The notes under the pieces: model-generated
The model's database searches: none
What the model was told of the DNA's origin: nothing
Seen by the model: the letters and a program-made list of their open reading frames with translations, nothing else
Assembly: GCA_015063235.1 (NCBI GenBank)
Contig: SUSW01000025.1
Span: forward strand, 1-41,439
Direction of reading: 5' to 3'
DNA length: 41,439 nucleotides
Source of the DNA: Thermoplasmata archaeon
Lineage (GTDB): Archaea; Thermoplasmatota; Thermoplasmata; Methanomassiliicoccales; Methanomethylophilaceae
Translations under genes and position numbers: made by a program
Shown: in pieces, positions 1 through 41,439 of the stretch
Layout of the letters: each line of letters opens with the position of its first letter
How positions within the stretch are numbered: position 1 is the first letter of the stretch

Positions 1-1134
1 CATGAACTCGGGGAACCAGTTGATCTCCTCTGCCCTCTTGTGGACGGCCTCTTTGAAATCGGTCGTCTTCAGGAACCACTGGGGGACCTGCAGGAACTCT
101 ATCGGAGTGTGGCATCTCCAGCAGATGGAGACCTGCTGGGGGTTGTCCTCCTGCTTGACCATTATTCCCTGATCCTTCAGATCCTGAATGGCCGCTTCCC
201 TTGCCTCGAGGACGGGCATTCCCGCGTACTTCCCTGCGAGCTCCGTCATCCTTCCCTGCTCATCGATTCCCTTCTCCATCTCGAAATGGTACTTCATGGT
301 CCACTCCAGATCGTCCTTGTCTCCGATGGTACAGATCATGACGTTTCCGGTTCCGTAGTCCATCTTAACCTTGGGGTCGGAGATGATCTTGACCTTCCTT
401 CCGAAGAGGGGCGTCACAAGCTCCTTCCCGACGAGCTTGGACTTCTCCTTGTCGTCGGGGTGGACGGCCACTGCTTTACACGTGCAGAGTAGCTCGGGCC
501 TTGTGGTGGCAATGAGCATGTACTCGTCCTTGTTGTCCGCGAAATAGAACTTGATGAAATTCAGCTTGTTTACGTTATCCTTGTACTCGACCTCAGCGTC
601 CGCCAGGGCGGTCATACAGCCGGGGCACCAGTTGACAGGGAAGTTAGCTTTGTAGACCAGTCCCCTCTTGAACAGGTTGACGAAGGACAGCTGTGTGATC
701 CTCCTGTAGTAGGGGGCATCGGTCTGATAGTAGATACTGGGATCCATGGACTCTCCGAGCATCTCGTAATCGTGCGTCATCTGCTCGATGAAGCCGTTGG
801 CGAACTCCTCGCACAGCCTCCTGTACTCCTGCCTGGGAGTGTCGAGCTTCGTGATATGATGCTTCTTCTCCACCTTCACCTCGATAGGCGTTCCGTTGAC
901 ATCGAAGCACAGCGGGAAGAACACGTTGAATCCGTTCATCCTCTTGTAACGGGCTGCGAAATCGATCATGGAATATCCGGTTGCATGTCCTAAATGGAGC
1001 GGACCGGATGTGTATCTGGGCGGACAGTCGATGCTGAATACCGGCTTCTCGGATTTGGGGTCGAAGCGATAGTGCGCATCGTTCTTCCACAATTCCTGCC
1101 AGCGTTTCTCGATAGAAGCTGAATCGTATGCCAT
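1..1134 (-). CDS. valS: Valyl-tRNA synthetase, N-terminal part (cut by window start)
   Basis: Class I aminoacyl-tRNA synthetase that charges tRNA-Val in the cytoplasm. The first 378 codons are present; the rest, including the KMSKS loop and anticodon-binding domain, lies outside the window. The HIGH signature appears as HLGH at residues 47-50 after the motif FSIDCPPRYTSG, and the start of the editing (CP1) insertion follows, with two Cys pairs (WCPGC and CWRCH) that look like a zinc knuckle. The start ATG at 1134 is followed by a typical ValRS N-terminus (MAYDSASIEKRWQELW). The wording of the HIGH region resembles the Thermoplasma-type ValRS rather than bacterial enzymes, which fits a Thermoplasmata host. 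IleRS or LeuRS are less likely because of the FDVNGTP motif. No partner gene is transcribed with it inside the window. Confidence 0.93.
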   Translation of the reverse strand, partial: MAYDSASIEKRWQELWKNDAHYRFDPKSEKPVFSIDCPPRYTSGPLHLGHATGYSMIDFAARYKRMNGFNVFFPLCFDVNGTPIEVKVEKKHHITKLDTPRQEYRRLCEEFANGFIEQMTHDYEMLGESMDPSIYYQTDAPYYRRITQLSFVNLFKRGLVYKANFPVNWCPGCMTALADAEVEYKDNVNKLNFIKFYFADNKDEYMLIATTRPELLCTCKAVAVHPDDKEKSKLVGKELVTPLFGRKVKIISDPKVKMDYGTGNVMICTIGDKDDLEWTMKYHFEMEKGIDEQGRMTELAGKYAGMPVLEAREAAIQDLKDQGIMVKQEDNPQQVSICWRCHTPIEFLQVPQWFLKTTDFKEAVHKRAEEINWFPEFM

Positions 1135-1240
1135 GGCTAACAATCCGCGTAATCCCTGTTCTTATATAAGCGTACGCGCGCGTATCCGCACACAAGTAGC
1201 CGTAGAAACCTCCTTGCGATACAGGCATCAAAATCGATTA

Positions 1241-1372
1241 GGTCCGAAAAGTGTATCCTAATGTCAATCTTTCAGTCCGAAAAGTGTAATCATTTACACA
1301 TTATTCGGTCAGAAAAGTGTATACTAATGTCAATCTTTCGGTTCGAAAAGTGTAATATACCTCTAAGCCATA
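1241..1372. repeat. Four tandem 33-bp repeats, core GTCCGAAAAGTGTA
   Basis: Units start at 1241, 1274, 1307 and 1340, exactly 33 bp apart. Each begins with a near-identical core (G/A)GTCCGAAAAGTGTA with one or two substitutions. The spacer halves alternate: units 1 and 3 share TATNCTAATGTCAATCTTTC, units 2 and 4 differ and start with AT. The array ends about 10 bp before the ATG of the ATPase gene and reaches to 107 bp from valS. A 33-bp step is close to three helical turns, so proteins bound to each core would line up on one face of DNA. I infer an operator or iteron-like array; no function is known. Confidence 0.8.
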
Positions 1373-1381
1373 TTATAATCG

Positions 1382-2737
1382 ATGTTCAGAAGGAAGGTTC
1401 TCAAGGAGATGCTGGACTGGAAATCCTCAAGGCAATCGAAGGGCAAGGCCCTCCTCATCAAGGGATTGCGCCAGGTAGGTAAGACCTTCACAGCACTGCA
1501 GTATGCTAACACCCTCTATGAGAATGTAGTATACATGAACTTCAAGGACAATCCAAGTCTGAAGATCATCTTCGACGGAGATCTGAACGTCGACAGGATG
1601 GTCATGGATATCTCCGCTTCCATGCCCGGCACAAGATTCATTCCGGGAAAGACGATCATCATCCTCGACGAAGTACAGGAATGCGAGAACGCTAGAGCGA
1701 GCGTGAAGCCGTTCATGCTAGACGGGAGATTCGACGTCATCAGCACGGGATCGCTTCTGGGAATCAAGGGATACAATAAGAAGCATGGGAAGAACGTCCC
1801 TGTCGGCTTCGAGCATATCATCTACATGAAACCGATGGACTTCGAAGAATTCCTTTGGGCCAAGGGCATGGATGACGATGTGGTTGGCCAGGTGAAAAGA
1901 TCCTTCGACGAAAGAATCCCGGTATCCGCACCGACCCATACCGCGATGATGAGGAATTTCAAGGAGTACATCTGCGTGGGCGGCATGCCCCGCGTCGTAC
2001 AGACGTTCATCTCCACGAAGGATATGAACGCAGTCAGGGCCGAGCAGACCGACATCCTCGAACAGTACAGGGATGATTTCGGAAAGCATCTCGACGAGAA
2101 CGAGAATGAATATACCGACCCCGTCCTCCTTGGAAGGATCAATAGGGTCTTCGATTCCATACCCTCGCAGCTCAGCAAGGAGAACAAGAAATTCCAATAC
2201 TCCGCCGTCGAGAAGAAAGGCAGATCGGAACAGTATCAGTCTGCCATCCAATGGCTCGTTGATTACGGGCTGGTGGCCCAATGCTTCAACCTCTCGCTGC
2301 TCCAGCTCCCCCTGGAAGGGAACAAGGAGGAGAACGTCTTCAAGCTCTACTTCCAGGATAGCGGCCTCTTCGTATCGATGCTCGAGCCGGGGTCCGCTGG
2401 CGACATCCTCACGGGAGATATGGGGATATACAAGGGCGCAGTCTACGAGAACATAGTCGCGGATGCGTTCTCCAAGATGGGAAGGAAGCTGTACTACTAC
2501 AGGCGCGAAAGCGGGACCGAGATAGATTTCATAATACGGTTCGAGGGGAAGCCCGCTCTGGTCGAGGTCAAAGCCAAAAGCGGCAAAACGAAATCGGCTG
2601 ACTACATTCTGTCCAATCCGGATACGTACGGGGTCGACCTCTGCATAAAGTTGGGAGATTACAACGTCGGATTCGGCGATAGGAAGCTAACCCTGCCATA
2701 TTACATGGCGTTCCTTCTGACAGAAGAACACTCATGA
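1382..2737 (+). CDS. AAA-family ATPase with C-terminal DUF4143 domain
   Basis: A 451-aa member of the widespread archaeal/bacterial ATPase family with an AAA_14 ATPase core and a C-terminal DUF4143 region. Walker A is GLRQVGKT at residues 28-35; Walker B is TIIILDEVQE at 91-100. Near the C-terminus the stretch around YYYRRESGTEIDFI and ALVEVKAKSGK has the E-x-D...ExK layout of restriction-endonuclease-like folds, a usual feature of this family. The biological role of the family is not established; roles in mobile elements and defence have been proposed. The gene stands alone, preceded by the 33-bp repeat array, and its TGA overlaps tail-to-tail with the stop of the convergent acetyltransferase gene. 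It is the most mobile-looking gene on the left side of the window. Confidence 0.88.
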   Translation: MFRRKVLKEMLDWKSSRQSKGKALLIKGLRQVGKTFTALQYANTLYENVVYMNFKDNPSLKIIFDGDLNVDRMVMDISASMPGTRFIPGKTIIILDEVQECENARASVKPFMLDGRFDVISTGSLLGIKGYNKKHGKNVPVGFEHIIYMKPMDFEEFLWAKGMDDDVVGQVKRSFDERIPVSAPTHTAMMRNFKEYICVGGMPRVVQTFISTKDMNAVRAEQTDILEQYRDDFGKHLDENENEYTDPVLLGRINRVFDSIPSQLSKENKKFQYSAVEKKGRSEQYQSAIQWLVDYGLVAQCFNLSLLQLPLEGNKEENVFKLYFQDSGLFVSMLEPGSAGDILTGDMGIYKGAVYENIVADAFSKMGRKLYYYRRESGTEIDFIIRFEGKPALVEVKAKSGKTKSADYILSNPDTYGVDLCIKLGDYNVGFGDRKLTLPYYMAFLLTEEHS

Positions 2738-3277
2738 ACGGCCGGAGGCCCACTGTTTCCTTGACAGGGAAAGCACGACGGTGACCACCTCTCCCAGGTA
2801 CGGATTCTCGAAAACGCCTCTGTGATCCACTGTGAAACCGCATCTCTTCAGAAGGTTCAGGGACGCAAGATTGTCCTCGAAGCACTGCCCCCACACCTTG
2901 GTGATGCCTGTAGAGAACCCATGCGCCAGAACGGCCTCCATGGCCTCGGTGGCATAGCCCTGGTTCCAGTACCTGCGGCCCACCCAATAGCCTATCTCGG
3001 CATCCTTGGGACCTTTCCTCATGATCTTCGGTTCCCTGTTCAGCCCTATGCAGCCTATGGGTGTGTTGGACATCCTCGATACCATGGCAAAGACACCGGG
3101 GTCGGCGAACACCGTATTGATGATCTCCCTGCTCTCCTCGACGGATCCGTGGGGCTTCCATCCTGCCAGATTCCCTATCTCCGGATCGCTTGCTAAGCTG
3201 TAGAGGACAGGTGCGTCCTCCGGCCTCCAATGCCTCAGCACGAGGCGCGGTGTGCTCAGCTCGATAGGTTCCGGCAT
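2732..3277 (-). CDS. GNAT-family N-acetyltransferase (RimJ/RimL-like)
   Basis: A 181-aa protein of the acetyltransferase_3 (RimJ/RimL) type, which moves an acetyl group from acetyl-CoA to an amine of a protein or small molecule. The opening ELSTPRLVLRHWRPEDAP and the later GYWVGRRYWNQGYATEAM, which carries the acetyl-CoA-binding (Q/R)xxGxA-type loop, are diagnostic; the ending NLLKRCGFTVDHRG is also standard. A longer frame upstream exists but overlaps the TfoX-like gene, so the ATG at 3277 (MPEPIEL) is chosen; no clear ribosome-binding site precedes it. It lies 16 nt behind the TfoX-like gene and is probably co-transcribed. The substrate cannot be told from sequence. Confidence 0.85.
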   Translation of the reverse strand: MPEPIELSTPRLVLRHWRPEDAPVLYSLASDPEIGNLAGWKPHGSVEESREIINTVFADPGVFAMVSRMSNTPIGCIGLNREPKIMRKGPKDAEIGYWVGRRYWNQGYATEAMEAVLAHGFSTGITKVWGQCFEDNLASLNLLKRCGFTVDHRGVFENPYLGEVVTVVLSLSRKQWASGRS

Positions 3278-3293
3278 ACGTTCGGAATGAGCA

Positions 3294-3617
3294 TCATCTA
3301 TGATATCCTTTCTCCGCCTTCTTGGCGTAGAGCTCGTCCCATATCGAGACCGTGAGATCCTTGAGGAACACGTCCGAGGACAGATCCTCGACGAGGATCG
3401 TCTCTTTGGCACCTTCGTACGGAAGCTCCAGTGGAGCGTCCGGCAGGAGCTTCCCAGCAGCCTTCGCTAGCTTCACCAGGAACCTGTCATCGTATATCCC
3501 GCCAACCACCTTCCCGTTGTAGTATATGATGTACTCGCCCATCATCTGCCTGTATGTGATACCTTCCCCGGGAAGGACGGCAAGCACCTCATCCAGACGC
3601 TCCTTGGACGACGGCAT
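3294..3617 (-). CDS. TfoX N-terminal-domain protein
   Basis: A 107-aa single-domain protein of the TfoX/Sxy N-terminal family, seen from the pattern YRQMMGEYIIYYNGKVVGGIYDDRFLVK, with the conserved M-x-GEY and K-VGGI-DD-LVK elements. In gammaproteobacteria this domain is part of a competence regulator, but stand-alone copies are common in archaea and gut bacteria, where their role is unknown. There is no C-terminal TfoX helix-hairpin domain here. It is followed closely by the GNAT gene, so the two probably form a small operon. The annotation 'competence regulator' should not be carried over. Confidence 0.82.
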   Translation of the reverse strand: MPSSKERLDEVLAVLPGEGITYRQMMGEYIIYYNGKVVGGIYDDRFLVKLAKAAGKLLPDAPLELPYEGAKETILVEDLSSDVFLKDLTVSIWDELYAKKAEKGYHR

Positions 3618-3634
3618 AATATCTTCAAAATGAT

Positions 3635-3651
3635 GCCCCCGTAAAGGGGGC
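3635..3651 (-). terminator. GC hairpin after the CBS-hibernation gene
   Basis: A perfect 6-bp stem GCCCCC/GGGGGC with loop GTAAA lies 20 nt beyond the stop of the minus-strand CBS gene and is followed, in that direction, by ATCATTTTG. It sits just upstream of the TfoX-like start, so it separates the two transcription units. Confidence 0.6.
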
Positions 3652-3670
3652 TGAATGGTTTAGAGTGTCT

Positions 3671-4846
3671 TCACTTCCTTCTGTTGCGGAACGAGACCTT
3701 AGATTCCTTCATGTCGATGACCGCGGCTTCGAGCTTCTTGATCAGGTCCGACATGGTCTTGGTGAGATCGTATCCCACTTCCTTCATCATGATTCCGGTT
3801 CCGTTGATGTACAACCTTCCGGTGATGCTGTACTTGGGGTTTCCTCCTACCTCGTTGTACCTCGATACGTGGATGGTGAGGGATTCCGGCTTGTAGATCT
3901 TGGAGACCTTCGAAATCATGTTCTCGATATCCGCGTAGATGGCATCGGTGTATTCCTTCTCATCATCCTCGAGACCGCTGATCTGCACGAAGAGCATGTC
4001 CCTCTCCCTGCAGGCTGAGATCAACTCAAGGACGTCGTACTCTGTGATCACTCCGACCAGTGCCTTGCTCTCCAGCACGGGCAGGGTCGAGAAGCCGTTG
4101 TCGACCATTATGGCCACGGCCTCTGCCACATCCGCATCCCACTCGATGGTCTTGGCGGAAGTGGTGGCTATCGATTCCACTGTGATCTGGGACCTCGAGC
4201 TCTTCTCCAGGTCTCCGATGGTCTTGTTGTCCTTTCTCCAGTTGTTTTCTATGATCTCCTTCATTCCCACGACTCCGATGACACGGTCGGTATCATCGAT
4301 GACGGGTAGCGTCCTTATGTTCTCGCTGATCATGGTCTCGAGAGCATCGTCCATCAGGTCGTGGACCTTGACCGCCTCAACGGGGTTGGTCATGATCTCC
4401 CAGACCTTGATCTCCTTAAGTGCCTTGACGTCGTTGACAACATCTATGATCTTGTTCCTCCTTACGACGCCGATCACTTTCTTGCCGTTGAGCACGGGTA
4501 TTTCCCTGCAGTTGTTGCTGATGAACATCTCTGCGAGCTCGGTGATCTGCTTATCCAGTGTTGCGGTCTGGAAATTGCGGATCAGGTTCTTGACCTTCGC
4601 ATCCAAAGTGACGCTCTTTTTCCTGAGGATCGAGTAGTAGGAGACGACTCCCACGAATGTTCCTTCATCAATCACAGGCAGGTCCTGATATTTGGTGTCC
4701 TTCATCACCGACAGCGCGTTCGCGATGGTCGATTCAGATGTGATCGAGGGGAACTCTGTGGACATAATCTTCTCGACGGAAATGCCGTCGATCTGCGATC
4801 TCAACATAGAAAGCTTCTTCAGATCTTCTAGGTCCTTTACACCCAT
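3671..4846 (-). CDS. Four-CBS-domain protein with C-terminal HPF/RaiA-like ribosome hibernation domain
   Basis: A 391-aa protein. Four CBS domains (two Bateman modules, which typically sense adenine nucleotides) occupy about residues 24-76, 83-137, 147-201 and 222-278. The last 110 residues (about 284-385) do not look like CBS. They follow the b-a-b-b-b-a order of HPF/YfiA: strand FVQISG, helix EKEYTDAIYADIENMIS, strands around SLTIHVSRYNE, SITGRLYING and GIMMKEVG, helix YDLTKTMSDLIKKLEAA, then a basic tail (SFRNRRK). HPF proteins block the 30S decoding site in resting cells. I infer that ligand binding to the CBS array gates ribosome binding. The ATG at 4846 has a good Shine-Dalgarno (GAGGTG). 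A degraded copy of part of this gene lies just upstream at 5117-5184. The CBS call is firm; the hibernation domain is recognised by pattern only. Confidence 0.85.
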   Translation of the reverse strand: MGVKDLEDLKKLSMLRSQIDGISVEKIMSTEFPSITSESTIANALSVMKDTKYQDLPVIDEGTFVGVVSYYSILRKKSVTLDAKVKNLIRNFQTATLDKQITELAEMFISNNCREIPVLNGKKVIGVVRRNKIIDVVNDVKALKEIKVWEIMTNPVEAVKVHDLMDDALETMISENIRTLPVIDDTDRVIGVVGMKEIIENNWRKDNKTIGDLEKSSRSQITVESIATTSAKTIEWDADVAEAVAIMVDNGFSTLPVLESKALVGVITEYDVLELISACRERDMLFVQISGLEDDEKEYTDAIYADIENMISKVSKIYKPESLTIHVSRYNEVGGNPKYSITGRLYINGTGIMMKEVGYDLTKTMSDLIKKLEAAVIDMKESKVSFRNRRK

Positions 4847-4970
4847 TGTTTACACCTCGTATTATGAATTCTATTGAGGATAATTAATAACTATCCCATA
4901 ATATCCAGCGTTAATGCGAACATGTCATGAAAAACATTGACTGGATTACGAAAACAGTAAAGGAAACTGG

Positions 4971-5102
4971 CCGAGATCCGAAGACCCCGGCAAAGTGTTT
5001 TATATCAAAGGTCTGCCAAGGACTTTCCGTCGCGTAATGGGCCATCTCGCCCTTCTCGTGCTCTACAAACCTGAGTCTCTTCTCATAGACTCCCAACGAC
5101 AT
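4971..5102 (-). pseudogene. Decayed glyS fragment (two internal pieces fused)
   Basis: This stretch is not explained by any intact gene but matches glyS of this same window in two blocks on the same strand. Positions 4971-5033 align with 10309-10371 (the end of glyS plus its terminator hairpin), and about 5032-5102 align with 11142-11212 (middle of glyS). At protein level it encodes SLGVYEKRLRFVEHEKGEM followed by AHYA, against SLGVDEKKLRFREHEKDEM in GlyRS, then jumps to the C-terminal region. The roughly 770 bp between the two blocks are missing. The frame 4911-5102 is open (63 codons), begins with ATG and has AAGGTG ten bases upstream, so a short new protein could be made, but I treat it as a relic. 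Confidence 0.8.
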
Positions 5103-5116
5103 CGATCACCTTCTAA

Positions 5117-5184
5117 CCGTTGAGAACTGGTACCTCCCTACAGTTGTTGCTAATCAGCATCTAAGCGAGCTTCATAATCTGCAT
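5117..5184 (-). pseudogene. Decayed fragment of the CBS-domain gene
   Basis: Aligns base by base with 4484-4551 inside the intact CBS-hibernation gene. The minus strand encodes MLISNNCREVPVLN, against MFISNNCREIPVLN in the intact protein (second CBS domain). It abuts the glyS relic and marks the right end of the decayed region; an AT-rich promoter zone starts directly after it. Confidence 0.78.
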
Positions 5185-5191
5185 CAATTTT

Positions 5192-5277
5192 ATTTAGGTA
5201 TAAATCTACAAATATACCTAAATTATTAGAATAATCTTAAATTAATTTAGGTATAAATCAATAAATATTACCTAAAT
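5192..5277. promoter_or_regulatory. Two large inverted repeats upstream of the Fic gene
   Basis: Two copies of an imperfect palindrome with half-site ATTTAGGTATA. The first spans 5192-5223 (ATTTAGGTATA, 10-nt centre, TATACCTAAAT) and the second 5245-5277 (ATTTAGGTATA, then TATTACCTAAAT). Their starts are 53 bp apart and the second ends 12 bp before the fic ATG. The arms include TATA-like sequence, so a protein bound here would block the promoter. I infer an operator, possibly autoregulatory, because the Fic protein has a winged-helix-like C-terminus. Confidence 0.72.
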
Positions 5278-5288
5278 AATCTATTATT

Positions 5289-6329
5289 ATGCACAGATTC
5301 GATTACTCGGAGATCCTCGGTGACATCCCTTCCGACATAGTTTCATTAATGGTCGAGATCACCCGCGTACGCGGCGAAGAAGGGATCCGTCGTTCCAATT
5401 ACAAATCGGATTACAAGAGGATGGAGGACATAGCCAGATTGGCATCTGTAAAGTACTCCAACGAGATCGAAGGCATAATCGCTACCGATGAGCGTATCAA
5501 GGAAATGGTCCTACGGGGAGGCGCTCCTCAAAACAATACCGAGAGGGAGATCTCAGGATACAGGGATGTTCTGGACATGATCCACTCACATCATGATTCC
5601 ATCACCATCGACCGGAATACCGTGATAGACATGCATATGCAACTCGCCACGAAAGGTTCCGATAAGCATTCCTTCAAGGACAGGGACAATGCAATCGTCA
5701 GCATAGACAATCAGGGCAGAAGGCACATCACATACGAACCCGTCCCTGCTTCAGAGACCGAGGATCACATGGAACAGCTGTTCCTGGCATACAGAGAACT
5801 CTCCACTCAGAGATATGAGCCTTTACTGTACATACCGTGCATCATCCTGGATTTCTTGGCTATCCACCCTTTTTCTGATGGTAACGGCAGGATGTCGAGA
5901 CTCCTCACCGTCCTCTTCCTATACAAGGAAGGATACGATGTCTGCAGGTACGTATCGATGGATGAGCACATCGCTGTCACGAAGAACAGATACTACAGAT
6001 CATTAGAAGAATCATCCTACGGATGGAGGGAGAACAGATGGACATACTTCCCGTTCATCAGATACTTCCTGCAGATGCTCCTTGAATGCTACATGGATCT
6101 GGATACGAGATTCGCCATAGTGGACGGAAAGAAACTGGACCGGAATCGGACGGTGGAAAACGTCCTGAGAGGAAGCATAGTCCCGATGTCCAAATCACAG
6201 ATCAAGGCTGTTCTGAAGGATGTGAGCATCTACACCATAGAGAAATCTCTGAAGAATCTGCTTGCCGAAGGCGTTATAGAGAAAATAGGAAACACGAAAA
6301 GTGTCAAATATCGCATAAAGAAGAAGTAA
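5289..6329 (+). CDS. Fic-family AMPylase with N-terminal autoinhibitory motif
   Basis: A 346-aa Fic protein, expected to transfer AMP or another phospho-group to a target hydroxyl. The catalytic loop HPFSDGNGRMSR at residues 193-204 matches HxFx(D/E)GNGRxxR fully. The inhibitory helix motif (S/T)xxxE(G/N) is present N-terminally as SNEIEG at 57-62, which makes this a class II, self-inhibited Fic. The last 60 residues (MSKSQIKAVL...IEKSLKNLLAEGVIEKIG) look like a winged helix-turn-helix. The start ATG at 5289 has no Shine-Dalgarno, consistent with a leaderless transcript. No antitoxin gene is adjacent, as expected when inhibition is in cis. Two palindromes cover its promoter. Target unknown. 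Confidence 0.9.
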   Translation: MHRFDYSEILGDIPSDIVSLMVEITRVRGEEGIRRSNYKSDYKRMEDIARLASVKYSNEIEGIIATDERIKEMVLRGGAPQNNTEREISGYRDVLDMIHSHHDSITIDRNTVIDMHMQLATKGSDKHSFKDRDNAIVSIDNQGRRHITYEPVPASETEDHMEQLFLAYRELSTQRYEPLLYIPCIILDFLAIHPFSDGNGRMSRLLTVLFLYKEGYDVCRYVSMDEHIAVTKNRYYRSLEESSYGWRENRWTYFPFIRYFLQMLLECYMDLDTRFAIVDGKKLDRNRTVENVLRGSIVPMSKSQIKAVLKDVSIYTIEKSLKNLLAEGVIEKIGNTKSVKYRIKKK

Positions 6330-6574
6330 CTTCAGATTTTGTCACGGTTGGGATGTATAATTCAGTCATTTTTTATGGATCTTAGCAATACCAAGAGTTA
6401 AGAACTCCTATCAATCAGATCGCAATAAGCATCGATCATCAAATTATCTCTAACGATCAATTTTCATCATGACCAGGCATAATTTGGAACGATGTCTCAA
6501 ATATCTGGATGTTCTCACCACCCCACATGGTCGGTGTTTCGAAGATCAGATTCCGTTCGGACAAGGAGTATCTG

Positions 6575-7918
6575 ATGACGGGCACGCCCTGGAAAGCCGT
6601 ACTTGTTTTCAGTATCCCGATAGCAGTCGGGTATCTTCTCCAGATCATGTACGGTACCGTCGATACGATCATCGTCGGCAGAAAGCTCGGCGAGGCTGCA
6701 CTTTCTGCGGTGGGTAACTCAGTGACATTGACCACGGTCTTCGGATGCGTTTCATGGGGCCTTTCGGCCGGAATGAACGCAGTCCTCTCCAGATACAGCG
6801 GCGGTGAGAAGGACGAAGCGATGAGAAAATGCTTCGGAACATCCATGGCAATGAACCTCACAGCGGGTTTCATGATGACCATATTATGTTTCTTCCTCGC
6901 CGAACCCATTTACAGATTCGTAATGGGCGTACCTGACGATATAATGGATCTGACCGTCAGATACACTCAGATATTCGGTCTCGGATTCACATTCCAGTTC
7001 GGTTATAACGCCATAGGTTCCATGATGAGATCCTTCGGGGACAGTCTGACTATAATGTATGTGCTTATCTCCACCACGATACTGAATACGGTTCTCGACC
7101 TGTATTTCCTCCTAGGACTCGGAATGGATGCCGACGGTACGGCTATAGCTACCGCCATTTGCCAGGTCATCTCTTTCTTCTCGCTCTTATATCTCTACAA
7201 CAGAAAATACAAAGATTACGCTATCAAGCGCGGAACTGTGAAGTTCGACTGGGAATATGTGCACGAGATCCTGGAAGCGAGTGCCCCGATGGCCATCCAG
7301 CAGGTAGCGATATTTGGAAGCGCCATCCTCTTCCAGCAGGCGGCCAATTCCTACGGTTCGGAGATGATCGCCTCATATGCAGTAGAGAGAAGGCTGGAAG
7401 CATTCTACCGTCTGCCAATCTCCGCCATAGGCGCAGGAATGGTGACATTCGTCGGACTCCATTACGGTGCAAAACAATATGATCGCATGTTCATGGGAAT
7501 AAGACAACTGCTCATCATGTCAGTAGTGATCACCGTTGTAATATCAGCAATTTCGATCGAGATAGCTCCAATCCTGACAAGCATATTCGGACTGTCAGGA
7601 ACATCTCAAGACTACTGCACAGAACATCTGAGCGTTATCAATCTGCTGTTCCCGTTGTTCGCGTTGTATTTCCCAATGCTCAGTGTCTTCCAGGCCGTAA
7701 AGCGGCCGAATATGTCCTTGATTGTGGTCATTTTGGAGATTGTCATCCGCCTGTTCTTCCTCTGGGCACTGATGCCTGATGAACTGTTAGGATATCACAT
7801 CATATGGTGGAATGCACTCTTCGGATGGATCGTGTGCATAATCGTGACATTCCTCTATTACAAGAAAGGCCGTTGGAGGAATGATTTAGAACGCCCCCCT
7901 GAAGCTACGGCAGGATGA
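6575..7918 (+). CDS. MATE-family multidrug/metabolite exporter
   Basis: A membrane protein of about 447 aa with twelve hydrophobic segments and the MATE hallmarks: PWKAVLVFSIPIAVGYLLQ in helix 1 and the first-repeat segment DTIIVGRKLGEAALSAVGNS. The second half repeats the fold (SAPMAIQQVAIFGSAILFQ). MATE proteins export drugs or metabolites in exchange for Na+ or H+. The start is uncertain: ATG 6575 has an ideal GGAG six bases upstream, while in-frame ATGs at 6527 and 6509 would add 16-22 residues without a visible Shine-Dalgarno. The gene is followed after four bases by two GGDEF-type membrane proteins on the same strand, so the three probably form an operon, an unusual setting for an archaeal exporter. 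Confidence 0.88.
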   Translation: MTGTPWKAVLVFSIPIAVGYLLQIMYGTVDTIIVGRKLGEAALSAVGNSVTLTTVFGCVSWGLSAGMNAVLSRYSGGEKDEAMRKCFGTSMAMNLTAGFMMTILCFFLAEPIYRFVMGVPDDIMDLTVRYTQIFGLGFTFQFGYNAIGSMMRSFGDSLTIMYVLISTTILNTVLDLYFLLGLGMDADGTAIATAICQVISFFSLLYLYNRKYKDYAIKRGTVKFDWEYVHEILEASAPMAIQQVAIFGSAILFQQAANSYGSEMIASYAVERRLEAFYRLPISAIGAGMVTFVGLHYGAKQYDRMFMGIRQLLIMSVVITVVISAISIEIAPILTSIFGLSGTSQDYCTEHLSVINLLFPLFALYFPMLSVFQAVKRPNMSLIVVILEIVIRLFFLWALMPDELLGYHIIWWNALFGWIVCIIVTFLYYKKGRWRNDLERPPEATAG

Positions 7919-7922
7919 TAAA

Positions 7923-9071
7923 ATGATAATGGAAGTTAATTTCGGAATCGATGTTCTTTGCATCTTGATACTCCTAGTGCTTTACCTAAGTATCAGACTC
8001 GATGAGAGGGATTCTCGTAGCGTATCGTTGTTCAAGGCCACTGTAATCTGTTCGACACTTTTCATCATGATCGACCTGCTGTTCAATTATCTGATTGAGA
8101 TCGATGCACCGAATTTCGCTTTGGGTACGACACACTTCGTGAATGTTCTGGCAGAATTCGGAGCATACTCTCTGCTCTGCATGTATTATTTCAGCGTCTA
8201 TGACGAACTTGACAACTGGAAGAGCTGGAAGATGCGTTTCATACTCGTGATGGGCGCATTATTGATCGTGTTGACCCTGCTATCGCTGTATGATGGATCC
8301 GCATTAGATTTCAACAGCAAAGAAGTGACCGTCGCGGATGTCGTAGCCTTTATGACGGCTTTCCCGCTCATACCTATACTTCTAGATTCCATCGTGCGTG
8401 CGGCCCGTTCCGTGTTCCCTGCCGACAGAACTGAATGCCTTATGTTCTCATTCTTCGTTCTATTCCCGATTACAGCCGGTTTCATCCTGTCGGAAGTAGT
8501 CAAGGATTTCACCATTGAATGTATAGGCATAACATTCTGCCTGACATTCCTCAGTGTGTATAGAACCAACCGCAGCATAGTGACCGACCCATACAGTGGG
8601 TTCAAACGGAGATTCCTGATGATGCCCTACATCGAGAATTCTTTCAAGAAAAGAAGCGACGGTCCGGGAACGGTTGTCGCCGTCACTGATGCGGACCGCT
8701 TCAAAGTCATCGTCGATACCGTAGGGCACAGTAACGCCACGAAGCCACTCGTAGAAATCGCCGAAGCGATAAAGTCAGCGATAAAGGGCCAGCGCTGCAT
8801 GGTATTCAGTGCCATCGGCAGCGCGGATGAGATGTTCATCATCATGGATCGCGGAACAAGGGAGCAGATGGAAGAGATCCGGAGAAAGATTGATGAGAAC
8901 CTAGAGAAGAAGAACAAGGAACTGCCCTACGAACTGCATGTGAGTACGGGTATAGCCGTCCAAACACCGGAGACTGAAAGCCCTCAGCAGCTGTTCGATG
9001 AAGCTGATGCGGATATGTATGCAAGGAAACAGGCATATTATACCGAGAAAGGTTACACGAGGAGGAAATGA
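7923..9071 (+). CDS. Membrane protein with degenerate GGDEF domain
   Basis: A 382-aa protein with about six hydrophobic helices in residues 8-215 and a cytosolic C-terminal domain (about 218-380). The domain follows the diguanylate-cyclase plan: TDPYSGFKRRFL in place of the D-LTGL-NRR start, DADRFKVIVDTVGH (255-269) where cyclases have D-D-FK-IND-GH, GSADEMF (299-305) in place of GGDEF, and STGIA...DEADADMYARKQ at the end. The signature loop and the Asn of IND are changed, so catalysis is doubtful; a nucleotide-binding or partner role is more likely. It sits between the MATE gene and a better-conserved GGDEF gene with only four bases on each side. The domain identity is clear by pattern; the function is inferred. 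Confidence 0.75.
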   Translation: MIMEVNFGIDVLCILILLVLYLSIRLDERDSRSVSLFKATVICSTLFIMIDLLFNYLIEIDAPNFALGTTHFVNVLAEFGAYSLLCMYYFSVYDELDNWKSWKMRFILVMGALLIVLTLLSLYDGSALDFNSKEVTVADVVAFMTAFPLIPILLDSIVRAARSVFPADRTECLMFSFFVLFPITAGFILSEVVKDFTIECIGITFCLTFLSVYRTNRSIVTDPYSGFKRRFLMMPYIENSFKKRSDGPGTVVAVTDADRFKVIVDTVGHSNATKPLVEIAEAIKSAIKGQRCMVFSAIGSADEMFIIMDRGTREQMEEIRRKIDENLEKKNKELPYELHVSTGIAVQTPETESPQQLFDEADADMYARKQAYYTEKGYTRRK

Positions 9072-9075
9072 TAAG

Positions 9076-10287
9076 ATGATAGAGACATATTACATGGTCG
9101 ATTCTCTTTGTATCCTTTTCCTCGTTGCAATCATCATCGGCGAGATCACTACCTCTTTCAGAGACAAATCTCAGCTCAATTTCTTCATAATGTTAGGTCT
9201 GATGATTGCACTGTTCCTTACCGAGATAGTCGAAACAACACTGATTTCAGGAGACATTTCCGGAAATGAGACTGAGTTTTGGATAATCTACCTGACATAC
9301 CACTCGTTACTGCTTGTAGTGGTAGCATTATGGGTACAATACTGTAACATACAGATCGGGCTTGATTACAAATACTCACAGATTTCGAAATTGCTCTATC
9401 TTATACTGCTAATGGTAATCCTGACCACACCGTTCACCGGTCTGTTTGCTAAACTAGACGGTTCTAAGTGGATCGTGAACGGAGATCTGTATTTCCCGAT
9501 ATTGATTCTCACCGTTATGCCGGCAATCATTGTGTCAGCATTAGCGGTAATGGCCTCCCTCCGTTCCAGAGATGCGGGTTCTAGGATGCAGTATGCTACC
9601 TTGGCCGCCGTTCTTATTCCGCTGCTCATACTATTCTTCGTGGAACTCTACTTAGTATCTATGCCGCTCCTGTCAATCGGCCTGGTGGTCTCTTCCCTGT
9701 CAGTCTACTTTGTGATGAAAAAACAGATGATTGTCATCGACAAATTGACAGGCATCATCAACAAGAACGCAATCCAAAGGATTGTTTCAAGGCTCATGGA
9801 TAAGTACGATACCAAAGAGGCCAGAAACCCCAATCCAGTCTCCAAGATGATAAACGATATCACAGACCTCAACATCCCTCTGCCTAACATACCTGCCTTC
9901 ACAGAGAAGAAGCATCTTTACTTAGCAATGATGGATATGAATCACTTCAAAAGCATCAACGACAACTACGGTCATGCAGAAGGAGATGTGGCGCTGAGGG
10001 ATTTCGCACACATCCTGATCGATTCGTGCAAAGATACGGGATTCATCCCCGGAAGATATGCCGGCGATGAGTTCGTCCTTTTCGGAGAATGCGATGACCT
10101 TTCTGAACTGGAAGCCGTCATAGATAGGATCCACAAAGGATGCGAAGCAAAGAAAAAACCGTACGAATTCGGCACGAGTATAGGGTATGCAGAATATTCA
10201 CCGGAATATAGGACGTTCAAATCATTCCTGAAAGTAGCTGACGAGATGATGTTCAAGGTCAAAGAAGCCAGTAGGGAGAAGAACTGA
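9076..10287 (+). CDS. Membrane-bound GGDEF protein, probable diguanylate cyclase
   Basis: A 403-aa protein with seven or eight N-terminal hydrophobic helices (residues 7-215) and a GGDEF domain. Conserved parts are DKLTGIINKNA (222-232), MDMNHFKSINDNYGHAEGD (286-304) with the metal-binding Asp and the Asn and Asp for guanine, YAGDEF (328-333) for the active loop (first Gly replaced by Ala, known to be tolerated in some active cyclases), and SIGYAEYS...ADEMMFKVKEA. An unusual insert of about 45 residues (235-280) separates the first motif from the second. ATG 9076 is chosen because GGAGG lies 10 nt upstream at 9061; a longer frame overlaps the previous gene. Archaea rarely encode GGDEF domains and no EAL or PilZ protein is seen here. 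Confidence 0.85.
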   Translation: MIETYYMVDSLCILFLVAIIIGEITTSFRDKSQLNFFIMLGLMIALFLTEIVETTLISGDISGNETEFWIIYLTYHSLLLVVVALWVQYCNIQIGLDYKYSQISKLLYLILLMVILTTPFTGLFAKLDGSKWIVNGDLYFPILILTVMPAIIVSALAVMASLRSRDAGSRMQYATLAAVLIPLLILFFVELYLVSMPLLSIGLVVSSLSVYFVMKKQMIVIDKLTGIINKNAIQRIVSRLMDKYDTKEARNPNPVSKMINDITDLNIPLPNIPAFTEKKHLYLAMMDMNHFKSINDNYGHAEGDVALRDFAHILIDSCKDTGFIPGRYAGDEFVLFGECDDLSELEAVIDRIHKGCEAKKKPYEFGTSIGYAEYSPEYRTFKSFLKVADEMMFKVKEASREKN

Positions 10288-10305
10288 ACTTAAAGAAAAA
10301 TACCT

Positions 10306-10331
10306 CTGCCGGAATCTGAAGACTCCGGCAG
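10306..10331. terminator. Bidirectional hairpin between convergent GGDEF and glyS genes
   Basis: An 8-bp stem CTGCCGGA/TCCGGCAG with a 10-nt loop lies 18 nt after the GGDEF stop and 12 nt after the glyS stop. On the minus strand it is followed by TATTTTTCTTT, a typical archaeal U-rich release site; on the plus strand by AATTGTTTTC. A mutated copy of the same hairpin survives in the glyS relic at about 4971-4991. Confidence 0.7.
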
Positions 10332-10342
10332 GATAATTGTTT

Positions 10343-12052
10343 TCAAAGGTCTGCGAAGGACTTTCCTGCGAGCAGATCGTCGATGATCCTGGCGGCATCT
10401 GCCGACGGGATGCGCTTCTGCTCCTTGGAATCCCTGTCCCTGATGGTGACGGTGCCGTCCTGCAGGGAATCATAATCGACGGTGATGCACCACGGGGTAC
10501 CGACCTCGTCCATGCGGGCGTACCTCCTTCCGATGGTTCCCGATCCGTCGTAGTAGGCCTCGACCCTGTGGGTGTGAACGCTCTCGTAGATCTTCTTCGC
10601 CATATCGTCCAGACCGTCCTTCTCCATGAGGGGGAACACTCCGACCTTGATGGGAGCGACCGCGGGCGCCATGTGCATGACGACGTAGTCCTCCTTCTCA
10701 TCGTAGTCGTACGCGTGCTCGAGCACCGTGTAGAATATCCTGTCGAGTCCGTGGGAGGGTTCGATGACGTGCGGGATGACCCTCTCGCCGGCCACCTTCT
10801 CCGTCCTCTTGATGACCTGGAAGAACTCGCTGCCGAGCTCGATCTCCTCTCCGTCGACCGTGACCTTGAGCTTGCCGTCCGAGATGGCAGACAGAGGCAA
10901 TGCACTGATGGCATCGGATATCGCCTTGGCCTTGCCTTTGTAGACGGGTCCTAGCGCCTTGCTGTTGGGCTGGATCTTCTCAACCTCGACCTCGCGGGGT
11001 TCATCGAACTTCTTGAAATGCGAAAGGTCCTCTCCGGAGAACTGAGCGTGCCTCGAAAGGTCCCAGCATCCCCTGTCGGCGATACCTACGATCTCTGTCC
11101 AACCGTAGGACAGCAGCGCCTCCGCATCCCAGCAGTCCGCTGCGTAGTGGGCCATCTCGTCCTTCTCGTGCTCCCTGAACCTGAGCTTCTTCTCATCGAC
11201 TCCCAGGGACAGCAGGAGCTGCTTGGTGGTGTATACGAAATAAGCAAGCACGCGGTTGGCGATGACCCCCTTCTCGACCGCTTCCTTGACGGTCATGGTG
11301 GTCAGCTCGAGCGTGGTGTTCGGGATGAGGTCCAATGTCTCGTTCTCGATCTCCGGGAACCTTGCCCAATCCTTGTCGGCGGGATCCACGAACAGCTCTA
11401 CCTCCATCTGGTTGAACTCCCTGAGACGGATCATACCCTGCCTGGGTGCGATCTCGTTCCTGTAGCTCCTTCCGGTCTGGATGACTCCCATTGGGAGCTT
11501 CTCCCTGTTGTAACGGTAGAGGTTGGAGAAGTTCACGAAGATACCCTGCGCGGTCTCGGGCCTCATGTATCCGACACGTGCGTTGCCGGGACCGATGTTT
11601 GTCCTGAACATAAGGTTGAACTCGTCTACGGGACCCAGGTCTCCGCCGCATGCGGGACATTTGATCTTATACTTGACGAACGCCTCCTCCAGCTGCTTAG
11701 GGGTAAGGACGTCCGGATTGTCGTAGTAATCCTTGACCATGTGGTCTGCCCTGTACGGGGCCTGGCATTTCTGACAGTACGTGATGAGGTCAGCGAAGTT
11801 ATCCAGATGGCCCGATGCCTTGAAGACCTCCCTGGGGTTGACGGTATCGGAATCGATCTCTACGAATCCCTCCCTTCCCTTGTATATGGACCTCCACATC
11901 TCGACGATGTTGTTCTTCAGGGCGCATCCGAGAGGCCCGTAATCGTACATACCGGCGACTCCGCCGTACATCTCGAACGAGGGCCAGATGAATCCCCTGC
12001 GCTTGCATACCGACATCAGATCGTTGCTGCTGTTATCCGCCACAGGAATCAC
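10343..12052 (-). CDS. glyS: Glycyl-tRNA synthetase, archaeal/eukaryotic alpha2 type
   Basis: A class II synthetase of 569 aa that charges tRNA-Gly. Recognisable parts are the N-terminal KRRGFIWPSFEMYGGVAGMYDYGP, a zinc-ribbon-like insert with two CxxC pairs (CQKC and CPAC), motif 2 in PRQGMIRLREFNQMEVELF, motif 3 in IEPSHGLDRIFYTVLEHAY and a C-terminal anticodon-binding domain (MAPAVAPIKVGVFPL). The start is likely GTG at 12052, overlapping the TGA of the upstream CBS gene as GTGA; another GTG at 12043 is equally possible. It is the last gene of a minus-strand unit (reductase, amidohydrolase, universal stress protein, CBS protein, glyS). Fragments of a second glyS copy lie at 4971-5102. Confidence 0.95.
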   Translation of the reverse strand: MIPVADNSSNDLMSVCKRRGFIWPSFEMYGGVAGMYDYGPLGCALKNNIVEMWRSIYKGREGFVEIDSDTVNPREVFKASGHLDNFADLITYCQKCQAPYRADHMVKDYYDNPDVLTPKQLEEAFVKYKIKCPACGGDLGPVDEFNLMFRTNIGPGNARVGYMRPETAQGIFVNFSNLYRYNREKLPMGVIQTGRSYRNEIAPRQGMIRLREFNQMEVELFVDPADKDWARFPEIENETLDLIPNTTLELTTMTVKEAVEKGVIANRVLAYFVYTTKQLLLSLGVDEKKLRFREHEKDEMAHYAADCWDAEALLSYGWTEIVGIADRGCWDLSRHAQFSGEDLSHFKKFDEPREVEVEKIQPNSKALGPVYKGKAKAISDAISALPLSAISDGKLKVTVDGEEIELGSEFFQVIKRTEKVAGERVIPHVIEPSHGLDRIFYTVLEHAYDYDEKEDYVVMHMAPAVAPIKVGVFPLMEKDGLDDMAKKIYESVHTHRVEAYYDGSGTIGRRYARMDEVGTPWCITVDYDSLQDGTVTIRDRDSKEQKRIPSADAARIIDDLLAGKSFADL

Positions 12053-12888
12053 TTCAGAAGAGCTTTGAGAACATCGACGTCGTATATCATTCCGTCGAGG
12101 TCATCCTTGTTGCCGTGGACCGGGATCTGTCCGAAATCATTGCTGAGCATGAGCTTGGCGATCTCGGAGAGGTTTGTCTTCTTGTAGACTGTGAGCGGGT
12201 CCCTGACCATGAAATCCTTGACCTTGCGGTCGTCGTCGGCATACCTTTCCGTCGCAGCGTAGAACAGCGGGAGTACGTTCCTGTATCCTGCGAGGTTATC
12301 CTCATCGGAGATTCCCATTGCTTTGAGCGCGGCGTCGTCCTTGACCTGGTCGTTAAAGAGGTCACGGTCCGTGAAGATACCGACGAGCTTTCCGCGCGCA
12401 TCGAGGACGGGCAGTGCGGTGACGTCGCTGATCCTCATGGCGGGGATCGTATATGTGAGAGGCTCATCCTCGTATGCAGTGACGCATGTGGTGCACACGA
12501 CATCCTCTGCGGTGAGGTCCGTCTTCATGGATGCCACGAGCCTGAGAAGGTCCGTGGGGGTGATGATACCGACCAGCTTGCCGTTCTCCACGACGGGGAG
12601 CCTGTGGATCCTGAGTTCGCTGAATATCTTTGCCGCTTCGACGACTGTTGCATCGGGAGTGATTGTCTTGATCTCCTTCTTCATGATGAGCGAGAGCTGG
12701 TCCTCGTTGAACTTGCGGAAGATGTCCCTTCTGGAGACTATTCCCATGAGCTGCCCGTCCGATGCACGGACTACAGGCACTCCGGTGAGCTTGTTCCTCA
12801 CCATCATATTGATTGCGTCGTTGCGTGTTCCGGGCACCTCTGCTACGATGGGTGCCGGTATCATGATATCTGCTACTGTCTTAACCAT
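12049..12888 (-). CDS. Four-CBS-domain protein
   Basis: A 279-aa protein made only of CBS motifs: about residues 8-60, 70-120, 125-180 and 220-278, each ending in the typical 'PVV...GKLVGI(I/F)T..D' pattern. CBS pairs bind adenosine ligands and usually regulate attached or partner proteins; no effector domain is present here. An ATG at 12888 has GGAGG nine bases upstream, placed inside the end of the universal stress gene, whose TGA directly precedes this ATG. It overlaps glyS by four bases. Pairing of an energy-sensing CBS array with glyS and a stress protein suggests growth-state regulation, but this is inference. Confidence 0.9.
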   Translation of the reverse strand: MVKTVADIMIPAPIVAEVPGTRNDAINMMVRNKLTGVPVVRASDGQLMGIVSRRDIFRKFNEDQLSLIMKKEIKTITPDATVVEAAKIFSELRIHRLPVVENGKLVGIITPTDLLRLVASMKTDLTAEDVVCTTCVTAYEDEPLTYTIPAMRISDVTALPVLDARGKLVGIFTDRDLFNDQVKDDAALKAMGISDEDNLAGYRNVLPLFYAATERYADDDRKVKDFMVRDPLTVYKKTNLSEIAKLMLSNDFGQIPVHGNKDDLDGMIYDVDVLKALLK

Positions 12889-13323
12889 TCAGTTTGCCTC
12901 CGGCATTCTTACGACCAGCACGGGACAGTCTGCGGCTCTGACGACCCTCTCCGCCACGCTTCCCATAAGGAGCTTGGACATCCCTGTCCTTCCGAGCGTT
13001 CCCATGACTATTATGTCGTAATTCGATGACTCCTCGAGGATGACCTTGACGGGTGTCCCTTCCTTGACCGAGACCTCAGCCTCGATTCCCTCCTCCTTGG
13101 CGAGGTCCAGAACGTAATTGACGGCTTCAAGACCTTCTTTCTCAAGGGTCTTGTACACGTTCATCACCGCCGTGTCCATGGGCATGTTCGTGAGGACCGT
13201 CTGGTCCAGAACGTACAGCGCCGTGATCTTTCCGCCTGTGAGCTTCGCGAGCTCTACAGCCTTTTTGATGGCAGGCTTGGTGTATTCGCTTCCGTCAGTC
13301 GGTACAAGGATTCTGCTGAACAT
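12889..13323 (-). CDS. Universal stress protein (UspA family)
   Basis: A 144-aa single-domain Usp. The start MFSRILVPTDGSEYTKPAIKK and the ATP-binding loop MGTLGRTGMSKLLMGSVAER (G-2x-G-9x-G-S/T pattern) identify it, and indicate the ATP-binding subclass. A Shine-Dalgarno GAGGAG precedes the ATG at 13323; longer frames run into the amidohydrolase gene. Usp proteins act as small nucleotide-binding dimers in stress and energy sensing. Its TGA touches the ATG of the CBS gene (TGAATG), so both are translated from one message. Confidence 0.92.
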   Translation of the reverse strand: MFSRILVPTDGSEYTKPAIKKAVELAKLTGGKITALYVLDQTVLTNMPMDTAVMNVYKTLEKEGLEAVNYVLDLAKEEGIEAEVSVKEGTPVKVILEESSNYDIIVMGTLGRTGMSKLLMGSVAERVVRAADCPVLVVRMPEAN

Positions 13324-14381
13324 CGTCTCACTCCTCGATTTGTCCTTATGCGGAACGGAGTTCCCGGACCCTGGTTGCTTGAGGTACCAGAATCTTCCTT
13401 TTCGGGGATTATCGTCAAGACCCGTTCCTGCTTCTTGACCATCATCCTGGTCCTGTGTTTTAATAATTTGCACGACAAGGTAGAGAGCATGGCCCATGCA
13501 TCTCCTGGGTCCGCTCCCTGACTGTCGAGAATGGACGACATCACGCCGCATTCCTTCACCATGTCCGGCTCGCAGAGCATGCCGTTATCGGTCCCCAGGG
13601 CGACATCGGCGCCGTTGCGGATCATTGATGCCACCGGAGCCTCCTTTCCGAAATACCGGTTCGATGTAGGGCACACCACGATCGGCACCTCAGCCTCAGC
13701 GCATTTGGCCAGATCATCATCGGTGGCCTCACACATGTGGACCACGAACGCTGGGTCCAGGGACAGGACAGTATCGATGTCCTCCCTTACCCTCTCGCTG
13801 ACATGGATGGCGAGGATCTTCCGCGCATCGCGGACATCGTCAGCCACCGATTCGATGTAATCAAGGGGCATATCCAATATGCTAGGAAGCCCTATACCGT
13901 CTGCAACTTGCAGTATCTGGCTCATCTCTTCCGGATCGTACTCTTCGGATACCGGACGGCCCAGGATGACCGCATCGCCGCAGCACTCTCTCAGCACCTT
14001 GCAGCCCTCTGCACCGCCCTCTCTGAAATCGACGAAACCTGCCGACCCATAGAATGCAGATGCCTAGCAGAACGAACGGATGTTCCCCCTGAGGCCATCC
14101 CCGTCCAATTCCCTGAGGTACCTGTGCTTCAGCCCGTCGGGAGGAGCGACCAGTTCCTCCAGGGACAATCCTTCCGGAACCTTCAGACCGTAATCCCCGC
14201 AGTGGGTATGGGCATTGAGAACATCATAGACGAAGATCCCCTGGAAATCGCAGTCTGAAGACACCCCGCTGTCCATGGATACCTTGCCGTCCGACACGTA
14301 CAGAGTGCATTCCTCACGGCGGCGGCCATCGATGACACAGCCTGATGCTGTGAAATTATCCGGATCGAAGGCCTTTTGCAT
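13254..14381 (-). CDS. Amidohydrolase-superfamily enzyme with in-frame TAG (possible pyrrolysine)
   Basis: Two open pieces in the same frame, 14064-14381 and the region down to 13254, are divided only by TAG at 14064-14066 (codon 106). Read through, they give one protein of about 375 aa with the full metal site of a cytosine-deaminase/chlorohydrolase-like enzyme: NAHTHCGD (H58, H60), AIHVSE, VVHMCEAT and LGTDNGML. The segment after the TAG (ASAFYGSAGFVDFREGG) is strongly conserved in style, lies between the first metal ligands and the rest of the barrel, and has no start codon of its own before GTG at about 13997. This argues for read-through as pyrrolysine over decay. The C-terminus is doubtful: the frame overlaps the universal stress gene by 70 nt and ends there in another TAG, so the true end may be earlier. 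Substrate unknown. Confidence 0.75.
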
Positions 14382-14410
14382 ACAACATCATGGCGTTGCA
14401 GGTAAAAGAA

Positions 14411-15346
14411 TCATGCCCAGTAGGGCTTCTTGGCGAACTTGTAGGCCATCATCGTCGCGGTAGTGGCCTCTCCGCAGGCGGTGGTGATCTGCTTGTATTT
14501 GCCCTCGTACGAGACGACATCGCCGCATGCGAACACTCCGGGGCGGTTGGTGGACATGTCGTATCCCACCTTCACAAGGCCGTCCTTGGTCAGCTCGATG
14601 CCCCACTTCTTGAGGTCGTCCAGATCGGCAGATATTCCGATGTTGATGACAACGAGGTCGGTATTCACGGTCTGCTGTATCCCGTTGATGTCAAGAGTGA
14701 CGGACTCGACCTTGTCGGTCCCGTTGATTGAGACGAGGTTGGCGTTCATGACGGTCTTGACATCGCTGCGCTCCAGTTCCTTGACGGTGGACTCGTCCGC
14801 CCTGAACTCCGCCCTGCGGTGCACGAGAGTGGTGTCTGTTACGGAAACCGCGATCATGGCCATATCGATCGCACTGTTGCCTCCTCCGAACATGGTGACC
14901 TTCTTTCCGACCAATTCTTCTTTGGCCGGCAGAATGTACGTGACGCCCTTTCCGAACAGCTCCTCCTCTCCGGGACATCCCATCTTCCTGGGTTTGAAAC
15001 TTCCCATTCCGATGGCTATGATTACGGATTTGGTGTGGTACTCGGCCTTCGCGGTGACGACGATTATCTCCTCTTCACCGTTGTTGATCTCGTCGACCTT
15101 CTCCTTCTCGTGGATCTCGCATCCCATGGACTCTGCCTGGGCGTAGAGCTTATCGGACAGCTTCCTCGCCTGGATTGTCTCGAAGCCGGGATAGTTGTGG
15201 ATACCCTTCTCGGGGTAAAGACTGACCAACTGTCCTCCGACGCGTCCCGAATCCAGGATCAGTGTCTCCATGCCCTTGGATCTGGCGTAGATTCCTGCCG
15301 TCAGACCAGCGGGGCCCGCTCCGATAATGACCACGTCGTAACTCAT
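14411..15346 (-). CDS. TrxR-fold flavoprotein without CxxC, ferredoxin/flavodoxin-NADP reductase-like
   Basis: A 311-aa two-dinucleotide-fold flavoprotein. The FAD site is IIGAGPAGLTAGIYA near the start, the NAD(P)H site is MFGGGNSAIDMAM with HRRAEFRA after it, and FACGDV near the end completes the FAD fold. The redox-active CATC motif of thioredoxin reductase is absent (the equivalent stretch reads TYILPAKEELVGKK), so it should not be called TrxB. It resembles the YumC-type ferredoxin/flavodoxin-NADP reductases, possibly passing electrons between NAD(P)H and a ferredoxin or flavoprotein. ATG 15346 is chosen because the fold starts there and a TATA box lies about 26 nt upstream. The amidohydrolase gene follows after 29 bases. 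Confidence 0.85.
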   Translation of the reverse strand: MSYDVVIIGAGPAGLTAGIYARSKGMETLILDSGRVGGQLVSLYPEKGIHNYPGFETIQARKLSDKLYAQAESMGCEIHEKEKVDEINNGEEEIIVVTAKAEYHTKSVIIAIGMGSFKPRKMGCPGEEELFGKGVTYILPAKEELVGKKVTMFGGGNSAIDMAMIAVSVTDTTLVHRRAEFRADESTVKELERSDVKTVMNANLVSINGTDKVESVTLDINGIQQTVNTDLVVINIGISADLDDLKKWGIELTKDGLVKVGYDMSTNRPGVFACGDVVSYEGKYKQITTACGEATTATMMAYKFAKKPYWA

Positions 15347-15366
15347 TGGCCAACTTAATGAAGCTA

Positions 15367-15379
15367 ACCGTATAAAATT
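15367..15379 (-). promoter_or_regulatory. TATA box for the reductase-to-glyS unit
   Basis: On the minus strand AATTTTATACGG is centred about 27 nt before the ATG at 15346. This is the normal archaeal spacing from TATA to transcription start, so the transcript is probably leaderless. The divergent PAS gene starts 116 bp to the right. Confidence 0.55.
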
Positions 15380-15461
15380 CAATAGGTAACATCTGGTAAC
15401 TGACAGGCCCTCGGACTTTCCTTTTATTAACCTCTGATGACATATCGTATACGGGGAGAAA

Positions 15462-15830
15462 ATGGAGACAAAAGAGCTGTACTCTGAGAAGCTTATGAAC
15501 CTCATCCTGGACGCCATCGATGAGATCGTCATCATCCATGACATGGACCACAACATCATGTGGATGAACCATGCCGGGGAGGTAGCGTTCGGGATCAGCG
15601 TGGAGAAGGCGCTCACGATGAAATGCCATCAGCTGTTCAACAACCTCATGCCCTGCGCGGACTGCGATGTGGGTACAGTCGTGATCGGCGAACCGACCAT
15701 GAAGCTGCCGAGGAAGAAGACGATACCGTCGAACGGTAACGTGGTAGAGTGCAAGACCATGCCATACTATCACAACGGGAAGATGTAGGTCGTCGTCCAG
15801 TGCCTCCGCCTGGTAAAGAAAGAGGAGTGA
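15462..15830 (+). CDS. PAS-domain sensor protein with in-frame TAG near the C-terminus
   Basis: The frame opens at ATG 15462 after a GGGGAG ribosome site and encodes a single PAS domain: MNLILDAIDEIVIIHDMDHNIMWMNHAGEVAFG, then a Cys-rich stretch (MKCHQLFNN, MPCADCDVG) common in methanogen PAS domains. At 15786-15788 it meets TAG; the same frame goes on for 13 codons (VVVQCLRLVKKEE) to TGA at 15828. Those residues are exactly the last strand of a PAS fold, normally written as 'GK..GVVQ..R(D/L)', so reading the TAG as an amino acid, most likely pyrrolysine, gives a complete domain of 122 residues. Stopping at TAG would remove the last strand. No kinase domain is attached. The next gene follows after six bases, with its ribosome site inside this extension. 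Confidence 0.78.
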
Positions 15831-15836
15831 TCCCAA

Positions 15837-16235
15837 ATGGTATCGATGCCCGAACCCGTAATCAAGATGATCAAGCAGTCGGATTCCCACAAGGTGCTTG
15901 CCACGGTATCCCCCGACGGAAAGCCACACGCAATCGTATGCGCGAGCCTGTGGGTCAAAGGGGACGACACCATCGTCCTCGGAGAGGTCTTCATGCAGCG
16001 CACCGCCATGTACCTCCAGAAGAACCGCAACGCGGAGTTCCTCGTCTGGCTGGGAAGGAACGCTTATTCCATCAAGGCGGTCCTCACTGACAGGAAGACC
16101 GAAGGCGTGGAGTACGACAAGATGTGCACATACCTCGACAAGTTCGATTTCACCACCATAGCTGTATGGGAGTTCAAGGTTCTCGAGGTATGGGACGAGA
16201 GCGCTTCCAAGACAGGCGGCACACAAGTGATCTGA
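15837..16235 (+). CDS. Pyridoxamine-phosphate-oxidase-fold flavoprotein
   Basis: A 132-aa split-barrel (PPOX-like) protein that should bind FMN or F420. It shows the usual order: KVLATVSPDGKPHAIVCASLWV in strands 1-2, DTIVLGEVFMQRTAMYLQKNRNAEFLVW in the next strand-helix unit. Members reduce or bind small molecules; the substrate is not evident. A GGAG lies 10 nt before the ATG and overlaps the last codons of the PAS gene, and its TGA touches the ATG of the next gene, so the three genes are one operon. Confidence 0.85.
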   Translation: MVSMPEPVIKMIKQSDSHKVLATVSPDGKPHAIVCASLWVKGDDTIVLGEVFMQRTAMYLQKNRNAEFLVWLGRNAYSIKAVLTDRKTEGVEYDKMCTYLDKFDFTTIAVWEFKVLEVWDESASKTGGTQVI

Positions 16236-16445
16236 ATGGAGCCTAGACAATACAAGACGCTGTCCGAGGTGCTGCTCGTCATAGGAGCCATCGTCGCAGC
16301 CGTAGGCGTGGCGATGCTCTGCGTGATGGATGACAACACCCCCGGCGCACTGGTACTCATCGTAGGATGCGCGTTGGCCCTCGTCTCCCTGCCGACGTTC
16401 ATGATACTGTCGATGCTGACATCGATGAACGTCATCAAAAAGTGA
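16236..16445 (+). CDS. Small two-helix membrane protein
   Basis: A 69-aa protein with two hydrophobic stretches, residues about 12-30 and 38-60, joined by MDDNTPG. I do not recognise a family. Its ATG follows the TGA of the PPOX gene without a gap, so it is translated from the same message. A strong terminator stands 15 bases after its stop. Confidence 0.7.
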   Translation: MEPRQYKTLSEVLLVIGAIVAAVGVAMLCVMDDNTPGALVLIVGCALALVSLPTFMILSMLTSMNVIKK

Positions 16446-16460
16446 GAATAATGAGTTTTC

Positions 16461-16487
16461 CGGGGCTGACAGCCCCGTTTTTCTTTT
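16461..16487 (+). terminator. Hairpin plus T-run ending the PAS-PPOX operon
   Basis: Perfect 7-bp stem CGGGGCT/AGCCCCG with loop GAC, followed at 16478 by TTTTTCTTTT. It lies directly after the small membrane-protein gene and before the convergent zinc-protein gene. Confidence 0.8.
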
Positions 16488-16489
16488 GA

Positions 16490-16669
16490 TCAGAATTTGG
16501 ATCTGTCCCTCTCCACAGGTCTGTGCTTCTGGAAGCAGTCCCTGCAGTAGACGGGCCTTCCCTCGGTTGGTTTGAAGGGCACATCGCACTCCTTGCCGCA
16601 ATCCGAGCAGGTTGCCTTGAAGAACTCCTTGGGTCTGTCCCTGTCCCCTCTGTATCCGCCGTATGCCAT
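16490..16669 (-). CDS. Small zinc-ribbon protein, CxxC-x17-CxxC family
   Basis: A 59-aa protein with the spacing CSDC, 17 residues, CRDC and the inner motif VPFKPTEGRPVYC, which is the signature of the archaeal CxxC-x17-CxxC domain. Such proteins are probably zinc-binding and may contact nucleic acid, given the basic tails (GYRGDRDRPK and RPVERDRSKF). The ATG at 16669 has GGAG about 8 nt upstream and is preferred; an in-frame ATG at 16696 would add nine residues. Single gene, convergent with the PAS operon. Confidence 0.82.
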   Translation of the reverse strand: MAYGGYRGDRDRPKEFFKATCSDCGKECDVPFKPTEGRPVYCRDCFQKHRPVERDRSKF

Positions 16670-16819
16670 ATAGATCACTCCGGGCCCTCCGCTCATAAAG
16701 CGTGCCGGGCCGATAGGCCGTAATGGACAAGCAAGTATTTCAAATCAGTATAGAAATTATGACCGAATTCAGCCGTGTTAAGGGTTTGGTAGGACGGTCG
16801 AGCCGCCCCAGTTGGAGTT

Positions 16820-17041
16820 TCAGATGTCTCTCGTGTTGAGAGCCTTCTTGAGGACTGCGACCTCTTCGTCGGAGAGCGTTATCCCCTTTCCCATCTTGCT
16901 TCCGTCAGGGGACCATTCCCTTATATCGTACTTGGGCTCCCTGTCGTTCCAACTTATCAGCTTAAGCTCTTTGGTCCAACCCTTGGAGGATTCGGACAGC
17001 ACGGCGATCGTTTCAATAACTTCGTAGCGGAAATCAACCAT
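16820..17041 (-). CDS. PC4/YdbC-like ssDNA-binding protein
   Basis: A 73-aa protein with the PC4/YdbC pattern: TKELKLISWNDREPKYDIREW followed by SPDGSKMGKGITLSDEEVAVLKKAL. This fold makes a dimer that binds single-stranded DNA and in YdbC-type proteins is a stand-alone unit. A TATA-like TTTATAATAT is about 35 nt before the ATG on the minus strand. The protein ends three residues after the last helix. Role in transcription or repair not known. Confidence 0.85.
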   Translation of the reverse strand: MVDFRYEVIETIAVLSESSKGWTKELKLISWNDREPKYDIREWSPDGSKMGKGITLSDEEVAVLKKALNTRDI

Positions 17042-17116
17042 GAAATCAACAATGGTCGTTATTACTATTATATTATAAAAAGAAAAAGGAACGCGCGCGT
17101 TAGTAGGAAACTGTGT

Positions 17117-18154
17117 TCACCAACCCCTTCCGAAGGCTACCCAGACAGCCATATAGACGTTGGCCCATTTAGGGCGGCGCAAAATGGCATAGGCCCCGCG
17201 GGGCACGGAATAGCCGTTCCTGAACGGTTTCATGGCATCCGCCATCTCCTCCTCCGTGAATCCCCTGTACGTCTCGAGGGCCTTCAGGAAATGCGGGTCG
17301 AACATGATGTTCTTCTGTAGCCACCTCTCATAGGGACGGAGATCATCGTTCGCTATGCATTCCGCCGCTCTGCGCCCGGACTGAAGTGCGACGCCTATCC
17401 CTCCGTAACAAAGAGGATTGGGGAGAAGGGCGGCATCACCGATGATGCAGCATCTGCCGTTGGTGACCGGACCCTCCCTTCCTGCCGCGATGAACCTTAT
17501 ACCCTTCTCGACCACGGGGGACACATCGTCCATACCGTTCTCGTATCCTATAGAACGGCGCCCGTCCTTCGAAGGGAAGTCCCACCTGTATGCACCGGGG
17601 TATTTGGAGGAAATTTCGAAACGCAGCACATCCGTGTCCGAATCGCCTTCGACGATGTTGTTCACCGCTGCGAACCTCACCTGGGGGCCGTATCCGAAGA
17701 AGGCCTTCCTTACGACCGAGAACACGCCGTCAGCGCCCACGAGATGCCTGCAATGGTATTCTTCCCTGCCGGACACGGCTCTGAAGCCCTCTGGCGTCCT
17801 GTATACGGCGATTATCGAATCCCGGACAACCACGGCATCGGTTCCCTTCCTGAGATCCTCCAGGAGCCTCTCGCGGTCGATTATATGGCCTTTCACCGGT
17901 ATATCGATGTCCACACCTCCGTTCGAGATCCTGATGCCTCTGACATCCCTTACGATGCAATCCCTGGGAGCTCCCGATTCCCTGAGAGCGCGTTCGCTGA
18001 TGGCCTCCCCGCAAGTGCGGTGATAATGCCCGTATGCATCGCCGGACATCCTCTCCACAACGACCACATCCCTCACACCGGCCTTGGTAAGGTGATAGGC
18101 GGCCGACATTCCTGCCAATCCGCCTCCGATGATCAGGACGCTGCATTCTCTCAT
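17117..18154 (-). CDS. Geranylgeranyl-reductase-family FAD oxidoreductase
   Basis: A 345-aa flavoprotein of the GGR/PHBH-like group. The Rossmann motif is IIGGGLAGMSAAYHL (residues 8-22), followed by the family's TCGEAIS and, further on, GADGVFSVVRKAF and the FAD-closing GDAALLPNPLCYGGIGVALQSGR. In archaea such enzymes saturate isoprenoid chains of membrane lipids or of quinone-like cofactors, but many paralogs have other alkene substrates; the substrate here is unknown. The stretch NPLCYGGIG corresponds to the conserved P-GG-I of this family. It is divergent from the methyltransferase gene, with 50 bp between the start codons. Confidence 0.85.
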   Translation of the reverse strand: MRECSVLIIGGGLAGMSAAYHLTKAGVRDVVVVERMSGDAYGHYHRTCGEAISERALRESGAPRDCIVRDVRGIRISNGGVDIDIPVKGHIIDRERLLEDLRKGTDAVVVRDSIIAVYRTPEGFRAVSGREEYHCRHLVGADGVFSVVRKAFFGYGPQVRFAAVNNIVEGDSDTDVLRFEISSKYPGAYRWDFPSKDGRRSIGYENGMDDVSPVVEKGIRFIAAGREGPVTNGRCCIIGDAALLPNPLCYGGIGVALQSGRRAAECIANDDLRPYERWLQKNIMFDPHFLKALETYRGFTEEEMADAMKPFRNGYSVPRGAYAILRRPKWANVYMAVWVAFGRGW

Positions 18155-18204
18155 GTTCCGCGTAACGGCGAACAGTTATTAATCGTCCTCGACAGTCTAT
18201 TTTT

Positions 18205-19209
18205 ATGAATTATAAGCAGGAGATCATTGATGCCCTGAACTGCGAGAACAAGGGCGATGCCCCGCCGGCGTTATTCACGCAGAGCGGTACCGTCTCCCAG
18301 ATGGAAGCATGCGGATGCTTCTGGCCCGAGGCCAATTTCGAAATAGATAAGATGGTCGAGCTGGCTCTCCAACCTTCCAAGCTCTTCGGATTCGCCACCG
18401 CGAGGATACCTTATGACCTTACCTCCCAGGCAGAGAGGCTCGGATGCAACGTTCAGCCGGGTACTAAGAACTCCCAGCCTGCTGTGGTCTCATCGCCGTG
18501 GAGCACGGGCGAATTTATGGATCCGCCCGAATTCATGTCCCCTGAAGAATTCATCACAGGAGGACGCGTGGCGATGCATCTTGAAGCGGCGGAGAGGATC
18601 TCCAAAGAGCATCCAGATCTCTTCCTCACAACCTCGATGATCGGCCCGCAGAGCGTGGCCGCCTACCTGGTCGGCATGGAGAACTACCTGATGGGTCAGT
18701 TCATGGAGCCCGATACTATGCTGAAATGGGTCGAGGCCGTGGCACCGCACCAGTATGCCTATGCGCACGAGCTCTCCGTCAGATCCGACAACGTCATGGA
18801 CATAGTGGAAGGCGCTGAGGAGTTCATGCCCGTAGAATACCTGGACACCTTCGTGGTACCTTTCGAGAAGAAGCTGTTCAAGTATATCGATGAATCATTC
18901 TCGATGGTCCACACATGCGGAGAGACGGCCAATTCCATGAGAGTGCTGGCGGGCTTCGGCGAAACGGCACTGTCCGTGGAAAGCAGAGGCGATCCGCAGA
19001 GCGTTATGGATGCCGTCGGCGACAGGGTCGTCCTGGCAGGAGGAGTGGATCCAATCGCGACACTGCTTCAGGGAACCCCGGAATCCATCGTGGCATCCGC
19101 AAAGCAGGCCAACGAGGCAGGATATCAGGTCATAATGCCCGAGTGCGGTGTTCCGCCGGCCACAAGCGATAATAACCTGAAGGCGCTGGCCTGCTACAGG
19201 AGGCTGTAA
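18205..19209 (+). CDS. Methylcobamide:CoM methyltransferase, MtaA/MtbA family
   Basis: A 334-aa protein of the uroporphyrinogen-decarboxylase superfamily, of the length and layout of MtaA/MtbA. Zinc ligands are visible as H236-x-C238 in SMVHTCGE and C314 in PECGVPP. The enzyme moves a methyl group from a methylated corrinoid protein to coenzyme M, the step before methyl-CoM reductase. Which methyl donor it serves (methanol, methylamines, sulfides) cannot be read from sequence, and no corrinoid protein or substrate methyltransferase gene is adjacent, so it may be an orphan paralog. A TTATTAAT box about 25 nt before the ATG suggests a leaderless transcript. A nitroreductase gene follows after two bases. 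Confidence 0.88.
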   Translation: MNYKQEIIDALNCENKGDAPPALFTQSGTVSQMEACGCFWPEANFEIDKMVELALQPSKLFGFATARIPYDLTSQAERLGCNVQPGTKNSQPAVVSSPWSTGEFMDPPEFMSPEEFITGGRVAMHLEAAERISKEHPDLFLTTSMIGPQSVAAYLVGMENYLMGQFMEPDTMLKWVEAVAPHQYAYAHELSVRSDNVMDIVEGAEEFMPVEYLDTFVVPFEKKLFKYIDESFSMVHTCGETANSMRVLAGFGETALSVESRGDPQSVMDAVGDRVVLAGGVDPIATLLQGTPESIVASAKQANEAGYQVIMPECGVPPATSDNNLKALACYRRL

Positions 19210-19211
19210 GC

Positions 19212-19877
19212 ATGGATGAGATGGAAGCAGTATACAGCAGGCATTCCGTCAGACTTTACAAGGCCGATCCCCTGAGCGACGACATCGTATCGAAGCTCCA
19301 GGCGGAGATAGATGCGATAAATCAGGAGAGCGGACTCTGCATCCGCCTCTTCACCAACGAGCCCAAGGCATTCAACGGCATTCTGATGAAGACCGTGGTG
19401 AAATTCAAGAACGCTGTGAACTACTTCTCCATCGCAGGACCGGACACGCCGGATCTCGAGGAGAAAGCGGGGTACTACGGCGAGCGCCTGGTTCTCTACG
19501 TGCAGACCCTGGGACTCAACACCTGCTGGGCTATGATGGCCAAGAAAAAGGAATCCTCCAAGGACCTAGAGAACGGCATGAGAACCGTAATCAGCATCTC
19601 CGTCGGATACGGCGAGAATCAGGGAGTGCCCCACAAGAGCAAACCCATCGATGCCTTCGGCGATATGAAGGATGCTCCCAAATGGTTCATCAACGGTGTG
19701 AAATTCGCCATGCTGGCACCTACAGGCGTCAACAAGCAGGGATTCAGATTCGAGAGGGACGGCGACAAGGTGAAGTTAATCACCGGAAGCGGCGCCCTGT
19801 CGAGGATCGACGGCGGAATCGCCAAGTACCATTTCGAGCTCGGCGCAGGGAAGGAGAACTTCACCTGGGTCCAGTGA
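19212..19877 (+). CDS. Nitroreductase-family flavoprotein
   Basis: A 221-aa FMN protein of the nitroreductase fold. The N-terminus MEAVYSRHSVRLYKADPLSDD carries the 'R.S.R.Y...P' FMN-phosphate signature; the middle EKAGYYGERLVLYVQTLGLNTCWAM and the later SVGYGENQ are typical. The C-terminal part APKWFINGVKFAMLAPTGVNKQGFRFE matches the TM1586-like branch (NiRdase_TM1586). Overlap of translation with the methyltransferase is near complete (2-nt gap), so it is probably cotranscribed, perhaps supplying reduced flavin for corrinoid reactivation or handling an electron acceptor; this is inference. Confidence 0.85.
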   Translation: MDEMEAVYSRHSVRLYKADPLSDDIVSKLQAEIDAINQESGLCIRLFTNEPKAFNGILMKTVVKFKNAVNYFSIAGPDTPDLEEKAGYYGERLVLYVQTLGLNTCWAMMAKKKESSKDLENGMRTVISISVGYGENQGVPHKSKPIDAFGDMKDAPKWFINGVKFAMLAPTGVNKQGFRFERDGDKVKLITGSGALSRIDGGIAKYHFELGAGKENFTWVQ

Positions 19878-19885
19878 AACAACTT

Positions 19886-19908
19886 ACGGTCCTCGTACCG
19901 TTATTTTT
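19886..19908 (+). terminator. Hairpin and T-run after the nitroreductase
   Basis: Stem ACGGT/ACCGT with loop CCTCGT, followed by TATTTTT, eight bases after the stop codon. Confidence 0.6.
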
Positions 19909-19959
19909 CTACCTAATTCAAAAGCGTCTCCGCCACAGAATCACAGAAATGAAGAATGG

Positions 19960-20034
19960 CGAACAGGAAGGGATTCGAACCCTTGGCTTGCAGCTTAGGA
20001 GGCTGCCGCCATATCCAAGCTAGGCCACCTGTCC
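19960..20034 (-). tRNA. tRNA-Arg (anticodon CCU)
   Basis: 75-nt cloverleaf on the minus strand. Acceptor GGACAGG pairs with CCTGTTC (one G-U), D-arm GCC/GGC, anticodon stem GCAGC/GCTGC with loop CTCCTAA (CCU, reads AGG), T-arm AAGGG-TTCGAAT-CCCTT and discriminator G. CCA is encoded directly after it (19957-19959). A TATA-like CTTTTATGT lies upstream at about 20057-20067. No intron seen. Confidence 0.95.
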
Positions 20035-20099
20035 GTTGGATGCCACTATATGAGAACGACATAAAAGCATTTTGGTCTCTCAGATTCTGAACCTTTCCA

Positions 20100-20190
20100 G
20101 TGTTGGGATGGGCCCCTCGGTCTCCCGAGGGGAAAATGTGGGATGCCGCCCGGCTGATCGTACCGGGCTAAGTCGTTTGGGGACACACTC
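20100..20190. other. Structured noncoding segment: two hairpins each preceded by GGGATG
   Basis: The 310-nt gap between tRNA-Arg and the DUF6293 gene holds two hairpins: CCCCTCGG/CCGAGGGG (20113-20132, loop TCTC) and GCCCGG/CCGGGC (20148-20168). Each is preceded by GGGATG, at 20105 and 20140, 35 bases apart, so the segment looks like a tandem of one motif. GTGT at 20100 and ACAC near 20183 could close the structure. I see no known RNA family. The rest of the gap (20190-20340) is AT-rich and contains the TATATAC promoter of the next gene at about 20278. Confidence 0.4.
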
Positions 20191-20344
20191 TTTTCGTGCA
20201 ATTCTCATATCTCACGGACCATAATTATACTTTAATTTGTAATTAATGTCATAAATGTAAGTAACGTATGAATGTAATTATATACTTCGAATGATATCTG
20301 GAAGGTGGGGATGCGCTCTGCAGTCTGGTCGTAAAAAGAGGATA

Positions 20345-21154
20345 ATGATCGCCTGCGTGACTTTCGAAACCACGAAGGTCACCGAGCCGGTCAAGTTCTA
20401 TGAAGCGAATCGCGTGCATATCATCCATTATGTACGCGACCCAGACACACAGGGCAACAGTATATACCAGATGTTCTACGACCGTGTCAAGGAGATCATC
20501 GAGACGGAATCGAACAACAAGGTAGAGGTGATTGAACACAACGAAAGGGTCACTGATTTCTCCATCATGCTCAAGACGGTGCTCGAGATCATTCAGAAAG
20601 AGCGCAATCAGGCAGATTGGTTGGGGGAGAATGTGGATATCTACGTCAACATCTCGTCCGGAGGGTCCGAATACGCCGCGGCAGCCGCCATAGCTGCCAT
20701 GATGATGCCGGGAACGGTTCCTTTCTCTGTCGGAACCAAGGAATATACTGTCGACGACAACGCCATAAAGGAAACTTATTTTGTAGACGGTAAGCCCGTT
20801 GGTCTCACCAAGACGACCTACGATCCGAGAAGCCTTCCAAGCTATTCCATCCACATTCCGGAAGAGCATCTCGTCCGCGGCCTCAGGATCCTGCACCAAC
20901 GGCGCACCGCCCACCTCTCTACCACCTCCAGCGCGATGATAGCGGAGTTCAAGAAGGCGGGCATATGGTACAGGGACACCGATTCCCTTGCCTACGACAG
21001 GTCCAAGATCCACTCCACCGAAGCCGTGTACTACCAGAGGGATTTCATCAACAAGTGGGTCCAGTACGGGTGGGCGCGCAAGGACGAGTTCCTCAAGAAG
21101 TACGTCCTCACGGACCAGGGTCTGATCGTCATCAACACATTCTACCTGAACTGA
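20345..21154 (+). CDS. DUF6293/HFX_2341-like regulator: CARF-like domain plus winged helix
   Basis: A 269-aa protein. Residues 1-145 look like a CARF-type Rossmann domain: strand MIACVTFETTK, helix YQMFYDRVKEIIE, and DIYVNISSGGSEYAAAAAIAAM, which matches the 'D.T.GTK.M..A' ligand loop of CARF proteins. Residues 165-265 form a helical, probably winged-helix DNA-binding part ending YVLTDQGLIVINTF. The N-terminal pattern matches the archaeal DUF6293 (HFX_2341) family. CARF domains bind cyclic oligoadenylate or related nucleotides, but no CRISPR locus lies in the window. ATG 20345 (GAGG just upstream) is preferred over ATG 20291, which would lie too close to the TATA box at 20278. Confidence 0.65.
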   Translation: MIACVTFETTKVTEPVKFYEANRVHIIHYVRDPDTQGNSIYQMFYDRVKEIIETESNNKVEVIEHNERVTDFSIMLKTVLEIIQKERNQADWLGENVDIYVNISSGGSEYAAAAAIAAMMMPGTVPFSVGTKEYTVDDNAIKETYFVDGKPVGLTKTTYDPRSLPSYSIHIPEEHLVRGLRILHQRRTAHLSTTSSAMIAEFKKAGIWYRDTDSLAYDRSKIHSTEAVYYQRDFINKWVQYGWARKDEFLKKYVLTDQGLIVINTFYLN

Positions 21155-21332
21155 ATCCCGCTGTTCCGGATCTCTGTTTCTCCTGAGACCCTTTGTGCTC
21201 TCTGTTTTTTTGCTATCTTCCCGTCGGTCATTAATTACAAAAATAACATTCTTACAATTATTACAATTTAGAGTTATTATATGTTCAGAGACATGTAGTA
21301 ATTGCAGCCCCCAAGACTGCAGGTGAAAAGAA

Positions 21333-21476
21333 ATGAGCTACAAGCAGACCCTTCTGTCCCCTCTTCCCCCCAGCAGGGTGAGGGAGCAGAACTACATGAA
21401 GTACGACAAGTACGGATGCCGCATTGACCGCGACAAATACAGCGAAATGAACACCATCGTGGCGTTCTTCGACTGA
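21333..21476 (+). CDS. Hypothetical 47-aa protein
   Basis: A short frame (MSYKQTLLSPLPPSRVREQN... ending MNTIVAFFD) missed by length filters. Support: AGGTGA seven bases before the ATG, a TTATATG box at about 21276-21283, and an open 178-nt space on its left with a terminator-like T-run at 21204-21211 that separates it from the DUF6293 gene. The sequence is charged, rich in Tyr and Asp, with no membrane segment. I do not recognise it. Confidence 0.5.
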   Translation: MSYKQTLLSPLPPSRVREQNYMKYDKYGCRIDRDKYSEMNTIVAFFD

Positions 21477-21538
21477 GAGATGGATGGATCAAACTTGTTA
21501 GAATTATACCCGAATGGGTGTTAAGGAGTTTTGGGGGA

Positions 21539-21558
21539 GTTGGGGGTAAAACCCCAAC
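21539..21558 (-). terminator. Hairpin at the end of the FKBP gene
   Basis: Perfect 7-bp stem GTTGGGG/CCCCAAC with a 6-nt loop directly after the FKBP stop; on the minus strand it is followed by CTCCCCCAAAACTCC, so no T-run is present. It may act as an RNA 3'-end stabiliser. Confidence 0.45.
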
Positions 21559-21559
21559 A

Positions 21560-22246
21560 TCACTCCTTCTTTGCGACTTCCCAGACCTGGACGAAATCGA
21601 TGCGGTCGACTCCGAACGCTGCTCTCAGGTCAGAGACGATCTTGTACTTTGCGATGGGCCAGTCCTGGTTGAACTTGCAGATCTCGGCCTCGGTGATGAC
21701 GACCTTGTCAGCCTCGATGGCTGCGTCGAATCCCTCAGATGTTCCGAGGTTGAGCTCGATGATTGCCAATGCCTTTGCCTTGTCCTCGGTGATCTCCTCG
21801 GTGACGGTGAAGATGTACTTGAGGTCGTGGCCGGCGAGCTGGTTGTTGAAGTCGACCTTTACACGGCCTGCTGCAACGGACATGATGACTCCGGTCCTCT
21901 TTCCGAGTGTGACGGTCATTCCGGGGTAGGGGTTGATCTCCTGCTTGTAGAATTCCTTGATGGGGTGGAGCTCGATGAGCTTGGGGTTCCTTGCTCCGGC
22001 TGCCTTCTCGCAGGGGATTGTGACTGTTGTCTCCTTTCCGATCTCGGCGGACTCGATGGCTGCCTCGAGGTCGGGGAAGAGTGTCTTGTTTCCGCAGAGG
22101 TAGACCATAGGTTCGTACTTGACCTTCTCGTTGAAGATTCCTGCTTCCTTTGCAGCTTCTGCATCTGTTGTGTCGTAGAGTCTCTCGTCAGCGTCGGCGA
22201 GGTAAGCCTTGTATGAAAGGCGGATGAGCTTCTTTGCGTCTGCCAT
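21560..22246 (-). CDS. FKBP-type peptidyl-prolyl isomerase, long archaeal (SlyD-like) form
   Basis: A 228-aa protein whose first 150 residues have the FKBP plus inserted IF (chaperone) domain order of archaeal long FKBPs: LIRLSYKAYLADADERLYDTT, YEPMVYLCGNKTLFPDLEAAI (FKBP core), NPYPGMTVTLGKRTGVIMSVAAGRVKVDFNNQLAGHDL (IF domain and return strand), then a family-specific C-terminal domain of about 70 residues. It helps folding by cis-trans isomerisation of proline bonds. The gene uses a narrow set of codons, suggesting strong expression. AGGTGA precedes the ATG. It is convergent with the small 47-aa gene. Confidence 0.9.
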   Translation of the reverse strand: MADAKKLIRLSYKAYLADADERLYDTTDAEAAKEAGIFNEKVKYEPMVYLCGNKTLFPDLEAAIESAEIGKETTVTIPCEKAAGARNPKLIELHPIKEFYKQEINPYPGMTVTLGKRTGVIMSVAAGRVKVDFNNQLAGHDLKYIFTVTEEITEDKAKALAIIELNLGTSEGFDAAIEADKVVITEAEICKFNQDWPIAKYKIVSDLRAAFGVDRIDFVQVWEVAKKE

Positions 22247-22424
22247 GATAATTCACCTTAAACGGTAATCAACTATGTGCGCCGATAGCATCACTTATTA
22301 AAAAGATATCGTAAAATGAACGCGCGCAAATAAGGCCAAGCAGCGGATTTCAAGATACTGCAAAGAAAAAGCATAGCCTGAACATAGTCAGTGCTAGTCA
22401 AAGATCGATGGGATAAAGTGATGG

Positions 22425-22498
22425 AGCCGACTCTGAGATTCGAACTCAGGACCTGCTGATTACAAGTCAGCCGCACTACCGGGCTATGCAAAGTCGGC
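22425..22498 (-). tRNA. tRNA-Thr (anticodon UGU)
   Basis: 74-nt cloverleaf on the minus strand: acceptor GCCGACT/AGTCGGC, D-loop with GG (CCCGGTAG), anticodon stem GCTGA/TCAGC with loop CTTGTAA (UGU), T-arm CTGAG-TTCGAAT-CTCAG and discriminator U. CCA is encoded (22422-22424). An ATATAAATG promoter box lies at about 22527-22536. Confidence 0.95.
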
Positions 22499-22619
22499 CT
22501 CTGCAAGCCAAGGTATATTCCTCTCATTTATATTCGTTTGCCTGACTCGCCCAGCGCATACGACCTCTGCATTGATATCCCTGGAACACATGGCACTGGA
22601 CATAAGAGGTGCTACCGAC

Positions 22620-23285
22620 ATGGGAAGCTGCAGCGGAGGATCTTGCTCATCATGCTCATCCTGTTCCACAGGGGATGGGAAGGACAACAATGAACTGCCA
22701 CCAGGAATGCTGGACAGATACGATCTTGACCAGTCCACCGCCAACGGAGTGTTGGTATGGATGGAGATACTGAGATGTCCGGACGGTCCCAGGGTAGCGG
22801 AAGCCAGCCTGCAGGTCCTGGCCAGGATGTGCCGCATAACAGAAGGAAGGAAGTACGCCGTGATCTTCGGCGGACCAGATCTGAAACCTCTCTACAAGCG
22901 GATATTCGGATGCGGGGTCGGAACGATCTACCATGTGAGGGACAGCTGTTCCGAGTGCTACGACTCCAACGTTTATTCAATCACGCTTTGCGACATAATC
23001 GACAGAACATGTCCCGCGGCCGTGGCATTCGCATCCACGGACAGAGGGGAGCAGCTGGCCGAGAAGGTGTCCGCGATGCTGTCTACAGAACTGTATTCCA
23101 GATGCACCGGAGTGGATATGGACGGCATCTCTCTGAAGACAGAGCCAGCATCCATGAATCAGTTCCTAGTCACCAAGAATAAGAGGTTCCCGCAGGTATG
23201 CACCGTCGTAAAGGATTCCTATCCCGATCCAGAAGATAAAGAGGGTCAGGGCACCGCCATCTACTGGCAGACCTGGAAGGGATGA
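22620..23285 (+). CDS. ETF-alpha/FixB N-terminal-domain-like protein with Cys-rich leader
   Basis: A 221-aa protein. The body resembles the N-terminal domain of electron-transfer flavoprotein alpha: GVLVWMEI, GPDLKPLYKRIFGCGVGTIYHV, DIIDRTCPAAVAFASTDRGEQLAEKVSAML and, near the end, QFLVTKNKRFPQVCTV, which corresponds to the 'RPQ..TV' element of FixB. The C-terminal FAD-binding domain of true ETF-alpha is missing and no beta-subunit gene is adjacent. The leader GSCSGGSCSSCSSCS with Cys at 4, 9, 12 and 15 could hold a metal or Fe-S cluster. ATG 22620 is chosen because AAGAGGTG lies about nine bases upstream; ATG 22590 and TTG 22572 are alternatives. Function unknown; an electron-transfer role is a guess. 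Confidence 0.6.
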   Translation: MGSCSGGSCSSCSSCSTGDGKDNNELPPGMLDRYDLDQSTANGVLVWMEILRCPDGPRVAEASLQVLARMCRITEGRKYAVIFGGPDLKPLYKRIFGCGVGTIYHVRDSCSECYDSNVYSITLCDIIDRTCPAAVAFASTDRGEQLAEKVSAMLSTELYSRCTGVDMDGISLKTEPASMNQFLVTKNKRFPQVCTVVKDSYPDPEDKEGQGTAIYWQTWKG

Positions 23286-23311
23286 ACGGGGCGCTGGACC
23301 CCTGGGTTTTA

Positions 23312-23860
23312 TCAGAATTTGCTTCCGAGCTCCCTTGCCTGAGCAAGGAGATCCTGGTTCTGTTCGGCGTTGTGAGGGGGGTTTCCATCGTTGTACGCTA
23401 CGGTTCCCACAGGTTCGAACTTGAAGAAGTTGACCATGCGCCCTACGATCTGAGCAGCGGTTTCGTCAGCACCGGCGCTTCCGGCGGTCACAATGACTCC
23501 GAACTTCTTTCCTGTTGCGATGTTGGGGGTGAATGTAGCGTCGATGAAACTGAAGAATCTGTCTTCCAGAAGCCTGTAATGTCCAGTGGGCTGTCCGAAA
23601 TAAACTGCTGTGGAGAGAATGATTCCGTCGGCTTCCCTGATGGCATCCAGAACAGGTGTGAATTCGTCCTTGAGAACGCACTTCCCGGCTTTCTTGCATC
23701 CCATGCATGCGATGCATCCTCTCCTGTCCTTCATGGTTGCGACATTGAAGACCTTGACCTCGTGGCCCTTCCCCTCTGCTGCTCCGACGGCTGCTTTGAC
23801 AAGCGTCTCGGAATTGGCATCCTTACGGGGGCTTGAGACTATTGCTACGATTTTTCCCAT
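23312..23860 (-). CDS. Iron-sulfur flavoprotein (Isf-like NADPH-dependent FMN reductase)
   Basis: A 182-aa flavodoxin-fold protein. The FMN loop is VSSPRKDANSETLV; the compact cluster motif C49-x2-C52-x2-C55-x5-C61 (GCIACMGCKKAGKC) is that of Isf, which carries one 4Fe-4S and FMN and in methanogens reduces oxygen species or passes electrons from ferredoxin. STAVYFGQPTGHYRLLEDR is the conserved flavin-binding turn. Divergent from a TetR regulator with an operator-like palindrome between them, so its expression is probably controlled by that repressor. Confidence 0.87.
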   Translation of the reverse strand: MGKIVAIVSSPRKDANSETLVKAAVGAAEGKGHEVKVFNVATMKDRRGCIACMGCKKAGKCVLKDEFTPVLDAIREADGIILSTAVYFGQPTGHYRLLEDRFFSFIDATFTPNIATGKKFGVIVTAGSAGADETAAQIVGRMVNFFKFEPVGTVAYNDGNPPHNAEQNQDLLAQARELGSKF

Positions 23861-24007
23861 GATATATAACCTCAGGGTCCGAAGTGCATCTTACAGATAA
23901 AGAGTTGCGCCTTCAGAACCCTGAACTCTGAACCGCCCTCACCAGATTACCGCTGTTCCGACGGACATGTCATTAGTTACCGGTCCGAATATTATCTTCC
24001 TAAACCT

Positions 24008-24027
24008 AAACTACCAATCGGTAGTTT
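24008..24027. promoter_or_regulatory. TetR-type operator palindrome
   Basis: AAACTACC-AATC-GGTAGTTT is a perfect 8-bp inverted repeat with a 4-nt centre, in the 199-bp space between the divergent Isf and tetR genes and 33 bp before the tetR ATG. It overlaps a TTTATACT box, so binding would shut off tetR-DUF998 and possibly the Isf gene. Confidence 0.75.
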
Positions 24028-24059
24028 ATACTAATTAGACTATATTCATTTGACATAGC

Positions 24060-24665
24060 ATGAGCGGAAGAAGAGAGGAGATCGTACTTGCGACGCTCGA
24101 GCTTGCATCGGAGAACGGATTGAAATCGGTCTCGATGCAGCAGATTGCGGACAGGGTAGGGATAACAAAGGCATCGCTGTACAACCACTTCCCATCGAAG
24201 AAAGATATAGTGCTGGCTATGTACGAGACCCTGAGGCAGGCGTCCAAGGACAGAGCCTCGATCACCGCCGTTGATTACAAAGAGTTGGCCTCGAAAGGTA
24301 CGATGAAGGAAGTGCTGACAGCAGCGGTGGATTCCTACAGGACCATCGTCCGCGACCCCGAGATGTTCAAATTCTATGCCATAATCGAATCCGAAAGGCC
24401 CATAGAGCCTGTGGCGGCAGGGATCATGGTGAAGGAGACGCAGACGATGGTCGAGGCCACCTCATCCCTTCTGAAAGCTCTTGAGTCCGAGGGCAAGGCA
24501 TCATTCGCGGATCTGGAATCCGCAGCATTCTCATTCGCCATGGCGATCCATTCCGCCATCGATTACGAGTTCGACCTCATGAAGGCCGGGATGGACACGA
24601 CGCCGGCGATGTTCGGAGCATGCATAGACGAGTTCTGCCGCACATACGGAACAGGAGAGGATTGA
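24060..24665 (+). CDS. TetR/AcrR-family transcriptional regulator
   Basis: A 201-aa repressor with the standard N-terminal helix-turn-helix (REEIVLATLELASENGLKS, then MQQIADRVGITKASLYNHFPSKKDIV at about residues 27-52) and a helical ligand-binding C-terminus. The ATG has no Shine-Dalgarno and follows an AT-rich TATATT box closely, pointing to a leaderless message. The next gene, a DUF998 membrane protein, begins four bases after the stop. The palindrome at 24008-24027 is the obvious binding site. The ligand is unknown. Confidence 0.92.
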   Translation: MSGRREEIVLATLELASENGLKSVSMQQIADRVGITKASLYNHFPSKKDIVLAMYETLRQASKDRASITAVDYKELASKGTMKEVLTAAVDSYRTIVRDPEMFKFYAIIESERPIEPVAAGIMVKETQTMVEATSSLLKALESEGKASFADLESAAFSFAMAIHSAIDYEFDLMKAGMDTTPAMFGACIDEFCRTYGTGED

Positions 24666-24669
24666 TAGG

Positions 24670-25332
24670 ATGCAAGATAGCATGATGGCGAAGGAAATAG
24701 GGATCATCGCACTGTTGAGCGGACCGCTCTGCGTTCTGTTCTACGTCCTGCATGACGTAATCGGAGCACTTAACTATCCGGGATATGACCCGATGGGCCA
24801 GGCGGTCAGCGATCTTACTGCCACCGACGCCCCGTCGTTCGCCGCGGCCATCGGCTATTCCAACGTATACGGCATCCTATGCTGCATCTGCTGCATCATG
24901 CTGTGCCTCCTTGTGAGAGGTGCCGAGAACAAGTTCCTGAGGAGAGGGATGTACGCATTCACGGTGATGAACTTCATATCGGCGATTGGTTACTCTTTAT
25001 TCCCTCTGTCCAGCGCAGGATACGACGGAAGCTTCCAATCCTTCGTCCACGTGTACATTGTGACGATCCTTGTGGTGATCCTCTCTATAGTCTCGATGGT
25101 CTCCATCGCTGTCGGATGCTTCAGAACTAACAGAAAGACTCTTGCGATCATCACGGTCATAGCACTGTTATGCATGTTCGTAGGAGCTGCGGGAAGCCAG
25201 ATGGTACCCCAGGACATGTTCGGACTGGTGGAGAGGTTCAGCACGTACAGCGCCGTGGTATTCACGGGAATACTGGGAATCTACGGATACATCGATCTTT
25301 CGAGGACCGGGAATAAAGTCGGCGGAATATGA
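24670..25332 (+). CDS. DUF998-family membrane protein
   Basis: A 220-aa protein with six hydrophobic helices. The first loop NYPGYDPMGQAVSDLTATDAP is the hallmark of DUF998. The role of the family is unknown; members often sit beside TetR regulators, as here, which suggests a stress- or drug-linked membrane function. It forms a two-gene operon with tetR. Confidence 0.87.
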   Translation: MQDSMMAKEIGIIALLSGPLCVLFYVLHDVIGALNYPGYDPMGQAVSDLTATDAPSFAAAIGYSNVYGILCCICCIMLCLLVRGAENKFLRRGMYAFTVMNFISAIGYSLFPLSSAGYDGSFQSFVHVYIVTILVVILSIVSMVSIAVGCFRTNRKTLAIITVIALLCMFVGAAGSQMVPQDMFGLVERFSTYSAVVFTGILGIYGYIDLSRTGNKVGGI

Positions 25333-25356
25333 CCGCCAGCGGATAACAGAGATGAG

Positions 25357-25429
25357 TGGGCCTGCCCGGATTTGAACCGGAGTCAATGGCTCCCGAAGCC
25401 ACAAGGATACCAAGCTACCCCACAGGCCC
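25357..25429 (-). tRNA. tRNA-Pro (anticodon CGG)
   Basis: 73-nt cloverleaf on the minus strand: acceptor GGGCCTG/CAGGCCC, D-loop TAGCTTGGTA, anticodon stem GTGGC/GCCAT with loop TTCGGGA (CGG), T-arm CTCCGG-region with TTCAAAT and discriminator A. Unlike the other two tRNAs in the window, no CCA is encoded (CTC follows). It lies 24 nt beyond the convergent DUF998 gene. Confidence 0.93.
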
Positions 25430-25461
25430 ACATGGTCGGAGAAATAATCAATGGATATAAA

Positions 25462-25692
25462 TTAGTGGGTCATCCCAAGACCTATGGTCTCCTCGGCGAT
25501 CTTTATGCAGGCAATAAGATCATCGGCCGTGTTCCTCATGGAACCCGCATCCTCCGATTCGATCGTGAATATCAGGACATTGCCTTCCAGCTTCGATTCC
25601 ACATACCCTTTGTTATCAGGATCCAGCGAGCGCATGACAGTGTCCGCCGTCTTGGCATCGGGATATTCGAATCTCAGCTTCAGCGAGAGCAT
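25462..25692 (-). CDS. pcc1: KEOPS complex subunit Pcc1
   Basis: A 76-aa protein with the Pcc1 pattern: LKLRFEYPDAKTADTVMRSLDPDN, then VESKLEGNVLIFTIESEDAGSMRNTADDLIACIKIAEE. Pcc1 is the dimerising subunit of KEOPS, which makes the t6A modification of ANN-reading tRNAs together with Kae1. Length is normal for archaea. It lies behind tRNA-Pro on the same strand and upstream genes are unrelated membrane proteins. Other KEOPS genes are not in the window, as usual. Confidence 0.85.
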   Translation of the reverse strand: MLSLKLRFEYPDAKTADTVMRSLDPDNKGYVESKLEGNVLIFTIESEDAGSMRNTADDLIACIKIAEETIGLGMTH

Positions 25693-25728
25693 ACTGCGTT
25701 ATCATCGATATCGTCTAAAAATGTGATG

Positions 25729-26403
25729 TCAGGGAGATTCTCCGGAAGATGAAAGATCGGCTTTCAGATTCGGATTGGTCTTCCTTACCAGCCGTGAGTA
25801 TCCGTACGATACCGCGAATCCGATGGCCCCGATGGCTGCGAACCAGAGTACCGTGACGAAAACGGGCTGCGAGTGAATCCTCAGGAACGGATAGGGTGCG
25901 AGATCGTCGTTGCCGGCTATCAGAAGGATTATCACCATCCCTAAGGCGTAGATGAGCATCGGAACGACCGAGATCAAAACATCATTCTTCTCCGGCGGAT
26001 CCACATCCGCATTGAACAGATAGTCTATCACTGACAGGATGGGGACTATGAGGTGCAGGAACAGCAGACCTCCGATATCAAAGAGGATCTCCCAGCCCTT
26101 GGTAGGACCGAGCACGAACACCACGACCAGGAACGTGACCGTAAGCATCGTGAGGGAGGCCAGCTTGAGCACGGCGACAGACTTGGGCAGTCTGATCCCT
26201 TTGAAGACACAGTACAGGGAGCAGAACGCGGCGACCGCGGCCAGGATGTTAGACCAGTTGGTGAAGTACAGCAACGGATTCACATTCATTGAGAAATCGA
26301 CGGTCTTGACGAACTGGAAGACGAAATTCAAGAACGCATACACCACACAAATGATGATCAATGAATTGACGAGGATCGTGCGTTCCCTGATGCCGAACTC
26401 CAT
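25729..26403 (-). CDS. Pr6Pr-family membrane protein
   Basis: A 224-aa protein with six hydrophobic segments. Family marks are YFTNWSNILAAVAAF in helix 2 and FLHLIVPILSVIDYLF in helix 4, as in Pr6Pr and the related FAR-17a/AIG1 group. The activity is unknown. The last 20 residues are polar. A TTTATAAATAG promoter box lies about 25 nt before its ATG, so the transcript is probably leaderless. Confidence 0.82.
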   Translation of the reverse strand: MEFGIRERTILVNSLIIICVVYAFLNFVFQFVKTVDFSMNVNPLLYFTNWSNILAAVAAFCSLYCVFKGIRLPKSVAVLKLASLTMLTVTFLVVVFVLGPTKGWEILFDIGGLLFLHLIVPILSVIDYLFNADVDPPEKNDVLISVVPMLIYALGMVIILLIAGNDDLAPYPFLRIHSQPVFVTVLWFAAIGAIGFAVSYGYSRLVRKTNPNLKADLSSSGESP

Positions 26404-26449
26404 GACTGGGAAACTGAATTGCTATTTATAAAAGTTCAAGGGGTGAGAT

Positions 26450-26469
26450 GCCGGGGAATGCTCCCCGGC
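26450..26469 (-). terminator. Hairpin after the MgtA-type ATPase
   Basis: Perfect 8-bp stem GCCGGGGA/TCCCCGGC with a 4-nt loop, 10 nt beyond the ATPase stop. It also insulates the promoter of the Pr6Pr gene. Confidence 0.65.
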
Positions 26470-26479
26470 GTAAAAGTTT

Positions 26480-29308
26480 TCAGCAAGCGAAGTACCCGTG
26501 CGTCTTCAACATCCTCTTCTTGACTAGATGGCTTCCGAAGAAGTACACGCAGGCGATGAAAGGCATCCAGATCATCGCTGTGGGTGCGACCTGACTTATG
26601 AACACATCCCTGAAGACCTCTGTCGGGAAGGTCGAGATGATATGCCAAAGCTCACCGCTGAACGGCAGCAGGGTACCGATGACAAGCGCGGCGATCGTCG
26701 TGAAGACCAACGCCTTGCATGACCATGACTGGAAGAACGGCAGCTTGTTGGTACGTACGATGTGGATGGCCCATACCTGCATCCAATACTGCTCGATAAC
26801 CCATACGGCCTGGAACCATGCCTCTGCATTTGTTCCCTCGAGATTCTCCCTTGCCAGGATCACATCCGCTATTGTACCTTTGAACCCCATGCTGACTCCG
26901 TCGGCATCGCATATGAGGCTTGCATCCATGGATGCAAACAGTACGAAGATCATGAACGCCCATGTCATCAGATCCGTGATCGGACACATGGGGCCGAAAT
27001 GGAACATGACGTTCCTGAGGTTGATCGCATCCCATCTCCTGGGCTTCTGAACGAACTCATCCTCGACTTTGTCCCACGGGATGATCAGACAGGCGAAATC
27101 GTTGATCAGATTGAATATGAGGATCATCATGGCACCCATCGGACTGAAGTTGAACAGCAGGGTTGCCATTATCAGAGAGAACATGTAACCGAAGTTGATG
27201 GAACCGATCATCTTGACGTACTTGATCGAGTTCACATATACCTTCCTTCCCTCGATAGCGCCGTTCTTCAGGATTCCGAGATCCTTCTCGAGAAGGATCA
27301 TGTTGGCGGTCTCCTTGGCGATGTCCGTACCGGTGTCGACCGATATGCTCACATCGGCGTTCTTCATCGCCAGCACATCGTTGATCCCGTCTCCCATCAG
27401 CCCGACACAATGGTCGTTCGCACGCAGTGCGAGGACGATACGCGACTTGTTCTCGGGAGTGAGTCTGACGAACACGTCGTTGGCTTCCACTACCTTCCTC
27501 AGCTCCTCATCGGACAGCGCATCGATCTGCGGACCTGTGATGATGTATGATTTCTTCTCCGTCGCATCGAGCTCCTCCACAGAGGATACGTCCTTGTCCA
27601 TGACATCGCATTTGATACCGATCTGCTCGCATACGTAATGCGACACATACTCGTTATCTCCAGTCAGGACCTTGACCCTGATGCCGTAGTCGTTGAGATC
27701 CTTGATTGCTGTTTTAGCTGTCCTCTTGACGGGATCGGTGAACACGACGAAACCTGCGAACGTAAGCTCGGTCTCGTCCTCGGGCGTGAACTCTGTCTGC
27801 CCGGAAGGGAAATATTTGTGCGACACTCCTAATACACGCATACCCTTATTGCTGTACCATTCGACTAGTCCAAGGATCTTGCTCCTGGTGGCGTCGTCCA
27901 TATCCTGCATTTCTCCGTTCTCATCCAGATATCTCGATGAGATGGAGAGTATCTCGGGCACGGCGCCTTTGGTCACCATGAGGTTGACCTTGCGGTCCCT
28001 GCTCACGATGACCGTCGCCCTTCTCCTGATGAAATCGAAAGGCACATCGCCGATCCACTCGTACTCATCGATCTCCTCCATGAGATACTCGTTCTCGGCA
28101 TGCTCCTGGATCGCCCAATCTATCTGGTTGGTAGCGGAGGTGAGTTTGGTGCTGTTGATGCAGACCAGCTTCTCCACGAGGGAGCTGGGGGTTCCGTAGA
28201 TGTCGTTGTTGGACTCTACTGAGATCCTGTTCTCCGTAAGCGTTCCGGTCTTATCGGAACACAGGACGTCCATCGCACCGAAGTTCTGGATCGCGTTCAC
28301 GTCCTTCACGATCACCTTCTTCTTGGACATCTCTATCGAACCTTTCGCCAGGTTCGTGGATGTTATAGTCGCGAGCATCTCGGGCATCAGTCCGATTGCA
28401 AGAGTGAGAGCGAACGTCACCGCACCCATCACGTGGATGACGTCGAGATCCCCATTGAAATACGCCTTAAGGAGCATGATTATGAACACAGGGGGAACGG
28501 TGTAGATCATGAGCTTGAGCAGCACCATGACGATGGCCTTGCTGCCCTTGTCGTACATGGTCTTCGATGATCTCGTCGACAGCTTCTCCGCCATCGAACC
28601 GATGACTGTGTCGTCTCCGACTGTTATCACCACGGCCTCGGCAGAACCTTCCATGACGGAGGTACCCATGAAGGCCATGTTGTTGCATTCGAGGATGCTT
28701 CCTTTGCATTCGACAGGTTCAGAATATTTCGTGACAGCTTCGGATTCCCCTGTGAGAGAAGATTGATCGACTTTTAGGTGATTCGATTTTATGATCCTCA
28801 CATCCGCCGGGATCACATCCCCGGTATCGAGGATGAGAATGTCTCCCGCGACGAGATCAACGGAATCGACCTCGGTCTCCACATTCTCACGACGTACTGT
28901 GATGATTGTGGTGACCATGTTCACCAGTTTAGCGGCGGCCTTGCTGCTGCGAGTCTCCTGGATGAAGGTCATGGTACCGCTGACCAGGATCAGCGTGGTT
29001 AGGATGATAAAGTAGGTATAATCCGGCTCCTCTCCGACCTCATAACCGAGGCCCGGGATCATCCATATGATGTCTATGACCGCCAACGCTATAATGAAAA
29101 CATTCACGAAGGCGTGATAGAGCCTCTTGAGGATCATATGGGAGTTATGATTTGAGACGACGTTCTCGCCGTGCTTTATACGGGATGTCGTCAGTTCTTC
29201 ATTGTAGTGTCCCTCGATCCTGCTGTCATACTGCTGCAGAAGTGAATCCACGTCGGACGACGCAGCTGCCTTCATTCTCTGTTCCGGAGAAAGCGAATCC
29301 GTTGCCAC
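26480..29308 (-). CDS. mgtA: MgtA-type magnesium-translocating P-type ATPase
   Basis: A 942-aa P-type ATPase, the length of MgtA/MgtB. Visible in order: N-terminal cytosolic part with HGENVVS, actuator motif TGES (186-189), the family-specific GLMPEMLATI (306-315) in helix 4 where MgtA has PEMLP, phosphorylation site DKTGTLT (D352), nucleotide-binding LMVTKGAVPEIL, hinge GDGINDVLAM, and six C-terminal membrane helices. This class (P3B) takes up Mg2+ at low external magnesium. The PEML...P proline is replaced by Ala-Thr, a small deviation. No regulatory leader is apparent; the 114-nt space upstream, before the ligase gene, has no strong hairpin. Confidence 0.9.
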   Translation of the reverse strand: MATDSLSPEQRMKAAASSDVDSLLQQYDSRIEGHYNEELTTSRIKHGENVVSNHNSHMILKRLYHAFVNVFIIALAVIDIIWMIPGLGYEVGEEPDYTYFIILTTLILVSGTMTFIQETRSSKAAAKLVNMVTTIITVRRENVETEVDSVDLVAGDILILDTGDVIPADVRIIKSNHLKVDQSSLTGESEAVTKYSEPVECKGSILECNNMAFMGTSVMEGSAEAVVITVGDDTVIGSMAEKLSTRSSKTMYDKGSKAIVMVLLKLMIYTVPPVFIIMLLKAYFNGDLDVIHVMGAVTFALTLAIGLMPEMLATITSTNLAKGSIEMSKKKVIVKDVNAIQNFGAMDVLCSDKTGTLTENRISVESNNDIYGTPSSLVEKLVCINSTKLTSATNQIDWAIQEHAENEYLMEEIDEYEWIGDVPFDFIRRRATVIVSRDRKVNLMVTKGAVPEILSISSRYLDENGEMQDMDDATRSKILGLVEWYSNKGMRVLGVSHKYFPSGQTEFTPEDETELTFAGFVVFTDPVKRTAKTAIKDLNDYGIRVKVLTGDNEYVSHYVCEQIGIKCDVMDKDVSSVEELDATEKKSYIITGPQIDALSDEELRKVVEANDVFVRLTPENKSRIVLALRANDHCVGLMGDGINDVLAMKNADVSISVDTGTDIAKETANMILLEKDLGILKNGAIEGRKVYVNSIKYVKMIGSINFGYMFSLIMATLLFNFSPMGAMMILIFNLINDFACLIIPWDKVEDEFVQKPRRWDAINLRNVMFHFGPMCPITDLMTWAFMIFVLFASMDASLICDADGVSMGFKGTIADVILARENLEGTNAEAWFQAVWVIEQYWMQVWAIHIVRTNKLPFFQSWSCKALVFTTIAALVIGTLLPFSGELWHIISTFPTEVFRDVFISQVAPTAMIWMPFIACVYFFGSHLVKKRMLKTHGYFAC

Positions 29309-29422
29309 GGGATTACGTATGATACTACAGTCTTAAACTTGTGCCTTAGCGTCATACTGAAACGTGTCTCAGCAGTATACGATGTGTCTCTGACGGGACA
29401 CTTTGTGAAAAGACTGAACTAA

Positions 29423-31189
29423 TCACTCAGACAGCCCGTCGGAGTCGTGGGCCTGCATCTCGAACATCTCGATGATCTCACCGACTGTCGTGCACTGCTC
29501 TGGGGCTTTGTCATCCCTCACCCTCCCAGTAAACCTGGGGAATCTGATACCGAGGCCTGCATCCTCCTTGAGGACGCCTTTGGCAGCTGTATGGATGGGG
29601 CTGAGAGTGATCTCCGCAGCCACGACCTCCAGGACCGTTGTGGGATTGAACCATACATCCGGTATCATCTCGGCATCGACCAGACGGGGCTTCTGTTCCG
29701 ACAGTCCCGGGTTCAGCATATCCGGCATCGCATCCAGGAACGCATCGTCGAATCCCGTGCCCAGCTTGCAGACGGTCTCGAACCTTCCGGAATCCTCGTT
29801 GAACGCCGCCATTAGAAGCGCACCGTACTTGCCTGCCCTCTTACCCATACCGTAGAACGCCCCTACAACCGAGAGATCGAATGAATCGGTCAGAGCCTGC
29901 TGATAGTCCTTCTTGTACTTGATCCACAGGAAACCTCTGGACCCTGCCCTGTAGATGGATTCGGGAGCGATAGATTTCGCCATTATCCCTTCGCATCTCG
30001 CAGCCACGGCATTGGCGAAGAAGTCCTCTCCCTCCTCGGGACTGTTAACCAATCTCATTGTGGTCATCTGGACCTTGTCGCCCAGGTTGAACGAAGCTTC
30101 CAGCTCCGATCTGCGGTCGAGATAGGGCACATTGGTCATATCCTGTCCATCACGATAGAGGATGTCGAACATGAAAATCCTCACACTCACCTCTTTCACG
30201 GCCTCTTCCATCCCGTGCTTCTTCCTTCTGTGAGTGACCGCTTGGAACGGGAGCATGAAACCTGTCTCGGGGTCGATAGCGACGCATTCGCCTTCGATGA
30301 TGACCTCCCCGTACCTGCACTGGGCCCTCAAAGCCTCGGCGATGTCCGGGAAGTTATGAGTGAGGTCCTCCAGCCTCCTGGAGTAGAGTTTGACCAAATC
30401 CTTTCCGACGTGTGCCTGGACCCTGATGCCGTCATACTTGTACTCAATGGCACACCTGCCTCCCATCTTCTCGACCACTTCCGCAACGGAAGGGAGACGT
30501 TCGGCCAGCATAACCTTGATGGGATTACCTATCTGCACCTTGATCCCTCTGATTGCGTCCATCCCGCCCTCGGCGATGGTCTCCGCTACGAATCCGATGT
30601 CGCATGTGATGTTGAAAGCCCTCTCGATGGCGGGCCTGTCCTCCTTGGTGGCAAAAGCCTCTGCAAGTGCGTCGAGGATGGTCATATCCCCTGCGCCCAC
30701 CCTCATCCTTCCGGTCACGATCCTGCATAAATAACGAGCTTCGATGGGTCCGGAATCGTGGAGCATGTTGGCCAGAAGCTTCATCTTCTTGTCCTGCGAA
30801 TCCTTGCCCTCGGCATCCTGGATCGCGGTGAGGCCCTTGTATACCCTGTCGACGGTGAGCTCCTCGGCGAAGAGCGTCATCTGCTTCTTCTTGGATATCA
30901 GGTGCTCTGCGACCTCTCCGGGATCGCCGGTCTTTATCCAAAGCTCCTCTGCCTTGGATTCAGGAGTGCCAGATGTGAAAGATATTGCTTTAAGGACCAG
31001 CTTGTCGGCCATTCCGAGCTCCTTTGCGACGAAGTCGGGATGGAGCTTCCCCTGAGAAAGGTAGATGATATTCCTGAGCTCTTTCTTATCGACCCTGCGT
31101 ATGAAATCGGCAAGGATGGATGTCATCTCGAGACGGCTGCCTGTAGCCTCCAGTCTGTCGAACGTTTCCGCGAGCTCAGAATACAACAT
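29423..31189 (-). CDS. lig: ATP-dependent DNA ligase, replicative archaeal type
   Basis: A 588-aa ligase with all three domains of archaeal Lig: N-terminal DNA-binding helices (1-215), adenylation domain with the active lysine K251 in IEYKYDGIRVQAH, motif IIEGECVAID, motif GIMAKS (EGIMAKS), motif WIKYKK, and an OB-fold C-terminus ending in RFPRFTGRVRDDKAPEQ. It seals nicks during replication and repair. The start at 31189 gives the expected MLYSELAETFDRLEATGSRLE. It is 51 nt downstream of the Hef-type helicase, and the two repair genes probably belong to one unit. Confidence 0.95.
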   Translation of the reverse strand: MLYSELAETFDRLEATGSRLEMTSILADFIRRVDKKELRNIIYLSQGKLHPDFVAKELGMADKLVLKAISFTSGTPESKAEELWIKTGDPGEVAEHLISKKKQMTLFAEELTVDRVYKGLTAIQDAEGKDSQDKKMKLLANMLHDSGPIEARYLCRIVTGRMRVGAGDMTILDALAEAFATKEDRPAIERAFNITCDIGFVAETIAEGGMDAIRGIKVQIGNPIKVMLAERLPSVAEVVEKMGGRCAIEYKYDGIRVQAHVGKDLVKLYSRRLEDLTHNFPDIAEALRAQCRYGEVIIEGECVAIDPETGFMLPFQAVTHRRKKHGMEEAVKEVSVRIFMFDILYRDGQDMTNVPYLDRRSELEASFNLGDKVQMTTMRLVNSPEEGEDFFANAVAARCEGIMAKSIAPESIYRAGSRGFLWIKYKKDYQQALTDSFDLSVVGAFYGMGKRAGKYGALLMAAFNEDSGRFETVCKLGTGFDDAFLDAMPDMLNPGLSEQKPRLVDAEMIPDVWFNPTTVLEVVAAEITLSPIHTAAKGVLKEDAGLGIRFPRFTGRVRDDKAPEQCTTVGEIIEMFEMQAHDSDGLSE

Positions 31190-31240
31190 AGGTCGGGAAT
31201 CGAACAGCTCCGTATAAACATTATCGGGACCGCTGGCAGG

Positions 31241-32791
31241 TCAGAAGTCGTCCAGGCTCGTCCTGTTGGGGGAAGAGGTGAACCCGCGGCCTCTGCTGAG
31301 CTCCATGTTGAGTTTCTCTATGTTCTCCCTCATGGTCTTCTCCTTCCTCTTGCTGGTGTTCTCGGCAGCCTCGTCCATGGTACCGTCGGCTATCAGGACG
31401 TAGACGTCCCCGTCGTTCTTCCTTCCGGTACGCCCTCTTCTCTGGATGGTACGTATCTCGGAGGGGACCGGTTCGTAGAAGATTACCGCATTGGTGCTCG
31501 AAATGTCCAACCCCTCCTCGCCCACGGATGTCGAGACGATGACGTTGATCTCTCCGCTGCGGAGCCTCTCCAGGAGCTCTATCTGCTCCTTCTGCTTAAG
31601 ACCGCCTCCGGACTGACCGATGAGCTTGCCCACCCGCGCATGCTCGATGCCCGCCAGCTTCTCGACCAGCATCTCACAGGTATCCCTGTACTGTGCGAAC
31701 ACCATGACCTTGGATTCCGGGTCGTCGTACAGCGTCTTGCTGACGATGGACATCACCTTGGAGACCTTGGGATGCTCCACGTTGGTAGAGTCCACCAGAG
31801 CCCTCATCTCGATGTACTCCTTCCTTCCTATGATATCTCTGGCACTCCTTCCTCCGTTCTCCTGCTCGGCCTCCTCCTCTATCTTCCTGAGATAGATTTT
31901 CAGTGGCGTTATTCCCTGGGTCTCGGCGAGCATTATTGCGTGATAAAGCTTCATACACATGGATGTGAGCGCCAGCCCCCTGTAGACGTATGCGGTCTTC
32001 TCTCCGCTGTTGAGCCTCATCTGGAGAACCCTCTGTATGTCCAGGAAATGCTGCCTGGACGGAGGTCTTGCTGGATTCATGATCTTCAGCTTGATCAGCT
32101 CATCCACGTAATGCCCCATCTGGGCCTTGAGAAGGTCGTCGATGATCAGAAGCTCCTCTGGCATGTTGACCTTAAGGTTGATGACGTAGGTGTCATGGAC
32201 ATAGGGAGATACATCCGGGTCGTCCTCCGACCTCGCGTCGATCCTGACGAAGTTGAGATTGCTGCAGACCTCCCTGATCCTGTTCATGTTGGCACCGGGG
32301 GAAGCGGTCATACCGATGGACCGTATCCCTTTATGGCAGTGCTCCGCGACGCGTACGTATGCGTAATCCCCGACGCCTCTGTGGGCCTCGTCGTATATCA
32401 GCAGCGAGAACCTGTCCAGGTTGTATCTCCCCTGCTCCAGGTCGTTGGATACCGTCTGGGGGGTGCCTATGATGATGTCGTTGTTCTCCACTATCTCCGC
32501 CCTGTCCTTCTGGGGGACGGAACCATTCAGAACGCACACGCTGTGCCCGACCATCAGGTCGGTGAATGTGTTGAGATGCTGGTCAAGAAGCGGCTTCGTC
32601 GGGGCCAATATCATAACCTTACCCTTCTGGACGAACTCTGCGGCCACGTATAGGGCCACTATGGTCTTACCAAGGCCGGTAGGGAGGATGAGCAGAGAGT
32701 TGGCGTTAAGGCACCCACGGACCATGCTTGTCTGGTAGCTGCGCTCCTCCACGGTATCGGGCTTGATACAAGGGTGGTCGATGTACTTCAT
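31241..32791 (-). CDS. Hef/FANCM-type DNA helicase lacking the nuclease domain
   Basis: A 516-aa SF2 helicase of the Hef/FANCM/MPH1 line. Walker A is LPTGLGKT (36-43), the DEAH box is at 134-137 (YDEAHRGVGDYAYV), motif III is MTASPG, and motif VI is IQRRGRTGR. The helical insert between the two RecA lobes is present. The C-terminal XPF-type nuclease and HhH region found in euryarchaeal Hef is absent: the protein ends soon after the helicase, with a basic tail and SPNRTSLDDF at the very end, which resembles but does not match a PCNA-binding box. It would process stalled forks by branch migration without cutting. Next to the DNA ligase gene on the same strand. Confidence 0.9.
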   Translation of the reverse strand: MKYIDHPCIKPDTVEERSYQTSMVRGCLNANSLLILPTGLGKTIVALYVAAEFVQKGKVMILAPTKPLLDQHLNTFTDLMVGHSVCVLNGSVPQKDRAEIVENNDIIIGTPQTVSNDLEQGRYNLDRFSLLIYDEAHRGVGDYAYVRVAEHCHKGIRSIGMTASPGANMNRIREVCSNLNFVRIDARSEDDPDVSPYVHDTYVINLKVNMPEELLIIDDLLKAQMGHYVDELIKLKIMNPARPPSRQHFLDIQRVLQMRLNSGEKTAYVYRGLALTSMCMKLYHAIMLAETQGITPLKIYLRKIEEEAEQENGGRSARDIIGRKEYIEMRALVDSTNVEHPKVSKVMSIVSKTLYDDPESKVMVFAQYRDTCEMLVEKLAGIEHARVGKLIGQSGGGLKQKEQIELLERLRSGEINVIVSTSVGEEGLDISSTNAVIFYEPVPSEIRTIQRRGRTGRKNDGDVYVLIADGTMDEAAENTSKRKEKTMRENIEKLNMELSRGRGFTSSPNRTSLDDF

Positions 32792-32849
32792 CGTTCCAGG
32801 ATATGTTGGACAGCCATTTAATCTTTTAAACAGGGAATGCGGCCCGCGC

Positions 32850-33977
32850 TCATTCCTTGGCGAGCTTGCCCTGAATCATGACGAGGAGCTTTCCGAGATA
32901 ATGACCAGCTATGACGCACACGGCGATGGCGATGACACCTGCGACCAGCTTGAACCACATGGGAGCCACGGAAGGCATGATCCAGACAAGTTCGATCTCG
33001 TAGAACGGAGCCGACATGACCTTGAGCACCACCGGATGCAGAAGGAGGATGGCGATCGTGTGCCTTCCCACCGTCGATAGTACCGTGAACAGCACGGACA
33101 CCTTCGTCAGCAGATATGCTATGAAGATTATCGGGAGGAACATCAGGGAAGCTTCGATGAAGTACGGATACGCGGAAAAGGCCCCGTGATCTCCGAAAAC
33201 GTACATGTCAAATCCGGTACCTGGCGGGAGGATGTAGCACATGCCGATGCCGGCAATGAGGCCTACCGCCGGGAACAGGTAGAACGTCTTCTTCTTCCCC
33301 ACGCTCTCCATGACCTCTATGTAGTTCTGTCTGGCGAGGAAAGCACCGAACAGCATGAAGGATGCACCCATCAGGCCGAGGATCGGATATGTGGGGATAC
33401 GTACCGGGAACAGGAATAACACTACAACCGCTATGGTCAGCAGGATGGCGATAGCTGCGAAGGTCTTCCTGAAATCATCGATTACACGGTCTGCGATGGC
33501 ATAGAAGTACAGGAATCCCCATACCATAGTGAGAATGTAATAGTTGCCGTAGGAGACTATTGCGAGCGAAGTGTCGACTATCTCTCCTCCGACGGGGAGG
33601 AAAGGATCCCCGAAGCCGCACTCCCAGACAATCGAACATATCAAATCGTCGAACGAAAGGCCGTATCCCAACAAGTTAAGGTATAAGTACATAAATAGCG
33701 GCAGCGTGGCGGTGGCCACCAGTATCGGAATTACGATCTGTTTGAAGCGTTTGAGGAAATTCTCCTTGAAACCCCTTCTGGAACGGTAGAAGTATCCCGA
33801 TATGATGAAGAATCCCATGAGCCCGAGGTACAACGCCTGCAGATAAGGGGGCATTACTCCGCCGGATGCCCTGTCGGTGGCCAGAAATATGTGCGCCATG
33901 ACTATGACTATTATGACCAATCCTTTGAACGAATCGGGCGATTTCAGTTTCGCACCCTTATCGAGCTCTGACATCAA
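32850..33977 (-). CDS. Membrane acyltransferase (acyltransferase-3/OafA-like)
   Basis: A 375-aa protein with ten hydrophobic helices. The start SFKGLVIIVIVMAHIF carries the family's catalytic-region His (H28) and the second helix reads GLMGFFIISGYFYRSRRGFKENFLKRFKQIVIP, with the typical 'FF.ISGY.....R.....F..kR...I..P' signature. Such enzymes add acyl groups to surface sugars or lipids. It starts with MM; ATG 33974 is an equal choice. A TTTTTATAAAC box lies about 50-60 nt upstream on the minus strand. Not linked to glycan genes here, so the acceptor is unknown. Confidence 0.82.
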   Translation of the reverse strand: MMSELDKGAKLKSPDSFKGLVIIVIVMAHIFLATDRASGGVMPPYLQALYLGLMGFFIISGYFYRSRRGFKENFLKRFKQIVIPILVATATLPLFMYLYLNLLGYGLSFDDLICSIVWECGFGDPFLPVGGEIVDTSLAIVSYGNYYILTMVWGFLYFYAIADRVIDDFRKTFAAIAILLTIAVVVLFLFPVRIPTYPILGLMGASFMLFGAFLARQNYIEVMESVGKKKTFYLFPAVGLIAGIGMCYILPPGTGFDMYVFGDHGAFSAYPYFIEASLMFLPIIFIAYLLTKVSVLFTVLSTVGRHTIAILLLHPVVLKVMSAPFYEIELVWIMPSVAPMWFKLVAGVIAIAVCVIAGHYLGKLLVMIQGKLAKE

Positions 33978-34053
33978 TGGTTCTACCCATCAGCCTAATA
34001 TAATCGTAACGGTGGAGGTGTGCTGGCTGTTTATAAAAACGAAAGATGAGAAT

Positions 34054-34067
34054 GGGCCCGGAGGCCC
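34054..34067 (-). terminator. Hairpin after the HesB/IscA gene
   Basis: Stem GGGCC/GGCCC with loop CGGA, 10 nt beyond the stop of the minus-strand gene and followed on that strand by ATTCTCATCTTTCGTTTTT. Confidence 0.55.
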
Positions 34068-34076
34068 GTCACTCGT

Positions 34077-34403
34077 TTAGTGGCATCCGCCGCCGCAGGA
34101 GGCGCAGCCGTTGAAGTTGGGGTTGCGGATCGTGAGACCGGTTCCGAAATTGGGGTCATCGATGAACTCAATCACACACTCGTCCAGTTCCTTCTTGGTC
34201 TCTTCGTCGTAGAACATCTTGAAGGCCTGCGCGGTCTCGTCAACCAAGTCCCCGTCCATCTCCTTCTCCTGGAAGGACATTCCGAACTGGGGTCCTGAAC
34301 AGGCGAAGCCTGCCACGTAGATCTTGATTCCGTAACCGGTCTTCTGGTTCTTCTCGAGAAGGTCTGCAACGAACTTCTCCGCTTCAGGTGTGATTTTTAC
34401 CAT
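34077..34403 (-). CDS. HesB/IscA-family iron-sulfur carrier
   Basis: A 108-aa A-type carrier fold. The first conserved Cys is C35 in VAGFACSGPQFGMSF, and the C-terminal pair is in NPNFNGCASCGGGCH (C100, C103, plus an extra C107). Other marks are the start KITPEAEKFVADLL. These proteins bind Fe or a 2Fe-2S/4Fe-4S cluster and pass it to apo-proteins. The extra Cys and His at the tail are a variant of the CxC end of bacterial IscA. Stand-alone gene with its own terminator. Confidence 0.85.
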   Translation of the reverse strand: MVKITPEAEKFVADLLEKNQKTGYGIKIYVAGFACSGPQFGMSFQEKEMDGDLVDETAQAFKMFYDEETKKELDECVIEFIDDPNFGTGLTIRNPNFNGCASCGGGCH

Positions 34404-34478
34404 GGATAGGGCCTAACATGCTGTAGCATATAAAGCATACAGTTTCTTCTTCGGATAGTGTGAATTATCTCACGGTAC

Positions 34479-34886
34479 TCAGTAGTCTATGCCGTACTCG
34501 TCCGCAAAGGCCCTCATGGCATACGACTGGCCCATGGTCATCGCCATGTATGTGCCTATCGCGATGCTCTCCAGGATCTCGTCCCTGGTAGCCCCTGCCT
34601 CTCTGGCATGCTTTATCTGGACCCTCAGGCAGTGCTCCCCTCCGACGGCCGATGCTGCGGAAATGGCCAGAAGGAATCTGTCCTTCCTCTTGATAGCACC
34701 GTCCTCCCTGTCCAGGACGGACTTGCTGAATTCCGCCGCCGGAACATACATGTCCGGACGCTCTGCCAGGATCTTATTGGATACGGGTACGAAGCCGTAT
34801 CTCTCCTCGACTGCTTTCAAAATCTTATCTGTAATCTCGCGAAGCTTGGGATCTTCTTCCATGAAAGCAGGAGGGCCGTCAGGCAA
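34479..34886 (-). CDS. Carboxymuconolactone-decarboxylase/AhpD-like protein
   Basis: A 135-aa all-helical protein of the CMD family: AAEFSKSVLDREDGAIKRKDRFLLAISAASAVGGEHCLRVQIKHAREAGATRDEI. AhpD uses a CxxC within 'E..C..C...H'; here only the first Cys is present (EHCLRVQ), so peroxidase-type disulfide chemistry is unlikely. Function open. In-frame ATG at residue 9 is an alternative start. Confidence 0.85.
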   Translation of the reverse strand: MPDGPPAFMEEDPKLREITDKILKAVEERYGFVPVSNKILAERPDMYVPAAEFSKSVLDREDGAIKRKDRFLLAISAASAVGGEHCLRVQIKHAREAGATRDEILESIAIGTYMAMTMGQSYAMRAFADEYGIDY

Positions 34887-34981
34887 TAAAAGCGATTTGC
34901 ACCCCGTGATTTAACTACCGTTAATGAAAATGCATACTGCGGTTTTCCTCTAGCATTATATTCCCTGAAGAGACGGTATGC

Positions 34982-35710
34982 ATGCGGAACACGCAGGAAA
35001 TGATGATGAAAAACGAGAACGGATTACAGCAGATATTCGTCAGGATAGGGGATGAATACGGTTACAGGCACATAGGCGCCGACTTCGTGGAGAGCTGCGA
35101 CCTGAAAATCAAATGGGTCCGCCAGGGCAACTCGGTTCAGTTCTGGGTGACCGATTATCTGAAGGATGCTCCCGACGACATCCTGGAGTCTTTGGCTGAG
35201 ACCATCTTCAGAAGGATCTACGAGAACGCGGACAGCCCTTACGACAGTTCGTTCATAGAGTATCTGACGACGGATCTATTCGTGAAAGAACTGCAGCCTG
35301 TATACCTGTCGAGACTGGGATGTGCATCCGCCTCTCCGGTAGGAAGATACAAGGACCTGAGGAGATGCGTGGATAGGCTTGCCGAGAAAGGGCTGGTGAA
35401 GAACATCCCCAACATGTACATGGGATGGATGCCCATGGGCCCCTCCGACAGCGTCGGTCATTCAAGCCCGCTGATGAGGAGCATCTGCATGAACGAAAGG
35501 CTGGACCGTCATGATGTGCCTGACGATCTCATGGATTTCTGCTTCTACTCCCAGCTAAAGAAGGTCGAACAGGGATTCGGAATGGATTCCAAAAGGAACA
35601 ACAAGGAGTACTTCTTATCTATAGAAGGTTACCCAGACAGCGAGAGGTTCATAGCGGAACTGGGTTCGAGAGGGCTCTCGATGTGGAAGACATTGTCCCC
35701 CGAATGCTAA
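34982..35710 (+). CDS. Probable inactive SprT/M48-like metallopeptidase-fold protein
   Basis: A 242-aa protein of unsure family. Its build resembles archaeal SprT/DUF45-like peptidases: a beta part (KIKWVRQGNSVQFWVTDYLKDAP), the helix DDILESLAETIFRRIY, PVYLSR, SVGHSSPLMRSICMNERLDRHDVPDDLMDFCFY and then the place where 'HELLH' normally stands. Here it reads SQLKK (190-194), so both zinc histidines and the catalytic Glu are lost. The rest of the protein is intact, so this looks like a pseudoenzyme and not a decaying gene. Domain assignment is from memory of the pattern and should be treated as tentative. Single gene. Confidence 0.5.
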   Translation: MRNTQEMMMKNENGLQQIFVRIGDEYGYRHIGADFVESCDLKIKWVRQGNSVQFWVTDYLKDAPDDILESLAETIFRRIYENADSPYDSSFIEYLTTDLFVKELQPVYLSRLGCASASPVGRYKDLRRCVDRLAEKGLVKNIPNMYMGWMPMGPSDSVGHSSPLMRSICMNERLDRHDVPDDLMDFCFYSQLKKVEQGFGMDSKRNNKEYFLSIEGYPDSERFIAELGSRGLSMWKTLSPEC

Positions 35711-36040
35711 CACACTCTTTCACGGTAACGACGATGACGCCGATCTCGGAGCACTGACTTACACCGGGGGTATGTATCGGACCCCACGTTGACCCCCAGT
35801 CATCGCTGTGACGACACGTCACCAACTCCTGCGGGAGCCCAACAAAGTTGGGATGAGGCCTCTGTATGCCGTCCCGTGCACATGGCGTTCATCATATCGC
35901 ACCCCTTCGCCGGTACGGTAATGCGTCCACCGTCTCCCCCGTATATAAATCGAACCGCGATCGGACGAAGCACCCCTCTTCCCAACTAAATACCCGAGAG
36001 ATGATTCCCATATGGTCCGAGTTAGATCGGAGGCTGCAAT
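35711..36040. other. GC-rich structured intergenic region, candidate noncoding RNA
   Basis: A 330-nt gap without a credible gene. It has perfect hairpins GTGACG/CGTCAC (35808-35822, 3-nt loop) and CCCAAC/GTTGGG (35838-35852, AAA loop), and GGGGT/ACCCC nearby (about 35766-35785). A strong box GTATATAAATCG at 35941-35952 reads as TATA in both directions: rightwards it can serve the DUF5714 gene at 36041 (leader about 65 nt), leftwards it could start an RNA covering the hairpins. I found no match to SRP, RNase P or rRNA by eye. Confidence 0.4.
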
Positions 36041-36727
36041 ATGAAAGATGAATGCCTGATATGCAAGGCTCCGCTGGAATATCTTGAAAGGGACGAGATG
36101 ATGGAATGCGCTATATGCCGCAGAATGTCACTCAGCAAGGCCAGATGCGTCAAGGGGCACTACGTATGCGACGAGTGCCACATGAACGGACTGAATGCCG
36201 TTCTGGACATCTGCCTTACTGAGAAGAGCAGGAACCCTTTCGAGATAATCGAGAAGATGATGGCCGCCCCGTTCTGCCATATGCACGGTCCGGAACACCA
36301 TGTGATGGTGGGCGCGGCCCTTCTCACTGCATATCACAACTCGGGAGGGGACATCGACCTGTCCGAGGCACTGCTGGAGATCATGAGGAGGGGCAGAGGG
36401 GTTCCCGGAGGCGTATGCGGATTCTGGGGTGCCTGCGGTGCCGGGATCAGCACAGGGATGTTCGTATCGATCATATCCGGATCCACTCCTCTGGCAGGGG
36501 CTCCGTGGGGACTGTCCAACAGGATGACCTCCAAGGCCCTGGGCGCCATCGGGTCAATAGACGGCCCCAGATGCTGCAAGAGGGATTCGTACATCGCGAT
36601 ACAGTCCGCGATAGAGTTCGTGAAGGAGGAATTCGACGTAGAAATGGAATCATCGAATATCATTTGCACCCATCATGAGCAGAACAATCAATGCATCGGA
36701 AGCAGATGCCCATTCAGAGGTGCATGA
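36041..36727 (+). CDS. DUF5714-family Cys-rich protein
   Basis: A 228-aa protein. It opens with a zinc-ribbon-like part (CLICKAPL, MECAICRRM, CVKGHYVCDECH; six or more Cys) and continues with FCHMHGPEHHVMVGAALLTAYHN, GGVCGFWGACGAGISTGMF and a Cys-rich end (CTHHEQNNQCIGSRCPF). The middle block is the signature of DUF5714, an archaeal/anaerobe family without assigned function; clustered Cys and His suggest metal or Fe-S binding. It is followed after 45 bases by a ferredoxin-nitroreductase gene, so a redox role is likely. Confidence 0.75.
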   Translation: MKDECLICKAPLEYLERDEMMECAICRRMSLSKARCVKGHYVCDECHMNGLNAVLDICLTEKSRNPFEIIEKMMAAPFCHMHGPEHHVMVGAALLTAYHNSGGDIDLSEALLEIMRRGRGVPGGVCGFWGACGAGISTGMFVSIISGSTPLAGAPWGLSNRMTSKALGAIGSIDGPRCCKRDSYIAIQSAIEFVKEEFDVEMESSNIICTHHEQNNQCIGSRCPFRGA

Positions 36728-36772
36728 TCGCTCAACGATAATTGTAAATCCCGACATTGATACGAGAATAAC

Positions 36773-37510
36773 ATGACCCACCTGAACATCGATCTGGAAA
36801 AATGCATCGGATGCGGCAAATGCGCCCGCATGTGCATAAAGGACCACATCGAGATAGTGGACAAGAAGGCAAGGGAGAAGGATAACGGATGCCTCGAATG
36901 CTCCCACTGCGTCTCCTCATGCCCCAAAGGCGCCATCGAGCTCATTCCCTCAGAGCCCAACGGAAACGTCTTCAAGGAGCTGAAGAAGGACAAGGTATTC
37001 GATGGCAGGCCCGTCTCCGACGAGGATCTGCAGGAATTGTTCAAAGCGATGAACAAGACCATAGACGCGTACAAGTGCGAGATGTTCGTCCTTCAGGGTC
37101 CCGAACTCGATAGCTTCATCGAGACCGTATGGGAAATAGTCAACGAGAGGGAGGCGGATATGCCTGTGGTCAAAGAATGGCGCCAATACAGGATGAGGCA
37201 TAACATGGAGAGGCCCAGCCCCGTGCTGTGGGAGAGCCGCCAGCTCATGTTCATATTCGCCAACAGCCCGGATGATGCCGCCACAGCCTCCGTGAGGATG
37301 GTGGCGAAAGGGCTCAATCTCGGAATCAGGGGATACCATTCCAACATCGTCATGGCAGCGTACAAGGCCTGCCCCGAGAGGATCCTGGAATACTTCCCAG
37401 ATGCCACCAAGAAGCTCTACATGGCGTACGTCATCGGCCATCCAAGACGCCTCATCGAGCCTGTGATGAAGCCTATGGAGAAGCTCAAAGGGGTATTCGG
37501 CAAACGGTGA
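36773..37510 (+). CDS. Ferredoxin-nitroreductase fusion protein
   Basis: A 245-aa protein. Residues 1-60 hold two 4Fe-4S motifs: C11-x2-C14-x2-C17-x3-C21 and C40-x2-C43-x2-C46-x3-C50. Residues 75-235 look like a nitroreductase-type flavin domain, with LFKAMNKTIDAYKCEMFVL and LWESRQLMFIFANSPDDAATASVRMVAKGLNLGIRGYHS. Such fusions use ferredoxin-level electrons to reduce a flavin and an unknown acceptor. The usual SRRSxRxF start of the flavin domain is poorly conserved here (KDKVFDGRPVSD). Cotranscription with the DUF5714 gene is likely. Confidence 0.82.
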   Translation: MTHLNIDLEKCIGCGKCARMCIKDHIEIVDKKAREKDNGCLECSHCVSSCPKGAIELIPSEPNGNVFKELKKDKVFDGRPVSDEDLQELFKAMNKTIDAYKCEMFVLQGPELDSFIETVWEIVNEREADMPVVKEWRQYRMRHNMERPSPVLWESRQLMFIFANSPDDAATASVRMVAKGLNLGIRGYHSNIVMAAYKACPERILEYFPDATKKLYMAYVIGHPRRLIEPVMKPMEKLKGVFGKR

Positions 37511-37628
37511 AGTGTCGTTTTACAAAATCGTCGTTCGTCGATGTAAAAATGTCGTAGATTAAAATCCGTCATTTTTTGTTAGACATATGACGATTATTAC
37601 TAATTTCATAGAATTTTATCGATTTTTA

Positions 37629-37641
37629 TACGAATATCGTA
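37629..37641. promoter_or_regulatory. Palindrome upstream of the acyl-CoA synthetase gene
   Basis: TACGA-ATA-TCGTA lies in a 208-nt AT-rich space (37511-37718). TCGT/ACGA half-sites recur in the same space (for example ATCGTCG near 37526 and GACGATT near 37589). The TATA box ATTATAATATAG at about 37690-37702 is 25 nt before the ATG. An operator is possible but unproven. Confidence 0.4.
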
Positions 37642-37718
37642 ATTACATCTGTGAAAAGCAGTAGTACATTAAGAACAACTTCTAAAGTATTATAATATAG
37701 GTCAAAGATTCACCCATT

Positions 37719-39821
37719 ATGAAAGGTTTACTAACACCAAACTCTGTAGCCATCATCGGTGCATCCAATGATGAAACGAAGCTAGGTGGAATGCTTCTGA
37801 AGAACATGATCAACGCAGGCTTCACCGGGAATCTCTACCCTGTCAACCCCCAAGGACGGGAGATCCAGGGCCTCAGGGCATACACATCCATAACTGAGAT
37901 ACCCGAACCCGTCGACCTGGCGGTAATATCGATCAAGGCCGCGTTTGTCCCCGACGAGATGGCAAACCTGAAGAAGAACGGCTGCCATTGCGCCACCATC
38001 CTCACTGCAGGATTCAAGGAGGACAGTCCCGAGGGAAAGATCCTGGAGCAGAAGCTCGTAGCCGCAGCAAAGGAGGCAGACGTCAAATTCTTTGGACCCA
38101 ACTGCTTCGGTAACATGAACCCCTGGGCAGGAGTCAACGCCACGTTCGCCCACCTCCTCCCCCGTAAGGGACATATCTCCATCTTCTCACAGTCCGGTGC
38201 GGTCGGATCCAGTATCATCGACTGGGCTTACTTCAACAAGATCGGAATCGCCAACTTCGTCACATTCGGAAACAAGGCCGACCTTGACGAGGCGGACATC
38301 ATCCCCGAGATCTCTCAGGACCCCAACACGAAGGTCATCGGAATGTACTGCGAAGGAATCTCCAACGGACACAGGTTCGTCAACGCGATAGAGAACATGC
38401 CCGTCGAGAAACCCATAGTCGTATACAAGTCCGGAAGGACGCAGGCCGGAGCCGCAGCGGCATCATCGCACACAGGTTCGCTGGCCGGTGCGGATGCGGT
38501 CAACAATGTCATATTCAAGAAACTCAACGTCTACAGGGCAAGCAGCCTGGACGACATGTTCGATGTCCTGAACGTGTTCAGCGGATGCGACGAGATGAAA
38601 AAGGGCGGACTGGGAATCATCACCAACGCCGGAGGTCTCGGAGTCATGTCCGCGGATGCAGCGTTCGATGCGAAGAACGTGCACGCAGTCAAGTTCTCCG
38701 ACGAGACAATTGCGGAGATCAGGACTAGAGTGCCTACCGTCGCAGGAGTCACCAACCCCATCGACATTCGCGGAGACGCCAAGCCCGAGTACTTCAAGGA
38801 AGTCATCGACATCCTGTCCCACGACCCCGAGGTTGGAGCATTGGTCATCATGGGATCGCCTCTTGACACCGCGGATCTGGAAGCCGTTGCTCAGTCCATT
38901 GTTGAGATCAAGGACGAGATCCCCGTGCCCTTCGTGGTCTGCTTCGCAGGCGGTCACAAATGCGACAAGGCCAACAGCTACCTGAAGGAGGCCGGAATCC
39001 CCACATACCCCACGCCTGACAGGGCCATCCACGCATTGGACGTCCTCAGGACCTACACAATCAACAAGGAGAAGTCCCACACACCCATGGCATACCCCAA
39101 GGCCACCGGAGGAGGAAGGGATGCGGTCAAGAAGATCATCGACCAGGTCAAATCCGAAGGAAGGTACTCACTCTCCGAGTCGGAAGGAAAGGAGATCCTC
39201 AAGGCATACGGAGTGCCCATACCCGGCGAGGCAGTTGTCTGCTCGGCCGAGGATGCGGTAAAAGAGAGCGACAGGATCGGCTACCCCGTGGTTATGAAGA
39301 TCGTATCGCCTGACATCCAGCACAAGACTGATGTCGGCGGAGTCGTCGTCGGAGTGAAGAACTCCGAGGATGCTAAGGCCGCGTACAACAAGATCATGGA
39401 TTCGTGCAAGAAGAACGTTCCCAACGCTAAGATCAACGGGGTATCCATACAGCAGATGGTCTCCGGTCAGGAAGTCATCCTGTCCATGATCAGGGATGCG
39501 CAGTTCGGACCCGTCGTATCATTCGGACTGGGCGGAATATATGTCGAGATCCTCAGGGAGATCTCGCAGGCCCACGTGCCTATGACAGAGGAGCAGCTCG
39601 ATGAGATGATCACCTCCACTAAGGCATACAAGCTCATGTCTGGAGCAAGAGGTCTTGCCAAGTCCGACATCCCTGCGATGAAGGAAACGATCAAGAGAAT
39701 CGCTCTCATCGCGGTGGAGAATCCCGAGATCCACGAGCTGGAGATCAACCCGGTCATCGTGCAGGTCGAAGGCAAGGGCGCATACGCGGTAGATGCCCTC
39801 GTCACTCTGGTCAAAGAGTGA
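37719..39821 (+). CDS. ADP-forming acetate/acyl-CoA ligase, fused alpha-beta
   Basis: A 700-aa single-chain synthetase that makes ATP from acyl-CoA, ADP and phosphate, or the reverse. Residues 1-455 are the alpha part: CoA-binding IIGASNDETKLGG, FSQSGAVGSSIIDWA, and the phosphorylated histidine H251 in ASSHTGSLAG. A short linker rich in Gly (ATGGGRD) leads to the beta, ATP-grasp part (485-700): LKAYGVPIPGEAVV, YPVVMKIVSPDIQHKTDVGGV and EINPVIVQ. In a hydrogen-dependent methylotroph it is more likely used to activate acetate for biosynthesis, or for amino-acid fermentation products. A TATA box 25 nt before the ATG suggests a leaderless, well-expressed message. Confidence 0.93.
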   Translation: MKGLLTPNSVAIIGASNDETKLGGMLLKNMINAGFTGNLYPVNPQGREIQGLRAYTSITEIPEPVDLAVISIKAAFVPDEMANLKKNGCHCATILTAGFKEDSPEGKILEQKLVAAAKEADVKFFGPNCFGNMNPWAGVNATFAHLLPRKGHISIFSQSGAVGSSIIDWAYFNKIGIANFVTFGNKADLDEADIIPEISQDPNTKVIGMYCEGISNGHRFVNAIENMPVEKPIVVYKSGRTQAGAAAASSHTGSLAGADAVNNVIFKKLNVYRASSLDDMFDVLNVFSGCDEMKKGGLGIITNAGGLGVMSADAAFDAKNVHAVKFSDETIAEIRTRVPTVAGVTNPIDIRGDAKPEYFKEVIDILSHDPEVGALVIMGSPLDTADLEAVAQSIVEIKDEIPVPFVVCFAGGHKCDKANSYLKEAGIPTYPTPDRAIHALDVLRTYTINKEKSHTPMAYPKATGGGRDAVKKIIDQVKSEGRYSLSESEGKEILKAYGVPIPGEAVVCSAEDAVKESDRIGYPVVMKIVSPDIQHKTDVGGVVVGVKNSEDAKAAYNKIMDSCKKNVPNAKINGVSIQQMVSGQEVILSMIRDAQFGPVVSFGLGGIYVEILREISQAHVPMTEEQLDEMITSTKAYKLMSGARGLAKSDIPAMKETIKRIALIAVENPEIHELEINPVIVQVEGKGAYAVDALVTLVKE

Positions 39822-39832
39822 TCCAACTTCTT

Positions 39833-39860
39833 AGGGAGGGAGACCTCCCTCTACTTTTTT
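39833..39860 (+). terminator. Hairpin and T-run after the acyl-CoA synthetase
   Basis: Perfect 7-bp stem AGGGAGG/CCTCCCT with loop GAGA, then CTACTTTTTT, starting 12 nt after the stop codon. Confidence 0.82.
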
Positions 39861-39990
39861 CGTAACTCTATCAGACCCGAGTCTGCATGAACATGATGGC
39901 ATTCTCTGCCGAATGAATCCGTGAGAGGCTGACCGGTTATTCAGAAGAATGCAACTGCTTTAGAAAGATTAGAACAATAATTGGAATTAA

Positions 39991-40015
39991 GAGGGGGAGC
40001 AAGGGTTTCCCCCTC
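39991..40015 (-). terminator. Hairpin after the Hsp70 gene
   Basis: Perfect 8-bp stem GAGGGGGA/TCCCCCTC with a 9-nt loop, 15 nt beyond the Hsp70 stop; on the minus strand followed by TTAATTCCAATTATTG. Confidence 0.65.
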
Positions 40016-40029
40016 TGTTGAAATTGTTT

Positions 40030-41439
40030 TCAGTTACCGTTGGTGACCTTCTCCATGAGGCCCATCGACTTCTCGATCTCCTCGGCGGACATGGTCATCT
40101 CGTTTTCGATCTGGTAATCCGAGTGCTGCTCCATGCAGTCCACGGATGCTATCAGGATACCTTCGTTGGTTGCTGTGAACTTGACGGTGATGGGCGTGGT
40201 CTTGGTGACATCCACGGGAAGCTCCATCATGAACTGACCGACAGGTGCTCCCTCGATCAGATCGGTCTTCTTTCCGTTCTCATCGTTGACTGCCGCATCC
40301 TCGTATATCTCCACCATGATGGTGTTCTGACCGTCGTCGATGGGGTAGTATGTCTTGACAGCCTCGATGGGCAGGACCTCGTTCCTGAAGATGATGTTGG
40401 AGATCATCTCGGTTCCGTCCTCGTACATCGCTTTGATTCCGAAGGTCTTGCTCAGGACGTTGTGCACGTTGATCGCTCCTTCGACTGCGACTGCCTCGCC
40501 TGCAGCAAGGACGTTCTCTGCGTCGGGTACGACGGAGTTGGAGTGTGCGAAGATCGCTGCTCCCTTTGCGACGGACTGGTCAGGGTCGTAGATGTTGATC
40601 TTTGCCTCGGGGTACTTGTCCGCTATTGAGTTTTTGACCTGAGGCATCCTGGAGGATCCTCCGACGAGGACGACCTCATCGATATCAGACATGGTGAAGT
40701 CCTTAGAGGCGAGCACACGGTCGATGATCTCGAGGGTGGTCTGCATCAGGTTGGCGGATGCGTTCTCGAAGTCCTCTCTCGTGACAGTGAACACTACTTT
40801 CTGTCCGTCGACCGTCAAGGTTCCCTTAGTGGATTCGGCGGTGGACAGCCTCTTCTTGATGGTCTCGGAATCGTTGATCAGGCTCTGTTTGACATCCTCG
40901 TTCTCATCCAAGGATTCCCTGTCGATTCCGGTCTCCTCGGAGATCTTGTTCTTGATGATGTTGGAGATCACAGCATCCCAATCCTTTCCTCCCAGGAACC
41001 TCTCTCCGTCGGTAGCGACGGCGGTGAATGATGTTCCGTCGATCTCGAGGACGGTGACATCGAATGTTCCTCCTCCGAGGTCGTATACGAGGACTCTCTT
41101 CTTACCCTCGGGAGCGTTTCCGAATCCGAAGGAGATTGCAGCTGCTGTGGGCTCGTTGATGACGGTGACATCCTCGAGACCTGCGATGGTTCCTGCCGTC
41201 TTCGTGGCGTCCCTCTCGTTCTGTCCGAAGTATGCGGGACATGTGATGACTGCCTTCTTCACATCGCATCCGTGGTTGTCGTTGAAGTCGTTGATCATCT
41301 TCCTGAGGATGACCGCGGAGAGCATGATGGGGTTGTATGTCTCACCGTCGATGTTCACGGTGTAGTCTGTTCCCATCTGCCTCTTGATCGATGTGATGAC
41401 TCTCTCCGGGGGGTACATGACGGACATGTCCTTTGCGGG
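40030..41439 (-). CDS. Hsp70/DnaK-family chaperone, C-terminal part (cut by window end)
   Basis: 470 codons are present; the first part of the ATPase domain lies beyond the window edge. Hsp70 marks are PAYFGQNERDATKTAGTIAG, VINEPTAAAISFGFG, VYDLGGGTFDVTVLEIDG, the adenosine-binding VLVGGSSRMPQV and KGAAIFA. The substrate-binding beta domain follows (LSKTFGIKAMYEDG, FRNEVLPIEAVKTY). The chain ends about 25 residues after it, so the alpha-helical lid of about 100 residues found in DnaK is missing. It is therefore a short Hsp70, and may be a paralog beside a normal dnaK elsewhere. No dnaJ or grpE gene is in view on this side. Confidence 0.88.
   Translation of the reverse strand, partial: PAKDMSVMYPPERVITSIKRQMGTDYTVNIDGETYNPIMLSAVILRKMINDFNDNHGCDVKKAVITCPAYFGQNERDATKTAGTIAGLEDVTVINEPTAAAISFGFGNAPEGKKRVLVYDLGGGTFDVTVLEIDGTSFTAVATDGERFLGGKDWDAVISNIIKNKISEETGIDRESLDENEDVKQSLINDSETIKKRLSTAESTKGTLTVDGQKVVFTVTREDFENASANLMQTTLEIIDRVLASKDFTMSDIDEVVLVGGSSRMPQVKNSIADKYPEAKINIYDPDQSVAKGAAIFAHSNSVVPDAENVLAAGEAVAVEGAINVHNVLSKTFGIKAMYEDGTEMISNIIFRNEVLPIEAVKTYYPIDDGQNTIMVEIYEDAAVNDENGKKTDLIEGAPVGQFMMELPVDVTKTTPITVKFTATNEGILIASVDCMEQHSDYQIENEMTMSAEEIEKSMGLMEKVTNGN

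Follow-up and report, generated by a model that had tools for sequence, protein, structure and literature searches.

The amidohydrolase locus

The window, i.e. the whole stretch of DNA that was analysed (41,439 nucleotides), carries on its minus strand an amidohydrolase gene whose codon 106, counted from the ATG at 14379-14381, is TAG (14064-14066). This is the single in-frame TAG inside the amidohydrolase. The genome to which the window belongs measures 1.78 Mb in 54 contigs and is 87% complete. The features that bear on the analysis are the following:

13334-14381, minus strand: amidohydrolase (deaminase-type), read through UAG106; 349 aa in the aligned part (homology, predicted structure)
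14064-14066, minus strand: in-frame TAG, codon 106, candidate pyrrolysine (Pyl) codon (conservation on both sides)
14067-14381, minus strand: pre-TAG piece, 105 aa, with the HTH motif (profile match)
13334-14063, minus strand: post-TAG piece with the HVSE, HMCE and GTDN motifs; no start codon ahead of the conserved block (profile match, alignment)
13254-13256, minus strand: second in-frame TAG (codon 376), past the end of homology and inside the stress gene (frame reading)
13161-13166, minus strand: tandem TGA TGA, where the amidohydrolase frame first meets stops other than TAG (frame reading)
12889-13323, minus strand: universal stress protein gene, overlapped by the amidohydrolase frame; its ATG at 13321-13323 is placed from relatives
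15462-15830, plus strand: PAS-domain protein with an in-frame TAG at 15786-15788 (codon 109 of 122), the second Pyl candidate in the window

An earlier note on this DNA had described a frame open on both sides of a single TAG at codon 106. Coordinates and frame were borne out, and the observation of the in-frame TAG is confirmed. Downstream of this codon no stop interrupts the frame before 13254. Past the TAG, a possible start codon (ATG, GTG or TTG) is first met with the GTG at 13997, which already lies beyond a conserved F-V-D-F-R-E-G-G block; therefore, reinitiation at this GTG would lose the block. The post-TAG piece has no start of its own, as had been claimed, but the TAG does not fall within a conserved block: it was found about 10 codons ahead of it, in a variable stretch.

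The amidohydrolase frame overlaps the universal stress gene by 70 nt, and this gene was the same neighbour in all four relatives looked at (L005, L006, L007 and L009). In 49 relatives (the 29 best-scoring loci of the family search and 20 places hand-picked from its list, out of 94) none of the amidohydrolase stops is TAG, most being TGA or TAA near residue 345-365. The window lacks the homologous terminal stop, and its frame runs on to overlap the stress gene; the unbroken relative L007 shows the same. The frame then meets another TAG within the stress gene, and the protein could end at this TAG 13254 (375 residues) or, by reading on, at TGA 13164-13166 (405 residues).

Enzyme family and predicted structure

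Both pieces match the NCBIfam model PRK07213 (chlorohydrolase) in register, residues 41-97 corresponding to profile positions 39-96 and the post-TAG piece to positions 111-352. The score of 159.6 bits is below the curated cut-off of 294, as are both pieces; the two intact relatives tested, with 163.2 and 173.3 bits, were likewise under it. The HTH motif is located at 58-60, before the TAG, and HVSE (H193, E196), HMCE (H215) and GTDN (D265) come after it. The HxH, H, H and D ligands and the HxxE of the mononuclear deaminase-type amidohydrolase superfamily are all present in the window protein. The metal-binding assignment among H58, H60, H193, H215 and D265 is the one that we take to be general in the family. 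These five residues and E196 were found to be invariant in a 54-row alignment, in agreement with the description of the ligand motifs as intact on both sides of the TAG.

The structure model of the read-through protein displayed a mean pLDDT of 90.8, and its best PDB match was TM0936, a deaminase-family amidohydrolase. Motifs and fold suggest that the enzyme has the chemistry of a mononuclear deaminase-type amidohydrolase, in which a pyrrolysine at position 106 would have no part.

Conservation and distribution of the gene

The window protein keeps 46 of 46, 61 of 61 and 84 of 84 columns conserved at 98, 95 and 90%, respectively, among the 49 relatives. All 65 of the columns after the TAG that belong to the set of 84 (at least 90% conserved) are kept; at this level the 50 rows have a median of 97.6%. 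When 53 named relatives were used, 15 of 15 columns conserved at 90% or more were kept before the TAG and 53 of 53 after it, showing that the open downstream frame is not due to chance. Judging from these alignments, loss of the second half would not leave such conservation unless the mutation were very recent.

Signs of decay in the amidohydrolase gene were sought by column conservation against the 49 and the 53 relatives, and none were found. The overlap of 70 nt with the universal stress gene, which had been read as a warning of decay, does not in itself indicate decay: the unbroken relative L007 likewise overruns into its stress gene. As far as the alignments can tell, the gene is not decaying and is otherwise intact.

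An amidohydrolase match was obtained in 97 of the 102 family genomes, and in 94 of them it is an ortholog or a fragment. The matches of G026, G027 and G028 were set aside as orthologs, being weak matches to another superfamily member. An intact second copy, which according to the earlier note would speak against a pyrrolysine site, was not found in the own genome (87% complete), where the gene is single-copy. Among named sequences, the four that match the enzyme best are 58-61% identical in the best segment, records of the own genome being possibly left out; their titles give Methanomethylophilaceae, Methanomassiliicoccaceae or Thermoplasmata archaeon, and one comes from roe deer omasum.

In-frame interruptions across the amidohydrolase family amount to two TAG and one TGA, a margin so small that it speaks against read-through as far as this family alone is concerned. 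An ortholog in another genus (L034, G012:C1:1728000-1730000) is interrupted by a separate TAG at codon 7 (TGG in the near relative G013), and the ortholog in G017 has a TGA within its frame. Among the 80 named loci, L147 and L153 show a TAG where their relatives end, which was taken as a normal stop; their genomes lack a PylS over the cut-off.

Codon 106 as a site

Column 106 holds 21 sense codons and 11 residues in the 49 relatives, Glu and Arg being the commonest, and its variability exceeds that of 86% of the 348 columns. TAG occurs at this codon in none of the 49, so that the conservation of Pyl expected of a catalytic Pyl enzyme is not seen. In the predicted structure, codon 106 is placed in the helix 94-110, where positions 97, 101, 104 and 108 are more conserved and 106 lies on the variable face. 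This pattern of helix conservation suggests that residue 106 is exposed and distant from the metal site.

In MtmB and MttB of the same genome, TAG is read as Pyl too. Pyl is catalytic in those methyltransferases, unlike the variable site of the amidohydrolase. The variable column with its 21 sense codons, together with TAGs in unrelated genes, has the look of neutral drift in a genome that decodes UAG generally. Pyrrolysine at position 106 is most likely neutral or tolerated rather than catalytic, as far as the alignment indicates. The suggestion that a special Pyl residue makes the enzyme interesting is not supported, given the variable column and the TAGs in unrelated genes of the genome.

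Pyrrolysine machinery of the host

A single run on contig C47 of the own genome contains mtmB (TAG at codon 202), tRNA-Pyl, pylS, pylB, pylC and pylD. The pylT gene (L054:17697-17767, minus strand) has the anticodon CUA. With the catalytic-domain model TIGR02367, PylS scored 261.9 bits (cut-off 178.15); the full-length model PRK09537, with the N-terminal domain, gave 210.6 of 550 and its cut-off was not reached. The scores of PylB, PylC and PylD were 439, 317.4 and 198.7 bits over curated cut-offs of 348.2, 248.3 and 150.05, respectively. The Pfam MtmB match crosses the TAG of mtmB, and mttB, with TAG at codon 337, is found on a different contig from the pyl run. PylS was over the cut-off in 74 of the 102 family genomes.

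Since a complete pyl cluster adjoins a TAG-bearing mtmB, the host can decode UAG as pyrrolysine. A host of this kind had been proposed from the window alone, with a search for pyl genes as the check and their absence as the contrary outcome; pylT, pylS and pylBCD were all present, the proteins scoring over curated cut-offs.

TAG as stop or sense codon in the genome

Stop usage was determined in a sample of 441 kb (the window and 20 stretches, about a quarter of the genome) with a simple codon-usage gene caller. The 376 gene calls ended in 331 TGA, 38 TAA and 7 TAG. Five of the TAG-ended calls, mtmB and mttB among them, continue into 165-365 codons of coding-like sequence; of the other two, the PAS gene continues by homology and L059 by 7 more codons. 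Six of the seven appear to continue through the TAG. The possible TAG terminators left in the sample are one in 376 calls (L059) and the TAG at 13254. In this sample, then, genes scarcely ever terminate at TAG.

When TAG was treated as a sense codon, 10 of 373 calls held an in-frame TAG, with a caller that missed the amidohydrolase itself. Pfam matches span the TAG in mtmB, mttB, one GNAT protein and a SAM methyltransferase, and by few residues in a TerB-like protein. In the other GNAT protein and in an AMP-binding enzyme the match lies after the TAG, and in the PAS protein it extends up to it; two of the ten TAG genes gave no Pfam match. L061, whose TAG at codon 13 lies ahead of a likely later start, and L059, with 7 codons and no family, were regarded as weak and were not counted.

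As a control based on homology, the sample of the own genome was searched with 623 ORFs from half of the relative G050. Matches were found for 207, and 148 of these, with 44,789 codons, passed at 40% identity or more and at least 60% coverage; a stop was regarded as internal when at least 8 codons from either end of the match. The 148 homologous genes contained three internal TAG, two of them within the window, and no TAA or TGA. The first stop past the matches was TGA in 123 cases, TAA in 19 and TAG in four. Three of these four TAG are the Pyl codons of mtmB/mttB, where the ORFs of the relatives stop too, and the fourth is 13254. If the three stops were equally likely, the chance of obtaining three TAG out of three would be 1/27 by arithmetic, so the homology control is modest alone and counts jointly with the other evidence. 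The reverse control detected two TAG and two TGA inside 139 genes of G050, in which TGA breaks do occur.

A coding-score control without homology gave, at 40 codons, 4 TAG, 1 TAA and 11 TGA sites, and did not separate TAG from TGA. Four sites were inspected: two TGA and one TAG resemble shadow ORFs, and the TAA resembles two neighbouring genes. The other nine TGA sites have a nearby start codon. A structured element after the TAG was also sought, and the result was no better than for shuffles (z = -1.05 for the amidohydrolase, -0.32 for the PAS gene and -0.40 for the window across the TAG). According to a passage of a review (PMC9499178), a downstream element is unnecessary for UAG decoding.

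Other candidate genes

The TAG of the PAS gene sits 1.7 kb from that of the amidohydrolase. The PAS protein was matched in 30 of the 31 genomes of the genus, including the own one, and only the own copy has an internal stop. This TAG aligns with GAG, GAA, CAA or GAT (Glu, Gln or Asp) in all 11 relatives examined, and the tail beyond it is conserved.

Further candidates in the own genome comprise the SAM methyltransferase (L062:4213-5331), a 469-aa protein of unknown function (L060:17194-18603), the TerB-like protein (L054:10808-13120), the two GNAT acetyltransferases (L057:1905-2516 and 7562-8107) and a short protein (L067:2910-3257) with a relative in G050.

In G050, a sister species, codon 46 of a DNA ligase gene (L229, G050:C1:1052545-1054305) is an in-frame TAG, against CAG in the ligase of the window (29423-31189). 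It is the sole match in G050 to the window ligase, with 92% identity overall. Within this search, which covered one type of ligase, L229 encodes an enzyme that ought to be essential and apparently depends on the decoding of UAG. Two frames without TAA or TGA, of 4385 and 5266 codons and with two in-frame TAGs each, were also observed in G050 (C1:400001-1200000, L168-L207); they may encode giant proteins with Pyl.

Release factor and UAG

The archaeal release factor aRF1 was sampled in 58 of the 102 family genomes. We take NIKS to be its stop-recognition motif. Five positions before NIKS, every one of the 28 sampled genomes of genera g1, g6, g7, g9 and g14 carries Gln or Glu, and the remaining 30 carry Tyr, Phe or His (L216 and other loci). 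The columns five and two before NIKS separate genomes with PylS from those lacking it best of all columns. In the aRF1 tree, the Q/E type arises by one change (support 71/94; one change in 74% of the bootstrap trees), and thus it represents one event and not a repeated correlation.

TAG-ended calls were counted per genome over 80 kb each (441 kb for the own genome and 800 kb for G050), shadow ORFs included. In genomes with PylS and the Q type, 7 of 378 calls ended in TAG in the own genome (5 continuing), 20 of 595 in G050 (12 continuing), 2 of 68 in G049 (both continuing), and none in G008 (53 calls) and G101 (70 calls). For the Y type with PylS, the values were 5 of 66 in G025 (0 continuing), 9 of 71 in G082 (1 continuing) and 7 of 45 in G001 (1 continuing); for the Y type lacking PylS, they were 3 of 67 in G094 and 5 of 69 in G087, with none continuing. 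Two genomes with PylS speak against a role of aRF1: G012, of the E type, with 8 of 54 (1 continuing), and G002, of the Y type, with 2 of 74 (0 continuing).

A broader proposal is that aRF1 has been retuned and that UAG is an unambiguous sense codon in the clade, the amidohydrolase being one of many ordinary Pyl enzymes, the DNA ligase of the sister species included, which would make Pyl synthesis generally needed even when methylamines are not used for growth. We consider this proposal speculative and rather unlikely as a whole, and the stop counts in the other genomes fit its aRF1 part only in part.

Interpretation of the TAG at codon 106

It is very probable that the amidohydrolase of the window is functional, that its codon 106 drifted to TAG at a neutral site, and that UAG is decoded there as pyrrolysine. 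The tRNA-Pyl(CUA), charged by PylRS with Pyl from PylBCD, would decode UAG; this machinery is evident from the genes, and its action at codon 106 is a prediction. At UAG106, Pyl-tRNA would compete with aRF1, presumably with no special signal. The change itself may have been from a sense codon, in the simplest case GAG or AAG, to TAG at a tolerant position, giving a full-length protein and being nearly neutral. Genes of this genome hardly ever terminate at UAG, so that such a change would leave the protein complete and only add a Pyl side chain.

If the TAG were instead a recent nonsense mutation, UAG106 would mainly terminate and the gene would be a young pseudogene that has lost its terminal stop too. 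This would account for the single TAG, for the missing homologous stop and hence for the overlap with the stress gene, and it agrees with the occurrence of TAG at codon 106 in only one of the 50 aligned orthologs. On the other hand, the unbroken L007 also overruns the stress gene, no conserved residue is lost, and TAG is hardly a stop in a genome where 148 genes show three TAG against no TAA or TGA breaks. The gene is also rarely lost, 94 of the 102 family genomes having an ortholog or fragment, and we consider a pseudogene improbable.

An assembly or sequencing error at one base is conceivable in a draft genome of 54 contigs and 87% completeness, but random errors would seldom give internal stops that are TAG in three out of three cases, and the same class of site is present in mtmB, mttB and other genes; the chance of such an error appears very small. 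As slight is the likelihood that Pyl106 has been selected, either by altering the activity of the enzyme or by tying its synthesis to the Pyl supply as a methylamine sensor. A Pyl-dependent amidohydrolase would couple to methylamine metabolism, an attraction that is an inference only, yet not one of the 49 relatives has TAG at this codon, position 106 belongs to the variable side of the helix, and TAG also occurs in unrelated genes.

Several known systems come close to this case. Judging by its title, a 2009 PNAS paper reportedly describes how Pyl appeared neutrally in an enzyme unconnected with methylamine metabolism, a protein different from the amidohydrolase. Kivenson et al. are said to have reported in Science in 2025 archaea that read all TAG as Pyl, with proteomic proof. 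In that archaeal code UAG would be a normal sense codon, and the stop counts of the window genome suggest the same.

In a relative, Ca. Methanomethylophilus alvus, Pyl proteins outside methylamine metabolism have been predicted (Borrel et al. 2014; BMC Genomics 15:679, PMC4153887). The 20 rows of the table in that paper include 16 Pyl proteins besides methyltransferases, half of them with TAG-less homologs in two other genomes; TAG represents 1.6% of the stops, and an in-gene TAG is argued by the authors to be a stable mutation (PMC4153887). Ca. M. alvus resembles the present case in belonging to the same methanogen order, in its TAG-interrupted ordinary genes and in a very low usage of TAG as a stop (1.6% vs 7/376 uncorrected). 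It differs in species and gene: an amidohydrolase annotation appears in none of those 20 rows, in which two of the 16 proteins are described merely as 'hypothetical protein' (PMC4153887). Since such proteins were already predicted in a relative in 2014, the amidohydrolase is a further case.

At codon 106, a neutral replacement by the 22nd amino acid has a clear candidate. Annotation with the standard code breaks such genes into fragments and would list the amidohydrolase and the PAS protein as truncated or missing. Should ordinary genes use UAG for Pyl, the organism would need Pyl synthesis in general, rather than as an optional module for growth on methylamines.
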